From Archivesica marissinica (Eukaryota; Mollusca; Bivalvia; Venerida; Vesicomyidae): a stretch of 64,000 bases of DNA. How positions within the stretch are numbered: position 1 is the first letter of the stretch; the number at the start of each line of letters is the position of its first letter. The notes beneath the pieces are model-generated. The model saw only the letters and a list, made by a program, of their open reading frames with translations. It was not told where the DNA came from and did no database searches. The stretch spans positions 73,009,749 to 73,073,748 of the forward strand of contig CM026387.1 in the NCBI GenBank assembly GCA_014843695.1. Reading direction: 5' to 3'. Of this stretch, positions 1 to 64,000 are shown piece after piece. The position numbers and the translations under genes are program-made.

Positions 1-3000
1 TTCCGTCCGGGCAGACTTACATATATAGCATTCCGCCCGGACAGACTTACATATATAGCATTCCGTCCGGGCAGACTTACATATATAGCATTCCGTCCGG
101 GCATACTTACATATATAGCATTCCGTCCGGACAGACTTACATATATAGCATTCTGTCCGGACAGACTTACATATATAGCATTCCGTCCAGGCAGACTTAC
201 ATATATAGCATTCCGTCCGGACAGACTTACATATATAGCATTCTGCCCGACAGACTTACATATATAGCATTCTGTCCGGGCAGGCTTACATATATAGCAT
301 TATGTCCGTGTAGACTTACATATATAGCTTTCCGTCGGGCAGGCTTACATATATAGCATTCTGTCTGGGCAGGCTTACATATATAGCATTCTGTTCGTGT
401 AGACTTACATATATAGCATTCTCGTCGGGCAGACTTACATATATATATAGCATTCCGCCCGCGCAGACTTACATATATATATAGCATTTCGTCTGGGCAT
501 ACTTACATATATATATAGCATTCTGTTCGTGTAGACTTACATATATAGCATTCTCGTCGGGCAGACTTACATATATATATAGCATTCCGCCCGGGCAGAC
601 TTACATATATATATAGCATTCCGTCTGGGCATACTTACATATATATATAGCATTCTGTTCGTGTAGACTTACATATATAGCATTCTCGTCTGGCAGACTT
701 ACATATAAATATAGCATTCCGCCCAGGCAGACTTACATATATAGCATTCTGTTCGTGTAGACTTACATATATAGCATTCTGCCCGGACAGACTTACACAT
801 ATAGCATTCCTTCCGGGCAGACTTACATATATAGCATTCCTTCCGGGCAGTCTTACATATATAGCATTCCTTCCGGGCAGATTTACATATATAGCATTCC
901 GTCCGGGCAGGCATACATATATAGCATTCCGTCCGGGCAGGCTTACATATATAGCATTCTCTCCGGGCAGACTTACATATATAGCATTCCATCCGGGCAG
1001 ACTTACATATATAGCATTCCTTCCGGGCAGATTTACATATATAGCATTCCGTCCGGGCAGGCATACATATATAGCATTCCATCCAGGCAGGCTTACATAT
1101 ATAGCATTCTCTTCGGGCAGACTTAAATATATAGCATTCCGTCTGGGCAGGCTTACATATATAGCATTCCTTCCGGGCAGATTTACATATATAGCATTCC
1201 GTCCGGGCAGGCATACATATATAGCATTCCATCTGGGCAGGCTTACATATATAGCGTTCAGTTCGGGCAGACTTACATACATAGCGTTCAGTTCAGGCAG
1301 ACTTACATATATAGCATTCTGCCCGGACAGACTTACATATATAGCATTCAGTTTGGGCAGACTTACATATATAGCATTCTGTGTGGGCAGACTTACATAT
1401 ATAGCATTCTGTCAGGGCAGACTTACATATATAGCATTCTGTCCAGGCAGACTTACATATATAGCATTCTGTCTGGGCAGACTTACATATATAGCATTCT
1501 GTCAGGGCAGACTTACATATATAGCATTCTGTCCGGGCAGACTTACATATATAGCATTCTGTCCGGGCAGACTTACATATATAGCATTCTGTTCGGGCAG
1601 ACTTACATAATTATATAGCATTCTGTCTGGGCAGGCTTACATATATAGCATTCTGTCCAAGCAGGCTTACATATATAGCATTCCGTCCGGGCAGGCTTAC
1701 ATATATAGCATTCTGTCCGGGCAGGCTTACATATATAGCATTCTGTTCGGGCAGGCTTGCATATATAGCATTCTGTCCGTGTAGACTTACATATATAGCA
1801 TTCTGTTCGGGCAGGCTTACATATATAGCATTCTGTCCGGGCAGGCTTACATATATAGCATTCCGTCCGGGCAGGCTTACATATATAGCATTCCGTCCGG
1901 GCAGGCTTACATATGTAGCATTCTGCCCGGACAGACTTACATATATAGCATTATGTCCGTGTAGACTTACATATATAGCTTTCCGTCGGGGCAGGCTTAC
2001 ATATATAGCATTCTGTCCGGGCAGGCTTACATATATAGCATTCTGTCCGGGCAGACTTACATATATAGCATTCCGTTCGGACATACTTACATATATAGCA
2101 TTCCGTTCGGGCAGACTTACATATATAGCATTCCGTCCAGGCAGACTTACATATATAGCATTCTCTTCAGGCAGACTTACATATATAGCATTCTGCCCGG
2201 ACAGACTTACATATATAGCATTCTGCCCGGACAGACTTACATATATAGCATTCTGTCCGGGCAGGCTTACATATATAGCATTATGTCCGTGTAGACTTAC
2301 ATATATAGCTTTCCGTCCGGGCAGGCTTACATATATAGCATTCTGTCTGGGCAGGCTTACATATATAGCATTCTGTTCGTGTAGACTTACATATATAGCA
2401 TTCTCGTCGGGCAGACTTACATATATATATAGCATTCCGCCCGCGCAGACTTACATATATATATAGCATTTCGTCTGGGCATACTTACATATATATATAG
2501 CATTCTGTTCGTGTAGACTTACATATATAGCATTCTCGTCAGGCAGACTTACATATATATATAGCATTCCGCCCAGGCAGACTTACATATATAGCATTCT
2601 GTTCGTGTAGACTTACATATATAGCATTCTGCACGGACAGACTTACACATATAGCATTCCTTCCGGGCAGACTTACATATATAGCATTCCTTCCGGGCAG
2701 TCTTACATATATAGCATTCCTTCCAGGCAGATTTACATATATAGCATTCCGTCCGGGCAGGTATACATATATAGCATTCCGTCCAGGCAGGCTTACATAT
2801 ATAGCATTCTCTTCGGGCAGACTTACATATATAGCATTCCGTCCGGGCAGGCATACATATATAGCATTCCATCCGGGCAGGCTTATATATATAGCATTCT
2901 CTTCGGGCAGACTTACATATATATATAGCATTCAGTCCGGACAGACTTACATATATAGCATTATGTCCGTGTAGACTTACATATATAGCATTCTGTTCGT

Positions 3001-3867
3001 GTAGACTTACATATATAGCATTCTCGTCGGGCAGACTTACATATATATATAGCATTCCGCCCGGGCAGACTTACATATATAGCATTCTGTTCGTGTAGAC
3101 TTACATATATAGCATTCTCGTCGGGCAGACTTACATATATATATATAGTATTCTGTCCGGTCAGACTTATATATATATATCATTATGTCCGTGTAGACTT
3201 ACATATAGCATTATGTTAGGATGTACTTACATATATAGCATTCTGTTCGGGTAGACTTACATTTTTAGTATTATGTTAGGACATACTTACATATATAGCA
3301 TTATGTTCGGACATGCTTACATATATAGCATTATGTTCGGACATGCTTACATATATAGCATTATGTTCGGACATACTTACATATATAGCATTATGTTCGG
3401 ACATGCTTACATATATAGCATTATGTTCGGACATGCTTACATATATAGCATTATGTTCGGACATGCTTACATATATAGCATTCTGTTCGGACATGCTTAC
3501 ATATATAGCATTATGTTCGGACATGCTTACATATATAGCATTATGTTCGGACATGCTTACATATATAGCATTATGTTCGGACATGCTTACATATATAGCA
3601 TTATGTTCGGACATGCTTACATATATAGCATTCTGTTTGGACATACTTACATATGTAGCATTCTGTTCGGACATACTTACATATGTAACATTCTGTTCGG
3701 ACAGACTTACATATATAGCATTCTGCCCGGACAGACTTACATATATAGCATTATGTCCGTGTATACTTACATATAAAGCATTCTGTTCGGGCAGACTTAC
3801 ATATAATTATATATATATAGCATTATGTTAGGACATACTTACATATAGCATTATGCTAGGACCTTTC
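1..3867. repeat. 30-bp tandem array (first segment)
   Basis: Direct tandem repeats of about 30 bp whose core reads CAGACTTACATATATAGCAT, preceded by a variable TTCNGTCCGGG part. About 130 units are visible. Some units carry extra TA steps (ATATATATAT), giving 32-34 bp. A block at about 3300-3600 is locally homogenised to a GTTCGGACATGC variant, which suggests recent expansion. On the minus strand each unit contains GTAAGT next to a TATATA run. Open frames here (up to 274 codons) exist only because the unit is a multiple of three without stops. Confidence 0.95.
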
Positions 3868-4072
3868 TTTTTCCAGGTGCGAACGGTCCGGAGTTCGAGC
3901 CCGGCTGGAGCCGTTACGATTGTGCCCTTAGGCAAGGCATTTAAATTCCACATTGCCTCTTCTCTCTCCTTCATGGCGATGGATTCCATCAGGAATGAGG
4001 TCTCGAGAGTGATTAATATAAGTTGAAAGACCTTGTTTCGCAATCGAGCTAATATAGATTTGTATCAACTAA
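3868..4072 (+). mobile_element. 5'-truncated tRNA-derived SINE (family B) inside the 30-bp array
   Basis: The sequence shows a B-box-like GGAGTTCGAGCCC, then a body with GCCCTTAGGCAAGGCATTT, then the tail CAATCGAGCTAATATAGATT. The same arrangement occurs at 11165-11400, 21052-21236, 48337-48563 and 50566-50792. The array resumes directly after it, so it inserted into pre-existing satellite. The A-box end is degraded or missing. Confidence 0.8.
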
Positions 4073-4480
4073 TAGCATTCGGTCCGGACAGACTTACATA
4101 TATAGCATTCCGTCCGTGTAGACTTGCATATATAGCATTATGTTAGGACATACTTACATATATAGCATTCTGTCTGGACAGACTTACATATATAGCATTC
4201 TGTCCGTGTAGACTTGCATATATAGCATTGTGTTAGGATATACTTACATAATATAGCATTCCGTCTGGACAGACTTACATATATAGCATTCTGTCCGTGT
4301 AGACTTGCATATATAGCATTGTGTTAGGATATACTTACATAATATAGCATTCCGTCTGGACAGACTTACATATATAGCAATACGTCCGCGCAGACTTACA
4401 GACTTACGTATTCTGTTCGGCCACACTTACATATGTAGACTTCTTCTCCGGGCAGACTGACTTACATATATATATGCAGC
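4073..4480. repeat. 30-bp tandem array (second segment, degenerate)
   Basis: Continuation of the 30-bp array after the SINE. Units are more divergent (CCGTGTAGACTTGCATATAT and GTTAGGATATACTTACATA variants) and decay into unique sequence at about 4480, as expected at the old edge of a tandem array. Confidence 0.85.
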
Positions 4481-4845
4481 ATTCCAACAGTTTAATTAAG
4501 TATGCAATAAAAAGTAAAGCTAAACGAACAATCCATTATTTTGTTCCCGTGTTAATACATTTTAGGATGTGCATTCCATCTACGTAATGAAAAGTCCTTA
4601 GTATAAGTATCCACAAAGGGGCTATAAACACATCTATAGAGTATCCAGTGAGTATAGACGATACGGACAACCTTGATTAACCAGTAGACAATGCTGTGGT
4701 TAAACAACGTATGGACAATTCAATTTACGCTGTGCACAGTTATATGATGGGTTGTAATAGAACCGAGATCTCCCATTCAACAGATAATGGAAATTAGTTA
4801 TGGGATCTACTTGGTCCCGGTCGTTGAATTCAAATCACGTACCTG
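4481..4845. other. Short unique stretch ending in a SINE head
   Basis: No gene or repeat is recognised in 4481-4800. The last 45 bases, with GTTGAATTCAAATCACGTACC, resemble the tRNA-like head of SINE family F seen at 20668-20900 and 40650-40842. They lead directly into the 34-bp array. Confidence 0.5.
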
Positions 4846-7740
4846 CCTGCCCCTCACCACTGTAGGTTCGACTCTCATGCCGGCCCCTCACCGCTGTAGG
4901 TTCGACTCTCCTGCATGCCCCTCACCACTGTAGGTTCGACTCTCATGCCTGCCCCTCACTGCTGTAGGTTCGACTCTCCTGCCGGCCCCTCACCGCTGTA
5001 GGTTCGACTCTCCTGCATGCCCCTCATCGCTGTAGGTTCGACTCTCCTGCCTGCCCCTCACCACTGTAGGTTCGACTCTCCTGCTGCCCCTCGCCGCTGT
5101 AGGTTCGACTCTCCTGTCTGCCCCTCACCGCTGTAGGTTCGACTCTCCTGCCTGCCCCTCACCGCTGTAGGTTCGACTCTCCTGCCTGCCCTCACCGCTG
5201 TAGGTTCGACTCTCCTGCCTGCCCCTCAACGCTGTAGGTTCGACACTCCTGTCTGCCCTCACCGCTGTAGGTTCGACTCTCCTGCCTGCCCCTCACCGCT
5301 GTAGTTCGACTCTCCTGCCGGCCCCTCACCGCTGTAGGTTCGACTCTCCTGCCAGCCCCTCACCGCTGTAGGTTCGACTCTCCTGCCGCCCCTCACCGCT
5401 GTATGTTCGACTCTCCTGCCGGCCCCTCACCGCTGTAGTTCGACTCTCCTGCCGGCCCCTCACCGCTGTAGGTTCTACTCTCCTGCCGGCCCCTCACCGC
5501 TGTAGGTTCGACTCTCCTGCCGGCCCCTCACCGCTGTAGGTTCTACTCTCCTGTCTGCCCCCTCACCGCTGTATGTTCGACTCTCCTGCCGGCCCCTCAC
5601 CGCTGTAGGTTCGAGTCTCCTGTCTGCCCCTCACCGCTGTAGGTTCGACTCTCCTGCCGGCCCCTCACCGCTGTAGGTTCGACTCTCCTGTCTGCCCCTC
5701 ACCGCTGTAGGTTCGACTCTCCTGTCGGCCCCTCACCGCTGTAGGTTCGACTCTCCTGCCTGTCCCTCACCGCTGTAGGTTCGACTCTCCTGCCTGCCCC
5801 ACACCGCTGTAGGTTCGACTCTCCTGCCTGCCCCTCACCGCTGTACCTCACCGCCGACCCTCACCGCTGTAGGTTCGACTCTCCTGCCGGCCCCTCACCG
5901 CTGTAGGTTCGACTCTCCTGCCGGCCCCTCACCGCTGTAGTTCGACTCTCCTGCCTGCCCTCACCGCTGTAGGTTCGACTCTCCTGTCTGCCCCTCACCG
6001 CTGTAGGTTCGACTCTCCTGCCTGCCCCTCACCGCTGTAGGTTCGACTCTCCTGCCTGCCCCTCACCGCTGTAGGTTCGACTCTCCTGCCGGCCCCTCAC
6101 CGCTGTAGGTTCGACTCTCCTGCCGGCCCCTCACCGCTGTAGGTTCGACTCTCTTGCCTGCCCCTCACCGCTGTACCCTCACCGCTGTAGGTTCGACTCT
6201 CCTGCCGGCCCCTCGCCGCTGTATGTTCCACTCTCCTGCCTGCCCCTCACCGCTGTAGGTTCTACTCTCCTGCCTGCCCCTCACCGCTGTAGGTTCGACT
6301 CTCCTGCCTGCCCTCACCGCTGTAGATTCGACTCTCCTGCCTGCCCTCACCGCTGTAGGTTCGACTCTCCTGCCTGCCCCTCACCGCTGTAGGTTCGACT
6401 CTCCTGCCTGCCCCTCACCGCTGTAGGTTCGACTCTCCTGCATGCCCTCACCGCTGTAGGTTCGACTCTCCTGCATGCCCCTCACCGCTGTAGATTCGAC
6501 TCTCCTGCATGCCCCTCACCGCTGTAGGTTCGACTCTCCTGCCTGCCCATCACCGCTGTAGATTCGACTCTCCTGCATGCCCTTCACCGCTGTAGGTTCT
6601 ACTCTCCTGTCTACCCCTCACCGCTGTAGGTTCGACTCTCCTGCCTGCCCCTCACCGCTGTAGGTTCGACTCTCCTGCCTGCCCCTCACCGCTGTAGGTT
6701 CGACTCTCCTGCCGGCCCCTCACCGCTGTAGGTTCGACTCTCCTGCCTGCCCCTCACAGCTGTAGGTTCGACTCTCCTGCCTGCCCCTCACCGCTGTAGT
6801 TCACTCTCCTGCCTGCCCCCTCACCGCTGTAGGTTCGACTCTCCTGCCACCCTCACCGCTGTAGGTTCGACTCTCCTGCCTGCCCCTCACCGCTGTAGGT
6901 TCGACTCTCCTCCCCCCACCACCACACCCCCCCCACACCCACACCCCCCTGCCCCTCACCGCTGTAGGTTCGACTCTCCTGCCGCCCCTCACCGCTGTAG
7001 GTTCGACTCTCCTGCCGGCCCTCACCGCTGTAGGTCGACTCTCCTGCCCCCCCACCCACACCCCCCCCCCACCCACACCCCCCCCCCCACCACACCCCCC
7101 CCCCCACCACACCTCTGCCACCCTCACCGCTGTAGGTTCGACTCTCCTGTCTGCCCCCTCACCGCTGTAGGTTCGACTCTCCTGCCTTCCCCTCACCGCT
7201 GTAGGTTCGACTCTCCTGCCTGCCCCCACCGCTGTAGGTTCGACTCTCCTGCCTGCCCCTCACCGCTTAACCCTCACCGCTGTAGGTTCTACTCTCCTGC
7301 CTGCCCCACCGCTGTATGTTCGACTCTCCTGCCTGCCCCTCACCGCTGTAGGTTCGACTCTCCTGCCTGCCCCTCACCGCTGTAGGTTCGACTCTCCTGC
7401 CTGCCCCTCACCGCTGTAGATTCGACTCTCCTGCCTGCCCCTCACCGCTGTAGGTTCGAGTCTCCTGCCTGTCCCTCATTGCTGTAGGTTCGACTCTCCT
7501 GCCTGCCCCTCACCGCTGTAGGTTCGACTCTCCTGCATGCCCCTCACCGCTGTAGATTCGACTCTCCTGCATGCCCCTCACCGCTGTAGGTTCGACTCTC
7601 CTGCCTGCCCATCACCGCTGTAGATTCGACTCTCCTGCATGCCCTTCACCGCTGTAGGTTCTACTCTCCGGTCTACCCCTCACCGCTGTAGGTTCGACTC
7701 TCCTGCCTGCCCCTCACCGCTGTAGGTTCGACTCTCCTGC
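4846..7740. repeat. 34-bp tandem array built on a B-box-like GGTTCGACTCTCC
   Basis: About 85 direct units of 33-34 bp, each containing CCGCTGTAGGTTCGACTCTC followed by CTGCCTGCCCCTCA. The TAGGTTCGACTCT core matches the pol III B-box consensus GGTTCGANTCC at 10 of 11 positions. CCCCCACA-type microsatellite inserts lie at about 6911-6950 and 7046-7112. The array runs into an assembly gap, so its true length is unknown. The left flank looks like a family F SINE head, implying that the unit came from a tRNA-like T arm. Confidence 0.9.
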
Positions 7741-8740
7741 NNNNNNNNNNNNNNNNNNNNNNNNNNNNNNNNNNNNNNNNNNNNNNNNNNNNNNNNNNNN
7801 NNNNNNNNNNNNNNNNNNNNNNNNNNNNNNNNNNNNNNNNNNNNNNNNNNNNNNNNNNNNNNNNNNNNNNNNNNNNNNNNNNNNNNNNNNNNNNNNNNNN
7901 NNNNNNNNNNNNNNNNNNNNNNNNNNNNNNNNNNNNNNNNNNNNNNNNNNNNNNNNNNNNNNNNNNNNNNNNNNNNNNNNNNNNNNNNNNNNNNNNNNNN
8001 NNNNNNNNNNNNNNNNNNNNNNNNNNNNNNNNNNNNNNNNNNNNNNNNNNNNNNNNNNNNNNNNNNNNNNNNNNNNNNNNNNNNNNNNNNNNNNNNNNNN
8101 NNNNNNNNNNNNNNNNNNNNNNNNNNNNNNNNNNNNNNNNNNNNNNNNNNNNNNNNNNNNNNNNNNNNNNNNNNNNNNNNNNNNNNNNNNNNNNNNNNNN
8201 NNNNNNNNNNNNNNNNNNNNNNNNNNNNNNNNNNNNNNNNNNNNNNNNNNNNNNNNNNNNNNNNNNNNNNNNNNNNNNNNNNNNNNNNNNNNNNNNNNNN
8301 NNNNNNNNNNNNNNNNNNNNNNNNNNNNNNNNNNNNNNNNNNNNNNNNNNNNNNNNNNNNNNNNNNNNNNNNNNNNNNNNNNNNNNNNNNNNNNNNNNNN
8401 NNNNNNNNNNNNNNNNNNNNNNNNNNNNNNNNNNNNNNNNNNNNNNNNNNNNNNNNNNNNNNNNNNNNNNNNNNNNNNNNNNNNNNNNNNNNNNNNNNNN
8501 NNNNNNNNNNNNNNNNNNNNNNNNNNNNNNNNNNNNNNNNNNNNNNNNNNNNNNNNNNNNNNNNNNNNNNNNNNNNNNNNNNNNNNNNNNNNNNNNNNNN
8601 NNNNNNNNNNNNNNNNNNNNNNNNNNNNNNNNNNNNNNNNNNNNNNNNNNNNNNNNNNNNNNNNNNNNNNNNNNNNNNNNNNNNNNNNNNNNNNNNNNNN
8701 NNNNNNNNNNNNNNNNNNNNNNNNNNNNNNNNNNNNNNNN
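7741..8740. other. Assembly gap (1000 N)
   Basis: Exactly 1000 undetermined bases. The round length suggests a placeholder rather than a measured gap. It interrupts the 34-bp array. Confidence 0.99.
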
Positions 8741-9586
8741 TTCATTTCTATACAGAGTTGCAGAACTTTCATTTTGTTCACAAAACATAATTGTATTATC
8801 CAGTTATTTGATAAAGCTAAATATAAATCAACTTTGCAATTTCCTTTTAACGGAAATAAGCATTGTACTATCTATACTAGATTATATGTAAATCAGCTTC
8901 TGCTCCACGCAGTAATAACGTTACAACAGTAGTGTGCTGTCGTCTGCTATCTAGTATGCTGGTCAATAATGTGACGTTCACATACCCTATTGTAATTGTG
9001 TGTCTGAGGAATATACTGTTCCGTTTGCGTGATGAGATTTCGGAAATGGACACGGAACGACCGCGGTCATGAATCACTCGGAAAGTGAATTCTTCCATAA
9101 ACAACTCTGACAAACATGGTTTCTGTACAATGCGGGACTGCGATATAGGAATGTCTGACCGTATTTAGATTTCTAGACAATCAAGTGTTATATTGTTGAA
9201 ACCGATTGCAAGTGTTCATACTTGTTGCCGAAAACTGCTTCATTTAGATTAACCCCAATGTAATAACAACTAAACAATCTACATAATAGCTATATGTATG
9301 AAAATGGATAAAAACCGTATCTAATAAAATACAACTTATTGTAGTTACGGTACCATGACAGTGTTATCAACTTGTCGTCCAAACTCAATTTGAAGGGGAA
9401 AAAACAATTAATTAGATGCATTGGTCACGAACTATCATGAACTGGAAATAAGATCATTATCAATAAGCTATAGAGAATATTAAGGTGAAACAAGTGCATA
9501 CAGTTATTAATTTGAAAAGATGAGATTGAGATCGACTCAGAAGAAATGGGAGATGATAACAACATGAACATGATAGATTCATTGGG
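8741..9586. other. Unique AT-rich stretch, nothing recognised
   Basis: No repeat family, RNA gene or convincing exon is seen. A 78-codon minus-strand frame at 8877-9113 has no recognisable domain, so I do not call it. Confidence 0.5.
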
Positions 9587-10519
9587 ATAGTTTAATGGTG
9601 GGGGATAGTTTAATGGTGGGGGATAGTTTAATGGTAGGGGATAGTTTAATGGTAGGGGGAAGTTTAATGGTAGATGATAGTTTAATGGTAGGGGATAGTT
9701 TAATGGTAGGGGATAGTTTAATGGTAGGGGATAGTTTAATGGTAGGGGATATTTTAATGGTGGGGTAGTTTCATGGTGGGGGATAGTTTATGGGGGGGAT
9801 AGTTTAATGGTAGGGGAAAGTTTAATGGTAGATGATAGTTTATGGTAGGGGAAGTTTAATGGTAGGGGATAGTTTAATGGTAGGGGATAGTTTAATGGTA
9901 GGGATAGTTTAATGGTAGGGGATAGTTTAATGGTGGGGGTAGTTTAATGGTGGGGGATAGTTTATGGTAGGTGATAGTTTAATGGTAGGGGATAGTTTAA
10001 TGGTAGGGGATAGTTTAATGGTAGGGGATAGTTTAATGGTGGGGGCTAGTTAATGGTAGGGGATAGTTTAATGGTAAGGGATATTTAATGGTAGGGGGTA
10101 GTTTAATGGTAGGGATAGTTTAATGGTAGGGGATAGTTTCCTGGTAGGGGATATATTTGGTAGGGGGTAGTTTAATGGTAGGGGATAGTTTAATGGTAGG
10201 GATAGTTTAATGGTAGGGGATCGTTTAATGGTGGGGATAGTTTAATGGTAGGGGATAGTTTATGGTAGGGATAGTTTAATGGTAGGGGATAGTTTAATGG
10301 TAGGGGATATATTCCTGGTAGGGGATAGTTTAATGGTAGGGGATAGTTTAATGGTGGGGGTAGTTTAATGGTGGGGGATAGTTTAATGGTAGGTGATAGT
10401 TTAATGGTAGGGGATATATTAATGGTAGGGGGTAGTTTAATGGTAGGGGATATATTAATGGTAGGGGGTAGTTTAATGGTAGGGGATAGTTTAATGGTAG
10501 GGGATAGTTTAATGGTAGG
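9587..10519. repeat. 18-bp tandem array (GGATAGTTTAATGGTAGG)
   Basis: About 50 direct copies of an 18-bp unit, ATAGTTTAATGGTAGGGG, with frequent single-base indels in the G run. The two strands are strongly asymmetric in G versus C. Confidence 0.95.
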
Positions 10520-11160
10520 AGCAAGCATGCTACATTTAAGAAATGATTCGCGGGTTAATAGTTTCCATGGGACTACATTGAGCTTGTTTAAAGTGTGTGG
10601 AGGGCGAAGCATTCAGTGCTTATATTTACAATTAAAACAAGACTACAATCAGAGGCGGCGTCAGTCGACTGAAAATGATGCGTAGGTCGAGGTTTATAGA
10701 GTCCGCAGGCATGTTTTCCTCCTGTTTGTCATTCAGTTAGATTTTCGGCTGCCTTTTTGGCTTACATTTCGTACCAGTAAAAATGTTTACAAAAGAAAGT
10801 TTTTTATTGGCAAAACAGAATAGTCGATTGTATCATGGTCATGCTCAAGCCTATTTCGTTGCGATTTTATAGCTTAGCCCCTTACACACACACTCCTTGA
10901 CCTCCGATTGATATTAAAGTGTTGGAATTATTATTTGTTTTCGACTTTAGCGTGAAAGCGTAGGCGTTCGTAAGACAGCTACTGGGTGGTGTGAGTGTGG
11001 TCTTAATCGCCCGGCGATCCGGCCTTAAACATTAGTTCAAAGAATCCATTAAAACAAGTTGTTTTAATAGCTAATACTTTTAATTAATATTATCATAATA
11101 TTGCCAAGCCTACATTCTATATATCTTTCCCAGCTTAACAGACTATTTTCCATCGAAATG
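10520..11160. other. Unique stretch with a one-sided TIR-like motif
   Basis: GGGTTAATAGTTTCCATGG at about 10550 resembles the inverted-repeat ends of the element at 34212-34375, suggesting a degraded MITE end. Nothing else is recognised. Confidence 0.4.
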
Positions 11161-11164
11161 ACAA

Positions 11165-11400
11165 AAGGTATATACAAATTTAGTTTAGCTCGATTGCGAA
11201 ACAAGATCTTACAATCTATATTAATCACGTTCGAGACCTCATTCCTGATGGAATTCATCGCCGCGAGGGAGAGAGAAGAGGCAATGTGGAATTAAAATGT
11301 ATTGCCTAATGACACAATCGTAACGGCTCCAGCGGGGATCGAACTCCGGAACTTTCGGACCGAAACGAACGCACTACCACTGCGCTATCACGACTTACAA
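11165..11400 (-). mobile_element. tRNA-derived SINE, family B, near full length
   Basis: Read on the minus strand it starts with CGTGATAGCGCAGTGGTAGT (A-box-like). It continues through a B-box-like GGAGTTCGATCCC, the body motif with ATTAGGCAATACATT, and the shared tail GATTGTAAGATCTTGTTTCG. This is the most complete copy for defining the family head. Confidence 0.85.
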
Positions 11401-11765
11401 CAGGTGTAGATCTTTTTGGCAGTAATAATACTATTTTTAGACAAAATTACCCATTTTAATAAATGAACTGGTCCAAATGTAATGTTCTTATTAATTTATT
11501 AATCTAAGAATATCATGGACCAGTTACTTGGTGTTGAATAAGAACAACGATTACTGATTCTAAAATGCCAATTTGCCAATCAGTACACCCGGAAATGCAA
11601 AATGTTATATGAACATCACTCGGAATACGAATCAGAATCCACTAGGCTAATTACTTCTGACGTGAAGCATCACTTCCTAATCACGCGACCAGGTAATGGA
11701 CAGCATGTGAACTGGTGTTACTATTCTAGTTCAAATGATAGGTACCTAACATGATGCCACCGGCA
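11401..11765. other. Unique stretch, nothing recognised
   Basis: AT-rich single-copy-looking sequence between a SINE and the 29-bp array. No exon or RNA gene is seen. Confidence 0.5.
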
Positions 11766-14700
11766 TTCAACCGGTGTCAGGGATAGACGTATCATACAAC
11801 CAGTGTCGGGGATAGACGTATCATACAACCGGTGTCAGGGATAGACGTATCATACAACCAGTGTCAGGGATAGACGTATCATACAACCGGTGTCAGGGAT
11901 AGACATATCATACAACCAGTGTCAGTGATAGACGTATCATACAACCGGTGTCAGGGATAGACGTATCATACAACCGGTGTCAGGGATAGACGTATCATAC
12001 AACCGGTGTCAGGGATAGACGTATCATACAACCGGTGTCAGGGATAGACGTATCATACAACCAGGGATAGACGTATCATACAACCAGTGTCAGTGATAGA
12101 CGTATCATACAACCGGTGTCAGGGATAGACGTATCGTACAACCGGTGTCAGGGATAGACGTATCATACAACCGGTGTCAGGGATATACGTATCATACAAC
12201 CGGTGTCAGGGATAGATGTATCATACACCAGGTGTCAGGGATAGACGTATCATACACCCAGTGCCAGGGATAGACGTATAATACAACCAGTGTCAGGGAT
12301 AGACGTATCATACACCCGGTGTCAGGGATAGACATATCATACAACCAGTGTCAGGGATAGACGTATCATACACCCGGTGTCAGGGATAGACGTATCATAC
12401 ACCCAGTGTCAGGGATAGACGTATCATACACCCAGTGTCAGGGATAGACGTATCATACAACCAGGGATAGACGTATCATACACCCAGTGTCAGGGATAGA
12501 CGTATCATACACCCATGGATAGACGTATCATACAACCAGTGTCAGGGATAGACGTATCATACAACCAGTGTCAGGGATAGACGTATGATACACCCAGTGT
12601 CAGGGATAGATGTATCATACAACCGGTGTCAGGGATAGACGTATCATACAACCGGTGTCAGAGATAGACGTATCATACAACCGGTGTCAGGGATAGACGT
12701 ATCATAAACCGGTGTCAGAACCCGATAGACGTATCATATACCGGTGTCGGTGATAGACGTATCATACAACCAGTGTCAGGGATAGACGTATCATATAACC
12801 GGTGTCGGGGATAGACGTATCATTCAACCAGTGTCGGGGATAGACGTATCATACACCCATGGATAGACGTATCATACAACCGGTGTCGGGGATAGACGTA
12901 TCATACAACCGGTGTCAGGGATAGATGTATCATACAATCAGTGTCGGGGATAGACGTATCATTCAACCAGTGTCGGGGATAGACGTATCATACAACCGGT
13001 GTCAGGGATAGATGTATCATACAATCAGTGTCGGGGATAGACGTATCATTCAACCAGTGTCGGGGATAGACGTATCATACAACCGGTGTCGGGGATAGAC
13101 GTATCATACAACCGGTGTCAGGGATAGATGTATCATACAATCAGTGTCGGGGATAGACGTATCATACAACCGGTGTCGGGGATAGACGTATCATGCAACC
13201 AGTGATAGACGTATCATACAACCGGTGTCGGGGATAGACGTATCATACAACAGGTGTCAGGGATAGACGTATCATACAACCGGCGTCAGGGATAGACGTA
13301 GCATACAAAGGGCGTCAGGGATAGACGTAGCATACAACCGGTGTCAGGGATAGATGTATGATACAACCGGTGTCAGGGATAGACGTATCGTACAACCGGT
13401 GTCAGGGATAGACGTATCATACAACCGGTGTCAGGGATAGAGTATCATACAACCGGTGTCAGGGATAGACGTATCATACAACCGGTGTCAGGGATAGACG
13501 TATCATATAACCGGTGCCAGTGAGAGACGTATCATACAACCGGTGTCAGGGATAGACGTATCATACAACCGGTGTCAGGGATAGATGTATCATACAACCG
13601 GTGTCAGGGATAGACGTATCATACAACCGGTGTCAGGGATAGACGTATCATACAACCGGTGTCAGGGATAGACGTATCATACAACCTGTGTCGGGGATAG
13701 ACGTATCATACAACCGGTGTCAGGGATAGACGTATCATACAACCGGTGTCAGGGATAGACGTATCATATAACCAGGGATAGACGTATCATACAACCGGTG
13801 TCAGGGATAGACGTATCATACAACCGGTGTCAGGGATAGACGTATCATACAACCGGTGTCAGGGATAGACGTATCATACAACCGGTGTCGGGGATAGACG
13901 TACCATACACCCAGTGTCAGGGATAGAGACGTATCATACACCCAGTGACAGGGATAGACGTATCATACACCCAGTGTCAGGGATAGACGTATCATATAAC
14001 CGGTGTCAGGGATAGACGTATCATACACCGGTGTCAGGGATAGACGTATCATACAACCGGTGTCTGAGATTGACGTAGCATACAACCGGTGTCAGGGATA
14101 GACGTAGCATACAACCGGTGTCAGGGATAGACGTAGCATATAACCAGTGTCAGGGATAGACGTATCATATAACCGGTGTCAGTAATAGACGTTTCATACA
14201 ACCGATGTCAGGGATAGACGTATCATACAACCGGTGTCAGGGATAGACGTATCATACAATCAGTGTCGGGGATAGACGTATCATACAACCGGTGTCAGGG
14301 ATAGACGTATCATACAACCGGTGTCAGGGATAGACGTATCATACAACCGGTGTCAGGGATAGACGTATCATACAACCAGTGTCGGGGATAGACGTATCAT
14401 ACAACCGGTGTCGGGGATAGACGTATCATACAACCAGTGTCGGGGATAGACGTATCATACAACCGGTGTCAGGGATAGACGTATCATACACCCCGTGTCA
14501 GGGATAAACGTATCATACAACCGGTGTCAGGGACAGACGTATCATACACCCCGTGTCAGGGATAGACGTATCATACAACCGGTGTCAGGGAAAGACGTAT
14601 CATACAACCAGTGTCAGGGATAGACGTATCATACAACCGGTGTCAGGGAGAGACCTATCATACACCCTGTGTCAGGGATAGACGTATCATACAACCAGTG

Positions 14701-15660
14701 TCTGGGATAGACGTATCATACAACCGGTGTCAGGGAGAGACCTATCATACACCCTGTGTCAGGGATAGACGTATCATACAACCGGTGTCAGGGATAGACA
14801 TATCATGCACCCCGTGTCAGGGATAGACGTATCATACAACCGGTGTCGGGGATAGACGTATCATACAACCGGTGTCAGGGATAGACGTATCATACACCCA
14901 GTGTCAGGGATAGACGTATCATACAACCGGTGTCGGGGATAGACGTATCATACAACCGGTGTCAGTGATAGACGTATCGTACACCCGGTGTCAGGGATAG
15001 ACGTATCATACAACCGGTGTCGGGGATAGACGTATCATACAACCGGTGTCAGGGATAGACGTATCATACAACCGGTGTCAGGGATAGACGTATCATACAA
15101 CCGGTGTCAGGGATAGACGTATCATATAGCCGGTGTCAGGGATAGACTTATCATACAACCGGTGTCAGGGATAGACGTATCATACAACCGGTGTCAGGGA
15201 TAGACGTATCATACAACCAGTGTCAGGGATAGACGTATCATACAACCGGTGTCAGGGATAGACGTATCGTACAACCGGTGTCGGGGATAGACGTAGCATA
15301 TAGCCGGTGTCAGGGATAGACGTATCATACACCCGGTGTCAGGGATAGACGTATCGTACAACCGGTGTCAGGGATAGACGTATCGTACAACCGGTGTCGG
15401 GGATAGACGTAGCATATAGCCGGTGTCAGGGATAGACGTATCGTACAACCGGTGTCAGGGATAAACGTATCATATAGCCGGTGTCAGGGATAGACGTATC
15501 ATACAACCAGTGTCAGGGATAGACGTATCATACAACCGGCGTCAGGGATAGACGTATCATACAACCGGTGTCAGGGATAGACGTATCATACTACCGGTGT
15601 CGGGGATATACGTATCATACAACCAGTGTCAGGGATAGACGTATCATATAACCGGTGCCA
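11766..15660. repeat. 29-bp tandem array (GTGTCAGGGATAGACGTATC)
   Basis: About 130 direct copies of a 29-bp unit made of CAACCGGTGTCAGGGATAGA followed by CGTATCATA. Variation is concentrated at CpG positions: CCGG alternates with CCAG, and ACGTAT with ATGTAT or ACATAT. Short units lacking the GTGTC segment occur at about 12060, 12470, 12515 and 12855. Confidence 0.95.
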
Positions 15661-15784
15661 TATATAATGTATGGATAGTGCCATAATGCCCTTTTAAATA
15701 AACCAGTTTGTACTGTGACGTATCACAACCCCCCCCCCCAGTACTGACGTGACGTCAAAATCACAAGTTGTATGGCGGCATATG

Positions 15785-15945
15785 GGGAAACGTTGCAGAC
15801 CCATGAAGAACATTGTGACTCATGCCATGGGAAAACCTTGCCGACCTATGAAGAACATTGTGACTCATGCCATGGGAAAACGTTGCAGACCCATGAAGAA
15901 CATTGTGACTCATGCCATGGGTAACATTGCAACCCATGGGTGAAA
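15785..15945. repeat. 45-bp tandem repeat, about 3 copies
   Basis: Three copies of a 45-bp unit containing AACGTTGCAGACCCATGAAG and ACATTGTGACTCATGCCATG. It grades into the related GACCCATGA-rich array that follows. Confidence 0.85.
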
Positions 15946-16009
15946 ACACTACAATTTACCCATCAAGTAAACATTGTTACCCATGATGATAACATTGCGA
16001 TCCATTGCG

Positions 16010-16830
16010 AAACATTGCGACCCATGAGCAAAGCAGTGCGACACATGGGGGAAATAGTGCGACCCATGAGCAAAGCAGTGCGACAAATGGGGGAAATAGT
16101 GCGACCCATGAGCAAAGCAGTGCGACACATGGGGGAAATAGTGTGACCCATGAGCAAAGCAGTGCGACACATGGGGAAATAGTGTGACCCATGAGCAAAG
16201 CAGTGCGACACATGAGCAAAGCAGGGCGACACATGAGGGAAATAGTGCGACCCATGAGCAAAGCAGTGCGACACATGGGGGAAATAGTGCGACCCATGAG
16301 CAAAGCAGTGCGACACATGAGGGAAATAGTGCGACCCATGAGCAAAGCAGTGCGACACATGGGGGAAATAGTGCGACCCATGAGCAAAGCAGTGCGACAC
16401 ATGAGCAAAGCAGGGCGACACATGGGGAAATAGTGCGACCCATGAGCAGAGCAGTGCGACACATGGGGAAATAGTGCGACCCATGAGCAAAGCAGTGCGA
16501 CACATGGGGGAAATAGTGTGACCCATGAGCAAAGCAGTGCGACACATGGGGAAATAGTGTGACCCATGAGCAAAGCAGTGCGACACATGAGCAAAGCAGG
16601 GCGACACATGGGGGAAATAGTGCGACCCATGAGCAAAGCAGTGCGACACATGAGGGAAATAGTGCGACCCATGAGCAAAGCAGTGCGACACATGGGGGAA
16701 ATAGTGCGACCCATGAGCAAAGCAGTGCGACACATGAGCAAAGCTGGGCGACACATGGGGAAATAGTGCGATCCATGAGCAGAGCAGTGCGACACATGGG
16801 GGAAATAGTGCGATCCATGGGAAAAACAAT
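16010..16830. repeat. 42-bp composite tandem array with 375-bp higher-order period
   Basis: Units combine GCGACCCATGAGCAAAGCAG with TGCGACACATGGGGGAAATA. A variant block with two consecutive AGCAAAGCAG segments recurs 375 bp apart (16181 and 16556), showing higher-order duplication. Open frames up to about 300 codons on both strands are repeat artefacts. Confidence 0.9.
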
Positions 16831-18117
16831 AACACAATTGCGATGTTTGAACTTCAAGCTGATGTAAATCTATAGAGTAAAATAATTTACTGATGTGCAG
16901 CAACGAAACTGTATGTCATTTGTTGTGCTCGACGGATAAATCAATTTTGCAATAGTTCATTTGTCTTCAAAAATGGCGACCGCATATACATTTGGTTCAA
17001 CGTATGCCATGTGATTGACATTCATAGTACATTGTATGTTGGTTTCCTACCATTGGGCACTATGATTGTCTGTGGCCGTTGTTTTGTACTATGGTGCAGT
17101 GCAGCGTCGTTGCGACACATTATTACGAGATTCAATATACGGCACAAAGCGGCATCCGGGCATTTTGAGTTTGCTTGCTTTGGAGTTTAGGTCAGACACC
17201 GCTATTGCAATTTCCATAGGCCACCATTATAACACACAGTGCCATTAGATTTCCCCCCAAAATAGTTTGGCACAAAAGAGAGTAGTTTTCAACAGAATGG
17301 CCTTTGAGCCACAGGAAAATGTCAAATTTCAATGGGGTTGACCAATTGCGTTTTTTTTATATTTCCCACTAAAGGCACCCACCCCCTACTCTGAAGGTAA
17401 TTTGGTGGTGAATGTTGCACTGACACCTGCATTTATAATATGCTGTTTATTTGTCACCAAATAGTCTGCAAATATTTTTAAATATTCCAAAATGCAGCTC
17501 ATATATTGTATTTTAATATTTAGAAGTCATTTTCAATATGTGTGACAATACCTACTCAGCCAATCAGTTCATGTATCAATAACTCTTAAGGGCTTCCCTA
17601 CACTTGTTCAACCAATCCCAGACCACTATATTAATAACACCGTCTGACCTTTAGAGAGTCACGACTCAAATAGAAACAAGCAAACAAATACACATTGCTC
17701 ATTGTAATCAAACACAATAACCGCTTAGTAAACCTATCTGCTATATATCTAATCTAACTCACATCATCTCGTGCAATTATCACTTATAAATCTGCTGGAA
17801 TTTATCGACTGCCCTACTTCAAAATACAGTTTTCCCGATCATACGATAATCTGTATTGCGGTTATTATAACCTTAGTGATAGCATCTTTCCTCTGTGTGG
17901 TTCTAAGAAATCCAGGTAACGTAGCATTAGGACAACTGGCTTACGCACGAACTGATCGTAACACAGAGAATAATAGTACCGGAGTACTTGGTTTTACAGC
18001 TTCTCTGTGAACTAAGCGATGCATATTTCTAAATAATCGCCACTGCAGAAGCACATGGGCGACTGTATCTTCTAAGGCACTTATCGGCCTACGTTGTGTT
18101 GCTTTTGTTTGTTTTTT
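16831..18117. other. Low-repeat stretch, no confident gene
   Basis: About 1.3 kb with no recognised element. A hydrophobic frame around 17830-17915 (IICIAVIITLVIASFL) between an AG and a GTAACG could be an exon, but it lacks a start and a partner. Confidence 0.4.
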
Positions 18118-18380
18118 ATTTATTTATATTTCGGATTTTACGCCTGCATCAGCACCATTTTGGGCTATATCGCCGGCGGACAGTTTACCTAACAACACCT
18201 TACCTGGGCAGGCTCCAGCGGTTAACCAGTACTTGGGTGCACCAACCTCCGTAAGAAACTGCCAACTTTTTCATATAGATGAGACACGGTCTGAGCGGGG
18301 CTCGAACCCGTGACCATCAGTGATGATAGGTTACAGTGGTATACAAGTCAGCGACCTTAATCACTCGACCACGGAGGCGG
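18118..18380 (-). mobile_element. tRNA-derived SINE, family A (Ser/Leu-like head)
   Basis: Minus strand: the head GCCTCCGTGGTCGAGTGATT, a long variable-arm-like insert, then B-box-like GGGTTCGAGCCCC, resembling class II (Ser/Leu) tRNAs. The body contains GGAGGTTGGTGCACC and CGGCGATATAGCCC and ends in an ATAAATAAATA-type tail. Other copies are at 48921-49177 and 60194-60289 (truncated); an expanded one is at 56330-58150. Confidence 0.85.
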
Positions 18381-18384
18381 ATTG

Positions 18385-18625
18385 CTTTTGTTTGTTTGTT
18401 TGTGTCGTGGTTTTAATGTCGCACCAACAACTTAGGTCATATGGCGACTCTCCTACTATTAATGGTAGAGGAAGACCCCAGAGTGGCTCTCCGAGAAGTA
18501 TTTCAGGCACGGATTGGGCACCAGGGTAGAACCACCGACCTTGTGCATGCCAGCTGGACAGATTCCTCGCATGAATGAATTCGACACAACCCGTGGGATT
18601 CAAGCAGGTGTGCATTTATTAACAT
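18385..18625 (-). mobile_element. SINE family F fragment
   Basis: Minus strand: CTGCTTGAATCCCACGGGTT at the head side, the body motif GTGCCTGAAATACTTCTC, and AGTCGCCATATGACCTAAG near the tail. It matches 40650-40842, 58720-59030 and, in plus sense, 20668-20900. Confidence 0.7.
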
Positions 18626-18789
18626 TCCATACATTCGTAGTTGTTATTATTATGAACATCAAACTAGAAATGTGATATGGGTCGTAAAACCCAACTCCGC
18701 AACAAATCAGCAATTATTTAACGGCTGTTATTAACTACTAGTTTAACAACAGCGTGCGTAGGCATCAGCTGCCACAGTATGGTGCGATT

Positions 18790-18985
18790 ACAGGTTTGGC
18801 AATCGAGCTAAAAAAGATTTGTATAAACAAACTGAATGGTTGTGAGTTCGAATCTCACCAGAACCGCCGTGGTGGTGACACTTAAATCCGAGTTTACCTG
18901 TTCCCTCTCCTTGTGGTGATAGGTCTTGGTAGCGATGAAACAAACGCTATAAGCTATAACTTGTTTCGCAATCGAAATCTTTTTT
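18790..18985 (+). mobile_element. Degenerate SINE fragments
   Basis: Two copies of the GCAATCGAGCTAAAA / TTGTTTCGCAATCGA tail motif of family B flank a B-box-like GAGTTCGAATCTCACC. It is a rearranged or nested remnant, and the exact limits are uncertain. Confidence 0.5.
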
Positions 18986-18989
18986 TTAA

Positions 18990-19230
18990 TTGTGTGTTTT
19001 ACGTTTATTTATCGTCGCTACCGGTGGCCCATATGAGCGACGCCTCCTGAAGAGATTAGTCATTTTTGATTTGTTCGAGGATAGTGCAATGATACAGACA
19101 GAGACCCATTCCAGAGTCTCCTCTGGTTCTTTTACGTGCACGGTGTATAGCACCGACACGAGACCTCGGTTTAAAGTCCCATCTGAAAGACTGTTAATTT
19201 TATTAGGGTCAGACGGGGGATCGAACCTGC
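18990..19230 (-). mobile_element. SINE family D (tRNA-Thr-like head), truncated
   Basis: Minus strand shows GGTTCGATCCCCCGTCTGAC, then CAGATGGGACTTTAAACC and GAACCAGAGGAGACTCTGG, and ends with TAAACGTAAAACACAC. It is the counterpart of the fuller copy at 33245-33536. Confidence 0.8.
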
Positions 19231-19429
19231 TTCTTTTTTTTTTAAATTATAATTTTATAAACAACAATTCAACCGGAAAGAAAATGCAGTCATAACACTC
19301 ACAAGCACGAACATTATATAATAGCAGTGAGCCAATTACAGGACGGACTATCAATGAAACCTAAATTAGAAAACAACAGAGAACTGCAGACAAAGAGAAC
19401 GAACGGACATTGTAATTACAAAGATAAAA

Positions 19430-19625
19430 CACTTTTTCCTCGGACCGGGAAGTATGTGAGATGCTACGGTGGTCGCCAGTACGGACAGGTGGGTTTTCTC
19501 CGGGTACTCCGGTTTCCTCCCACACGAATGACCACATATACGCTTTCATCCGCGCCAACGAGAGTGATTAATATAAGTTGTTAAAACTTGCTTCGCAATC
19601 TTTGTAAAATAAATAAAGTTTAAAA
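19430..19625 (+). mobile_element. SINE family C, 5'-truncated
   Basis: It contains GGTGGGTTTTCTCCGGGTAC, the hallmark of this family, then CGCTTTCATCCGCGCCAACG, ending in the tail TTGCTTCGCAATC and AAAATAAATAAAGTTT. The tail is nearly the same as that of family B. Confidence 0.85.
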
Positions 19626-20298
19626 GATAAAACAGTTTGAATACATACAATTACAGTTCACTGTTGAGCAACAGTAGAAATATAGTAAAGTATAGTAGCT
19701 GTTGTCGGTCTTGTTAGAAACTGATACAAAGCCAATAGTAGCATGATGATTCCTGTTCTCCAAGAATAACACAATAGTTTCTATATATCACTACTCAGAT
19801 ATACACACGGTATCCTGCATCATGGCACGCCGCATAATATTCTACGAATATTGGCCGGACTAGTGGATTTGTGAGCTCGTAATCAACGAATAAGGTTTAG
19901 TTTTCCGAAGAAATGGTTTAATTACAAGTATGAGATATTGGTAGAGTGAATGCTACCATGGTGCATTCTAGGAGTAACTAGTACATTGCGACGATTGTTC
20001 TATAACAGTTCTAGGAATTGCCATGAATCACGAAAACTGGAAACTAGGAATCGCAGCTGTGTTTCAAAATAAGATTGATGGGCTGGATTAAGCATATTAC
20101 TTTATGTTTTCTATTTCGCTCAGTGTTTAGCATTTAAGTGATTTCTAATATTGCATTTATGACAAGAGTAGTATAGTTGGCATATCATCAAACTGGGTAA
20201 GCTTGTGTACGCGTTTTTGGCACAACTCTGTGTTCTCAGGTGGTTTAAGATTTATTTTTTCAAATGCAAGTGTACATAAAGTGTGTATTTCTCGACAG
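19626..20298. other. Unique stretch, nothing recognised
   Basis: No repeat family or RNA gene is seen. It precedes the candidate exon at 20299. Confidence 0.5.
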
Positions 20299-20501
20299 TT
20301 TGAATAAGGAATACGAAAAGTGCAAAAATGACGTTTCTATAAAAATCATGACATACAGGTCCAACCATGAAATTCAGGGGCGATTTCGATTTTACGACAA
20401 CGAAGACCATTTACGACGCGACTGGAAGCAGCACGCACGTGCAAATATCCGACAAAAAACATTTTTGGAAGGAATACTGCTAAAGTGCCTCGACCCAGAA
20501 A
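20299..20501 (+). CDS. Candidate isolated coding exon, function unknown
   Basis: The 203-bp block is flanked by a reasonable acceptor (TATTTCTCGACAG) and a consensus donor (AAA|GTGAGT). It is open in one frame for 67 complete codons with varied, non-repetitive codon use. The predicted peptide is charged and soluble-looking: it begins LNKEYEKCKNDVSIKI, continues with RFRFYDNEDHLRRDW and ends FLEGILLKCLDPE. I do not recognise a family. No partner exon is visible on either side, because satellites begin 400 bp downstream. It could be a real exon of a gene with very long introns, a domesticated transposon fragment or chance. Confidence 0.35.
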
Positions 20502-20547
20502 GTGAGTTATAGCGGCTTAGCAATTATGTTATATATAAGTATATGTA

Positions 20548-20600
20548 TACATTTAGACTACATTATATATATAATGTAATCTAAATGTACGTATTCACCT
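20548..20600. repeat. Near-perfect 40-bp palindrome
   Basis: TACATTTAGACTACATTATA is followed by its near-exact reverse complement, ending ATGTAATCTAAATGTA, with one mismatch and no spacer. It may be the collapsed remnant of a palindromic MITE. Confidence 0.75.
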
Positions 20601-20667
20601 AACATACTGGTATGTCGAGATGAAAGAACGTGTGTAAGTGTGTGCCGTCCGTTCTCTATTTCATGGT

Positions 20668-20900
20668 CAGTGGCCGAACTGCTACGGTAGTTGATTTCAA
20701 ATCACTTGCCCCTTACAACTGAAGGTTCGAACCTTATTGAGTTGTCGAATTCGTTTAAGTGAGGAAGCAATCAAGCTATCTCTCGAAAGGCCGGTGGTGC
20801 CTACTTGGGTTCTTCATCGGGGGGGCTTCATCCACCAGTAATTGCTGGAAAATCGCTATATGACCCAAGGTGTTGATGCGACTTTTTTAACCCCCCCCCC
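20668..20900 (+). mobile_element. SINE family F, plus sense
   Basis: A tRNA-like head with GTTGATTTCAAATCACTTGC and a B-box-like AAGGTTCGAACC leads to a body with CGCTATATGACCCAAGG, ending in a poly-C/T tract. Its TTCAAATCAC...AGGTTCGA arrangement is the likely ancestor of the 34-bp array unit at 4846-7740. Confidence 0.7.
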
Positions 20901-20924
20901 CCTCCTCATTACTTTATTTATTAT

Positions 20925-23900
20925 GCTTACAATGTGGTTATTGTACAATGCTGGCGTGTAGCCCGTGCAGTTGTTAGTGTACAATGCTGGCGTGTAGTCC
21001 GTGCAGTGGTCAATGCACCATGCTTGCGTGTAGCCCGTGCAGTTGTTAATGTCCGGAGTTCGAGCCCGGCTGGAGCCGTTACGATTGTGTCCTTAGGCAA
21101 GGCATTTAAAATTCCACGATGCCTCTTCTCTCCCTCATGGCGATGGATTCCATCAGGAATGAGGTCTCGAGAGCGATTTATATAAGTTGAAAGAACTTGT
21201 TTCGCAATCGAGCTAAAATAAATTAGTATAAACTAGTTGTTAATGTACAACGCTGGCGTGTAGCCCGTGCAGTTGTTAATATACCATGCAGGCATGTAGC
21301 CCGTGCAGTTGTTGATATACCATGCTGGCGTGTAGTCCGTGCAGTTGTTAATGTACCATGCTGGCGTGTAGTCCGTGCAGTTGTTAATATACCATGCTGG
21401 CGTGTAGTCCGTGCAGTTGTTAATGTACCATGCTGGCGTGTAATCCGTGCAGTTGTTAATGTACCATGCTGGCGTATAGTCCGTGCAGTTGTTAATGTAC
21501 AATGCTGGCGTGTAATCCGTGCAGTTGTTAATGTACCATGCTGGCGTGTAGTCCGTGCAGTTGTTAATATACCATGCTGGCGTGTAGTCCGTGCAGTTGT
21601 TAATGTACCATGCTGGCGTGTAGCCCGTGTAGTTGTTAATGTACAATGCTGGCGTGTGGCCCGTGCAGTTGTTGATATACCATGCTGGCGTGTAGCCCGT
21701 GCAGTTGTTGATATACCATGCAGGCATGTAGCCCGTGCAGTTGTTGATGTACAATGCTGGCGTGTAGCCCGTGCAGTTGTTAATGTACAATGCTGGCGTG
21801 TAGCCGTGTAGTTGTTAATATACCATGCTGGCGTGTAGCCCGTGCAGTTGTTGATATACCATGCTGGCGTGTAGTCCGTGCAGTTGTTAATATACCATGC
21901 TGGCGTGTAGCCCGTGCAGTTGTTAATGTACCATGCTGGCGTGTAGCCCGTGCAGTTGTTAATGTACCATGCTGGCGTGTAGCCGTGTAGTTGTTAATGT
22001 ACAATGCTGGCGTGTAGCCCGTGCAGTTGTTAATGTACAATGCTGGCGTGTAGCCCGTGCAGTTGTTAATGTACCATGCTGGCGTGTAGCCGTGTAGTTG
22101 TTAATGTACAATGCTGGCGTGTAGCCCGTGCAGTTGTTAATGTACAATGCAGGTGTGTAGCCCGTGCAGTTGTTAATATACCATGCAGGCATGTAGCCCG
22201 TGCAGTTGTTGATATACCATGCTGGCGTGTAGTCCGTGCAGTTGTTAATATACCATGCTGGCGTGTAGCTCGTGCAGTTGTTAATGTACCATGCTGGCGT
22301 GTAGCCGTGTAGTTGTTAATGTACAATGCTGGCGTGTAGCCCATGCAGTTGTTGATATACCATGTAGGCGTGTAGCCCGTGCAGTTGTTAATATACCATG
22401 CTGGCGTGTAGCCGTGTAGTTGTTAATGTACAATTCTGGCGTGTAGCATGTGCAGTTGTTAATGTACCATGCTGGCGTGTAGCCCGTGCAGTTCTTAATA
22501 TATCATGCTGGCGTGTAGCCCGTGCAGTTGTTAATGTACCGTGCTGGCGTGTATCCCGTGCAGATGTTAATGTACAATGCTGGCGTGTAGCCCGTGCAGT
22601 TGTTAATATACCATGCTGGCGTGTATCCCGTGCAGTTGTTAATGTACAATGCTGGCGTGTAGCCCGTGCAGTTGTTAATGTACCATGCTGGCGTGTAGCC
22701 GTGTAGTTGTTAATGTACCATGCTGGCGTGTAGCCCGTGCAGTTGTTAATATACCGTGCTGGCGTGTAGCCGTGTAGTTGTTAATGTACAATGCTGTCGT
22801 GTAGCCCGTGCAGTTGTTAATGTACCATGCTGGCGTGTAGCCGTGTAGTTGTTAATGTACCATGCTGGCGTGTAGCCCGTGCAGTTGTTAATATACCATG
22901 CAGGCATGTAGCCCGTGCAGTTGTTGATATACCATGCTGGCGTGTAGTCCGTGCAGTTGTTAATGTACCATGCTGGCGTGTAGTCCGTGCAGTTGTTAAT
23001 ATACCATGCTGGCGTGTAGTCCGTGCAGTTGTTAATGTACCATGCTGGCGTGTAGTCCGTGCAGTTGTTAATGTACCATGCTGGCGTATAGTCCGTGCAG
23101 TTGTTAATGTACAATGCTGGCGTGTAATCCGTGCAGTTGTTAATGTACCATGCTGGCGTGTAGTCCGTGCAGTTGTTAATATACCATGCTGGCGTGTAGT
23201 CCGTGCAGTTGTTAATGTACCATGCTGGCGTGTAGCCCGTGTAGTTGTTAATGTACAATGCTGGCGTGTAGCCCGTGCAGTTGTTGATATACCATGCTGG
23301 CGTGTAGCCCGTGCAGTTGTTGATATACCATGCAGGCATGTAGCCCGTGCAGTTGTTGATGTACAATGCTGGCGTGTAGCCCGTGCAGTTGTTAATGTAC
23401 AATGCTGGCGTGTAGCCGTGTAGTTGTTAATATACCATGCTGGCGTGTAGCCCGTGCAGTTGTTGATATACCATGCTGGCGTGTAGTCCGTGCAGTTGTT
23501 AATATACCATGCTGGCGTGTAGCCCGTGCAGTTGTTAATGTACCATGCTGGCGTGTAGCCCGTGCAGTTGTTAATGTACCATGCTGGCGTGTAGCCGTGT
23601 AGTTGTTAATGTACAATGCTGGCGTGTAGCCCGTGCAGTTGTTAATGTACAATGCTGGCGTGTAGCCCGTGCAGTTGTTAATGTACCATGCTGGCGTGTA
23701 GCCGTGTAGTTGTTAATGTACAATGCTGGCGTGTAGCCCGTGCAGTTGTTAATGTACAATGCAGGTGTGTAGCCCGTGCAGTTGTTAATATACCATGCAG
23801 GCATGTAGCCCGTGCAGTTGTTGATATACCATGCTGGCGTGTAGTCCGTGCAGTTGTTAATATACCATGCTGGCGTGTAGCTCGTGCAGTTGTTAATGTA

Positions 23901-26900
23901 CCATGCTGGCGTGTAGCCGTGTAGTTGTTAATGTACAATGCTGGCGTGTAGCCCATGCAGTTGTTGATATACCATGTAGGCGTGTAGCCCGTGCAGTTGT
24001 TAATATACCATGCTGGCGTGTAGCCGTGTAGTTGTTAATATACAATTCTGGCGTGTAGCATGTGCAGTTGTTAATGTACCATGCTGGCGTGTAGCCCGTG
24101 CAGTTCTTAATATATCATGCTGGCGTGTAGCCCGTGCAGTTGTTAATGTACCGTGCTGGCGTGTATCCCGTGCAGTTGTTAATGTACAATGCTGGCGTGT
24201 AGCCCGTGCAGTTGTTAATATACCATGCTGGCGTGTATCCCGTGCAGTTGTTAATGTACAATGCTGGCGTGTAGCCCGTGCAGTTGTTAATGTACCATGC
24301 TGGCGTGTAGCCGTGTAGTTGTTAATGTACCATGCTGGCGTGTAGCCCGTGCAGTTGTTAATATACCGTGATGGCGTGTAGCCGTGTAGTTGTTAATGTA
24401 CAATGCTGTCGTGTAGCCCGTGCAGTTGTTAAGTACCATGCTGGCGTGTAGCCGTGTAGTTGTTAATGTACCATGCTGGCGTGTAGCCCGTGCAGTTGTT
24501 AATATACCATGCTGGCGTGTAGCCGTGCAGTTGTTAATGTACAATGCTGGCGTGTAGCCCGTGCAGTTGTTGATGTACCATGCTGGCGTGTAGCCCATGC
24601 AGTTATTAATATACCATGCTGGCGTGTAGCCCGTGCAGTTGTTAATGTACCATGCTGGCGTGTAGCCCGTGCAGTTGTTAATATACCATGCTGGCGTGTA
24701 GCCGTGCAGTTGTTAATGTACAATGCTGGCGTGTAGTCCGTGCAGTTGTTAATGTACAATGCTGGTGTGTAGCTCGTGCAGTTGTTAATGTACCATGCTG
24801 GCGTGTAGCCCGTGCAGTTGTTAATGTACCATGCTGGCGTGTAGCCCGTGCAGTTGTTAATATACCATGCTGGCGTGTAGCCCGTGCAGTTGTTAATATA
24901 CCATGCTGGCGTGTAGCACGTGCAGTTGTAGGCGTGTAGCCCGTGCAGTTGTTAATATACCATGCTGGCGTGTAGCCGTGTAGTTGTTAATGTACAATTC
25001 TGGCGTGTAGCATGTGCAGTTGTTAATGTACCATGCTGGCGTGTAGCCCGTGCAGTTGTTAATATACCATGCTGGCGTGTAGCCCGTGCAGTTGTTAATG
25101 TACCGTGCTGGCGTGTATCCCGTGCAGTTGTTAATGTACAATGCTGGCATGTAGACCGTGCAGTTGTTAATATACCATGCTGGCGTGTATCCCGTGCAGT
25201 TGTTAATGTACAATGCTGGCGTGTAGCCCGTGCAGTTGTTAATGTACAATGCTGGCGTGTAGCCGTGTAGTTGTTAATGTACCATGCTGGCGTGTAGCCC
25301 GTGCAGTTGTTAATATACCATGCTGGCGTGTAGCCGTGTAGTTGTTAATGTACAATGCTGGCGTGTAGCCCGTGCAGTTGTTAATGTACCATGCTGGCGT
25401 GTAGCCGTGTAGTTGTTAATGTACCATGCTGGCGTGTAGCCCGTGCAGTTGTTAATATACCATGCTGGCGTGTAGCCGTGCAGTTGTTAATGTACCATGC
25501 TGGCGTGTAGCCGTGCAGTTGTTAATGTACCATGCTGGCGTGTACCCGTGCAGTTGTTAATATACCATGCTGGCGTGTAGCCCGTGCAGTTGTTAATATA
25601 CCATGCTGGCGTGTAGCCGTGTAGTTGTTAATGTACAATGCTGGCGTGTAACCCGTGTAGTTGTTAATGTACCATGCTGGCGTGTAGCCGTGTAGTTGTT
25701 AATGTACCATGCTGGCGTGTAGCCCGTGAATTTGTTAATATACCATGCTGGCGTGTAGCCCGTTCAGTTGTTAATGTACCATGCTGGCGTGTAGCCGTGC
25801 AGTTGTTAATGTACAATGCAGGCGTGTAGCCCGTGCAGTTGTTGATGTACCATGCTGGCGTGTAGCCCATGCAGTTATTAATATACCATGCTGGCGTGAA
25901 GCACGTGCAGTTGTTAATGTTCCATGCTGGGGTGTAGCCCGTGCAGTTGTTAATGTACCATGCTGGCGTGTAGCCGTGTAGTTGTTAATGTACAATGCTG
26001 GCGTGTAGCCCGTGCAGTTGTTAATGTACAATGCAGGCGTGTAGCCCGTGCATTTGTTAATATACCATGCAGGCGTGTAGCCCGTGCAGTTGTTAATATA
26101 CCATGCTGGCGTGTAGCCCGTGCAGTTGTTGATATACCACGCAGGCGTGTAGCCCGTGCAGTTGTTAATGTACAATGCTGGCGTGTAGCCCGTGCAGTTG
26201 TTGATATACCATGCTGGCGTGTAACCCGTGCAGTTGTTGATATACCATGCAGGCGTGTAGCCCGTGCAGTTGTTGATATACCATGATGGCGTGTAGCCCG
26301 TGCAGTTGTTAATATACCATGCTGGCGTGTAGCATGTGCAGTTGTTAATATCCCATGATGGCGTGTAGCCCGTGCAGTTGTTAATATACCATGCTGGCGT
26401 GTAGCCCGTACAGTTGTTAATATACCATGCTGGGGTGTAGCCCGTGCAGTTGTTAATGTACCATGCAGGCGTGTAGCATGTGCATTTGTTAATATACCAT
26501 GCTGGCATGTAGCCGTGCAGTTGTTAATATACCATGTAGGCGTGTAGCCCGTGTAGTTGTTAATATACCATGCTGGCGTGTAGCCGTGTAGTTGTTAATA
26601 TATCATGCTGGCGTGTAGCCGTGCAGTTGTTAATATACTATGCTGGCGTGTATCCGTGCAGTTGTTAATGTACAATGCTGGCGTGTAGCCCGTGCAGTTG
26701 TTAATATACCATGCTGGCGTGTAGCCCGTGCAGTTGTTAATATACCATGCTGGCGTGTAGCCGTGTAGTTATTAATATACCATGCTGGCGTGTAGCCGTG
26801 TAGTTGTTAATATACCATGCTGGCGTGTAGCCGTGTAGTTGTTTATATACCATGCTGGCGTGTAGCCGTGTAGTTGTTGATATACCATGCTGGCGTGTAG

Positions 26901-29495
26901 CCGTGCAGTTGTTAATGTACCATGCAGGCGTGTAGCATGTGCAGTTGTTAATATACCATGATGGCGTGTAGCCCGTGCAGTTGTTAATGTACAATGCTGG
27001 CGTGTATCCGTGCAGTTGTTAATGTACAATGCTGGCGTGTAGCCCATGCAGTTATTAATATACCATGCAGGCGTTTAGCCCGTGTAATTGTTAATATACC
27101 ATGCTGGCGTGTAGCCCGTGCAGTTGATGATATACCATGCAGGCGTGTAGCCCGTGCAGTTGTTAATGTACAATGCTGGCGTGTAGCCCGTGCAGTTGTT
27201 GATATACCATGCTGGCGTGTAGCCCGTGCAGTTGTTGATATACCATGCAGGCGTGTAGCCCGTGCAGTTGTTGATATACCATGCTGGCGTGTAGCCCGTG
27301 CAGTTGTTAATATACCATGCTGGCGTGTAGCCCATGCAGTTGTTAATATACCATGCTGGCGTGTAGCATGTGCAGTTGTTAATATACCATGATGGCGTGT
27401 AGCCCGTGCAGTTGTTAATATACCATGCTGGCGTGTAGCCCGTACAGTTGTTAATGTACCATACTGGGGTGTAGCCCGTGCAGTTGTTAATGTACCATGC
27501 AGGCGTGTAGCATGTGCATTTGTTAATATACCATGCTGGCGTGTAGCCGTGCAGTTGTTAATATACCATGTAGGCGTGTAGCCCGTGTAGTTGTTAATAT
27601 AACATGCTGGCGTGTAGCCGTGTAGTTGTTAATATACCATGCTGGCGTGTAGCCGTGCAGTTGTTAATATACCATGCTGGCGTGTAACCCGTGCAGTTGT
27701 TAATATACCATGCTGGAGTGTAGCCGTGTAGTTGTTAATATACCATGCTGGCGTGTAGCCCGTGCAGTTGTTAATATACCATGCTGGCGTGTAGCCAGTG
27801 CCGTTGTTAATATACCATGCTGGCGTGTAGCCCGTGCAGTTGTTAATATACCATGCTGGCGTGTAACCCGTGCAGTTGTTAATATACCATGCTGGAGTGT
27901 AGCCGTGTAGTTGTTAATATACCATGCTGGCGTGTAGCCATGTAGTTGTTAATATACCATGCTGGCGTGTAGCCGTGTAGTTGTTTATATACCATGCTGG
28001 CGTGTAGCCGTGTAGTTGTTAATATACCATGCTGGCGTGTATCCGTGCAGTTGGTAATGTACAATGCTGGCGTGTAGCCCGTGCAATTGTTAATATACCA
28101 TGCTGGCGTGTAGCCCGTGCAGTTGTTAATATACCATGCTGGCGTGTAGACCGTGCAGTTGTTAATATACCATGCTGGCGTGTAGCCCGTGCTGTTGGTA
28201 ATATATCATGCTGGCGTGTAGCCCGTGCAGTTGTTAATATACCATGCTGGCGTGTAGCCGTGTAGCTGTTAATATACCATGCTGGCGTGTAGCCGTGTAG
28301 TTGTTAATATACCATGCTGGCGTGTAGCCGTGTAGTTGTTTATATACCATGCTGGCGTGTAGCCGTGTAGTTGTTAATATACCATGCTGGCGTGTAGCCG
28401 TGCAGTTGTTAATGTACCATGCAGGCGTGTAGCATGTGCAGTTGTTAATATACCATGCTGGCGTGTAGCCCGTGCAGTTGTTAATGTACAATGCTGGCGT
28501 GTATCCGTGCAGTTGTTAATGTACAATGCTGGCGAGTAGCCCGTGCAGTTGTTAATGTACAATGTTGGCGTGTAGCCGTGCACAGTTAATGTACAATGAT
28601 GGCGTGTAGCCCGTGCAGTTGTTGATATACCATGCTGGCGTGTAGCCCGTGCAGTTGTTCAAATACCATGCTGGCATGTAGCCCGTGCAGTTGTTAATAT
28701 ACCATGCAGGCATGTAGCCCGTGCAGTTGTTGATATACCATGCTGGCGTGTAGCCCGTGCAGTTGTTAATATACCATGCTGGCGTGTAGCACGTGCAGTT
28801 GTTAATGTCCATGCTGGGGTGTAGCCCGTGCAGTTGTTAATGTACCATGCTGGCGTGTAGCCGTGTAGTTGTTAATGTACAATGCTGGCGTGTAGCCCAT
28901 GCAGTTGTTAATGTACAATGCAGGCGTGTAACCCGTGCAGTTGTTATTATACCATGCAGGCGTGTAGCCCGTGCAGTTGTTAATATACCATGCTGGCGTG
29001 TAGCCCGAGCAGTTGTTGATATACCATGCAGGCGTGTAGCCCGTGCAGTTGTTAATGTACAATGCTGGCGTGTAGCCCGTGCAGTTGTTGATATACCATG
29101 CTGGCGTGTAGCCCGTGCAGTTGTTTATATACCATGCAGGCGTGTAGCCCGTGCAGTTGTTGATATACCATGCTGGCGTGTAGCCCGTGCAGTTGTTAAT
29201 ATACCATGCTGGCGTGTAGTCCGTGCAGTTGTTAATGTACCATGCTGGCGTGTAGCCGTGTAGTTGTTAATGTACAATGCTGGCGTGTAGCCCGTGCAGT
29301 TGTTGATATACCATGTAGGCATGTAGCCCGTGCAGTTGTTAATATACCATGCTGGCGTGTAGCCGTGTAGTTGTTAATGTACAATTCTGGCGTGTAGCAT
29401 GTGCAGTTGTTAATGTACCATGCTGGCGACCAATGTAGCCCGTGCAGTTGTTAATGTACAATGCTGGCGTGTATCCGTGCAGTTGTTAATGTACA
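20925..29495. repeat. 36-bp satellite array with higher-order repeats
   Basis: About 235 direct units of GCTGGCGTGTAGCCCGTGCA followed by GTTGTTAATGTACCAT. Two monomer classes coexist: 36 bp with GCCCGTGCAG and 35 bp with GCCGTGTAG, where a base loss and a C-to-T change are linked. Segments from about 21238 repeat at +1612 bp (from about 22850) almost identically; further partial copies start near 24935 and 29319. Open frames on both strands (up to 245 codons) follow from the 12-codon unit and are not called as genes. The array ends in an assembly gap. Confidence 0.95.
21052..21236 (+). mobile_element. 5'-truncated SINE family B inserted in the 36-bp satellite
   Basis: It starts at TCCGGAGTTCGAGCCCGG and ends at AATAAATTAGTATAAACTA. 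GTTGTTAATGT occurs on both flanks, which fits a target-site duplication, although the satellite supplies the same motif anyway. Confidence 0.85.
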
Positions 29496-30495
29496 NNNNN
29501 NNNNNNNNNNNNNNNNNNNNNNNNNNNNNNNNNNNNNNNNNNNNNNNNNNNNNNNNNNNNNNNNNNNNNNNNNNNNNNNNNNNNNNNNNNNNNNNNNNNN
29601 NNNNNNNNNNNNNNNNNNNNNNNNNNNNNNNNNNNNNNNNNNNNNNNNNNNNNNNNNNNNNNNNNNNNNNNNNNNNNNNNNNNNNNNNNNNNNNNNNNNN
29701 NNNNNNNNNNNNNNNNNNNNNNNNNNNNNNNNNNNNNNNNNNNNNNNNNNNNNNNNNNNNNNNNNNNNNNNNNNNNNNNNNNNNNNNNNNNNNNNNNNNN
29801 NNNNNNNNNNNNNNNNNNNNNNNNNNNNNNNNNNNNNNNNNNNNNNNNNNNNNNNNNNNNNNNNNNNNNNNNNNNNNNNNNNNNNNNNNNNNNNNNNNNN
29901 NNNNNNNNNNNNNNNNNNNNNNNNNNNNNNNNNNNNNNNNNNNNNNNNNNNNNNNNNNNNNNNNNNNNNNNNNNNNNNNNNNNNNNNNNNNNNNNNNNNN
30001 NNNNNNNNNNNNNNNNNNNNNNNNNNNNNNNNNNNNNNNNNNNNNNNNNNNNNNNNNNNNNNNNNNNNNNNNNNNNNNNNNNNNNNNNNNNNNNNNNNNN
30101 NNNNNNNNNNNNNNNNNNNNNNNNNNNNNNNNNNNNNNNNNNNNNNNNNNNNNNNNNNNNNNNNNNNNNNNNNNNNNNNNNNNNNNNNNNNNNNNNNNNN
30201 NNNNNNNNNNNNNNNNNNNNNNNNNNNNNNNNNNNNNNNNNNNNNNNNNNNNNNNNNNNNNNNNNNNNNNNNNNNNNNNNNNNNNNNNNNNNNNNNNNNN
30301 NNNNNNNNNNNNNNNNNNNNNNNNNNNNNNNNNNNNNNNNNNNNNNNNNNNNNNNNNNNNNNNNNNNNNNNNNNNNNNNNNNNNNNNNNNNNNNNNNNNN
30401 NNNNNNNNNNNNNNNNNNNNNNNNNNNNNNNNNNNNNNNNNNNNNNNNNNNNNNNNNNNNNNNNNNNNNNNNNNNNNNNNNNNNNNNNNNNNNNN
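29496..30495. other. Assembly gap (1000 N)
   Basis: Exactly 1000 undetermined bases. The left side is 36-bp satellite and the right side is an unrelated 20-21-bp array, so the true junction between the two is unseen. Confidence 0.99.
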
Positions 30496-31336
30496 TACAA
30501 GTCGGGGGGAGGTACTGTACAAGTCGGGGGAGGTACTGTACAAGTTGGGGGAGGTACTGTACAAGTCGGGGGTGGTACTGTACAAGTCGGGGGGAGGTAC
30601 TGTACAAGTCCGGCGGTGGTATTGTACAAACCCGGGGGAGGTACTGTACAAGTCCGGTGGTGGTACTGTACAAGTCTGGGGGAGGTACTGTACAAGTCTG
30701 GCAGTGGTACTGTACAAGTCTGGGGGAGGTACTGTACAAGTATGGTGGTGGTACTGTACAAGTCCGGTGGTGCGTACTGTACAAGTCTGGAGGTGGTACT
30801 GTACAAGTCCGGTGGTGCGTACTGTACAAGTCTGGTGGTGGTACTGTACAAGTCTGGTGGTGGTACTGTACAAGTCTGGGGGAGGTACTGTACAAGTCGG
30901 GGTGGTACTGTACAAGTCAGGGGGAGGTACTGTACAAGTCCGGCGGTGGTACTGTACAAGTCTGGCAGTGGTACTGTACAAGTCAGGGGGGGACTGGACA
31001 AGTTGGGGGAGGTACGGACAAGTCGGGGGGAGGTACTGTACATTTTAGTTGGGGGATGGTGACTGTACAAGTTGGGGGGACTGTACAAGTCGGGGGAGGT
31101 ACTGTACAAGTTGGGGGAGGTACTGTACAAGTCGGGGGTGGTACTGTACAAGTCGGGGGGAGGTACTGTACAAGTCCGGTGGTGGTACTGTACAAGTCAG
31201 GGGGAGGTACTGTACAAATCGGGGGGAGGTACTATACAAGTTGGGGGAGGTACTGTACAAGTCGGGGGAGGTACTGTACAAGTTGGGGGTGGTACTGTAC
31301 AAGTCGGGGGGAGGTACTGTACAAGTCGGGGGTATC
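30496..31336. repeat. 20-21-bp tandem array (GTACTGTACAAGTCGGGGGA)
   Basis: About 41 direct copies with length variation in the G run. The unit contains the short palindrome GTACTGTAC and is strongly G-rich on the plus strand. Confidence 0.93.
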
Positions 31337-31925
31337 AATTCATCAAATTTGCTTATGTCAATGCAAGTGTCCTGTTAACCCATGTTGAATGGTGCACTGT
31401 ATAAGCATGCTGTATGACCGTATTCCTTGTATCCTGCATTGTTCTCAATGAATCCCAGGTAAAGTGAAGAGAATGCTAAACAATTGCAGCAGATTTTTCT
31501 GTGATGTCATAGATTGAAAGAATTTGACAACCCCAGTGGGATTCACACTTACAGTGGTAAGGGGCAAGTGATTTGAAGTCAATAACTGCTTTGATCCCGC
31601 AGAAAAGTGCACATTCACCACAACACACAGGCTCTAGACAAACACAAAGATATTCTCACAAATTGCTACTTATGTGGCTACCCCATTCTTCTCTCCTTTG
31701 ATCTACTAGCAACATCAAAGCATTCATAGTCGGATAGCAGCTAACCCTAGACCACCAAACAATAGACGGATTGTTCTCCTAGCCATTAAGTACCCATTAA
31801 TGTGTGAGGACACACCAAATCCCTCTGCTGGAATCCCAGATATGTTCCTACCCAATTAACTGCATCTGGCAAAGGTCCCAATTGTAACTGGTTGGAACAA
31901 TAAAGGGTCACAGAAGACATAAAGT
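31337..31925. other. Unique stretch with a SINE fragment
   Basis: 31488-31610 resembles a family F head on the minus strand (CTTCAAATCACTTGCCCC, TGTGAATCCCACTGG). Nothing else is recognised. Confidence 0.5.
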
Positions 31926-32966
31926 ATTAACCAAGTACATGTAATAACTCCCAAGTACATGTAATAACCCCAAGTATATGTAATAACTCCCAAGTACATG
32001 TAATAACTCCCAAGTACATGTAATAACCCCAAGTACATGTAATAACTCCCAAGTACATGTAATAACTCCAAGTACATGTGATAACCCCAAGTATATGTAA
32101 TAACTCCAAGTACAGGTGATAACTCCAAGTACATGTAATAACCCAAAGTATATGTAATAACTCCAAGTACAGGTGATAACTCCAAGTACATGTAATAACC
32201 CCAAGTACAGGTGATAACTCCCAAGTACATGTAATAACTCCAAGTACATGTAATAACTCCAAGTACATGTAATAACTCCAAGTACATATAATAACCCCAA
32301 GTACATGTAATAACCCCAAGTACATATAATAACCCCAAGTACATATAATAACTCCCAAGTACATGTAATAACCCCAAGTACATGTAATAACCCCAAGTAC
32401 ATGTAATAACCCCAAGTACATGTAATAACCTCCAAGTACATGTAATAACTCCAAGTACATGTAATAACTCCAAGTACATGTAATAACTCCAAGTACCTGT
32501 AATAACCCCAAGTACATGTAATAACCCCAAGTACCTGTAATAACCCCAAGTACATGTAATAACCCCAAGTACATGTAATAACCCCAAGTACATATAATAA
32601 CTCCCAAGTACATGTAATAACCCCAAGTACATGTAATAACCCCAAGTACATGTAATAACATCCAAGTACATGTAATAACTCCCAAGTACATGTAATAACT
32701 CCCAAGTACATGTAATAACTCCCAAGTACATGTAATAACTCCCAAATACATGTAATAACCCCAAGTACAGGTGATAACTCCAAGTACATGTAATAACTCC
32801 AAGTACATGTAATAACTCCAAGTACATATAATAACTCCCAAGTACATGTAATAACTCCCAAGTACATGTAATAACTCCAAGTACATGTAATAACTCCAAG
32901 TACAGGTGATAACTCCAAGTACAGGTGATAACTCCAAGTACAGGTGATAACTCCAAGTACATGTAA
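31926..32966. repeat. 19-20-bp tandem array (CAAGTACATGTAATAACTCC)
   Basis: About 53 direct copies of 19-20 bp. The variant CAGGTGATAACTCC recurs at intervals. GTACATGTA is internally near-palindromic. Minus-strand open frames up to 412 codons span the array because few stops occur in the unit. Confidence 0.95.
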
Positions 32967-33152
32967 TAACTTGTAACATTCAATAAAAACAAGTGTATGT
33001 ATGACATTATTCCCTTTTTATTGGCTTTGTTTAATAAGTCAGTAACAAGCATATTATAATGGTTAGCATAATATATACATACATGTATATACAAATTATA
33101 TACAATGAAAATCTCTTCTACACTTGTATTTAGGAATTTGGTCAGTTAACTA
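32967..33152. other. AT-rich spacer
   Basis: Contains ATACATACATGTATATAC microsatellite-like sequence. No gene is seen. Confidence 0.5.
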
Positions 33153-33604
33153 CCAAATAGTACGTAGTTCTTTACTGGCCAGTGGTAATAGTTGGGCGGG
33201 GTTTATCCACCACAAGCACAGTCGGCCAGGGTTGAACCAGTTGGTTACTAGTCTGTGAACCAAATAGTTAACACGTTGGACTGGTAATCCAGGGATCGCA
33301 GGTTCAATCCCCCGTCTGACCCTAATAAAATTAACAGTCTTTCAGATGGGATGTTAAACCGAGGTCTTGTGTCGGTGCTTTACACCGTGCACGTAAAAGA
33401 ACCAGAGGAGATTCTGGAATGTGTTTCTGTCTGTATCATTGCACTATCCTCCCAAAATCTAAAATGACTAATCTCTTCATGAGGCGTCGCTCATATGGGC
33501 AACCGGAAGCGACGATAAATAAACGTAAAAACACACAAATAGTGTGTAGTTCTTTACCAACAAGTGGTAATAGTTGGGCGGGGTTTACCCACCACAAGCA
33601 CAAT
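33153..33604. repeat. 68-bp direct repeats flanking a SINE
   Basis: 33153-33222 and 33537-33604 both carry GTAGTTCTTTAC and GGTAATAGTTGGGCGGGG, followed by CCACCACAAGCACA. The copies bracket the SINE at 33245-33536 and are too long for an ordinary target-site duplication, so a segmental duplication around the SINE is likely. Confidence 0.75.
33245..33536 (+). mobile_element. SINE family D with tRNA-Thr(GGT)-like head
   Basis: The head contains ACGTTGGACTGGTAATCCAG, which folds as an anticodon stem with loop CTGGTAA (anticodon GGT, Thr), then a B-box-like GCAGGTTCAATCCC. The body has CAGATGGGATGTTAAACCG, a motif recurrent in animal SINEs, and the tail is TAAATAAACGTAAAAACAC. Confidence 0.85.
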
Positions 33605-33803
33605 AAATGCACATACACGCAGGGATTCACGGCGCACAACATGACGATAACGTTTCTTTTCTCATACAATACACATGAACATTCATAAAGAGATAATAAT
33701 GAGCCACGTTTGAACACCTAAATTAGAAAGACATTATTCACACATGCGCATGAAATGTTTATGTATATTCAGTAATACATGTGTATTAATGTAAACATCA
33801 GCG

Positions 33804-33965
33804 AATATACAGTCAAACTTGGGATATGTTTTACCCTAACTAAATATACAGTCAAACTTGGGATATGTTTTACCCTAACTGAATATACAGTCAAACTTGG
33901 GATATGTTTTACCCTAACTGAATATACAGTCAAACTTGGGATATGTTTTACCCTAACTAAATTAA
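33804..33965. repeat. 39-bp tandem repeat, 4 copies
   Basis: Four near-identical copies of AATATACAGTCAAACTTGGG followed by ATATGTTTTACCCTAACT. The ACAGTCAAAC core resembles the TIR of the MITE at 40006, so it may be another TIR-derived expansion. Confidence 0.85.
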
Positions 33966-34211
33966 AAATAACTTAAGAAAATTGAGAATTGACATAAATG
34001 TATAATTTTATCAAATAAATGTGGTTTACGAAATAAAACTATGCTTGTCCTTGTAAAACATACCTTCTAAGGAAAATCCTGTAGTCATATGAAAGTTACT
34101 TCCCCTTTTATCAAAACACCATTTGTTATATGAACAAGAGCAAGCAAAGCTTAAAATATTTGATTGGCATTAACTTACTTGTTTTGGTCCCTTTGACATC
34201 CAATTGTGACA

Positions 34212-34375
34212 TTGACCTGTTAAGGAATGTATCGTGGATGAATAGTTTCCATCGGTGTATGAAATACATTGGGTGTGGTTAAAGTGTGAGGAAGCCAAAG
34301 GCATCCAAGCTAACCTTAAACACGCCTGATGTAGTTCATACCCTGATGGAAACTATTAACCAACGATTCATTACT
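34212..34375. mobile_element. Small inverted-repeat element
   Basis: Arms of about 45 bp: AATAGTTTCCATCGGTGTAT at the left and, reverse complemented, AATAGTTTCCATCAGGGTAT at the right, enclosing about 75 bp. It is probably a MITE. A single related end occurs near 10550. Confidence 0.6.
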
Positions 34376-34773
34376 TACATTTACATTAATTATTATTTTT
34401 AATGACACAAAGAAAAATACAGCACACTTCGCACTTTAAATGTATTTACATGTAGTCCAGATTTTGGACTTGCCGTGTGTCGGATCTGGTAAATAGATCA
34501 TTCTTGGAACAGCGTAAACTGTAAGACACACCTTTTCTTGCGAGCAATGCTGCACAACACAGTGAATGCACATGACCATAACTTTGAGTATGCATGTCAG
34601 CTGGATATTATTAGCGAGGAAATTCATACGAAAATGGATACAAACAGGACATATGTTCATCGAAGAAATGCAATAGGAATGTAAATATTGAGAAATGGTT
34701 CCGGGCACTCACTATTGTGTACATTTGTTAGAAATTATTAGGAATTATACACTGGACAAGTCATTTTGAACCC
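34376..34773. other. Unique stretch, nothing recognised
   Basis: A 90-codon minus-strand frame at 34436-34708 has no identifiable domain or splice context. Confidence 0.45.
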
Positions 34774-35285
34774 TTAAAGCGACACTACATCTATGAAAAA
34801 GCACATTTCTACAGAACATAATTTCATACTACATGTGTGTATATATGGTATAATTTTTTTCCAAATATTTGCCACAGAATCCGAGTATTTCAAACAATAA
34901 ACAAACACTGTAAAAATAATGTAAACAGTGTCAACATTCATGCATAATACAAAGCATGTATCCTGAATAATAACATTTTATTGTACAAAATTACCATTAT
35001 GTCTCACATGTGTGCCTATGCATATTTATTTTTAGACTAATCTGATTTAAATGATCTCCAAACGACAGTAGCACGTGCTTGGTATAGACTCCAATAATAA
35101 TTTCAGGAGTGTCGCTGACCGCTATTTGTAATCCTACTTTCACTTTTTGAAAAAAAGGTAAAATCACTGTTTATTGATTGAAAATTAGTGTTCAAATTAT
35201 TTCGGAAGAATTTGTAGTAGAAATGCTATTGACATAAAAATTATTGTTTTGTGTTTTGGCTGTTTGCGATGTAATGTCGCTTTAA
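34774..35285. mobile_element. MITE with TTAA target duplication
   Basis: TTAA precedes AGCGACACTACATC at the left, and the right end is GATGTAATGTCGCT followed by TTAA. The terminal inverted repeat AGCGACA(C/T)TACATC with TTAA flanks fits a PiggyBac- or Kolobok-type non-autonomous element of about 0.5 kb. No transposase frame is seen. Confidence 0.8.
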
Positions 35286-35579
35286 ATGTGACCTTGATCT
35301 TTGAGAAATGGACCTGGGGCTTGCGCGCAACACGTTCTCCTATCATGTTGAACATTTTACCATGTTATTTCAAAAAGCTTAAGATGTTTATATGACACGA
35401 GTTATGGCCAGTACAAAATGTTGTCAGACAGAGGATAATCCTAGTCTCCTCTGGTCCCGACCAGTAGGGAACTAGTAATAAAACATTCAACAAATACTCC
35501 AACTAACAAGTCAAGTGGAGACTTAGTGGGTTTCACATCAATTAACCCTTTCCTTCATAGAGATTTGGGTTAATATACT

Positions 35580-37061
35580 CAGGGCGTTCATTTGACCCGA
35601 GCTCCCGGGTTTTGACGCACGAAAATTGATAAAGACGCATGTTTGACTCTTGGTGAAAATGCCCTGAGAGTCAACTTGACCCGGGGCGTTGATCGGTCAT
35701 GCATCATCAAATATTTTCTCAGCAGAGTAATTATCAAAATATGTCTGTCTACGAGGTCGAAGACCGTAATCGTTCATATATAAAACGCAGTTATTTTCAT
35801 CAAAAGTCTGCTGCATTTCGTTATGAACACGATCGTGATTTACGAGGGACTCACAATCGGACAAATGGCGTCTATGCAAACTTTACGTAAAATCTTTATC
35901 TCAACCAGCCGATCAGAATATAGTATCAACCACGCATAAAGCGCCTTCATCACTTGCGCCGCCCAGGGTTAGGTTCAAAACGCGTGGTTGATGTCATTAT
36001 TCAGTTGGGTGGTTGAGAAAAGAGGCTTACCCAAACTTTGGTATCAAAGGGAAATAAATCTTTAATAACGTTTCTCTAATACCTGTACGGCTCGGTATTT
36101 TTCCGGTAAAAATTAGTTTTTATCAAAAGACAATTATTATTGATTGTCACAATAAACACCTTTAGCAAGTTTTGCAAACAACCAATTACCGTTTGTGTTG
36201 TTTGCCATCATATGTGCTGCTAATCATGAGAACTGAGAAGTTTAAGTAGGTGTTGACATTATGTGTATTGTCAATGTACAATCGGCATAGATAAAACGGT
36301 GTTTTTGTAACACGTGTATTGTCAATAATAAGTTGTCTGCTATTTGAGAAGCTTATAGTGGGCCACTGATATAGAAATTATACGCCGGAATCGTTTGATG
36401 ATGTCGGTGAGTAAAAGTACTTTTGCTATTGTTTGTTACAGATTTCTATGGGGTATTCATTGTGTGCACCACCCATTAATCATTTCATTGTTTCTACATT
36501 ATTCCTTCATTTTCTGGAGAATATTCCTAAATCATTCTTAGTTATATTTTCAATCAGATCGGAGATAAAAAATTAAAGAGTATCAGTTTTAGAAATTAAA
36601 TCTTAAATATGGTTCAGAAAAGCCTTAGTCACTTCGGAATTGGCACACCCAGCAAATGTAAGCTGAGTGATAGTGTTAGTGACACTTCGGAATTGGCACA
36701 CCCAGCAAACGTAAGCTGAGTGATAGTGTTAGTGAACCTGGGACACCAAAACGCCATAAAGTAGACTGTGACACTCCTAAGTCTAAAGAGTGGCTTAATG
36801 AATTTGAGTGGCTGGAAATGAAACAAACTGATGATCATATTCTGTTGTATTGTACTTGGTGTAGAGATGCTAAAAAGAAAAATCCCTTCGCTAACAGTGG
36901 TAGCACGAACCTACAAAAATTACATGTACGTAAAGTACCAACATGCATATATTTGACTCTTGAAAATTCCAGCTTGACTCTTGAACATTCCTGTTTGACT
37001 CTTGAGATTTTGACCTCAAGGGTCATTGACTCTTGAGTTTCAAAGTCTAGTGAACGCCCTG
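35580..37061 (+). mobile_element. DNA transposon with CAGGGCGTTCA terminal inverted repeats
   Basis: The left end is CAGGGCGTTCATTTGACCC and the right end is AGTGAACGCCCTG. The 7-base direct repeat ATATACT flanks both ends exactly (35573-35579 and 37062-37068). Subterminal TTGACTCTTGA motifs occur three to four times near the right end and once near the left, as in elements whose transposase binds subterminal repeats. It encloses the broken zinc-finger frame at 36609-36950. The superfamily is unsettled: CAGGG ends suggest hAT, but the visible duplication is 7 rather than 8 bp. Confidence 0.8.
36609..36950 (+). pseudogene. Broken zinc-finger protein fragment carried by the transposon
   Basis: It starts ATG GTT CAG and reads a basic, Ser-rich leader. 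A region with WLNEFEWLEM, LLYCTWCRDAKKKNPF and a downstream His follows. This resembles the N-terminal CxxC...H zinc finger of ZNF862/KIAA1586-like, hAT-related proteins (established family pattern; residue match by eye). A 53-bp exact tandem duplication (36631-36683 and 36684-36736, one base different) shifts the frame and creates an early TGA. No downstream catalytic region follows before the transposon end, so the copy is non-autonomous and dead. Confidence 0.6.
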
Positions 37062-37221
37062 ATATACTTCCATACAAACGACAGCCATTTAGCTATCATG
37101 TAGTGGATAAGTAGTCTCCATATCTATCCCACCTCCATAGATATTACTGGGACTACATGAGATTCTAGACTTTATTATGAACATTGGTGTGGCTACTACA
37201 TTGTCAATGTATGTCATATTG

Positions 37222-37257
37222 GTAATGGCGTCAAGAGGTGCTTCTATGAGGGAAAGG
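37222..37257 (+). repeat. Single copy of the 36-bp unit amplified at 51340-52495
   Basis: AATGGCGTCAAGAGGTGCTT followed by CTATGAGGGAAAGGG matches the unit of the array 14 kb away, but stands alone here. The upstream TTGTCAATGTATGT is also shared with the left edge of that array. Confidence 0.75.
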
Positions 37258-37495
37258 GTTTTTATTTATTTTACAACGATTGCGAAGCAAGTTTTAACAA
37301 CTTATATTAATCACTCTTGTTGGCGCGGATGAAAGCGTATATGTGGTCATTCACGTGGGAGGAAATCGGAGTACCCGGAGAAAACCTACCTGTCCGATCT
37401 GGCGACCACCATACCATGTCACATACGTCCCGGTCCGAGGATCAAACCTGGGTCACATTGGTGAGAAGCGAGCGCGCTAACCACTGCTAATCGGA
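37258..37495 (-). mobile_element. SINE family C, near full length
   Basis: Minus strand: the head with TTAGCAGTGGTTAGCGCGC (A-box-like), B-box-like GGTTTGATCCTCGG, GTAGGTTTTCTCCGGGTAC, and the tail ending in TTGCTTCGCAATCGTTGTAA and AAATAAATAAA. Confidence 0.85.
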
Positions 37496-37859
37496 AAGGG
37501 TTAACAACATGGTGTATATACTGTCATATGCTATATAATATATATATATGATAAGTGTGGCATTTATAATCTCAAATAACTCTAACATGAGTGGCTATGT
37601 ACAGATGTATCAATAATTTTATGAATGAAAACGCTGAAATAAAAATATAAATGTGTCATATCCATTGTACTCTATGTATAATTTAAATTTATAAATATCT
37701 GAAAATCAGTGTGCAATTGCTTGTTTATAGTGTAAATCAGGTTTAATTGCCAGCAGGAGATAACTCAATGAACTTTCTAAAAATCAATCCGATTCTTTCT
37801 CTTGGTGTGGTAAACATGCATTCAAAGTTTTTGACATTTGTGTAGAAATTTGGTTATTA

Positions 37860-38400
37860 TACGGACAACAAATATTAAAACTAACAAGCACTGAACAATT
37901 TAAAGATCGCTTAAGAAACTTCCAAGGGCCATAATTCACAGGCACTTAACAACCTAAAGATCGCTTAAGAAACTTCCAAGGGCCATAATTCCAGAGAGAC
38001 AGCTGGTTATAATCATGGCCTAGATATTCTGCCAACAACATTGTGTTCAAGTTTGGTGAAGATTGGGTAAAAACTATAAGTTAGAGAGCAGACATTATGA
38101 GCTGGACAATTCAAGGGCCTTAACTCTGGAGTGACAATGGTATCTGGCTATCGACTTGGTGGACCGAGATATTATGTCAATAAACATTGTGTGCAAGTTT
38201 AGTGAAGATTGAATAAAAATTGTTCAAGTTAGAGAACAGACAGTACAAATTTGGACAATTCAAGGGCCATAATTTCAGAGTGACCAGGGAAATCCAGCTG
38301 GTTTAGGTTATCGAACTTAACCGAGATATTATGCCAGCAAACATTGCATGTAAGTTTGGTAAGATACGATACTGTTCATGTTATAGTGCAGACATCACTG
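37860..38400. repeat. Diverged tandem copies of a CAAGGGCC-type repeat
   Basis: CCAAGGGCCATAATTC or TTCAAGGGCCATAATTTC recurs at about 37920, 37975, 38110 and 38260, each time followed by a GAGTGACA segment and AAGTTTGGTGAAGATTG. I recall such sequence as common in bivalve genomes, but that is not checked. Confidence 0.6.
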
Positions 38401-38702
38401 TGGACGGTGCCAGCCTGCCGGAGGTGAATGCTTAATGAGAGAATTCTATAATTTTTACAAATAAGTAGTCATTGCATATATTGTAGGAGATATGTCGAAA
38501 TATAGTAATTTAATAATCATAAGAAGCGATAGTGGAGTAAAATTTCTAGCATGTTGTGCAAAGGAAACAACGATAAAACTTAATAGAACCTATCTACTTC
38601 TAAGTGGTATTCAGGGGCAGTAACTCTCAATATGGCCCATTTTTCAACTGGGAGTGGCGTGGTATAAAAATTATAGACCTACTTCAGAATAGATAGTATT
38701 TT

Positions 38703-39132
38703 CTAGTTACAAGCAAGCAAATCTCACTCTACACGACTACAGTCATGCATGTACAGCAAGCAAATCTCACTTACATGACTACAGTCATGCATGTACAGCA
38801 AGCAAATCTCACTCTACACAACTACAGTCATGCATGTACAGCAAGCAACTCTCACTCTACATGACTACAGTCATGCATGTACAGCAAGCAAATCTCACTC
38901 TACACGACTACAGTCATGCATGTACAGCAAGCAAATCTCACTTACACGACTACAGTCAGCATGTACAGCAAGCATCCCACTACAGTCATGCATGTACAGC
39001 AAGCAAATCTCACTCTACACAACTACAGTCATGCATGTACAGCAAGCAACTCTCACTCTACATGACTACAGTCATGCATGTACAGCAAGCAAATCTCACT
39101 CTACACGACTACAGTCATGCATGTACAGCACA
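38703..39132. repeat. 43-bp tandem array, about 10 copies
   Basis: The unit contains AAGCAAATCTCACTCTACAC and GACTACAGTCATGCATGTAC. It lies 0.35-0.8 kb downstream of the GOLGA5 stop on the minus strand and may be transcribed as 3' UTR. Confidence 0.9.
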
Positions 39133-39190
39133 ATGTTATCTCTCAATGTTCACAATGAATAATTCCATCATTTCCTTCCGTTGTACATTA

Positions 39191-39390
39191 AATACCTGTA
39201 ACCAGTTTTCCAATTTTTGTCTGCATATTCAATGTTGTACAATTATTTACTATCTGTTCCAACAGTTCCTTCCTCTGTACTCTATGCAATACCTGTAACC
39301 ATGTACCTCCGATTTTTATCCGAATGTTCAATGTTGTACAATTATTTACTATCAGTTCCAACCGTTCCTTCCTCTGTACTCTATGCATCA
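39191..39390. repeat. 99-bp tandem duplication downstream of the GOLGA5 stop
   Basis: Two copies containing ATACCTGTAACCA, CAATGTTGTACAATTATTTA and TTCCTTCCTCTGTACTCTAT, with a partial third at 39170-39200. This is probably 3' UTR. The minus-strand frame across it is kept open by the 33-codon period and is not called as coding. Confidence 0.8.
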
Positions 39391-39487
39391 TGTACCTGAG
39401 ACCGCTATCTCTCATTGTGAACCAGTATACGTAATATCGCGGTTTCACCATGGTGATGAGTAAAACTGAAGCTTCACACTTGAGCTT

Positions 39488-39589
39488 CACACTTGACTCG
39501 GAGCTCCCGGCATCTTCAGGCCATCGGAGCCGTGGATCTCGGGTTGATATGTCAGCAACACGATCATTACCCACAGATGAAGAAGAGCC
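39488..39589 (-). CDS. GOLGA5: GOLGA5 last exon: membrane anchor and C-terminus
   Basis: The acceptor GATATTTTCAG precedes GCTCTTCTTCATCTGTGG. The exon encodes ALLHLWVMIVLLTYQPEIHG and a 13-residue tail ending in APSQV before TGA. ALLHLWVMIVLLTY is the invariant end of the golgin-84 transmembrane anchor. The tail after the PEIH block differs from the vertebrate form, as expected for this poorly conserved end. The start phase is 0, matching the donor of the exon at 40883. The opposite strand is also open here, but that frame is a shadow. Confidence 0.93.
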
Positions 39590-39642
39590 TGAAAATATCA
39601 ACAATGTTCCAACATATATGTAATATCAGGGTTCAACAAGTC

Positions 39643-39842
39643 AGGGATCATTCTAGAGGGTGGTGTGGGTAAAATTGTCGCCATAGGGACCCTGACATCG
39701 CCCACTTCTCCCTAAAAAAAAATAATATATTTTTTGGTTTTTACGATTTACCATTATAAAGCACTCCTTCTATTCAAATATTGTATTTAATGGTTGTACT
39801 GTGCATTTTAACCCTATTTTGCAGAAGTATATTAAAGAACAA
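39643..39842 (-). mobile_element. CAGGG-ended MITE, truncated copy
   Basis: The left end is CAGGGATCATTCTAGAGGG. The remainder matches the element at 55264-55580 in inverted orientation (CACTTCTCCCTAAAA, TGTGCATTTTAACCC, GCAGAAGTATATTAAAGAAC) and stops before the other terminus. Confidence 0.75.
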
Positions 39843-40005
39843 TTACCATTGTGCATTAATGCAAAGTATATGCATACAAGTACCAATTACAAGCGCTTAA
39901 TTGCAGAAGTCATGTACAGTCATTCTTGTGTTAAAAACCACCTCTGAATAAAGACCACATTTAAAACATCTATTTTGATCTCCAAGCAAGACGTTAGCAG
40001 CATTG

Positions 40006-40490
40006 TACAGTCAAACCTGTCTTAAGCAGCCAGCCAAGAGAATTACAGAAAGTGGTTGCTTAGCACAGGTGGTTGCTTAATAGAGGTCAAATGTATAATA
40101 AAACAACATATTGGGAATCTGGAAACTGGCTGCTTAATACATGTTGGCTGCTTAATACAGGGTGATCACTAACGCAGGTTTGACTGTAGAGGTGACCACT
40201 AACACAGGTTTGACTGTAGAGGTGACCACTAACGCAGGTTTGACTGTAGAGGTGACCACTAACGCAGGTTTGACTGTAGAGGTGACCACTAACACAGGTT
40301 TGACTGTAGAGGTGACCACTAACACCGGTTTGACTGTAGAGGTGACCACTAACACAGGTTTGACTGTAGAGGTGACCACTAATGCAGGTTTGACTGTAGA
40401 GGTGACCACTAACGCAGGTTTGACTGTAGAGGTGACCACTAACACAGGTTTGACTGTAGAGGTGACCACTAACGCAGGTTTGACTGTATA
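40006..40490 (+). mobile_element. MITE with CAGTCAAACCTG TIRs, 3' end expanded
   Basis: The left end TACAGTCAAACCTGTCTTAA and the right end CAGGTTTGACTGTA are inverted repeats. The TA at the outer edge fits a Tc1/mariner-type element. The body has GGTTGCTTAATAGAGG and a repeated GGCTGCTTAATACA. A related unexpanded copy is at 50042-50226. No transposase is present. Confidence 0.8.
40161..40490 (+). repeat. 30-bp tandem array grown from the MITE 3' terminus, 11 copies
   Basis: Eleven units of exactly 30 bp, GGTGACCACTAACGCAGGTT followed by TGACTGTAGA, each containing the complete 3' terminal inverted repeat. The start 40161 abuts the MITE body, and the same segment occurs once in the sister copy near 50214. 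Confidence 0.93.
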
Positions 40491-40649
40491 TTGTAAGGTA
40501 TGTTATAAAAATGTCTTACCGTGCTAAATCAATGTTAAGAACTTTTTCAACGTATAATTTCTGTATGAAAAGAGTACTATACAAATCTGGTATAATAATA
40601 ATATTTTTGACCTCTAAAGAGGTCACCCAGACTCCGAGGTTACAAACAT

Positions 40650-40842
40650 CTCATACAGATGCCCCTAAAGAGCAGTATTTCAGGCGCAGGCGAGCACCCG
40701 GGTAGAACCACGGACCTTCTGCAAACCAGCTGCATATCTTCCTCTCATGAAATCATTTGAAGCCCCCAGGGGGATTCAAACAAGCAGCAGTGATTTGAAT
40801 CAACAACCCTCACAACTCGACCACGGAGGCCCCTCACTTTAA
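40650..40842 (-). mobile_element. SINE family F
   Basis: Minus strand: the head GGCCTCCGTGGTCGAGTTGT, TTGATTCAAATCACTGCTGC, and the body GGTCCGTGGTTCTACCCGG and GCCTGAAATACTG. It sits between GOLGA5 exons 11 and 12. Confidence 0.8.
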
Positions 40843-40882
40843 TGCAGACTACGAGTAATAAGGTACATGAGAAAATGTTTAC

Positions 40883-40946
40883 CATGTATAAAATCACAAA
40901 AACCCTGGCAATGGGGTATCTTCTCAAGAACACGCCAAGGCGGATA
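40883..40946 (-). CDS. GOLGA5: GOLGA5 exon 11 of 12 in window
   Basis: A 64-nt exon with acceptor TTCTCTTTCAG and donor ATG|GTAAAC. Its first base T completes a Ser codon (AG|T) split with exon 10. It encodes IRLGVFLRRYPIARVFVILY plus Met, the most conserved signature of golgin-84, leading into the membrane span completed by exon 12. Confidence 0.95.
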
Positions 40947-41144
40947 CTGAAAGAGAATAGAATTTACAAGAACTACAACAAAGACAGTATATAAGTTCCA
41001 TTCAATCTAAGGATAGCTGCCTATTTCAGTTGTACAGTGAATAAGTGATATTGGTAGCCTTAAACTGAAGTCTACTTTCAGGATCAATTAATCACAGTTG
41101 CTAAGTGACTAAATATTAAATTATAGTTTATACACATTTTTTTT

Positions 41145-41380
41145 TTTAAACTATTTATTTTACAACGATTGCGAAGCAAGTTCTCACAACTTATATTAAT
41201 TACTCTCGTTGGCTCGATTGCGAAACACAACACTAGTTTAATAGCTCTCGAAACTTCATTCCTGATGGAATTCATCGCCATCAGGGAGATAGAAGAGGCA
41301 ATGTGGAATTTAAGCATTTTGCCTAAGGGCACAATCGTTACGGCTAATGCTGGGCCTCTCACACCTGTAGCGAATGCACT
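41145..41380 (-). mobile_element. Composite of SINE C tail and degenerate SINE B
   Basis: 41145-41210 carries the family C 3' tail (TTTATTTTACAACGATTGCG on the plus strand) directly joined to a family B body (CTGATGGAATTCATCGCCAT, GCCTAAGGGCACAATCG). The junction CTCGTTGGCTCGATTGCG looks like a recombination between the two similar tails. Confidence 0.6.
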
Positions 41381-41508
41381 ACCACAACTTGTCAATGCAA
41401 ATCAGCAGTATCAACAAATTTGAATTAAATGTGTCAAATTGGAAAATTCAGTGAACACTATGCTATCATGACTTTCAGCAAACTGTAATCATAGTGGACA
41501 GACAACAT

Positions 41509-41880
41509 TGAGCATTCTAAACAACATCCAGTACTTACCTAAACTTATCACTAGAGTTAGTAGCTCTCATTGAGCATTCTAAACAACATCCAGTACTTAC
41601 ATAAACTTATCTATAGAGTTAGTAGCTCTCATTGAGCATTCTAAACAACGTCCAGTACTTACATAAACTTATCTATAGAGTTAGTAGCTCTCATTGAGCA
41701 TTCTAAACAACGTCCAGTACTTACATAAACTTATCTATAGAGTTAGTAGCTCTCATTGAGCATTCTAAAGAACGTCCAGTACTTACATAAACTTATCTAT
41801 AGAGTTAGTAGCTCTCATTGAGCATTCTAAACAACATCCAGTACTTACCTAAACTTATCTATAGAGTTAGTAGCTCTCAT
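41509..41880 (-). repeat. 62-bp array of exon-10 3' end plus splice donor, 6 extra copies
   Basis: Six perfect-length 62-bp units precede, on the plus strand, the seventh copy, which is the genuine exon border (41881-41942). Read on the minus strand each unit holds about 30 exon bases (GAGCTACTAACTCTATAGAT, AAGTTTAG or AAGTTTAT), then GTAAGTACTGGA and 20 further intron bases. Units 1 and 6 keep AG|GTAAGT; units 2-5 read AT|GTAAGT, losing the final exon G. All lie inside the intron just downstream of the true donor. Confidence 0.95.
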
Positions 41881-41910
41881 GGAGCATTCTAAACAACATC
41901 CAGTACTTAC

Positions 41911-42007
41911 CTAAACTTATCAATAGAGTTAGCAGCTCTCTTCATCTTTCTCGTCACCTCGGTATCCGTGGCAACCTCTCTCATAAACATGGGTAGTCTC
42001 TGACGCA
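41911..42007 (-). CDS. GOLGA5: GOLGA5 exon 10 of 12 in window
   Basis: A 97-nt exon with acceptor GTATATATTTAG and donor TTTAG|GTAAGT. The first two bases (TG) finish a Val codon from exon 9; the last two (AG) are finished by exon 11. It encodes RQRLPMFMREVATDTEVTRK and then KRAANSIDKF, the linker before the anchor, comparable to the vertebrate RLRNVPVLF...KAASSIDQF segment. Its 3' 30 bases seed the adjacent 62-bp array. Confidence 0.92.
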
Positions 42008-42173
42008 CTAAATATATACCATCTAGACCATTACATTACAGTCTGTGTTACAGATACTAACATTCTATATGTTTTACATATTGCTAATTTCACAGTTTTC
42101 AATACATTTATTAAACAAGCTAAGAGCAAATGTTATCAACCCTTTGCACGCTAGCGCCACATAAAATCACTTT

Positions 42174-42413
42174 TGCAAACAGCATAGAGCCAGATCTCGG
42201 CAAACAGCATAGAGCCAGATCTCGGCAAACAGCATAGAGCCAGATCTCGGCAAACAGCATAGATCCAGATCTCGGCAAACAGCATAGAGCCAGATCTCGG
42301 CAAACAGCATAGAGCCAGATCTCGGCAAACAGCATAGAGCCAGATCTCGGCAAACAGCATAGAGCCAGATCTCGGCAAACAGCATAGAGCCAGATCTCGG
42401 CAAACAGCATAGA
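42174..42413. repeat. 25-bp tandem array, about 9-10 copies
   Basis: Units of GCAAACAGCATAGAGCCAGA plus TCTCG are almost identical, with one GATCC variant, indicating recent expansion. It lies in the GOLGA5 intron between exons 9 and 10. Confidence 0.95.
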
Positions 42414-42419
42414 GCCTGA

Positions 42420-42640
42420 GTTAAAATCCATCATCTCATCAATATAACAGAGATGTGAAATAATATGTTGACAAATTTTGGCAATGTAAATGAGGCTACG
42501 GGAGCATTCGAGTATTTTTGGAAATGATCGTGCATAACCATGCTTGTTTGGCGATTTCCAAAAAGATTCTGTTTCTATTTTTAGCGATTCGTATCTTGCA
42601 GAGAAGAGTTGTCGTTCTTCAACACCCACCAAAATGTGCA
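42420..42640. mobile_element. Copy of the dispersed element that forms the palindrome at 54402
   Basis: It shares AATGTAAATGAGGCTACGGG, GGAAATGATCGTGCATAA and GCAGAGAAGAGTTGTCGTTC with both arms of the inverted repeat at 54402-54891. It is an unclassified interspersed element. Confidence 0.65.
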
Positions 42641-42828
42641 TTATGCAGTATATACACAGCCAAAGCAATGCACAAGGGTAGAACCACCAGCTTCCTCTAG
42701 TAAAAGAAATCAACACCTTATAGCACTAGTAGAGAAATTGATTATGAGTCAACTAATTGAACGACTCTCAAATGGGGCTCTCACTAGACCAACTAATTAT
42801 CATATTGCGAATAGTAACAGAAATGTAC

Positions 42829-42904
42829 CGTCATCATCATCATGCACGGGTATCACAGTGGTGTTGGTTCTCACAGCCGATGCCTGAATGTCTCTATACT
42901 GTTG
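42829..42904 (-). CDS. GOLGA5: GOLGA5 exon 9 of 12 in window
   Basis: A 76-nt exon with acceptor TATATGTTTCAG and donor GACG|GTACAT. It encodes QQYRDIQASAVRTNTTVIPV followed by HDDDD, a low-conservation linker. It is called because its start phase (0) and end phase (1) are exactly what the flanking exons require. It corresponds in position to the Ser/Gly-rich linker of vertebrate golgin-84. Confidence 0.82.
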
Positions 42905-42913
42905 CTGAAACAT

Positions 42914-43025
42914 ATAATCAATCAATCAATCAATCAATCAATTGGCGATGGATTTCATTAGGAATGAGGTCTCAAGAGTAAGAACTTGTTTCGCAATCGA
43001 GCTAAAATAAATTTGTATAGACTAA
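42914..43025 (+). mobile_element. (ATCA)n microsatellite joined to a SINE B tail
   Basis: Six AATC-type repeats are followed by GGCGATGGATTTCATTAGGA and the tail CGCAATCGAGCTAAAATAAA. This is a strongly 5'-truncated SINE copy. Confidence 0.75.
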
Positions 43026-43313
43026 CCTAAACTAACAAGAATGAATTTTACGGATGCAACAAAACTTAGTACCCCCGAGTCCAGCTCCCTGATTAGTACA
43101 CATGCACCTGGGTTCACCAGTCTGGGACGGCATGCAAGATGTACAGAGTTCATCATATCGGACAGACATACCGGACAACCATATTTCCTAGAATCCATGT
43201 AATGCCTATATTAAGAAATGTAAACATGACTTCATCTGTGCTAACTAGAGCATTCAATATAAGTAAATTTTGAAGCTAGAATGTATTTCGCAAAGCATAG
43301 ATTCAAGTTTTAC

Positions 43314-43463
43314 CCCTAATCTCTCAAGCTGTAATCCCAGTGAGTTTTTCTCGGTGCCCAAAGATTCAACCATTGTCTGTTTCTGTATCAGGCTCTCTGT
43401 GAGTTCCCTCACTCGTGACTCGAGCTCGGACTCCGTCGTCGAGCTCATGGCTTTGTTTGCTAA
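43314..43463 (-). CDS. GOLGA5: GOLGA5 exon 8 of 12 in window
   Basis: A 150-nt, phase 0/0 exon with acceptor GATTATGTTCAACAG and donor TTAGGG|GTAAAA. It encodes LANKAMSSTTESELESRVRE, LTESLIQKQTM and STEKNSL-like residues (here GTEKNSLGLQLERL). This coiled-coil block is diagnostic for golgin-84. Confidence 0.95.
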
Positions 43464-43551
43464 CTGTTGAACATAATCAAACATAACATTCATCCGTAGG
43501 GCTGATGCAGTATACCAGTATACCAGTATACCAGTACACTAATACATTTTT

Positions 43552-44744
43552 TAGGGATGGCAACTAATAACCGAATATTCGAATATTCGATCCAACCTTC
43601 GAAAATTTGTGAGAAAAAAATATATATTTGTAAAATTTAAATAAACTGTCATAAAATCAGATACATCGTTGTTGTTTTCTTTTCAATATATCATAAAACC
43701 TTACAAAGTTACAATACATAAGAAATCGCCCGAGGAGGTGTGAATAAACCATGTTGTGATCGCAACCACGGCAGGTGTTAATTGACACTTGCCATGAAAT
43801 TGGATCATTACAGTAGGTTCTAAGGTAGGTATTGTTTGAATTTTATTGTTTAATTTATAAACATGTTAATCTATATTACTGAATGAACCAATTCAATATT
43901 GCAAACTAATTTGTTTGCAAATTGTTGCTGCTGGGTAAATATCGGGGGTCTTGATGCCGCCAAGTCAACACCTATGCTAGCGTCTCTACTAGATCCGCGC
44001 TACAAACATCTCCCGTTTCTCACCAATGAACAACGTCAGATCGCCGAGGAAACACTGGAAGCCTACGTGGAGGACGTACCATTGAACCTGTCTTCACATG
44101 ACACTAGTGTTTGAGACAAACGAAAAGGAACAGTCTGATGAGTTAAAGAGCTATCTGCTCGAGAAAATTGATCCCCATGTGAAACCCCTTGAGTGGTGGC
44201 GGGAAAATGAACTGAAATTCCCCACTATCGCTCACATTGCCACTTCTCTTGTTGACAACATTTTTTTTTTAACAAGAACAAAGTTCAAAAAGGTTGTGAC
44301 ATTGAGTTTTAATGTACACGCATGGTGAGATCGTACGGTACTACCCGTTGACATTTATGGACATATATATTGTATGTGTGAAATTTAGTACACATTGAAA
44401 TGTTTCCAAGTAATTGAATTTGAATAAAGTTTAGCATGTTCTTATATAGAATTCTTCATATTATTATATATAGTAGCATAGGTATTAATTTGGTGTACTA
44501 ACTTAAGTCTCATCGGGAATGGTAGCGTGTACAGCGGACGATAACAATAACTGATTGAGTCGTCGCCAAATTTACAGGAAGAAGGTATGACGTAGGGCAT
44601 AAAACAAAAAGTAGATTAATTGTGAAAATTTATGTGTTTGAGATATGTTGAGTTTATTACAGAATTATAACAAATATTCGAATATTCGAATATCTTCCCG
44701 ACCGAATATTCGAATACCGAGATCGCTATTCGTTGCCATCCCTA
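43552..44744 (+). mobile_element. hAT-type transposon remnant with TAGGGATGGCAAC TIRs
   Basis: The left end is TAGGGATGGCAACTAATAACC and the right end is CGCTATTCGTTGCCATCCCTA. Flanking octamers ACATTTTT and ATATTATT agree at 6 of 8 positions, compatible with an aged 8-bp hAT duplication. GAATATTCGAATATTCG motifs are subterminal at both ends. It contains a transposase C-terminal remnant and lies in the GOLGA5 intron between exons 7 and 8. Confidence 0.85.
43940..44250 (+). pseudogene. hAT transposase C-terminal (dimerisation) fragment
   Basis: Frame one reads PMLASLLDPRYKHLPFL and then an acidic helix. A frame change near 44100-44112 is followed by EKIDPHVKPLEWWRENELKF and AHIATSL. The DPRYKHL and PLEWWRENELKFP motifs are hallmarks of the hAT C-terminal region found in ZBED-like transposases. 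The SERxFS-type segment that normally follows is absent, the upstream catalytic region is missing, and a stop interrupts the frame, so this is a dead, internally deleted copy. Confidence 0.8.
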
Positions 44745-44779
44745 ATATTATTCTATGTAACTAGCATGGTACAATATGT

Positions 44780-45058
44780 ACAGGTATGAAATTACATTTG
44801 AATACCGTATTTGCAAAGAATTGTCTACCATTAGAAATTAAGACGTCCAGATCTTTAAATATGTTCAAGACAAAATGTAAATTATGGATACAACAACTTT
44901 TTAATCGGTAGACACTAGAAAGTTATATGTATAATGATTGTCGTTCAATATGCTTATGTTATTTTGTATTAATTTAAGAGTGCCCATAGGAAGATTAGTT
45001 CAAAACTAATTAGGTCACACTCTATAAATAAAGAAATCTATCTCTATCTTTGCAGTAC
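44780..45058 (+). pseudogene. LINE 3' end with reverse-transcriptase C-terminus
   Basis: A short frame ends with NCLPLEIKTSRSLNMFKTK and LWIQQLFNR before TAG (44909-44911). It resembles the C-terminal end of ORF2 in CR1/Jockey-like non-LTR elements (LPxEI...S...FK pattern, judged by eye). A 3' UTR of about 145 bp ends in AATAAAGAAATCTATCTCTATC-type repeats, typical of 5'-truncated LINE copies. Confidence 0.6.
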
Positions 45059-46430
45059 AAACAACAGAATGTTGTTCTAAATATTTAGTGTATTTAGATA
45101 GAACATGTTAATTTTCTTCTTCATTTTCCTTTTATATTAGTATATATTAGTAATCATCAATTTTATTATTTACACAACTCAGTCACTTTGTTTGTTACAA
45201 TCTAGCATTTTAGGGAGAGCCGTAACTAATGTTGTTAAAACTTGTGGCCCAACCCATTTGCTTCAACATTTATTGACAATTCTTGTTAATTATACAAGTG
45301 TGTTCATTTGTTATGTTCTGTACATTGTATATATAGAATGAATGCAATAAAATATGATTAAACTAAACATCAAATGTGGGTCCTCTGTTAGCGTATCTGA
45401 CAGAACTAGCAACCTCTACTTCCACATAAGAAGGCACCAGCAATCGACAGTTCTGGATGTCCCAGCAGTCGTTCCATGCAAAACCTCCAAATAATCTGCT
45501 AGTCATACTTTGTCAGTCAACAAATAGATACTAAATCGGTAGCACATTGTTAAATGTGTGACTATATTGTTGTTAGGTATAGAATATATAAACTTTCATT
45601 GAAACCATAACAATGATTGTTCTATATATCTAAAGGCAGAGGCCACGCTGTCAGTCGCCACAAGAGCCAAATGGCGATTTTACAATATAAATGGCTCCTA
45701 AAATTTCAATTTGGCCATTTTCAGAAAATTGGACAAAAAATCGGCATAAATAACGTTTTGTGCCATATTCTAACCTTTCGTACTCGACTGGTTTTATTTA
45801 CCATTGACAACGGCGCTTTCCAGTTAAAGAAAAATCGATACACATTGTTTAATTTAAGCACATCATTGTTCTTTGAGCAAGAAACCTTATCTGCATTGTT
45901 TAGTTCACCGCGGCAACTGTAAATGAACTTATATATATGTATATTTTATACAATCAGGTACGTATTATATCAATATTTCATCTCGTTGAGTGTCACAGTG
46001 GATAATGTCAACCCGGGGAAAATAATCGGCTGTTCTGGTTTTATGTTGTTTGGCAAGCCTGACAAAGTTAGTGTATAAATTATATCACAGTATTTTTGTA
46101 TACCGTTAATTCTTAACAGTAAATAGTACATTGCAATTATTCATAGTAAACAGTTGACTGATAAAATTCCGATAGTCTATTTACATTTTTCTGTTTTACC
46201 GAACAATTTTTCAACAAAAACATTCTTCGAGACTACATGAAAACAAGATGGCGGCAACAAATAAAATCACATTGAAATTAAACGGTAACGTCCGAGTAGC
46301 GTGATTTTGTTCAGAATGAGGCTATTCAGGGGTGAGACATTGGCATGAGACATTGAAAATGTCGCCCGCTCGGGTATGGCACATTTTGGATGGGGTTGTC
46401 ATGTGAGGTATAACAATGCGGTACGATTAC
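45059..46430. other. GOLGA5 intron, AT-rich, little recognised
   Basis: 45180-45370 ends with GAATGCAATAAAATATGATT, which looks like another LINE 3' tail. A 101-codon plus frame at 45617-45922 has no recognisable domain. Confidence 0.45.
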
Positions 46431-46529
46431 CTGATTTCTAAGTCTTTCAATATCGGTTTCTCTGTCATTGATTCGATTCTGGAATGATGTCTTGTGTTTA
46501 TGAAGCTCCTCTACAGCATATTGCAACTC
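46431..46529 (-). CDS. GOLGA5: GOLGA5 exon 7 of 12 in window
   Basis: A 99-nt, phase 0/0 exon with acceptor CATGCTTTCAG and donor AATCAG|GTAATC. It encodes ELQYAVEELHKHKTSFQNRI and RETDIERLRNQ, matching the vertebrate block that ends KLRNQ. A good branch-point candidate, CTGAC, has its A at 46557, 28 bases from the exon, exactly where the 21-bp array starts. Confidence 0.94.
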
Positions 46530-46552
46530 CTGAAAGCATGGTATAAGAATAC

Positions 46553-47640
46553 ACAGTCAGTGTATAGGGGTATATAGTCAGTGTATAGGGGTATATAGTC
46601 AGTGTATAGTGGTATGTAGTCAGTGTATAGGGGTATGTGGTCAGTGTATAGGGGTATGTAGTCAGTGTATAGTGGTATGTAGTCAGTGTATAGGGGTATG
46701 TGGTCAGTGTATAGGGGTATATAGTCAGTGTATAGTGGTATATAGTCAGTGTATAGGGGTATGTAGTCAGTGTATAGGGGTATGTAGTCAGTGTATAGGG
46801 GTATGTAGTCAGTGTATAGTGGTATGTAGTCAGTGTATAGGGGTATGTGGTCAGTGTATAGGGGTATGTAGTCAGTGTATAGTGGTATGTAGTCAGTGTA
46901 TAGGGGTATGTGGTCAGTGTATAGGGGTTATAGTCAGTGTATAGGGTATATAGTCAGTGTATAGGGGTATATAGTCAGTGTATAGGGTATATAGTCAGTG
47001 TATATTGGTATGTAGTCAGTGTATAGGGTATGTAGTCAGTGTATAGGGGTATATAGTCAGTGTAAAGGGGTATATAGTCAGTGTATAGGGGTATATAGTC
47101 AGTGTATATTGGTATGTAGTCAGGTATAGGGGTATATAGTCATGTATATGGTATGTAGTCAGTGTATAGGGGTATATAGTCAGTGTATAGGGGTATATAG
47201 TCAGTGTATAGGGGTATATAGTCAGTGTATAGGGGTATATAGTCAGTGTATAGGGGTATATAGTCAGTGTATAGGGGTATATAGTCAGTGTATAGGGGTA
47301 TATAGTCAGTGTATAGAGGTATATAGTCAGTGTATAGGGGTATATAGTCAGTGTATAGGGGTATATAGTCAGTGTATAGAGGTATATAGTCAGTGTATAG
47401 GGGTATATAGTCAGTGTATAGAGGTATGTAGTCAGTGTATAGAGGTATATAGTCAGTGTATAGAGGTATGTAGTCAGTGTATAGAGGTATGTAGTCAGTG
47501 TATATAGGTATGTAGTCAGTGTATAGTGGTATGTAGTCAGTGTATAGAGGTATGTAGTCAGTGTATAGAGGTATGTAGTCAGTGTATAGAGGTATGTAGT
47601 CGGTGCATAGAGGTATGTAGTCAATGTACAGAGATTATCA
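46553..47640. repeat. 21-bp tandem array (AGTCAGTGTATAGGGGTATA)
   Basis: About 51 copies of a 21-bp unit. On the minus strand each unit contains CACTGAC, a strong branch-point consensus. The array lies immediately upstream of the GOLGA5 exon 7 acceptor in the transcript. Variants are GTGGT, GAGGT and GTGTATATTGGT. Confidence 0.93.
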
Positions 47641-47837
47641 TAGGAAACTAAGGCTACTAGTAACAGTGACCTTGACATTGAAATAACTAGAAGTATGCTC
47701 ATAGGACACTAAGGCAACTAGCAACAGTGACCTTGACATTGAAATAACTAGAAGTATGCTCATAGGACACTAAGGCAACTAGCAACAGTGATCTTGGCAT
47801 TGAAATAACGGTGCTGGATGTGACATGTCATGAAGAT
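47641..47837. repeat. Roughly 60-bp tandem repeat, about 3 copies
   Basis: CTAGTAACAGTGACCTTGAC, TTGAAATAACTAGAAG and ATGCTCATAGGA recur at about 47650, 47715 and 47780. Confidence 0.8.
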
Positions 47838-48052
47838 CGCATTTGCCATGTGATCTCCAAATCTACGGCACCGGCCATGTGATCTCCAAATCTACAGCAT
47901 CGGCCATGTGATCTCCAAATCTACGGCATTGGCAATGTGATCTCAAAATCTACGGCATCGACCATGTGATCTCAAAATCTACGGCATCGACCATGTGATC
48001 TCAAAATCTATGGCATCGACCATGTGATCTCAAAATCTACGGCATCACGTCG
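47838..48052. repeat. 29-bp tandem array, about 7 copies
   Basis: Units of CATGTGATCTCAAAATCTAC followed by GGCATCGAC. The array ends about 11 bases from the GOLGA5 exon 6 donor. Confidence 0.9.
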
Positions 48053-48063
48053 ATCTAACTCAC

Positions 48064-48192
48064 CCTTTTTTGTTTCAGTATTTCGTGTTCAGCATCTTCA
48101 CGTCTTTGTTTCTCCTCGATGATGGTATCCTCCAGGGATTGGATTGTGTCCTGCGACGTATCACAGTCCTGCTGCATCTGAGACTCCACATC
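48064..48192 (-). CDS. GOLGA5: GOLGA5 exon 6 of 12 in window
   Basis: A 129-nt, phase 0/0 exon with acceptor CTTTTATGCAG and donor AAAAGG|GTGAGT. It encodes DVESQMQQDCDTSQDTIQSL and EEKQRREDAEHEILKQK, a charged heptad-like coiled coil. Sequence identity to vertebrates is low, but the position and phase fit the gene. Confidence 0.9.
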
Positions 48193-48285
48193 CTGCATAA
48201 AAGCCAACATACCATACCAGCACTGACAATGTTTATATATTCTATATCTTGCATTCAAGCATATTTTTGTTTTCAGTTCATACGC

Positions 48286-48795
48286 CAGGGATCAGCCTAG
48301 GTCGGAATTTGTGGTTGAAGTGAGAGAACGCGCGATTAGTTTATACAAATTTATTTTAGCTCCATTGCGAAACAAGTTCTTATATTAATCACTCTCGAGA
48401 CCTCATAACTGATGGAATCCATCGCCACGAGGGAGAAAGAAGAGGCAACGTGGGATTTAAATGCCTTGCCTAAGGGCACAATCGTAACAGCTCCAGCGGG
48501 GCTCGAACTCCGGACATTTCGCATCTGAAGCAAACGCACATCCATTGCGCTATCACGACTTCCACATGCGATTGTGTCCTTAAATGGTATTATTTAATAA
48601 TTTGCAACACAAATTTCAAATACACATTATGACCATTAAATAGAACATTTGAATAGAAGGACTGCTTTGCACTGGCAAGTGCACCTAGACAAAAGTTTGT
48701 ATGTTTTACTTTAGGGAGAAGTGGGCGGGCCCGAAGGGGTAAGTCAGGGGCCCTAAGGGAGACTATTCCACCCATGTTGCTTTCTAGAATGAGAC
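48286..48795 (+). mobile_element. CAGGG-ended MITE interrupted by a SINE
   Basis: It begins CAGGGATCAGCCTAGGTCGG and ends CTTTCTAGAATGAGACCT. The internal ATTGTGTCCTTAAATGGT and AGGGAGAAGTGGGCGGG match the copy at 55264-55580. A minus-sense family B SINE occupies 48337-48563, giving a clear insertion order. Confidence 0.8.
48337..48563 (-). mobile_element. SINE family B nested in a MITE
   Basis: Minus strand runs from GTCGTGATAGCGCAATGGAT through GGAGTTCGAGCCCCGC and TGTGCCCTTAGGCAAGGC to the tail CGCAATGGAGCTAAAATAAA. The duplicated CGCGATTA / CGATTG at the borders may be target-site remnants. Confidence 0.85.
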
Positions 48796-48920
48796 CTATA
48801 TGCACAAGCTTCTCTGAAAATGTTTCATGATTTTATAAACAATGTTTTCACAATGCATGTATGTAAATATTGGTATATGCTATAAGCATGAGTTATATGT
48901 CTCGATGCAATAATTATATT

Positions 48921-49177
48921 ATATTTCGGGTTTTACGCCTGCATCAGCACCATTTTGGGCTATATCGCCGGCGGGCAGTTTACCTAATAACACCTTTCCT
49001 GGGCAGGCTCCAGCGGTTAACCAGTACTTCGGTGCACCAACCTCCGTAAGAAACTGCCAACTTTTTCATATAAATGAGACACGGTCTGAGCGAGGCTCGA
49101 ACCCGTGACCATCAGTGATGATAGGTTACAGTGGTATACAAGTCAGCGACCGTAACCACTCGACCATGGAGGTGGAC
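48921..49177 (-). mobile_element. SINE family A with target-site duplication
   Basis: A full-length copy of the Ser/Leu-like SINE, head at the right. CTCGATGCAATAA (48901-48913) and CTCGATGCAAGAA (49178-49190) flank it and agree at 12 of 13 positions, giving direct evidence of LINE-type retrotransposition. Confidence 0.9.
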
Positions 49178-49190
49178 CTCGATGCAAGAA

Positions 49191-49790
49191 ATGTTGTTGT
49201 TGTTGCTAGCATCAATAATAAGATACATAGTTACACCCATCAATCTGTTTGTCAATAAACCATACTGCTGCAATATTTGTTTGAACAAGAAATGCGATGG
49301 AATTTGTAAATTGGACAAATATCAATCTAAAGACTGCCTCACACGAGAATGGTTCTATTGTGATTGAGCGCGGTTCTTAAACGCATATATTTGCAAACAA
49401 GTCTGTGATAACACATTGTCGACACGGTATTAGCGTGGTTGTCCATGGTGTCTACCAGGTCAACATTGCGTACAAACCGTATACTCATCGTGTGCACACC
49501 GTGTGATTAATGTCCTAAACCATGTAACCACCACATATTACCGCCATACATTTGCTCAACGGTACTTAAACCCCAACATGACATCATGGGAACCGTGTAA
49601 TAACCACGTGATCACGGCATAAACCGTGAGTAAACCGTGTAAGCGCCGCACAAGGACCGCTACCACTCTGCACAGTGTTGCTAACGCCTACAAATCACTA
49701 GTCATTATGCCGGCGGTTCTGCACGGCAATGTACGGTAGCACGGTAATAACGTGGTTGATACACGGTTGGGAGAACAACCGTCATGCTGT
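49191..49790. other. Intron stretch rich in ACCGTGT / ACACGGT motifs
   Basis: More than ten scattered copies of CACGGT or ACCGTG in both orientations (for example AAACCGTGAGTAAACCGTGT and GATACACGGTTGG) between 49400 and 49780. No gene is seen; possibly a degraded satellite or foldback element. Confidence 0.4.
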
Positions 49791-49792
49791 AA

Positions 49793-49985
49793 CAACTTAT
49801 ATTAATCACTTTCATTGGCGCGGGTGACAGCGTATTTGTGGTCATTCGTGTGGGAAAAAACCAGAGTACAAGGAGAAAACCAACCTGTCTGACCTGGCGA
49901 CCACTGTACCATCTCATCGTACCAGTCCAAGGATCAAACCCGGGTTACATCGGTGAGAAGCAATGCTAACCACTGCTCCAATCGG
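49793..49985 (-). mobile_element. SINE family C, tail-truncated
   Basis: Minus strand shows GTTGGTTTTCTCCTTGTACT, B-box-like GGGTTTGATCCTTGG and the CAGTGGTTAGC head. The 3' tail is cut short at ACAACTTATATTAATCAC. Confidence 0.8.
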
Positions 49986-50041
49986 ACAGCCGCAGTCATG
50001 TGTTGTTATCATTGCATATTACTTTGACCGTTTATAACTTA

Positions 50042-50226
50042 TAAAGTCAAACATGTCTTAAGCAGCCAGCCAAGGAAATCACAGAAAGTGGCTGCTTAAC
50101 GCAGATGGCTGCTTAATAGAAGTCAAATGTATAATAAAACAACATATTGGGAATTTGGAAACTGGCTGCTTAATACAGGTTGGCTGCTTAATACAGGTTG
50201 GCTGCTTAATACAGGTGACCACTAAC
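50042..50226 (+). mobile_element. Sister copy of the CAGTCAAACCTG MITE, 3' end lost
   Basis: AAAGTCAAACATGTCTTAAG at the left and GGGAATTTGGAAACTGGCTG inside match 40006-40160. TTGGCTGCTTAATACAGG is present in tandem, and the copy ends at GGTGACCACTAAC without the terminal repeat. It shows the unexpanded form. Confidence 0.8.
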
Positions 50227-50337
50227 AAACACTCACAACACGGGAACTTTTATTCTGGTCCGGTAGTTGTTCTACTTAGACTGGTATTTCACTGGTTAGT
50301 GTGACTGGTTCATATAAAATATAATTATGATACGTAC

Positions 50338-50505
50338 AGCAAGTTCTACTCTCAGATTCTCCGTGGACATCCAAGCCTGCTGGATCTCCTCCCTGAACAT
50401 GTCACGTTCCTGCTTCACTGTGTCATACTCTAGACTGGACACCCCTGCTGCCTCGCCCGACGCTCCTGAACCCTCGCGTAGACTGGCAATCAGTCGATCT
50501 TTAGA
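50338..50505 (-). CDS. GOLGA5: GOLGA5 exon 5 of 12 in window
   Basis: A 168-nt, phase 0/0 exon with acceptor ATGAATATTTTTAG and donor CTTGCT|GTACGT. It encodes SKDRLIASLREGSGASGEAA, then SLEYDTVKQERDMFREEIQQ and LRVELA. The SKxxLIxSLxEGSG start and the REEIQ block match golgin-84. Confidence 0.95.
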
Positions 50506-50565
50506 CTAAAAATATTCATAAGTTTGCATCATAAGTTTAAAGACAGAACTCCAGAACAAACATAC

Positions 50566-50792
50566 CTATTAGTTTATACACATTTATTTTAGATTGATAG
50601 CGAAACAAGTTCCTACAACTTATATTGATCACTCTCAAGACCTAATTCCTGATGGAATCCATTGCTATGAGGGAGAAAGAAAAGGCAATGTGGAATTTAA
50701 ATGCCTTGCCTAAGGGCACAATCATAAGGGCTAGAGCTGGGCGCGAACTCTGGGTCTTTCACACCTGAAGCGAACACGCTACCACGGCTTCC
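50566..50792 (-). mobile_element. SINE family B
   Basis: Minus strand: a degraded head GAAGCCGTGGTAGCGTG, AGAGTTCGCGCCCAGC, then TGTGCCCTTAGGCAAGGC and the tail TTTCGCTATCAATCTAAAAT. Confidence 0.8.
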
Positions 50793-51339
50793 ACAACATG
50801 CCTATTATGTCACAGGACGCTCCCGAACACTCTCTTAAACTGATAATCAGTCGCTCTTTAGATTATAACAGATTACATTATAATACAGAACCTCATGACC
50901 ATTAAATACACCATTAAATACACAGTATGACCATTAAATACACCATTAAATACACAGTATGACCATTAAATACACAGTATGACCATTAAATACTCATTAC
51001 ATCACTCTCCCGAACCCTAGTATAGACTGGCAATCAGTCGCTCTTTAGACAATAAAGCAATACAGCACAGACCAATACAGATTTGCTAAAATGCTATTGA
51101 TAAGTTCAGTTTACAGACAGAGCTATGAAAGTTTATGTATTTGTTACACACTTCGAGTTATTTCAATATAAGGTCATCAATTATCAAGTTGGAATAAACT
51201 GATATTTTGTTTAAAACGAATGTTTTCGTTTATAACACGGGAAACGACTGAGACTGAGGCCATAATTTTGTGATACAAAAAGTAAGTCTTATAGGGGAGT
51301 AAGTACGGTATATTATGGGGGGTTGAGTTTGCTTGTCAA
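50793..51339. other. Intron stretch with short degenerate repeats
   Basis: TATGACCATTAAATACACAG recurs about four times at 50895-50990, and TAGACTGGCAATCAGTCGCT at 51020 echoes exon 5 (TAGACTGGCAATCAGTCGAT). It is probably a partial, decayed duplication of that exon end. Confidence 0.5.
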
Positions 51340-52495
51340 GGTATGTGGTAATGGTGTTCAGAGGTGCTTCTATGTGGGAAGGGATAATGGCGTCAAGAGG
51401 TGCTTTATGTGGGAAGGGATAATGGCATCAAGAGGTGCTTTTATGTGGGAAGGGATAATGGCGTCAAGAGGTGCTTTTATGTGGGAAGGGATAATGGAGT
51501 CAGGAGGTGCTTTTATGTGGGAAGGGATAATGGTGTCAAGAGGTGCTTCTATGTGGGAAGGGATAATGGTGTCAAGAGGTGCTTTATGTGGGAAGGGATA
51601 ATGGTGTCAAGAGGTGCTTTTATGTGGGAAGGGATAATGGCGTCAAGAGGTGCTTTTATGTGGGAAGGGATAATGGTGTCAAGAGGTGCTTTTATGCGGG
51701 AAGGGATAATGGTGTCAAGAGGTGCTTTTATGTGGGAAGGGAATGGTGTCAAGAGGTGCTTTTATGTGGGAAGGGATAATGGCATCAAGAGGTGCTTTTA
51801 TGTGGGAAGGGATAATGGCGTCAAGAGGTGCTTTATGTGGGAAGGGATAATGGCGTCAAGAGGTGCTTTTATGTGGGAAGGGATAATGGCGTCAAGAGGT
51901 GCTTTATGTGGGAAGGGATAATGGCGTCAAGAGGTGCTTTTATGTGGGAAGGGATAATGGTGTCAAGAGGTGCTTTTATGTGGGAACGGATAATGGTGTC
52001 AAGAGGTGCTTTTATGTGGGAAGGGATAATGGTGTCAAGAGGTGCTTTTATGTGGGAAGGGATAATGGTGTCAAGAGGTGCTTTTATGTGGGAAGGGATA
52101 ATGGTGTCAAGAGGTGCTTTTATGTGGGAAGGGATAATGGCGTCAAGAGGTGCTTTTATGTGGGAAGGGATAATGGCGTCAAAAGGTGCTTTTATGTGGG
52201 AAGGGATAATGGCGTCAAGAGGTGCTTTTATGTGGGAAGGGATATTGGTGTCAAGAGGGGCTTCTATGTGGGAAGGGATAATGGCGTCAAGAGGTGCTTT
52301 TATGTGGGAAGGGATAATGGCATCCAGAGGTGCTTTTATGTGGGAAGGGATAATGGTGTCAAGATGCGCTTCTATGTGGGAAGGGATAATGGTGTCAAGA
52401 GGTGCTTTTATATGGGAAGGAATAATGGAGTCAAGAGGTGCTTTTATGTGGGAAGGGATAATGGAGTCAAGAGGTGCTTTTATGTGGGAAGGGCT
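51340..52495. repeat. 36-bp tandem array, about 32 copies
   Basis: Units of GGATAATGGCGTCAAGAGGT followed by GCTTTTATGTGGGAAG, with few variants. It ends about 57 bases from the GOLGA5 exon 4 donor. A lone unit occurs at 37222-37257. The 289-codon plus-strand frame is a repeat artefact. Confidence 0.95.
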
Positions 52496-52551
52496 AAGGA
52501 TACAGAGCTATGATTTATTATTAATAAATGAAATAGTATTTGTGCATTTAC

Positions 52552-52658
52552 CTGCAATATTCTTGAAGCCTTTTCCTTATATTCGCAGAGTTCTTGCTTG
52601 GCTGCATCTAGATTGTTCCTCATCGACTTCAGTTGGTTATTTAACTCCGTCACTTTCA
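52552..52658 (-). CDS. GOLGA5: GOLGA5 exon 4 of 12 in window
   Basis: A 107-nt exon with acceptor TATCATGCAG and donor TTGCAG|GTAAAT. The first two bases complete a Val codon from exon 3. It encodes KVTELNNQLKSMRNNLDAAK and QELCEYKEKASRILQ, matching the vertebrate SKQELIDYKQKATRILQ block. Confidence 0.95.
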
Positions 52659-52674
52659 CTGCATGATAAATATC

Positions 52675-52893
52675 AAAGTCATCAATTCGCTAATTAATTA
52701 TCAAAGTCTTCAATTCGCTAATTAATTATCAAAGTCTTCAATTCGCTAATTAATTATCAGTCTTCAATTCACTAATTAATTATCAAAGTCTTCAATTCAC
52801 TAATTAATTATCAAAGTCTTCAATTCGCTAATTAATTATCAAAGTCTTCAATTCGCTAATTAATTATCAAAGTCTTCAATTCGCTAATTAATT
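52675..52893. repeat. 28-bp tandem array, about 8 copies
   Basis: Units of ATCAAAGTCTTCAATTCGCT followed by AATTAATT. The array begins about 17 bases upstream of the exon 4 acceptor in transcript sense. Confidence 0.93.
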
Positions 52894-52894
52894 T

Positions 52895-53110
52895 ACATAA
52901 ATGTCTTTCAGTTCTATTGCAAACAGGTTCCTCCAACATTAGTCTAATCGTTCTCGGGCACTCATTCCTGATGGAATCCATCGCCTTGAATGAGAGTGCA
53001 AGAAGCAGTGAGGATCTATGTAAGCGCACTACCACCGTGGTTCTGGTGGAGCTCGTACTCACAACTCCTCTGATGAGCACCACATCCACTACACCAGGGA
53101 CACTTCACAA
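52895..53110 (-). mobile_element. Degenerate SINE B-related fragment
   Basis: CATTCCTGATGGAATCCATC and CACTACCACCGTGG on the plus strand recall the body and head of family B, but the middle differs. Assignment is tentative. Confidence 0.45.
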
Positions 53111-54401
53111 ATAAGTAAAGTATCAAAGCATCTAATCAAAACGTTAATTACAACGTCTGTGATAATATTTCATGAGTTTTAATACATCCATGCCAACCCT
53201 ACCTATTGGGGTGGTATGCTACCGCTTTTGACATGTTTCTACTGCCTACAAACATTCCTACAGGTTTCCCTACATAATTTCAATCTTCCAAATTACAAAA
53301 AATTGAAATGCCCCTTGCAGCTTCATAGACACTGGATTCGACATTTAGCGGAAATTACGAACATCACCAGCATCACTTTGTGTTCTGGCTTCTGATTGGT
53401 GCACAACTCCATCCAGTATGGCTCCTATCCTATCCACATTTCCCGGGTGCAAACCTACCTCTTTTTGAGTTGGAAAGTTTGGCATGAATGCTTACTGTCT
53501 ATACTCGGCTATAAGGCGATCTCACCTATAAAACTACCCCCCCCTTCTTTGATCCTGAAATCTGTGGGTTTTGGCATGCACACACATATAAACGGGTTGA
53601 TAAAATGGACACAAGACTATGTATAAATTATATGTGTGTCCAGTGCAAGTTGAAGAAATTTTCCATGTCAGAATGATTTCTTTTCTAAAATATTATTATG
53701 GATACCATTGTTAAAATAGTTTTTCTTCAAATTGTTCTTTTAGCACTCGTTTATAGAAGACACTTTAAGGCCATAATCTGGTGGTAAAAAACTCGTCTTA
53801 TAGGCGAGTATGTACGGTAATAGAAAAGAGAGGTAAAACAATAGGTGATATTGGTAAGTCATGGAAACTTGAAGTTTGATGTTAGTATGTTTCATTGTTA
53901 AACACATCATAGGGCAGGCATTAGCCTGGGAACAGGCATTAGCCTGGGAACAGGCGTCGATATATTTTGCCTGGTCAGTCAAATAAATATATTTTAACAC
54001 CGAGACTATTAATTTGGCCATATTGAGTTTCTGATAATACCAACGCATGGGGAAACTCGACGGGCTGTCCGTGTAATTATTGAATCGCATTAATCCTATT
54101 AATAGGCCTATTAGTATGTGACTTAATTAATGACGTACTTGAATCGAAAGCAAGGTGCTGCAATGTTGATCAAACTTTATAAATGGCCGCCATTGTTTAC
54201 GGATCAACGAAATGATAAATAGTTTTAAAAAGTACAATGTGCGTCTGATTTGACATATTTACTCAAGATTTATGTCGTCCTTACTTCAATTACGCTGAAT
54301 AGACCCGTTACCACCTAAACCTAATAGTTAACATCCGCCATCTCGTCGATATAACACAGAAACGGGAAATTATATATTTGCAATGTAAATGGGGCTACGG
54401 G
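53111..54401. other. GOLGA5 intron, no gene recognised
   Basis: It contains a short duplication GGCATTAGCCTGGGAACA (53918-53950). No transposon ends or exons are identified with confidence. Confidence 0.45.
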
Positions 54402-54891
54402 AGCATTTGTGTATATTCGGAAATGATCGTGTATAATCGTGCCTGTTCGGCGATTTCCGATAGAATTCCGTTTCTATATTTAGCGATAGTTTCTTGTAGA
54501 GAAGAGTTGTCATTCTTCAAATCTACACCCTGATAAATTAAGGTGTAAGTAGATGGCGCTATGATCGGAAATCCAGTTTCCCCAGGCTGTCATATTGCCA
54601 GAAGTTAAAAAGTGAAAAATTGACAGACTGGAACCCAGGCTAGTGTATCCATAGCCTGGTTTCCAGTCTGTCGATTTTTCACTATTTTACTTCTGGCAAA
54701 ATGACAGCCTGGGGAAACTTGATTTCTGAGCGTAGCGCCACCTACATACAATTGTGTTTTTGCGGGTGTTGATTGAAGAACGACAACTCTTCTCTGCAAG
54801 ATACGATCGCTAAAAGTAGAAACGGAATCTTTTCGGAAATCACCGAAGCGGCACGGTTATACACGATCATTTCTGATAAATACACGAATGC
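54402..54891. repeat. 490-bp imperfect palindrome next to the exon 3 donor
   Basis: The left arm 54402-54642 and right arm 54652-54891 are reverse complements with scattered differences, separated by 9 bases (GTGTATCCA). Paired examples are CCCCAGGCTGTCAT with ATGACAGCCTGGGG, and GAGAAGAGTTGTC with GACAACTCTTCTC. The arms are two head-to-head copies of the element also seen at 42420-42640. Confidence 0.88.
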
Positions 54892-54927
54892 AGACATTTC
54901 ATACACAATCACCTGGACCAGTCTTAC

Positions 54928-55024
54928 CTCTTTCATCATTGTATTTCTTCTCGGCTGTCGTGAGTGCCTCGGTAAAACTTCTCTGTTCCTCCTCCAACCT
55001 CGTCTGTCTCTCCGTAGCCTCTTG
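54928..55024 (-). CDS. GOLGA5: GOLGA5 exon 3 of 12 in window
   Basis: A 97-nt exon with acceptor TTTGTATCTTCAG and donor AAAGAG|GTAAGA. It encodes QEATERQTRLEEEQRSFTEA and LTTAEKKYNDER plus one base of a Val codon. The AExKYxDE pattern matches golgin-84. Confidence 0.94.
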
Positions 55025-55263
55025 CTGAAGATACAAACTTATTTCTTTCAATCAACGTATATTTATAGGTGGATGTTTCAATAAACATGATAAACATCAT
55101 AAAGTGAACTACTAGGTTGAACGGAACAGTGATACAGGAAGGTAGTGTCTAACAGTCATCATTATAGATAGTGAGGACAGCAATGGTGTTATCCTCGGCG
55201 TTGGTGTGCATGTCATGGTATATTTATTCTCATGTATGTGATATTTTTCTTTATATACTGTAC

Positions 55264-55580
55264 CAGGGTTCATTCTAGGTCAGAATTTTTAAGTGAGAAA
55301 GCGCGTGATTGCTTCCTTAAATGGTGTTCTTTAATATACTTCTGCAAAATAGGGTTAAAATGCACAGTACAACCATTAAATACAACATTTGAATAGAAGG
55401 AATGCTTTATAATGGGCCACACTATCTTACTAGACAAAATTTAGTTTCAAAATCGTAAATTTTTTATTTATTTATTATTTATTATTAATTTTTTTTAGTG
55501 AGAAGTGGGGCCTCCAGAGGGCGAAGTCAGGGTCCCTAGGGCGACAATTTCGCCCACATTGCCCTCTAAACTGATCCCTG
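55264..55580 (+). mobile_element. CAGGG-ended MITE, complete copy
   Basis: Ends CAGGGTTCATTCTAGGTCAG and CTCTAAACTGATCCCTG are inverted repeats. CTGTAC flanks both sides (55258-55263 and 55581-55586). At 317 bp with no coding capacity, it is the reference copy for 39643, 48286 and 63816. Confidence 0.85.
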
Positions 55581-55589
55581 CTGTACATG

Positions 55590-55640
55590 TTGTTTTAGAT
55601 GTCCATGTATGCATTCCATGCCGAAATAAATCTATCTATC
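55590..55640 (+). mobile_element. Possible LINE 3' tail
   Basis: CATGCCGAAATAAATCTATC followed by TATC repeats resembles the 3' terminus of 5'-truncated non-LTR copies, as at 45040-45058. Confidence 0.4.
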
Positions 55641-55710
55641 TGATTCTCTGAGGCATTCAGAGGCAGTAAAAAATCCATTAAAGTTACGGTAGGTAGGTAT
55701 TCGTAGTGTG

Positions 55711-55925
55711 GCGTTCGTGGTCCAGTGGTAGAGCGTCGGATTTGGAATCTAACGGTCCCGGGTTCGATACTCGGTCAGGCCATGTATGTAGTGTCATTGA
55801 GCAAGGCACCTCACACACATTGCTTAGTACTGGTTAATCGCTTAGGTCGGCTAAGCCTGCCCAGGAAAACATGTCTAAGTGCCCACGAGGGGTTTGACAT
55901 TAAAAGGAACATACATACATACATA
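55711..55925 (+). mobile_element. SINE family E with tRNA-Pro-like head
   Basis: The head GCGTTCGTGGTCCAGTGGTA has an A box. The anticodon-like loop TTTGGAA would give TGG (Pro), and the B box is GGTCCCGGGTTCGATACTCG. The body has GTCATTGAGCAAGGCACCTC, a motif shared by several animal SINE superfamilies, and the tail is ACATACATACATACAT. It is intact-looking and could be young. It is not a functional tRNA, since the acceptor stem does not pair well. Confidence 0.85.
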
Positions 55926-55944
55926 TTCAATTGTCAATTATAAC

Positions 55945-56195
55945 TCTATCCGGTAGTGGTGAAACTTATATGGTGTCTGCCTCGTAATTGAGAGGTTGAG
56001 ATTTTGAACCCCTCCAAAACCACAGGCACCTGACACACACAAAAAATTGTGTCTGGTGCCTGTGTCCAAAACCACAGTCGGAATGTCCTTAGGCATGTCT
56101 CTTAAATCCACAGGAATGAGGTCTCGAGAGTGATTATAGTAAACTAATGTTGTAAGAACTTGTGTAACCGAGCTAAAATAAATTGGTAAAAACAA
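55945..56195 (+). mobile_element. Degenerate SINE with family B tail
   Basis: A tRNA-like head remnant (GGTAGTGGTGAAACTTATAT) and an internal hairpin (GGCACCTGACACACA against TGTGTCTGGTGCC) are followed by GAATGAGGTCTCGAGAGTGA and GAGCTAAAATAAATTGG. Confidence 0.6.
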
Positions 56196-56329
56196 GAACT
56201 CGATCCAGTAGAAATTGATCAATTTAAAGGTACTAGATAGTTGATATACGATTGAGTGTGCGTATATAATTTTATATATACACGTATATGTTTTTTTTAT
56301 TTATATAAAAATATTTTATTAATTTTTAT

Positions 56330-58150
56330 ATGAGTGATGGGCAGTTTACTTAACTACAGCTTTCCATGGCACACTCCAGCAGTTAACCAGTACTAGGTGC
56401 ACCAACCTCCATGGCACACTCCAGCAGTTAACCAGTACTAGGTGCACCAACCTCCATGGCACACTCCAGCAGTTAACCAGTACTAGGTGCACCAACCTCC
56501 ATGGCACACTCCAGCAGTTAACCAGTACTAGGTGCACCAACCTCCATGGCACACTCCAGCAGTTAACCAGTACTAGGTGCACCAACCTCCATGGCACACT
56601 CCAGCAGTTAACCAGTACTAGGTGCACCAACCTCCATGGCACACTCCAGCAGTTAACCAGTACTAGGTGCACCAACCTCCATGGCACACTCCAGCAGTTA
56701 ACCAGTACTAGGTGCACCAACCTCCATGGCACACTCCAGCAGTTAACCAGTACTAGGTGCACCAACCTCCATGGCACACTCCAGCAGTTAACCAGTACTA
56801 GGTGCACCAACCTCCATGGCAGGCTCCAGCAGTTAACCAGTACTAGGTGCACCAACCTCCATGGCACACTCCAGCAGTTAACCAATACTAGGTGCACCAA
56901 CCTCCATGGCACACTCCAGCAGTTAACCAGTACTAGGTGCACCAACCTCCATGGCAGGCTCCAGCGGTTAACCAGTACTAGGTGCACCAACCTCCATGGC
57001 ACACTCCAGCAGTTAGCCAGTACTAGGTGCACCAACCTCCATGGCAGGCTCCAGCGGTTAACCAGTACTAGGTGCACCAACCTCCATGGCAGGCTCCAGC
57101 AGTTAACCAGTACTAGGTGCACCAACCTCCATGGCACACTCCAGCAGTTAACCAGTACTAGGTGCACCAACCTCCATGGCAGGCTCCAGCAGTTAACCAG
57201 TACTAGGTGCACCAACCTCCATGGCAGGCTCCAGCAGTTAACCAGTACTAGGTGCACCAACCTCCATGGCAGGCTCCAGCGGTTAACCAGTACTAGGTGC
57301 ACCAACCTCCATGGCAGGCTCCAGCAGTTAACCAGTACTAGGTGCACCAACCTCCATGGCAGGCTCCAGCAGTTAACCAGTACTAGGTGCACCAACCTCC
57401 ATGGCAGGCTCCAGCGGTTAACCAGTACTAGGTGCACCAACCTCCATGGCAGGCTCCAGCAGTTAACCAGTACTAGGTGCACCAACCTCCATGGCAGGCT
57501 CCAGCGGTTAACCAGGACTTGGTACACCAACCTCCATGGCAGGCTCCAGCGGTTAACAGGACTTGGTACACCAACCTCCATGGCAGGCTCCAGCGGTTAA
57601 CCAGGACTAGGTGCACCAACCTCCATGGCAGGCTCCAGCAGTTAACCAGGACTAGGTGCACCAACCTCCATGGCAGGCTCCAGCAGTTAACCAGGACTAG
57701 GTGCACCAACCTCCATGGCAGGCTCCAGCGGTTAACCAGGACTTGGTACACCAACCTCCATGGCAGGCTCCAGCGGTTAACCAGGACTAGGTGCACCAAC
57801 CTCCATGGCAGGCTCCAGCGGTTAACCAGGACTTGGTACACCAACCTCCATGGCAGGCTCCAGCGGTTAACCAGGACTAGGTGCACCAACCTCCATGGCA
57901 GGCTCCAGCGGTTAACCAGGACTAGGTGCACCAACCTCCATGGCAGGCTCCAGCGGTTAACCAGGACTAGGTACACCAACCTCCATGGCAGGCTCCAGCG
58001 GTTAACCAGGACTAGGTGCACCAACCTCCATAGCAGGCTCCAGCGGTTAACCAGTACTAGGTGCACCAACCTCCGTAACAAACTGCCATCCTTTTCATAT
58101 AAAGAAATACGGTCCGAGCAGCAGCTCGAACCCACGTCTCCTGATAAGCA
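56330..58150 (-). repeat. 45-bp array (about 38 copies) expanded inside SINE family A
   Basis: Units of CAGCAGTTAACCAGTACTAG, then GTGCACCAACCTCCATGG and CACACTC or CAGGCTC. The left border GATGGGCAGTTTACTTAACT and the right border CCTCCGTAACAAACTGCCAT are SINE A sequence in the correct order (compare 18118-18380, where the 45-bp segment occurs once). Left units carry CACACT/CAGCAG, middle units mix, and right units carry CAGGCT/CAGCGG and AGGACT, so homogenisation proceeded in blocks. The 411-codon minus-strand frame is a repeat artefact. Confidence 0.95.
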
Positions 58151-58316
58151 ATAGACACACTGTATGGCACACTCAATATCTATAGGAATAGATTACAACG
58201 TGGAACAGCAGATATATATCAGGAAGCAGGAAGAGTGTTGTATGCTTATGTGGAGAAAAGGGTTAAATAATTTCGTCAGTTGGAATTTACAAAAACGTGA
58301 AATTAAGAAGTCTTAC

Positions 58317-58440
58317 CCTAGACATTTTGCTACCCTCTTGTTCCCTCTTCAAGGAGGCTTCAACCTCGGTCAACTTGTGCCGGAGAGAGTCTAGAGCATG
58401 GCTGTGGATTCCACTCGAATCTGTGTGGTCTCGCAAGATT
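58317..58440 (-). CDS. GOLGA5: GOLGA5 exon 2 of 12 in window
   Basis: A 124-nt exon with acceptor ATCGTTTTAG and donor TCTAGG|GTAAGA. Its first base completes an Arg codon (AG|A) from exon 1. It encodes ILRDHTDSSGIHSHALDSLR and KLTEVEASLKREQEGSK, aligning with the vertebrate IMQDQSEGNSLQNQAL...LKREQE region. Confidence 0.94.
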
Positions 58441-58477
58441 CTAAAACGATAATTGTTTCGTTTTTGGGGTTTATTTT

Positions 58478-58716
58478 AAACTTTATTTATTTTACATCGA
58501 TTGCAAAGCAAGTTTTAACTTATATTAATCACTTTCGTTGGCGCGGATGAAAGCGTATATGTGGTCATTCATGTGGGAGGAAACCGGAGTACCTGGAGAA
58601 AACCCACCTGTCCGATCTGGCGACCATCATACCATCTCACATACTTCCCTGTCCGAGAATCCGGACCCGGGTCGCATTGGTGAGAAGCGAGCACGCTAAC
58701 CACTGTGCTAATCGGG
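58478..58716 (-). mobile_element. SINE family C, near full length
   Basis: Minus strand: head GATTAGCACAGTGGTTAGCG, B-box-like GGGTCCGGATTCTCGG, GTGGGTTTTCTCCAGGTAC and the tail TTTGCAATCGATGTAAAATA. Confidence 0.85.
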
Positions 58717-59030
58717 GTTTAAACTCACACCAACAGTTTAAGTCATATAGCGACTCTCCAGCCATTACTGGTTGAGGAAGACTCCGGGTGCATGCCCCTC
58801 CAAGTAGTATTTCAGGCACAGATAGGCACCCAGATAGAACCACTGACCTTCCACATGCATAGAGTAACCATTCAGCTTTAAGTAGTAGAGGAAGTGTGGT
58901 GTAGAACCACCAACCTTCAGCATGTCATCTATATCGCTTCCTCTCACTTGAACTAACCCCAACCAAAGTGAAACCCCTATCAGTGAGGGGCAACTGATTG
59001 TCAGTCCACAACGCAATCTCCTCAGAAACC
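58717..59030 (-). mobile_element. SINE family F, two overlapping remnants
   Basis: Plus strand shows AGTCATATAGCGACTCTCCA, AGTATTTCAGGCACAGATAG and AGAACCACTGACCTTC, then a second AGAACCACCAACCTTC. This suggests an internal duplication or two nested copies. Confidence 0.65.
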
Positions 59031-59312
59031 CTTAATCAAACCGAGTACTGTATAAGTATATATTTATTGGCGGAGGTTTTATTTTGGCTATATTAGTGAT
59101 CAGTAACAATTTCGCCAATTCGAATCCTCGCTATTATATTGCATCTTAAGTTACCGTCAATATAAACAAAGCGAAAGCAAATGCATAATTTTCAAAATGG
59201 AGGTCAATTTGACGGCTTATCTAAATCCCAGATGATTCTCATTCCAAATAGAACTGAAGAAACTGGAATTTGTTATTTTATTTATATATCCATATACATT
59301 GTAGATAACTAA
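59031..59312. other. Intron spacer, nothing recognised
   Basis: AT-rich sequence without identifiable element ends. Confidence 0.45.
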
Positions 59313-59896
59313 TTAAAGCAGCATTGCATCGTAATAAAGGATGTTTTGGGTAAAATATAAATACTAATAGTCGCTCAGAAACGATAAAATTCCAATAAAT
59401 TTAAACCGTCGTATACACAAATTTGTTTATCAACACACGAAATGTAAACACGCACAGCGCGCATGCGTGAAACAACAGAGGATGTAGAAAACAACGTATA
59501 TATTTTGAACATGAAAGACTATCTATCTATCTTCCTCTAATGTCGAACCCCTCGCGGGGATGTAGAAATATCCCTAAAAGACTTAGCTAACAGAGGTATG
59601 AATCAAAATATCAAGTAATTTGATTAAAAAGACAACGTGGGACAAATGGGAACGATGCATTCCGAATGTAAACAAGTGCGGACGATGCGTTCCGGCTGTA
59701 AACAAGTGCGTGACCGATCAAATCGGAAAGTCCTACTTTCGGTTTCAAGTTTGTTTTATCGCAAAAAAACACTGTTTACCAAATGAACATAAGCATACAA
59801 AGTATAATGTTAGAATGTGTAGCAGCATTGCTACCCATACGTAAAAATTGAATTATTCAAATATCTTTTATTTCATACGACGTAATGCTGCTTTAA
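59313..59896. mobile_element. MITE with TTAA target duplication, second family member
   Basis: TTAA precedes AGCAGCATTGCATCGTAATA at the left, and CGACGTAATGCTGCT precedes TTAA at the right. Same design as 34774-35285 with related termini (AGCRRCA...). The 74-codon frame inside (59620-59844) has no recognisable domain. Confidence 0.82.
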
Positions 59897-60004
59897 TTGA
59901 TATTATATATTCATAGGTATACATTGTAAACTCGTGAAAAGATATTAGTAATATGTCGCAATTCCTATACTAGTAATATTATCAGGAGTCACTGACTACC
60001 AGAC

Positions 60005-60495
60005 CAGGGGTAATTGAACAAAGTAATTACATGTAATTAATTACAAAAATGAAAGTAATTGGATGTAATTTGTAATTGAGTATTTTTTAAATTACATGTA
60101 ATTGTAATTTAATTAATTACTTTCAAAATATGCTTGTAATTAACAATTACTTTTCAATTACAATTCAATTACGATCATGTATAATATGTATTGTTATGTT
60201 ATATTTCGGGTTTTACGCATGCATCAGCACCATTTCGGGCTATATTGCCGGAGGGGCAGTTTACCTAACAACACTTTTCCATGTATAATATGCATTGATG
60301 GCTTGCCATGGTTTCTATCATAATACAATGTACCTGTGTCAGGCAGGCTATTTATTGGACACAGAATTGTAACTCTTAAACTTAATATGAATAGATTTTG
60401 CTCAACATGTATTTTCTAATGAGAATTTATATTTAAATGTAATTTGTAATTTAATTAATTACATTGGGAAAGTAATTGTAATTTAATATACTCAC
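60005..60495. mobile_element. AATTAC-rich MITE, interrupted
   Basis: It starts CAGGGGTAATTGAACAAAGT with dense GTAATT/AATTAC in both orientations. The right part (AATTTAATTAATTACATTGG) resumes after an inserted SINE. The exact right end is unclear. Confidence 0.65.
60194..60289 (-). mobile_element. 5'-truncated SINE family A nested in the MITE
   Basis: Only the 3' third of the SINE remains. CATGTATAATATGTATTG (60176-60193) and CATGTATAATATGCATTG (60290-60307) are 17/18 identical target-site duplications. Confidence 0.9.
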
Positions 60496-60557
60496 TAAGG
60501 ATTTTAAATTGGGTCAATATCACACTTCTGGAATATCGTATTGACCTCATTGAATGT

Positions 60558-63022
60558 TAATACTTGTATAATACCTTTATCTTTCATTCTCTAAACTATC
60601 CACTGATTATACTTGTATAATACCTTTGTCTTTCATCTTATAACCTATCCACTGATTATACTTGTATAATACCTTTGTCTTTCATTCTCTAAACTATCCA
60701 CTGATTATACTTGTATAATACCTTTGTCTTTCATCTTATAACCTATCCACTGATTATACTTGTATAATACCTTTGTCTTTCATCCTCTAAACTATCCACT
60801 GATTATACTTGTATAATACCTTTGTCTTTCATTCTCTAAACTATCCACTGATTATACTTGTATAATACCTTTGTCTTTCATTCTCTAAACTATCCACTGA
60901 TTATACTTGTATAATACCTTTGTCTTTCATTCTCTAACCTATCCACTGATTATACTTGTATAATACCTTTGTCTTTCATCCTATAAACTATCCACTGATT
61001 ATACTTGTATAATACCTTTGTCTTTCATCCTATAACCTATCCACTGATTATACTTGTATAATACCTTTGTCTTTCATCCTATAACCTATCCACTGATTAT
61101 ACTTGTATAATACCTTTGTCTTTCATTCTCTAACCTATCCACTGATTATACTTGTATAATACCTTTGTCTTTCATTCTCTAAACTATCCACTGATTATAC
61201 TTGTATAATACCTTTGTCTTTCATTCTCTAAACTATCCACTGATTATACTTGTATAATACCTTTGTCTTTCATCTTATAACCTATCCACTGATTATACTT
61301 GTATAATACCTTTGTCTTTCATCCTCTAAACTATCCACTGATTATACTTGTATAATACCTTTGTCTTTCATTCTCTAAACTATCCACTGATTATACTTGT
61401 ATAATACCTTTGTCTTTCATTCTCTAAACTATCCACTGATTATACTTGTATAATACCTTTGTCTTTCATCTTATAACCTATCCACTGATTATACTTGTAT
61501 AATACCTTTGTCTTTCATCCTCTAAACTATCCACTGATTATACTTGTATAATACCTTTGTCTTTCATTCTCTAAACTATCCACTGATTATACTTGTATAA
61601 TACCTTTGTCTTTCATTCTCTAAACTATCCACTGATTATACTTGTATAATACCTTTGTCTTTCATCTTATAACCTATCCACTGATTATACTTGTATAATA
61701 CCTTTGTCTTTCATCCTCTAAACTATCCACTGATTATACTTGTATAATACCTTTGTCTTTCATTCTCTAAACTATCCACTGATTATACTTGTATAATACC
61801 TTTGTCTTTCATTCTCTAAACTATCCACTGATTATACTTGTATAATACCTTTGTCTTTCATTCTCTAAACTATCCACTGATTATACTTGTATAATACCTT
61901 TGTCTTTCATTCTCTAAACTATCCACTGATTATACTTGTATAATACCTTTGTCTTTCATCTTATAACCTATCCACTGATTATACTTGTATAATACCTTTG
62001 TCTTTCATCCTCTAAACTATCCACTGATTATACTTGTATAATACCTTTGTCTTTCATTCTCTAAACTATCCACTGATTATACTTGTATAATACCTTTGTC
62101 TTTCATTCTCTAAACTATCCACTGATTATACTTGTATAATACCTTTGTCTTTCATCTTATAACCTATCCACTGATTATACTTGTATAATACCTTTGTCTT
62201 TCATTCTCTAACCTATCCACTGATTATACTTGTATAATACCTTTGTCTTTCATCTTATAACCTATCCACTGATTATACTTGTATAATACCTTTGTCTTTC
62301 ATCCTATAACCTATCCACTGATTATACTTGTATAATACCTTTGTCTTTCATCCTATAACCTATCCACTGATTATACTTGTATAATACCTTTGTCTTTCAT
62401 TCTCTAACCTATCCACTGATTATACTTGTATAATACCTTTGTCTTTCATTCTCTAAACTATCCACTGATTATACTTGTATAATACCTTTGTCTTTCATCC
62501 TATAACCTATCCACTGATTATACTTGTATAATACCTTTGTCTTTCATCCTATAACCTATCCACTGATTATACTTGTATAATACCTTTGTCTTTCATTCTC
62601 TAACCTATCCACTGATTATACTTGTATAATACCTTTGTCTTTCATTCTCTAAACTATCCACTGATTATACTTGTATAATACCTTTGTCTTTCATCCTATA
62701 ACCTATCCACTGATTATACTTGTATAATACCTTTGTCTTTCATCCTATAACCTATCCACTGATTATACTTGTATAATACCTTTGTCTTTCATTCCCTAAA
62801 CTATCCACTGATTATACTTGTATAATACCTTTGTCTTTCATTCCCTAAACTATCCACTGATTATACTTGTATAATACCTTTGTCTTTCATTCCCTAAACT
62901 ATCCACTGATTATACTTGTATAATACCTTTGTCTTTCATTCCCTAAACTATCCACTGATTATACTTGTATAATACCTTTGTCTTTCATTCTCTAAACTAT
63001 CCACTGATTATACTTGTATAAT
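60558..63022 (-). repeat. 49-bp array of exon-1 3' end plus splice donor, about 50 copies
   Basis: On the minus strand each unit reads AATCAGTGGATAGTTTAGAG, then AATGAAAGACAAAG, then GTATTATACAAGTAT. The first 34 bases equal the last 34 bases of the GOLGA5 exon at 63436-63655; the remaining 15 are the start of its intron, including the GT donor. Variants TAGAGGATG and TATAAGATG alternate in block patterns, pointing to higher-order duplication. Every unit lies in the intron downstream of the genuine donor. Confidence 0.96.
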
Positions 63023-63183
63023 AAATTTAAACTTTATTTATTTTACAACGATTGCGAAGCAAGTTCTAACAACTTATATTAATCACTCTCGTTGGCACGG
63101 ATGAAAGCGTAAATGTGGTCATTTGTATAGGAGGAAACCGGAGTACCCGGAGAAAACCCACCTGTCCGATCTTGCGACCACCG
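63023..63183 (-). mobile_element. SINE family C, 5'-truncated, in the 49-bp array (copy 1)
   Basis: Plus strand runs from TTTAAACTTTATTTATTTTA to CACCTGTCCGATCTTGCGAC. The head is missing, and the element is flanked on both sides by array sequence. Confidence 0.88.
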
Positions 63184-63252
63184 TATATATATACTTGTAT
63201 AATACCTTTGTCTTTCATTCTCTAAACTATCCACTGATTATACTTGTATAAT

Positions 63253-63413
63253 AAATTTAAACTTTATTTATTTTACAACGATTGCGAAGCAAGTTCTAAC
63301 AACTTATATTAATCACTCTCGTTGGCACGGATGAAAGCGTAAATGTGGTCATTTGTATAGGAGGAAACCGGAGTACCCGGAGAAAACCCACCTGTCCGAT
63401 CTTGCGACCACCG
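63253..63413 (-). mobile_element. SINE family C, 5'-truncated, in the 49-bp array (copy 2)
   Basis: Identical to copy 1, produced by segmental duplication rather than by a second insertion, since the flanks are duplicated too. Confidence 0.88.
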
Positions 63414-63435
63414 TATATATATACTTGTATAATAC

Positions 63436-63655
63436 CTTTGTCTTTCATTCTCTAAACTATCCACTGATTTTTGTCTGTTTTCCAGCTCTCGGTCAGCTTC
63501 TTCTAGTCTGATTCTTAGAACCCCAAGCTGGGTATCCTTGGCCCCTATCGTCTCCATTAAGTCCTGCTCCCTATTATGTAGCTCCCTCACTACATGCTCA
63601 GACTTCGACACTGACCGTGATTGCTCTTTCAATTTACCTCGCAATTTTGCCAAAT
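63436..63655 (-). CDS. GOLGA5: GOLGA5 exon 1 of 12 in window (internal exon of the gene)
   Basis: A 220-nt exon with acceptor CTTATCAATTTCAG and donor CAAAG|GTATTA. It encodes LAKLRGKLKEQSRSVSKSEH, then ETIGAKDTQLGVLRIRLEEA and ENRQKSVDSLENERQ. The AKDxQLxVLxxRLxEAD block matches golgin-84. It begins with two bases of a split codon, so at least one upstream exon lies outside the window. Its last 34 bases are the source of the 49-bp array. Confidence 0.94.
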
Positions 63656-63815
63656 CTGAAATTGATAAGCAGTTAAGAACTGGCACTACTGTTACTAAGA
63701 CGTCTACACCAGATGCTGACACTGACTATTGCACAACTAGTGAGTAAGTCAATAGAACAGAACATAGTAAAAGTAACCTACAGGTATGAGCTACACAATT
63801 CAAATGGAATACGTG

Positions 63816-64000
63816 CAAGGTTCATTCTAGGTCAGAATTTTTGGGAGAAGTGAGAAAGCGCGTGATCGCTTCCTTAAATGGTGTTCTTTAATATACTTCT
63901 GCAAAATAGGGTTAAAATGCACAGTACAACCATTAAATACAACATTTGAATAGAAGTGCTTTATAATGGGCCAGTGTATCTTACTAGACACAATTTTGTT
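63816..64000 (+). mobile_element. CAGGG-ended MITE, cut by the window edge
   Basis: CAAGGTTCATTCTAGGTCAG, then GAAAGCGCGTGATCGCTTCC and AATAGGGTTAAAATGCACAG, nearly identical to 55264-55470. The right end lies beyond the window. Confidence 0.85.

Follow-up and report, generated by a model that had tools for sequence, protein, structure and literature searches.

The window analysed here comprises 64,000 nucleotides of the vesicomyid clam Archivesica marissinica (assembly GCA_014843695.1, 1.54 Gb in 2808 contigs; contig CM026387.1, positions 73,009,749 to 73,073,748) and carries a GOLGA5 gene on the minus strand. Fourteen exons were located with the Mercenaria protein, from ~77152 (the window being extended by loci L009-L011) down to ~39500. 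Ten joined exons were read through without a stop, yielding 415 residues, and the 448-residue product of these ten and the last exon matched Pfam Golgin_A5 (E 3.1e-92); from this product, which also served as the query for homology searches and alignment, exon 11 is missing, as are the first residues encoded by exon 12. The top relatives among the best 120 of 1095 matches were the GOLGA5 proteins of Mercenaria (78% identity), Ruditapes (77%), and Mactra (76%). The assignment to GOLGA5 made in the initial annotation is therefore upheld.

Exon 3 (220 nt, 63436..63655, minus strand) was placed by its joined frame with the following exons, by protein alignment, and by tblastn with the Mercenaria protein. 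Its splice partner, exon 4 (58317..58440, minus strand), begins behind the acceptor CGAAACAATTATCGTTTTAG, and the exon 3 frame carries on into it without a break. Against 15 other GOLGA5 proteins, selected from the listed matches and ranging from clams to a mammal, the alignment shows no insertion at the exon 3/4 join or at the exon 12/13 join (15/15). Because these joins are gap-free, the ends of both exons are coding sequence of ancestral origin, and the copies in the introns described below would be untranslated; that the segment repeated by the array belongs to a real coding exon, as had been assumed initially, is borne out by the alignment and the reading frame alike.

At the end of exon 3, a 49-bp unit is repeated 52 times on the minus strand, from 63469 down to 60560, one unit being exonic and 51 intronic. 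Each unit combines 34 bp of the exon 3 end with 15 bp of intron 3, including the donor. The first unit consists of the last 34 bp of the exon (63469-63436) followed by the real 5' splice site and the first 15 intronic bases (GTATTATACAAGTAT, 63421..63435, minus strand), and the exon part, the border, and the intron part of the repeat are thus contiguous with the real border. Fifty of the intronic units, each an exon end with its donor, form a pure run at 60560..63009 (minus strand). For 60560-63023, Tandem Repeats Finder (TRF) reported 49 bp × 50.3 (score 4417, 96% matches); for 62960-63469 it gave 230 bp × 2.2 (100% matches). The initial annotation had counted about 50 intronic copies of the exon end in an array contiguous with the exon border. 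The number stands, with 51 units found, but exact copies make up only 19 of the 51; contiguity holds in that unit 1 is the exon end itself, but two 230-bp units precede the pure 49-bp run. A chance resemblance between unit and exon was ruled out by an exact 50-bp copy with an E value of 3e-23 against exon 3 within the 94-kb stretch. When a 301-bp piece of the array was searched against the assembly (best-scoring candidates only), 12 matches were obtained, all at the GOLGA5 locus and none from a second haplotype. No junction microhomology was visible by eye at either unit end.

The two 230-bp units are identical to one another (63010..63469, minus strand; sequence identity and TRF), and each is made up of one 49-bp unit, a 168-bp dispersed element, and a 13-bp target-site duplication. 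The element copies lie at 63253..63420 and 63023-63190 (minus strand) and are flanked on both sides by the 13-bp duplication ATTATACAAGTAT. Fifteen further matches to the element occur elsewhere in the 94-kb stretch, five of them longer than 110 bp at 83-94% identity. Judged by its size and target-site duplication, the element is probably SINE-like. A tRNA gene as its source was considered and rejected, since ARAGORN (bacterial setting) reported zero tRNA genes in the window; the element may nevertheless have a decayed tRNA-derived head.

The 52 units fall into eight types, in the order AAAFFFFBBADBBADBBCDCAAECAAAAECAAECAAECAADBBGDAAECACH. Type A, the exon type, is identical over all 49 bp and accounts for 20/52 units with the real exon counted. 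The remaining 32 units differ from it by 1 to 4 changes at six variable columns (14, 18, 19, 20, 21, and 30), five of which lie within 8 of the 49 positions (columns 14-21). Read in the exon frame, 18/52 units contain a stop (types B, C, G, and H) and 14/52 an amino-acid change (types D, E, and F), which shows that the intronic copies have, to judge from their letters, been free of coding constraint. The array ends are exon-like: the first three units are of type A and the last is type A plus one change, with the variants in between. The recurrence of AAEC and ADBB blocks points to growth by blocks of four units, and these blocks, together with the exon-like ends, are what would be expected of internal turnover, a pattern read here from one allele in one assembly.

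A second, smaller array of the same construction is present in the gene. The last 26 bp of exon 12 (41911..42007, minus strand) open a 62 bp × 7 array at 41506..41940 (minus strand; TRF and direct readout), in which one exonic and six intronic units repeat the end of exon 12 together with the GTAAGT donor; the exon ends at 41911 as GATAAGTTTAG|GTAAGT. All six intronic units read GCTACT where exon 12 reads GCTGCT, and in 4/6 the G at position -1 of the donor has been lost. Upstream of exon 7 (50505-50338), two decayed copies of the exon start were recovered by blastn and tblastn at 50797..51055 (minus strand), a probable sign of an older exon-start duplication. Arrays also approach other borders: a 28-bp array (52667-52893) stops 9 bp before the exon 6 acceptor, a 21-bp array (46555-47628) stops 26 bp before the exon 9 acceptor, and an array starts 18 bp past the exon 8 donor. 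Exons 6 and 9 accordingly have their predicted polypyrimidine tract or branch region inside an array or bordering on one.

We consider it very probable that the GOLGA5 array is a mirage, the name given in amphioxus to minisatellite-like duplications of intron/exon boundaries (PMC3087553), here seeded by a duplication of the exon-intron border, and that it is a functionless passenger which destabilises the exon end. The origin by duplication across the junction, put forward in the initial annotation, is supported by the composition of the unit (34 + 15 bp). Under this reading, a 49-bp stretch of exon 3 and intron 3 would have been duplicated and then multiplied, partly in four-unit blocks, by unequal exchange or slippage within the intron. 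The border duplication would have persisted since splicing continued to use the first donor; the first unit would remain the real exon end and 5' splice site, and the other 51 would be spliced out with the intron. A short dispersed element would later have entered the first intronic unit, and this unit would then have doubled together with the element.

In order to judge whether such overlaps require more than chance, the density of arrays has to be taken into account. TRF arrays occupy 53% of the window, Ns excluded, and 39-41% of the GOLGA5 gene. Tandem-repeat units in the window are mostly of 18-62 bp, and the large arrays include 36 bp × 230 at 21235-29494 and 29 bp × 135 at 11764-15657; two gaps of 1000 N (7741-8740 and 29496-30495) each come straight after a large array or one base later. 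The 14 exons were placed at random with ≤ 40 bp in arrays (600 simulations; the ends of exons 1 and 2 may be off by ~1 base). Two borders are overlapped by an array against 0.89 expected (P 0.23), and with a stricter set of arrays one against 0.67 (P 0.48); the overlap at exon 3 is not part of the stricter set, since TRF reports it as 230 bp × 2.2. With 11 exons (exons 1, 2, and 11 absent), one overlap was seen against 0.59 expected (P 0.46). The gene and the window are so rich in arrays that chance seeding suffices for the overlaps observed.

Proximity gives another result. Six of 28 borders lie ≤ 30 bp from an array, where 1.58 would be expected (P 0.005); this count includes the stop-codon end of exon 14, which is no splice site. 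Within ≤ 60 bp there are 7 against 2.29 expected, a value reached in 0/600 simulations. With stricter arrays, the counts are 4 against 1.18 (≤ 30 bp, P 0.028) and 5 against 1.64 (≤ 60 bp, P 0.018), and with 11 exons they are 4 against 1.02 (P 0.016) and 5 against 1.42 (P 0.011), respectively. Pure chance seeding does not predict the excess within 30 bp, which counts against a mirage arisen by chance. Minisatellites might instead start or stop at exon borders more often than elsewhere, whether through transcription-linked breakage, factors bound at splice sites, or exons acting as barriers to spreading arrays. This would also accord with the two exon-end arrays and the one decayed exon-start duplication of GOLGA5, but the overlaps themselves are at chance level and GOLGA5 was picked on account of its array. 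Arrays may be drawn towards exon borders, to judge from this one gene chosen for its array.

The same question was put to kinase genes of this genome. Fifty of the 131 matches to the survey family PF00069 were taken as loci: 30 were the best-scoring matches, a good number of which are long single-exon or pseudogene-like, and another 20 were selected among the remaining 101 for being intact and having open frames of ≤ 235 aa. Arrays make up 25% of the non-core bases in these 50 loci against 0.04% of the core bases. Seven loci with stops in the core were dropped from the edge tests, leaving 43 cores. A strict test of these cores and ten GOLGA5 exons found exon-edge copies at 3/106 edges, all three in GOLGA5 (exons 3, 7, and 12) and 0/86 at the kinase cores, L058 having been missed by the 8-bp rule. 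A looser test flagged seven kinase edges (L021, L028, L029, L054, L057, L058, and L060) and no edge of GOLGA5 exons 1, 2, 11, and 14. Among the seven, the exon end is copied as an array only in L058, a kinase that we take to be CHEK2-like, where a 37-bp × 3.3 array (~2702-2834, gene orientation) repeats the exon end and the donor GTAGGC, with only the last few exon-end bases exact in the copies. No rate is claimed for the kinases because many of the core edges are not true splice borders.

The strict result and the single case found by the looser look speak against a preference for borders, and the arrays that extend to acceptors in L057 (16-bp unit) and L029 speak for it. The L029 array (40 bp × 37) stops ~13 bp short of the kinase core; the array unit contains CTACTAAG, which presumably resembles the branch-point consensus. 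On balance, we regard a preference of minisatellites for exon borders as rather unlikely. This preference and the mirage reading could both hold, and their confidences need not add up to one.

The donors of the array could alternatively be at work as decoys, whether by binding U1 or through competition with the real donor, thereby slowing or regulating splicing and sending part of the transcripts into nonsense-mediated decay. The splice signal is indeed present in every copy, the donor 9-mer AAG|GTATTA being unchanged in 52/52 units; a comparison of true and decoy donors, as proposed in the initial annotation, thus finds them of equal strength. The real exon 3 donor is moreover the third weakest of the ten GOLGA5 donors measured by U1 pairing (-5.7 kcal/mol), and a human minisatellite with multiple donors has been published (G1P3/IFI6; Nucleic Acids Res 1995; 23:1854). 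The unchanged 9-mer and the clustering of variable columns could hint at constraint or could just reflect block amplification. However, the first and second decoys lie 230 and 460 nt past the real donor, and read-through meets a stop at 63311, upstream of the first of them; any decoy use would therefore truncate the protein. The amphioxus mirages are reported, in the part of PMC3087553 available to us, without disturbance of splicing, and the sequence analysed bears no sign of decoy use.

A 28-nt pseudo-exon in each unit, also suggested initially, would read Ser-Gly-stop (two unit types translated), the deciding first seven bases being common to 52/52 units, as the units were located by that motif. 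Functional decoys and pseudo-exons thus find no support, and working decoys appear very improbable. Splicing in the animal would presumably proceed at the first donor, and the two element copies, by spacing the decoys from it, may help exon definition. The array is most likely neutral and without function.

It is still less probable that the array is a mis-assembled short repeat: both 1000-N gaps in the window come after large arrays, but the exon 3 array itself has no gap, its flanks are unique, an element with a target-site duplication lies inside it, and its eight unit types stand in ordered blocks, although the number of copies may not be exact. The capture of a pre-existing intronic minisatellite as the exon end, with which the identity of the exon end to 19/51 intronic units would agree, can hardly be credited, being contradicted by an exon 3 end that aligns gap-free with 15/15 other GOLGA5 proteins and so indicates that the exon came first and its copies later.

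It seems to us a rather unlikely extension that minisatellites repeatedly arise or halt at exon borders in this minisatellite-rich clam genome, with the exon ends of many genes lying in unstable arrays. If this were so, mirages would be general in array-rich invertebrate genomes, having evolved independently in lancelets and clams, and would steadily supply variation in splice sites and intron length; at GOLGA5, any of the stop-bearing units (18/52) exchanged into the exon position would give a null allele. The GOLGA5 array offers a natural test of how the spliceosome settles on a single donor out of 52 that are identical, and of how a coding exon end is preserved by selection where a third of the units carry stops.

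The initial annotation knew of no named class for exon-end minisatellites, a view corrected by the amphioxus literature. Mirages, so named after the Adh3 case, were described in amphioxus globin genes, where they occur at both exon ends, with regular splicing by RT-PCR and with length instability (PMC3087553, as far as accessible), and the PGBD5 and troponin C mirages of amphioxus were added later (PMC3902484, likewise). As in the amphioxus cases (Adh3, BflGb6, BflGb9, troponin C, and PGBD5), the GOLGA5 unit joins an exon part, an intron part, and a splice signal. The clam arrays hold 52 and 7 units, as compared with 2 to 7 in those amphioxus cases for which counts are given; they further differ in their bivalve host, in occurring twice in one gene, and, at exon 3, in a dispersed element that was inserted and co-amplified. 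Splicing and length instability have been demonstrated for amphioxus mirages, whereas the GOLGA5 case is known from the sequence of one assembly. No mollusc mirage was found in a literature search of open-access papers, which did not extend to bivalve genome papers.

Other systems share single features, as judged from the accessible parts of their sources. The human G1P3/IFI6 minisatellite (Nucleic Acids Res 1995; 23:1854) is likewise a tandem repeat at an exon end that presents many donors, but its downstream donors are used in mRNA, whereas the GOLGA5 unit of 49 bp is not a multiple of three and decoy use would truncate the protein. Human genes within segmental duplications can carry variable tandem repeats at their exon-intron boundaries (PMC2812944), which also have units of minisatellite size and are able to alter gene structure; they belong to recent primate paralogs and comprise ~4 units of 30 bp on average, whereas the conserved GOLGA5 gene has 52 × 49 bp. 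Intron gain by tandem duplication (PMC2891723, PMC4974935) similarly copies a splice motif, but in GOLGA5 no new intron has arisen and an existing one has merely been lengthened; this process was rejected for the array, the exon 4 acceptor, ~5 kb off, bearing by eye no likeness to the 49-bp unit. The GOLGA5 arrays are thus a large molluscan example of mirages already described, present twice in one gene, and they extend the amphioxus phenomenon to a mollusc in an extreme form.
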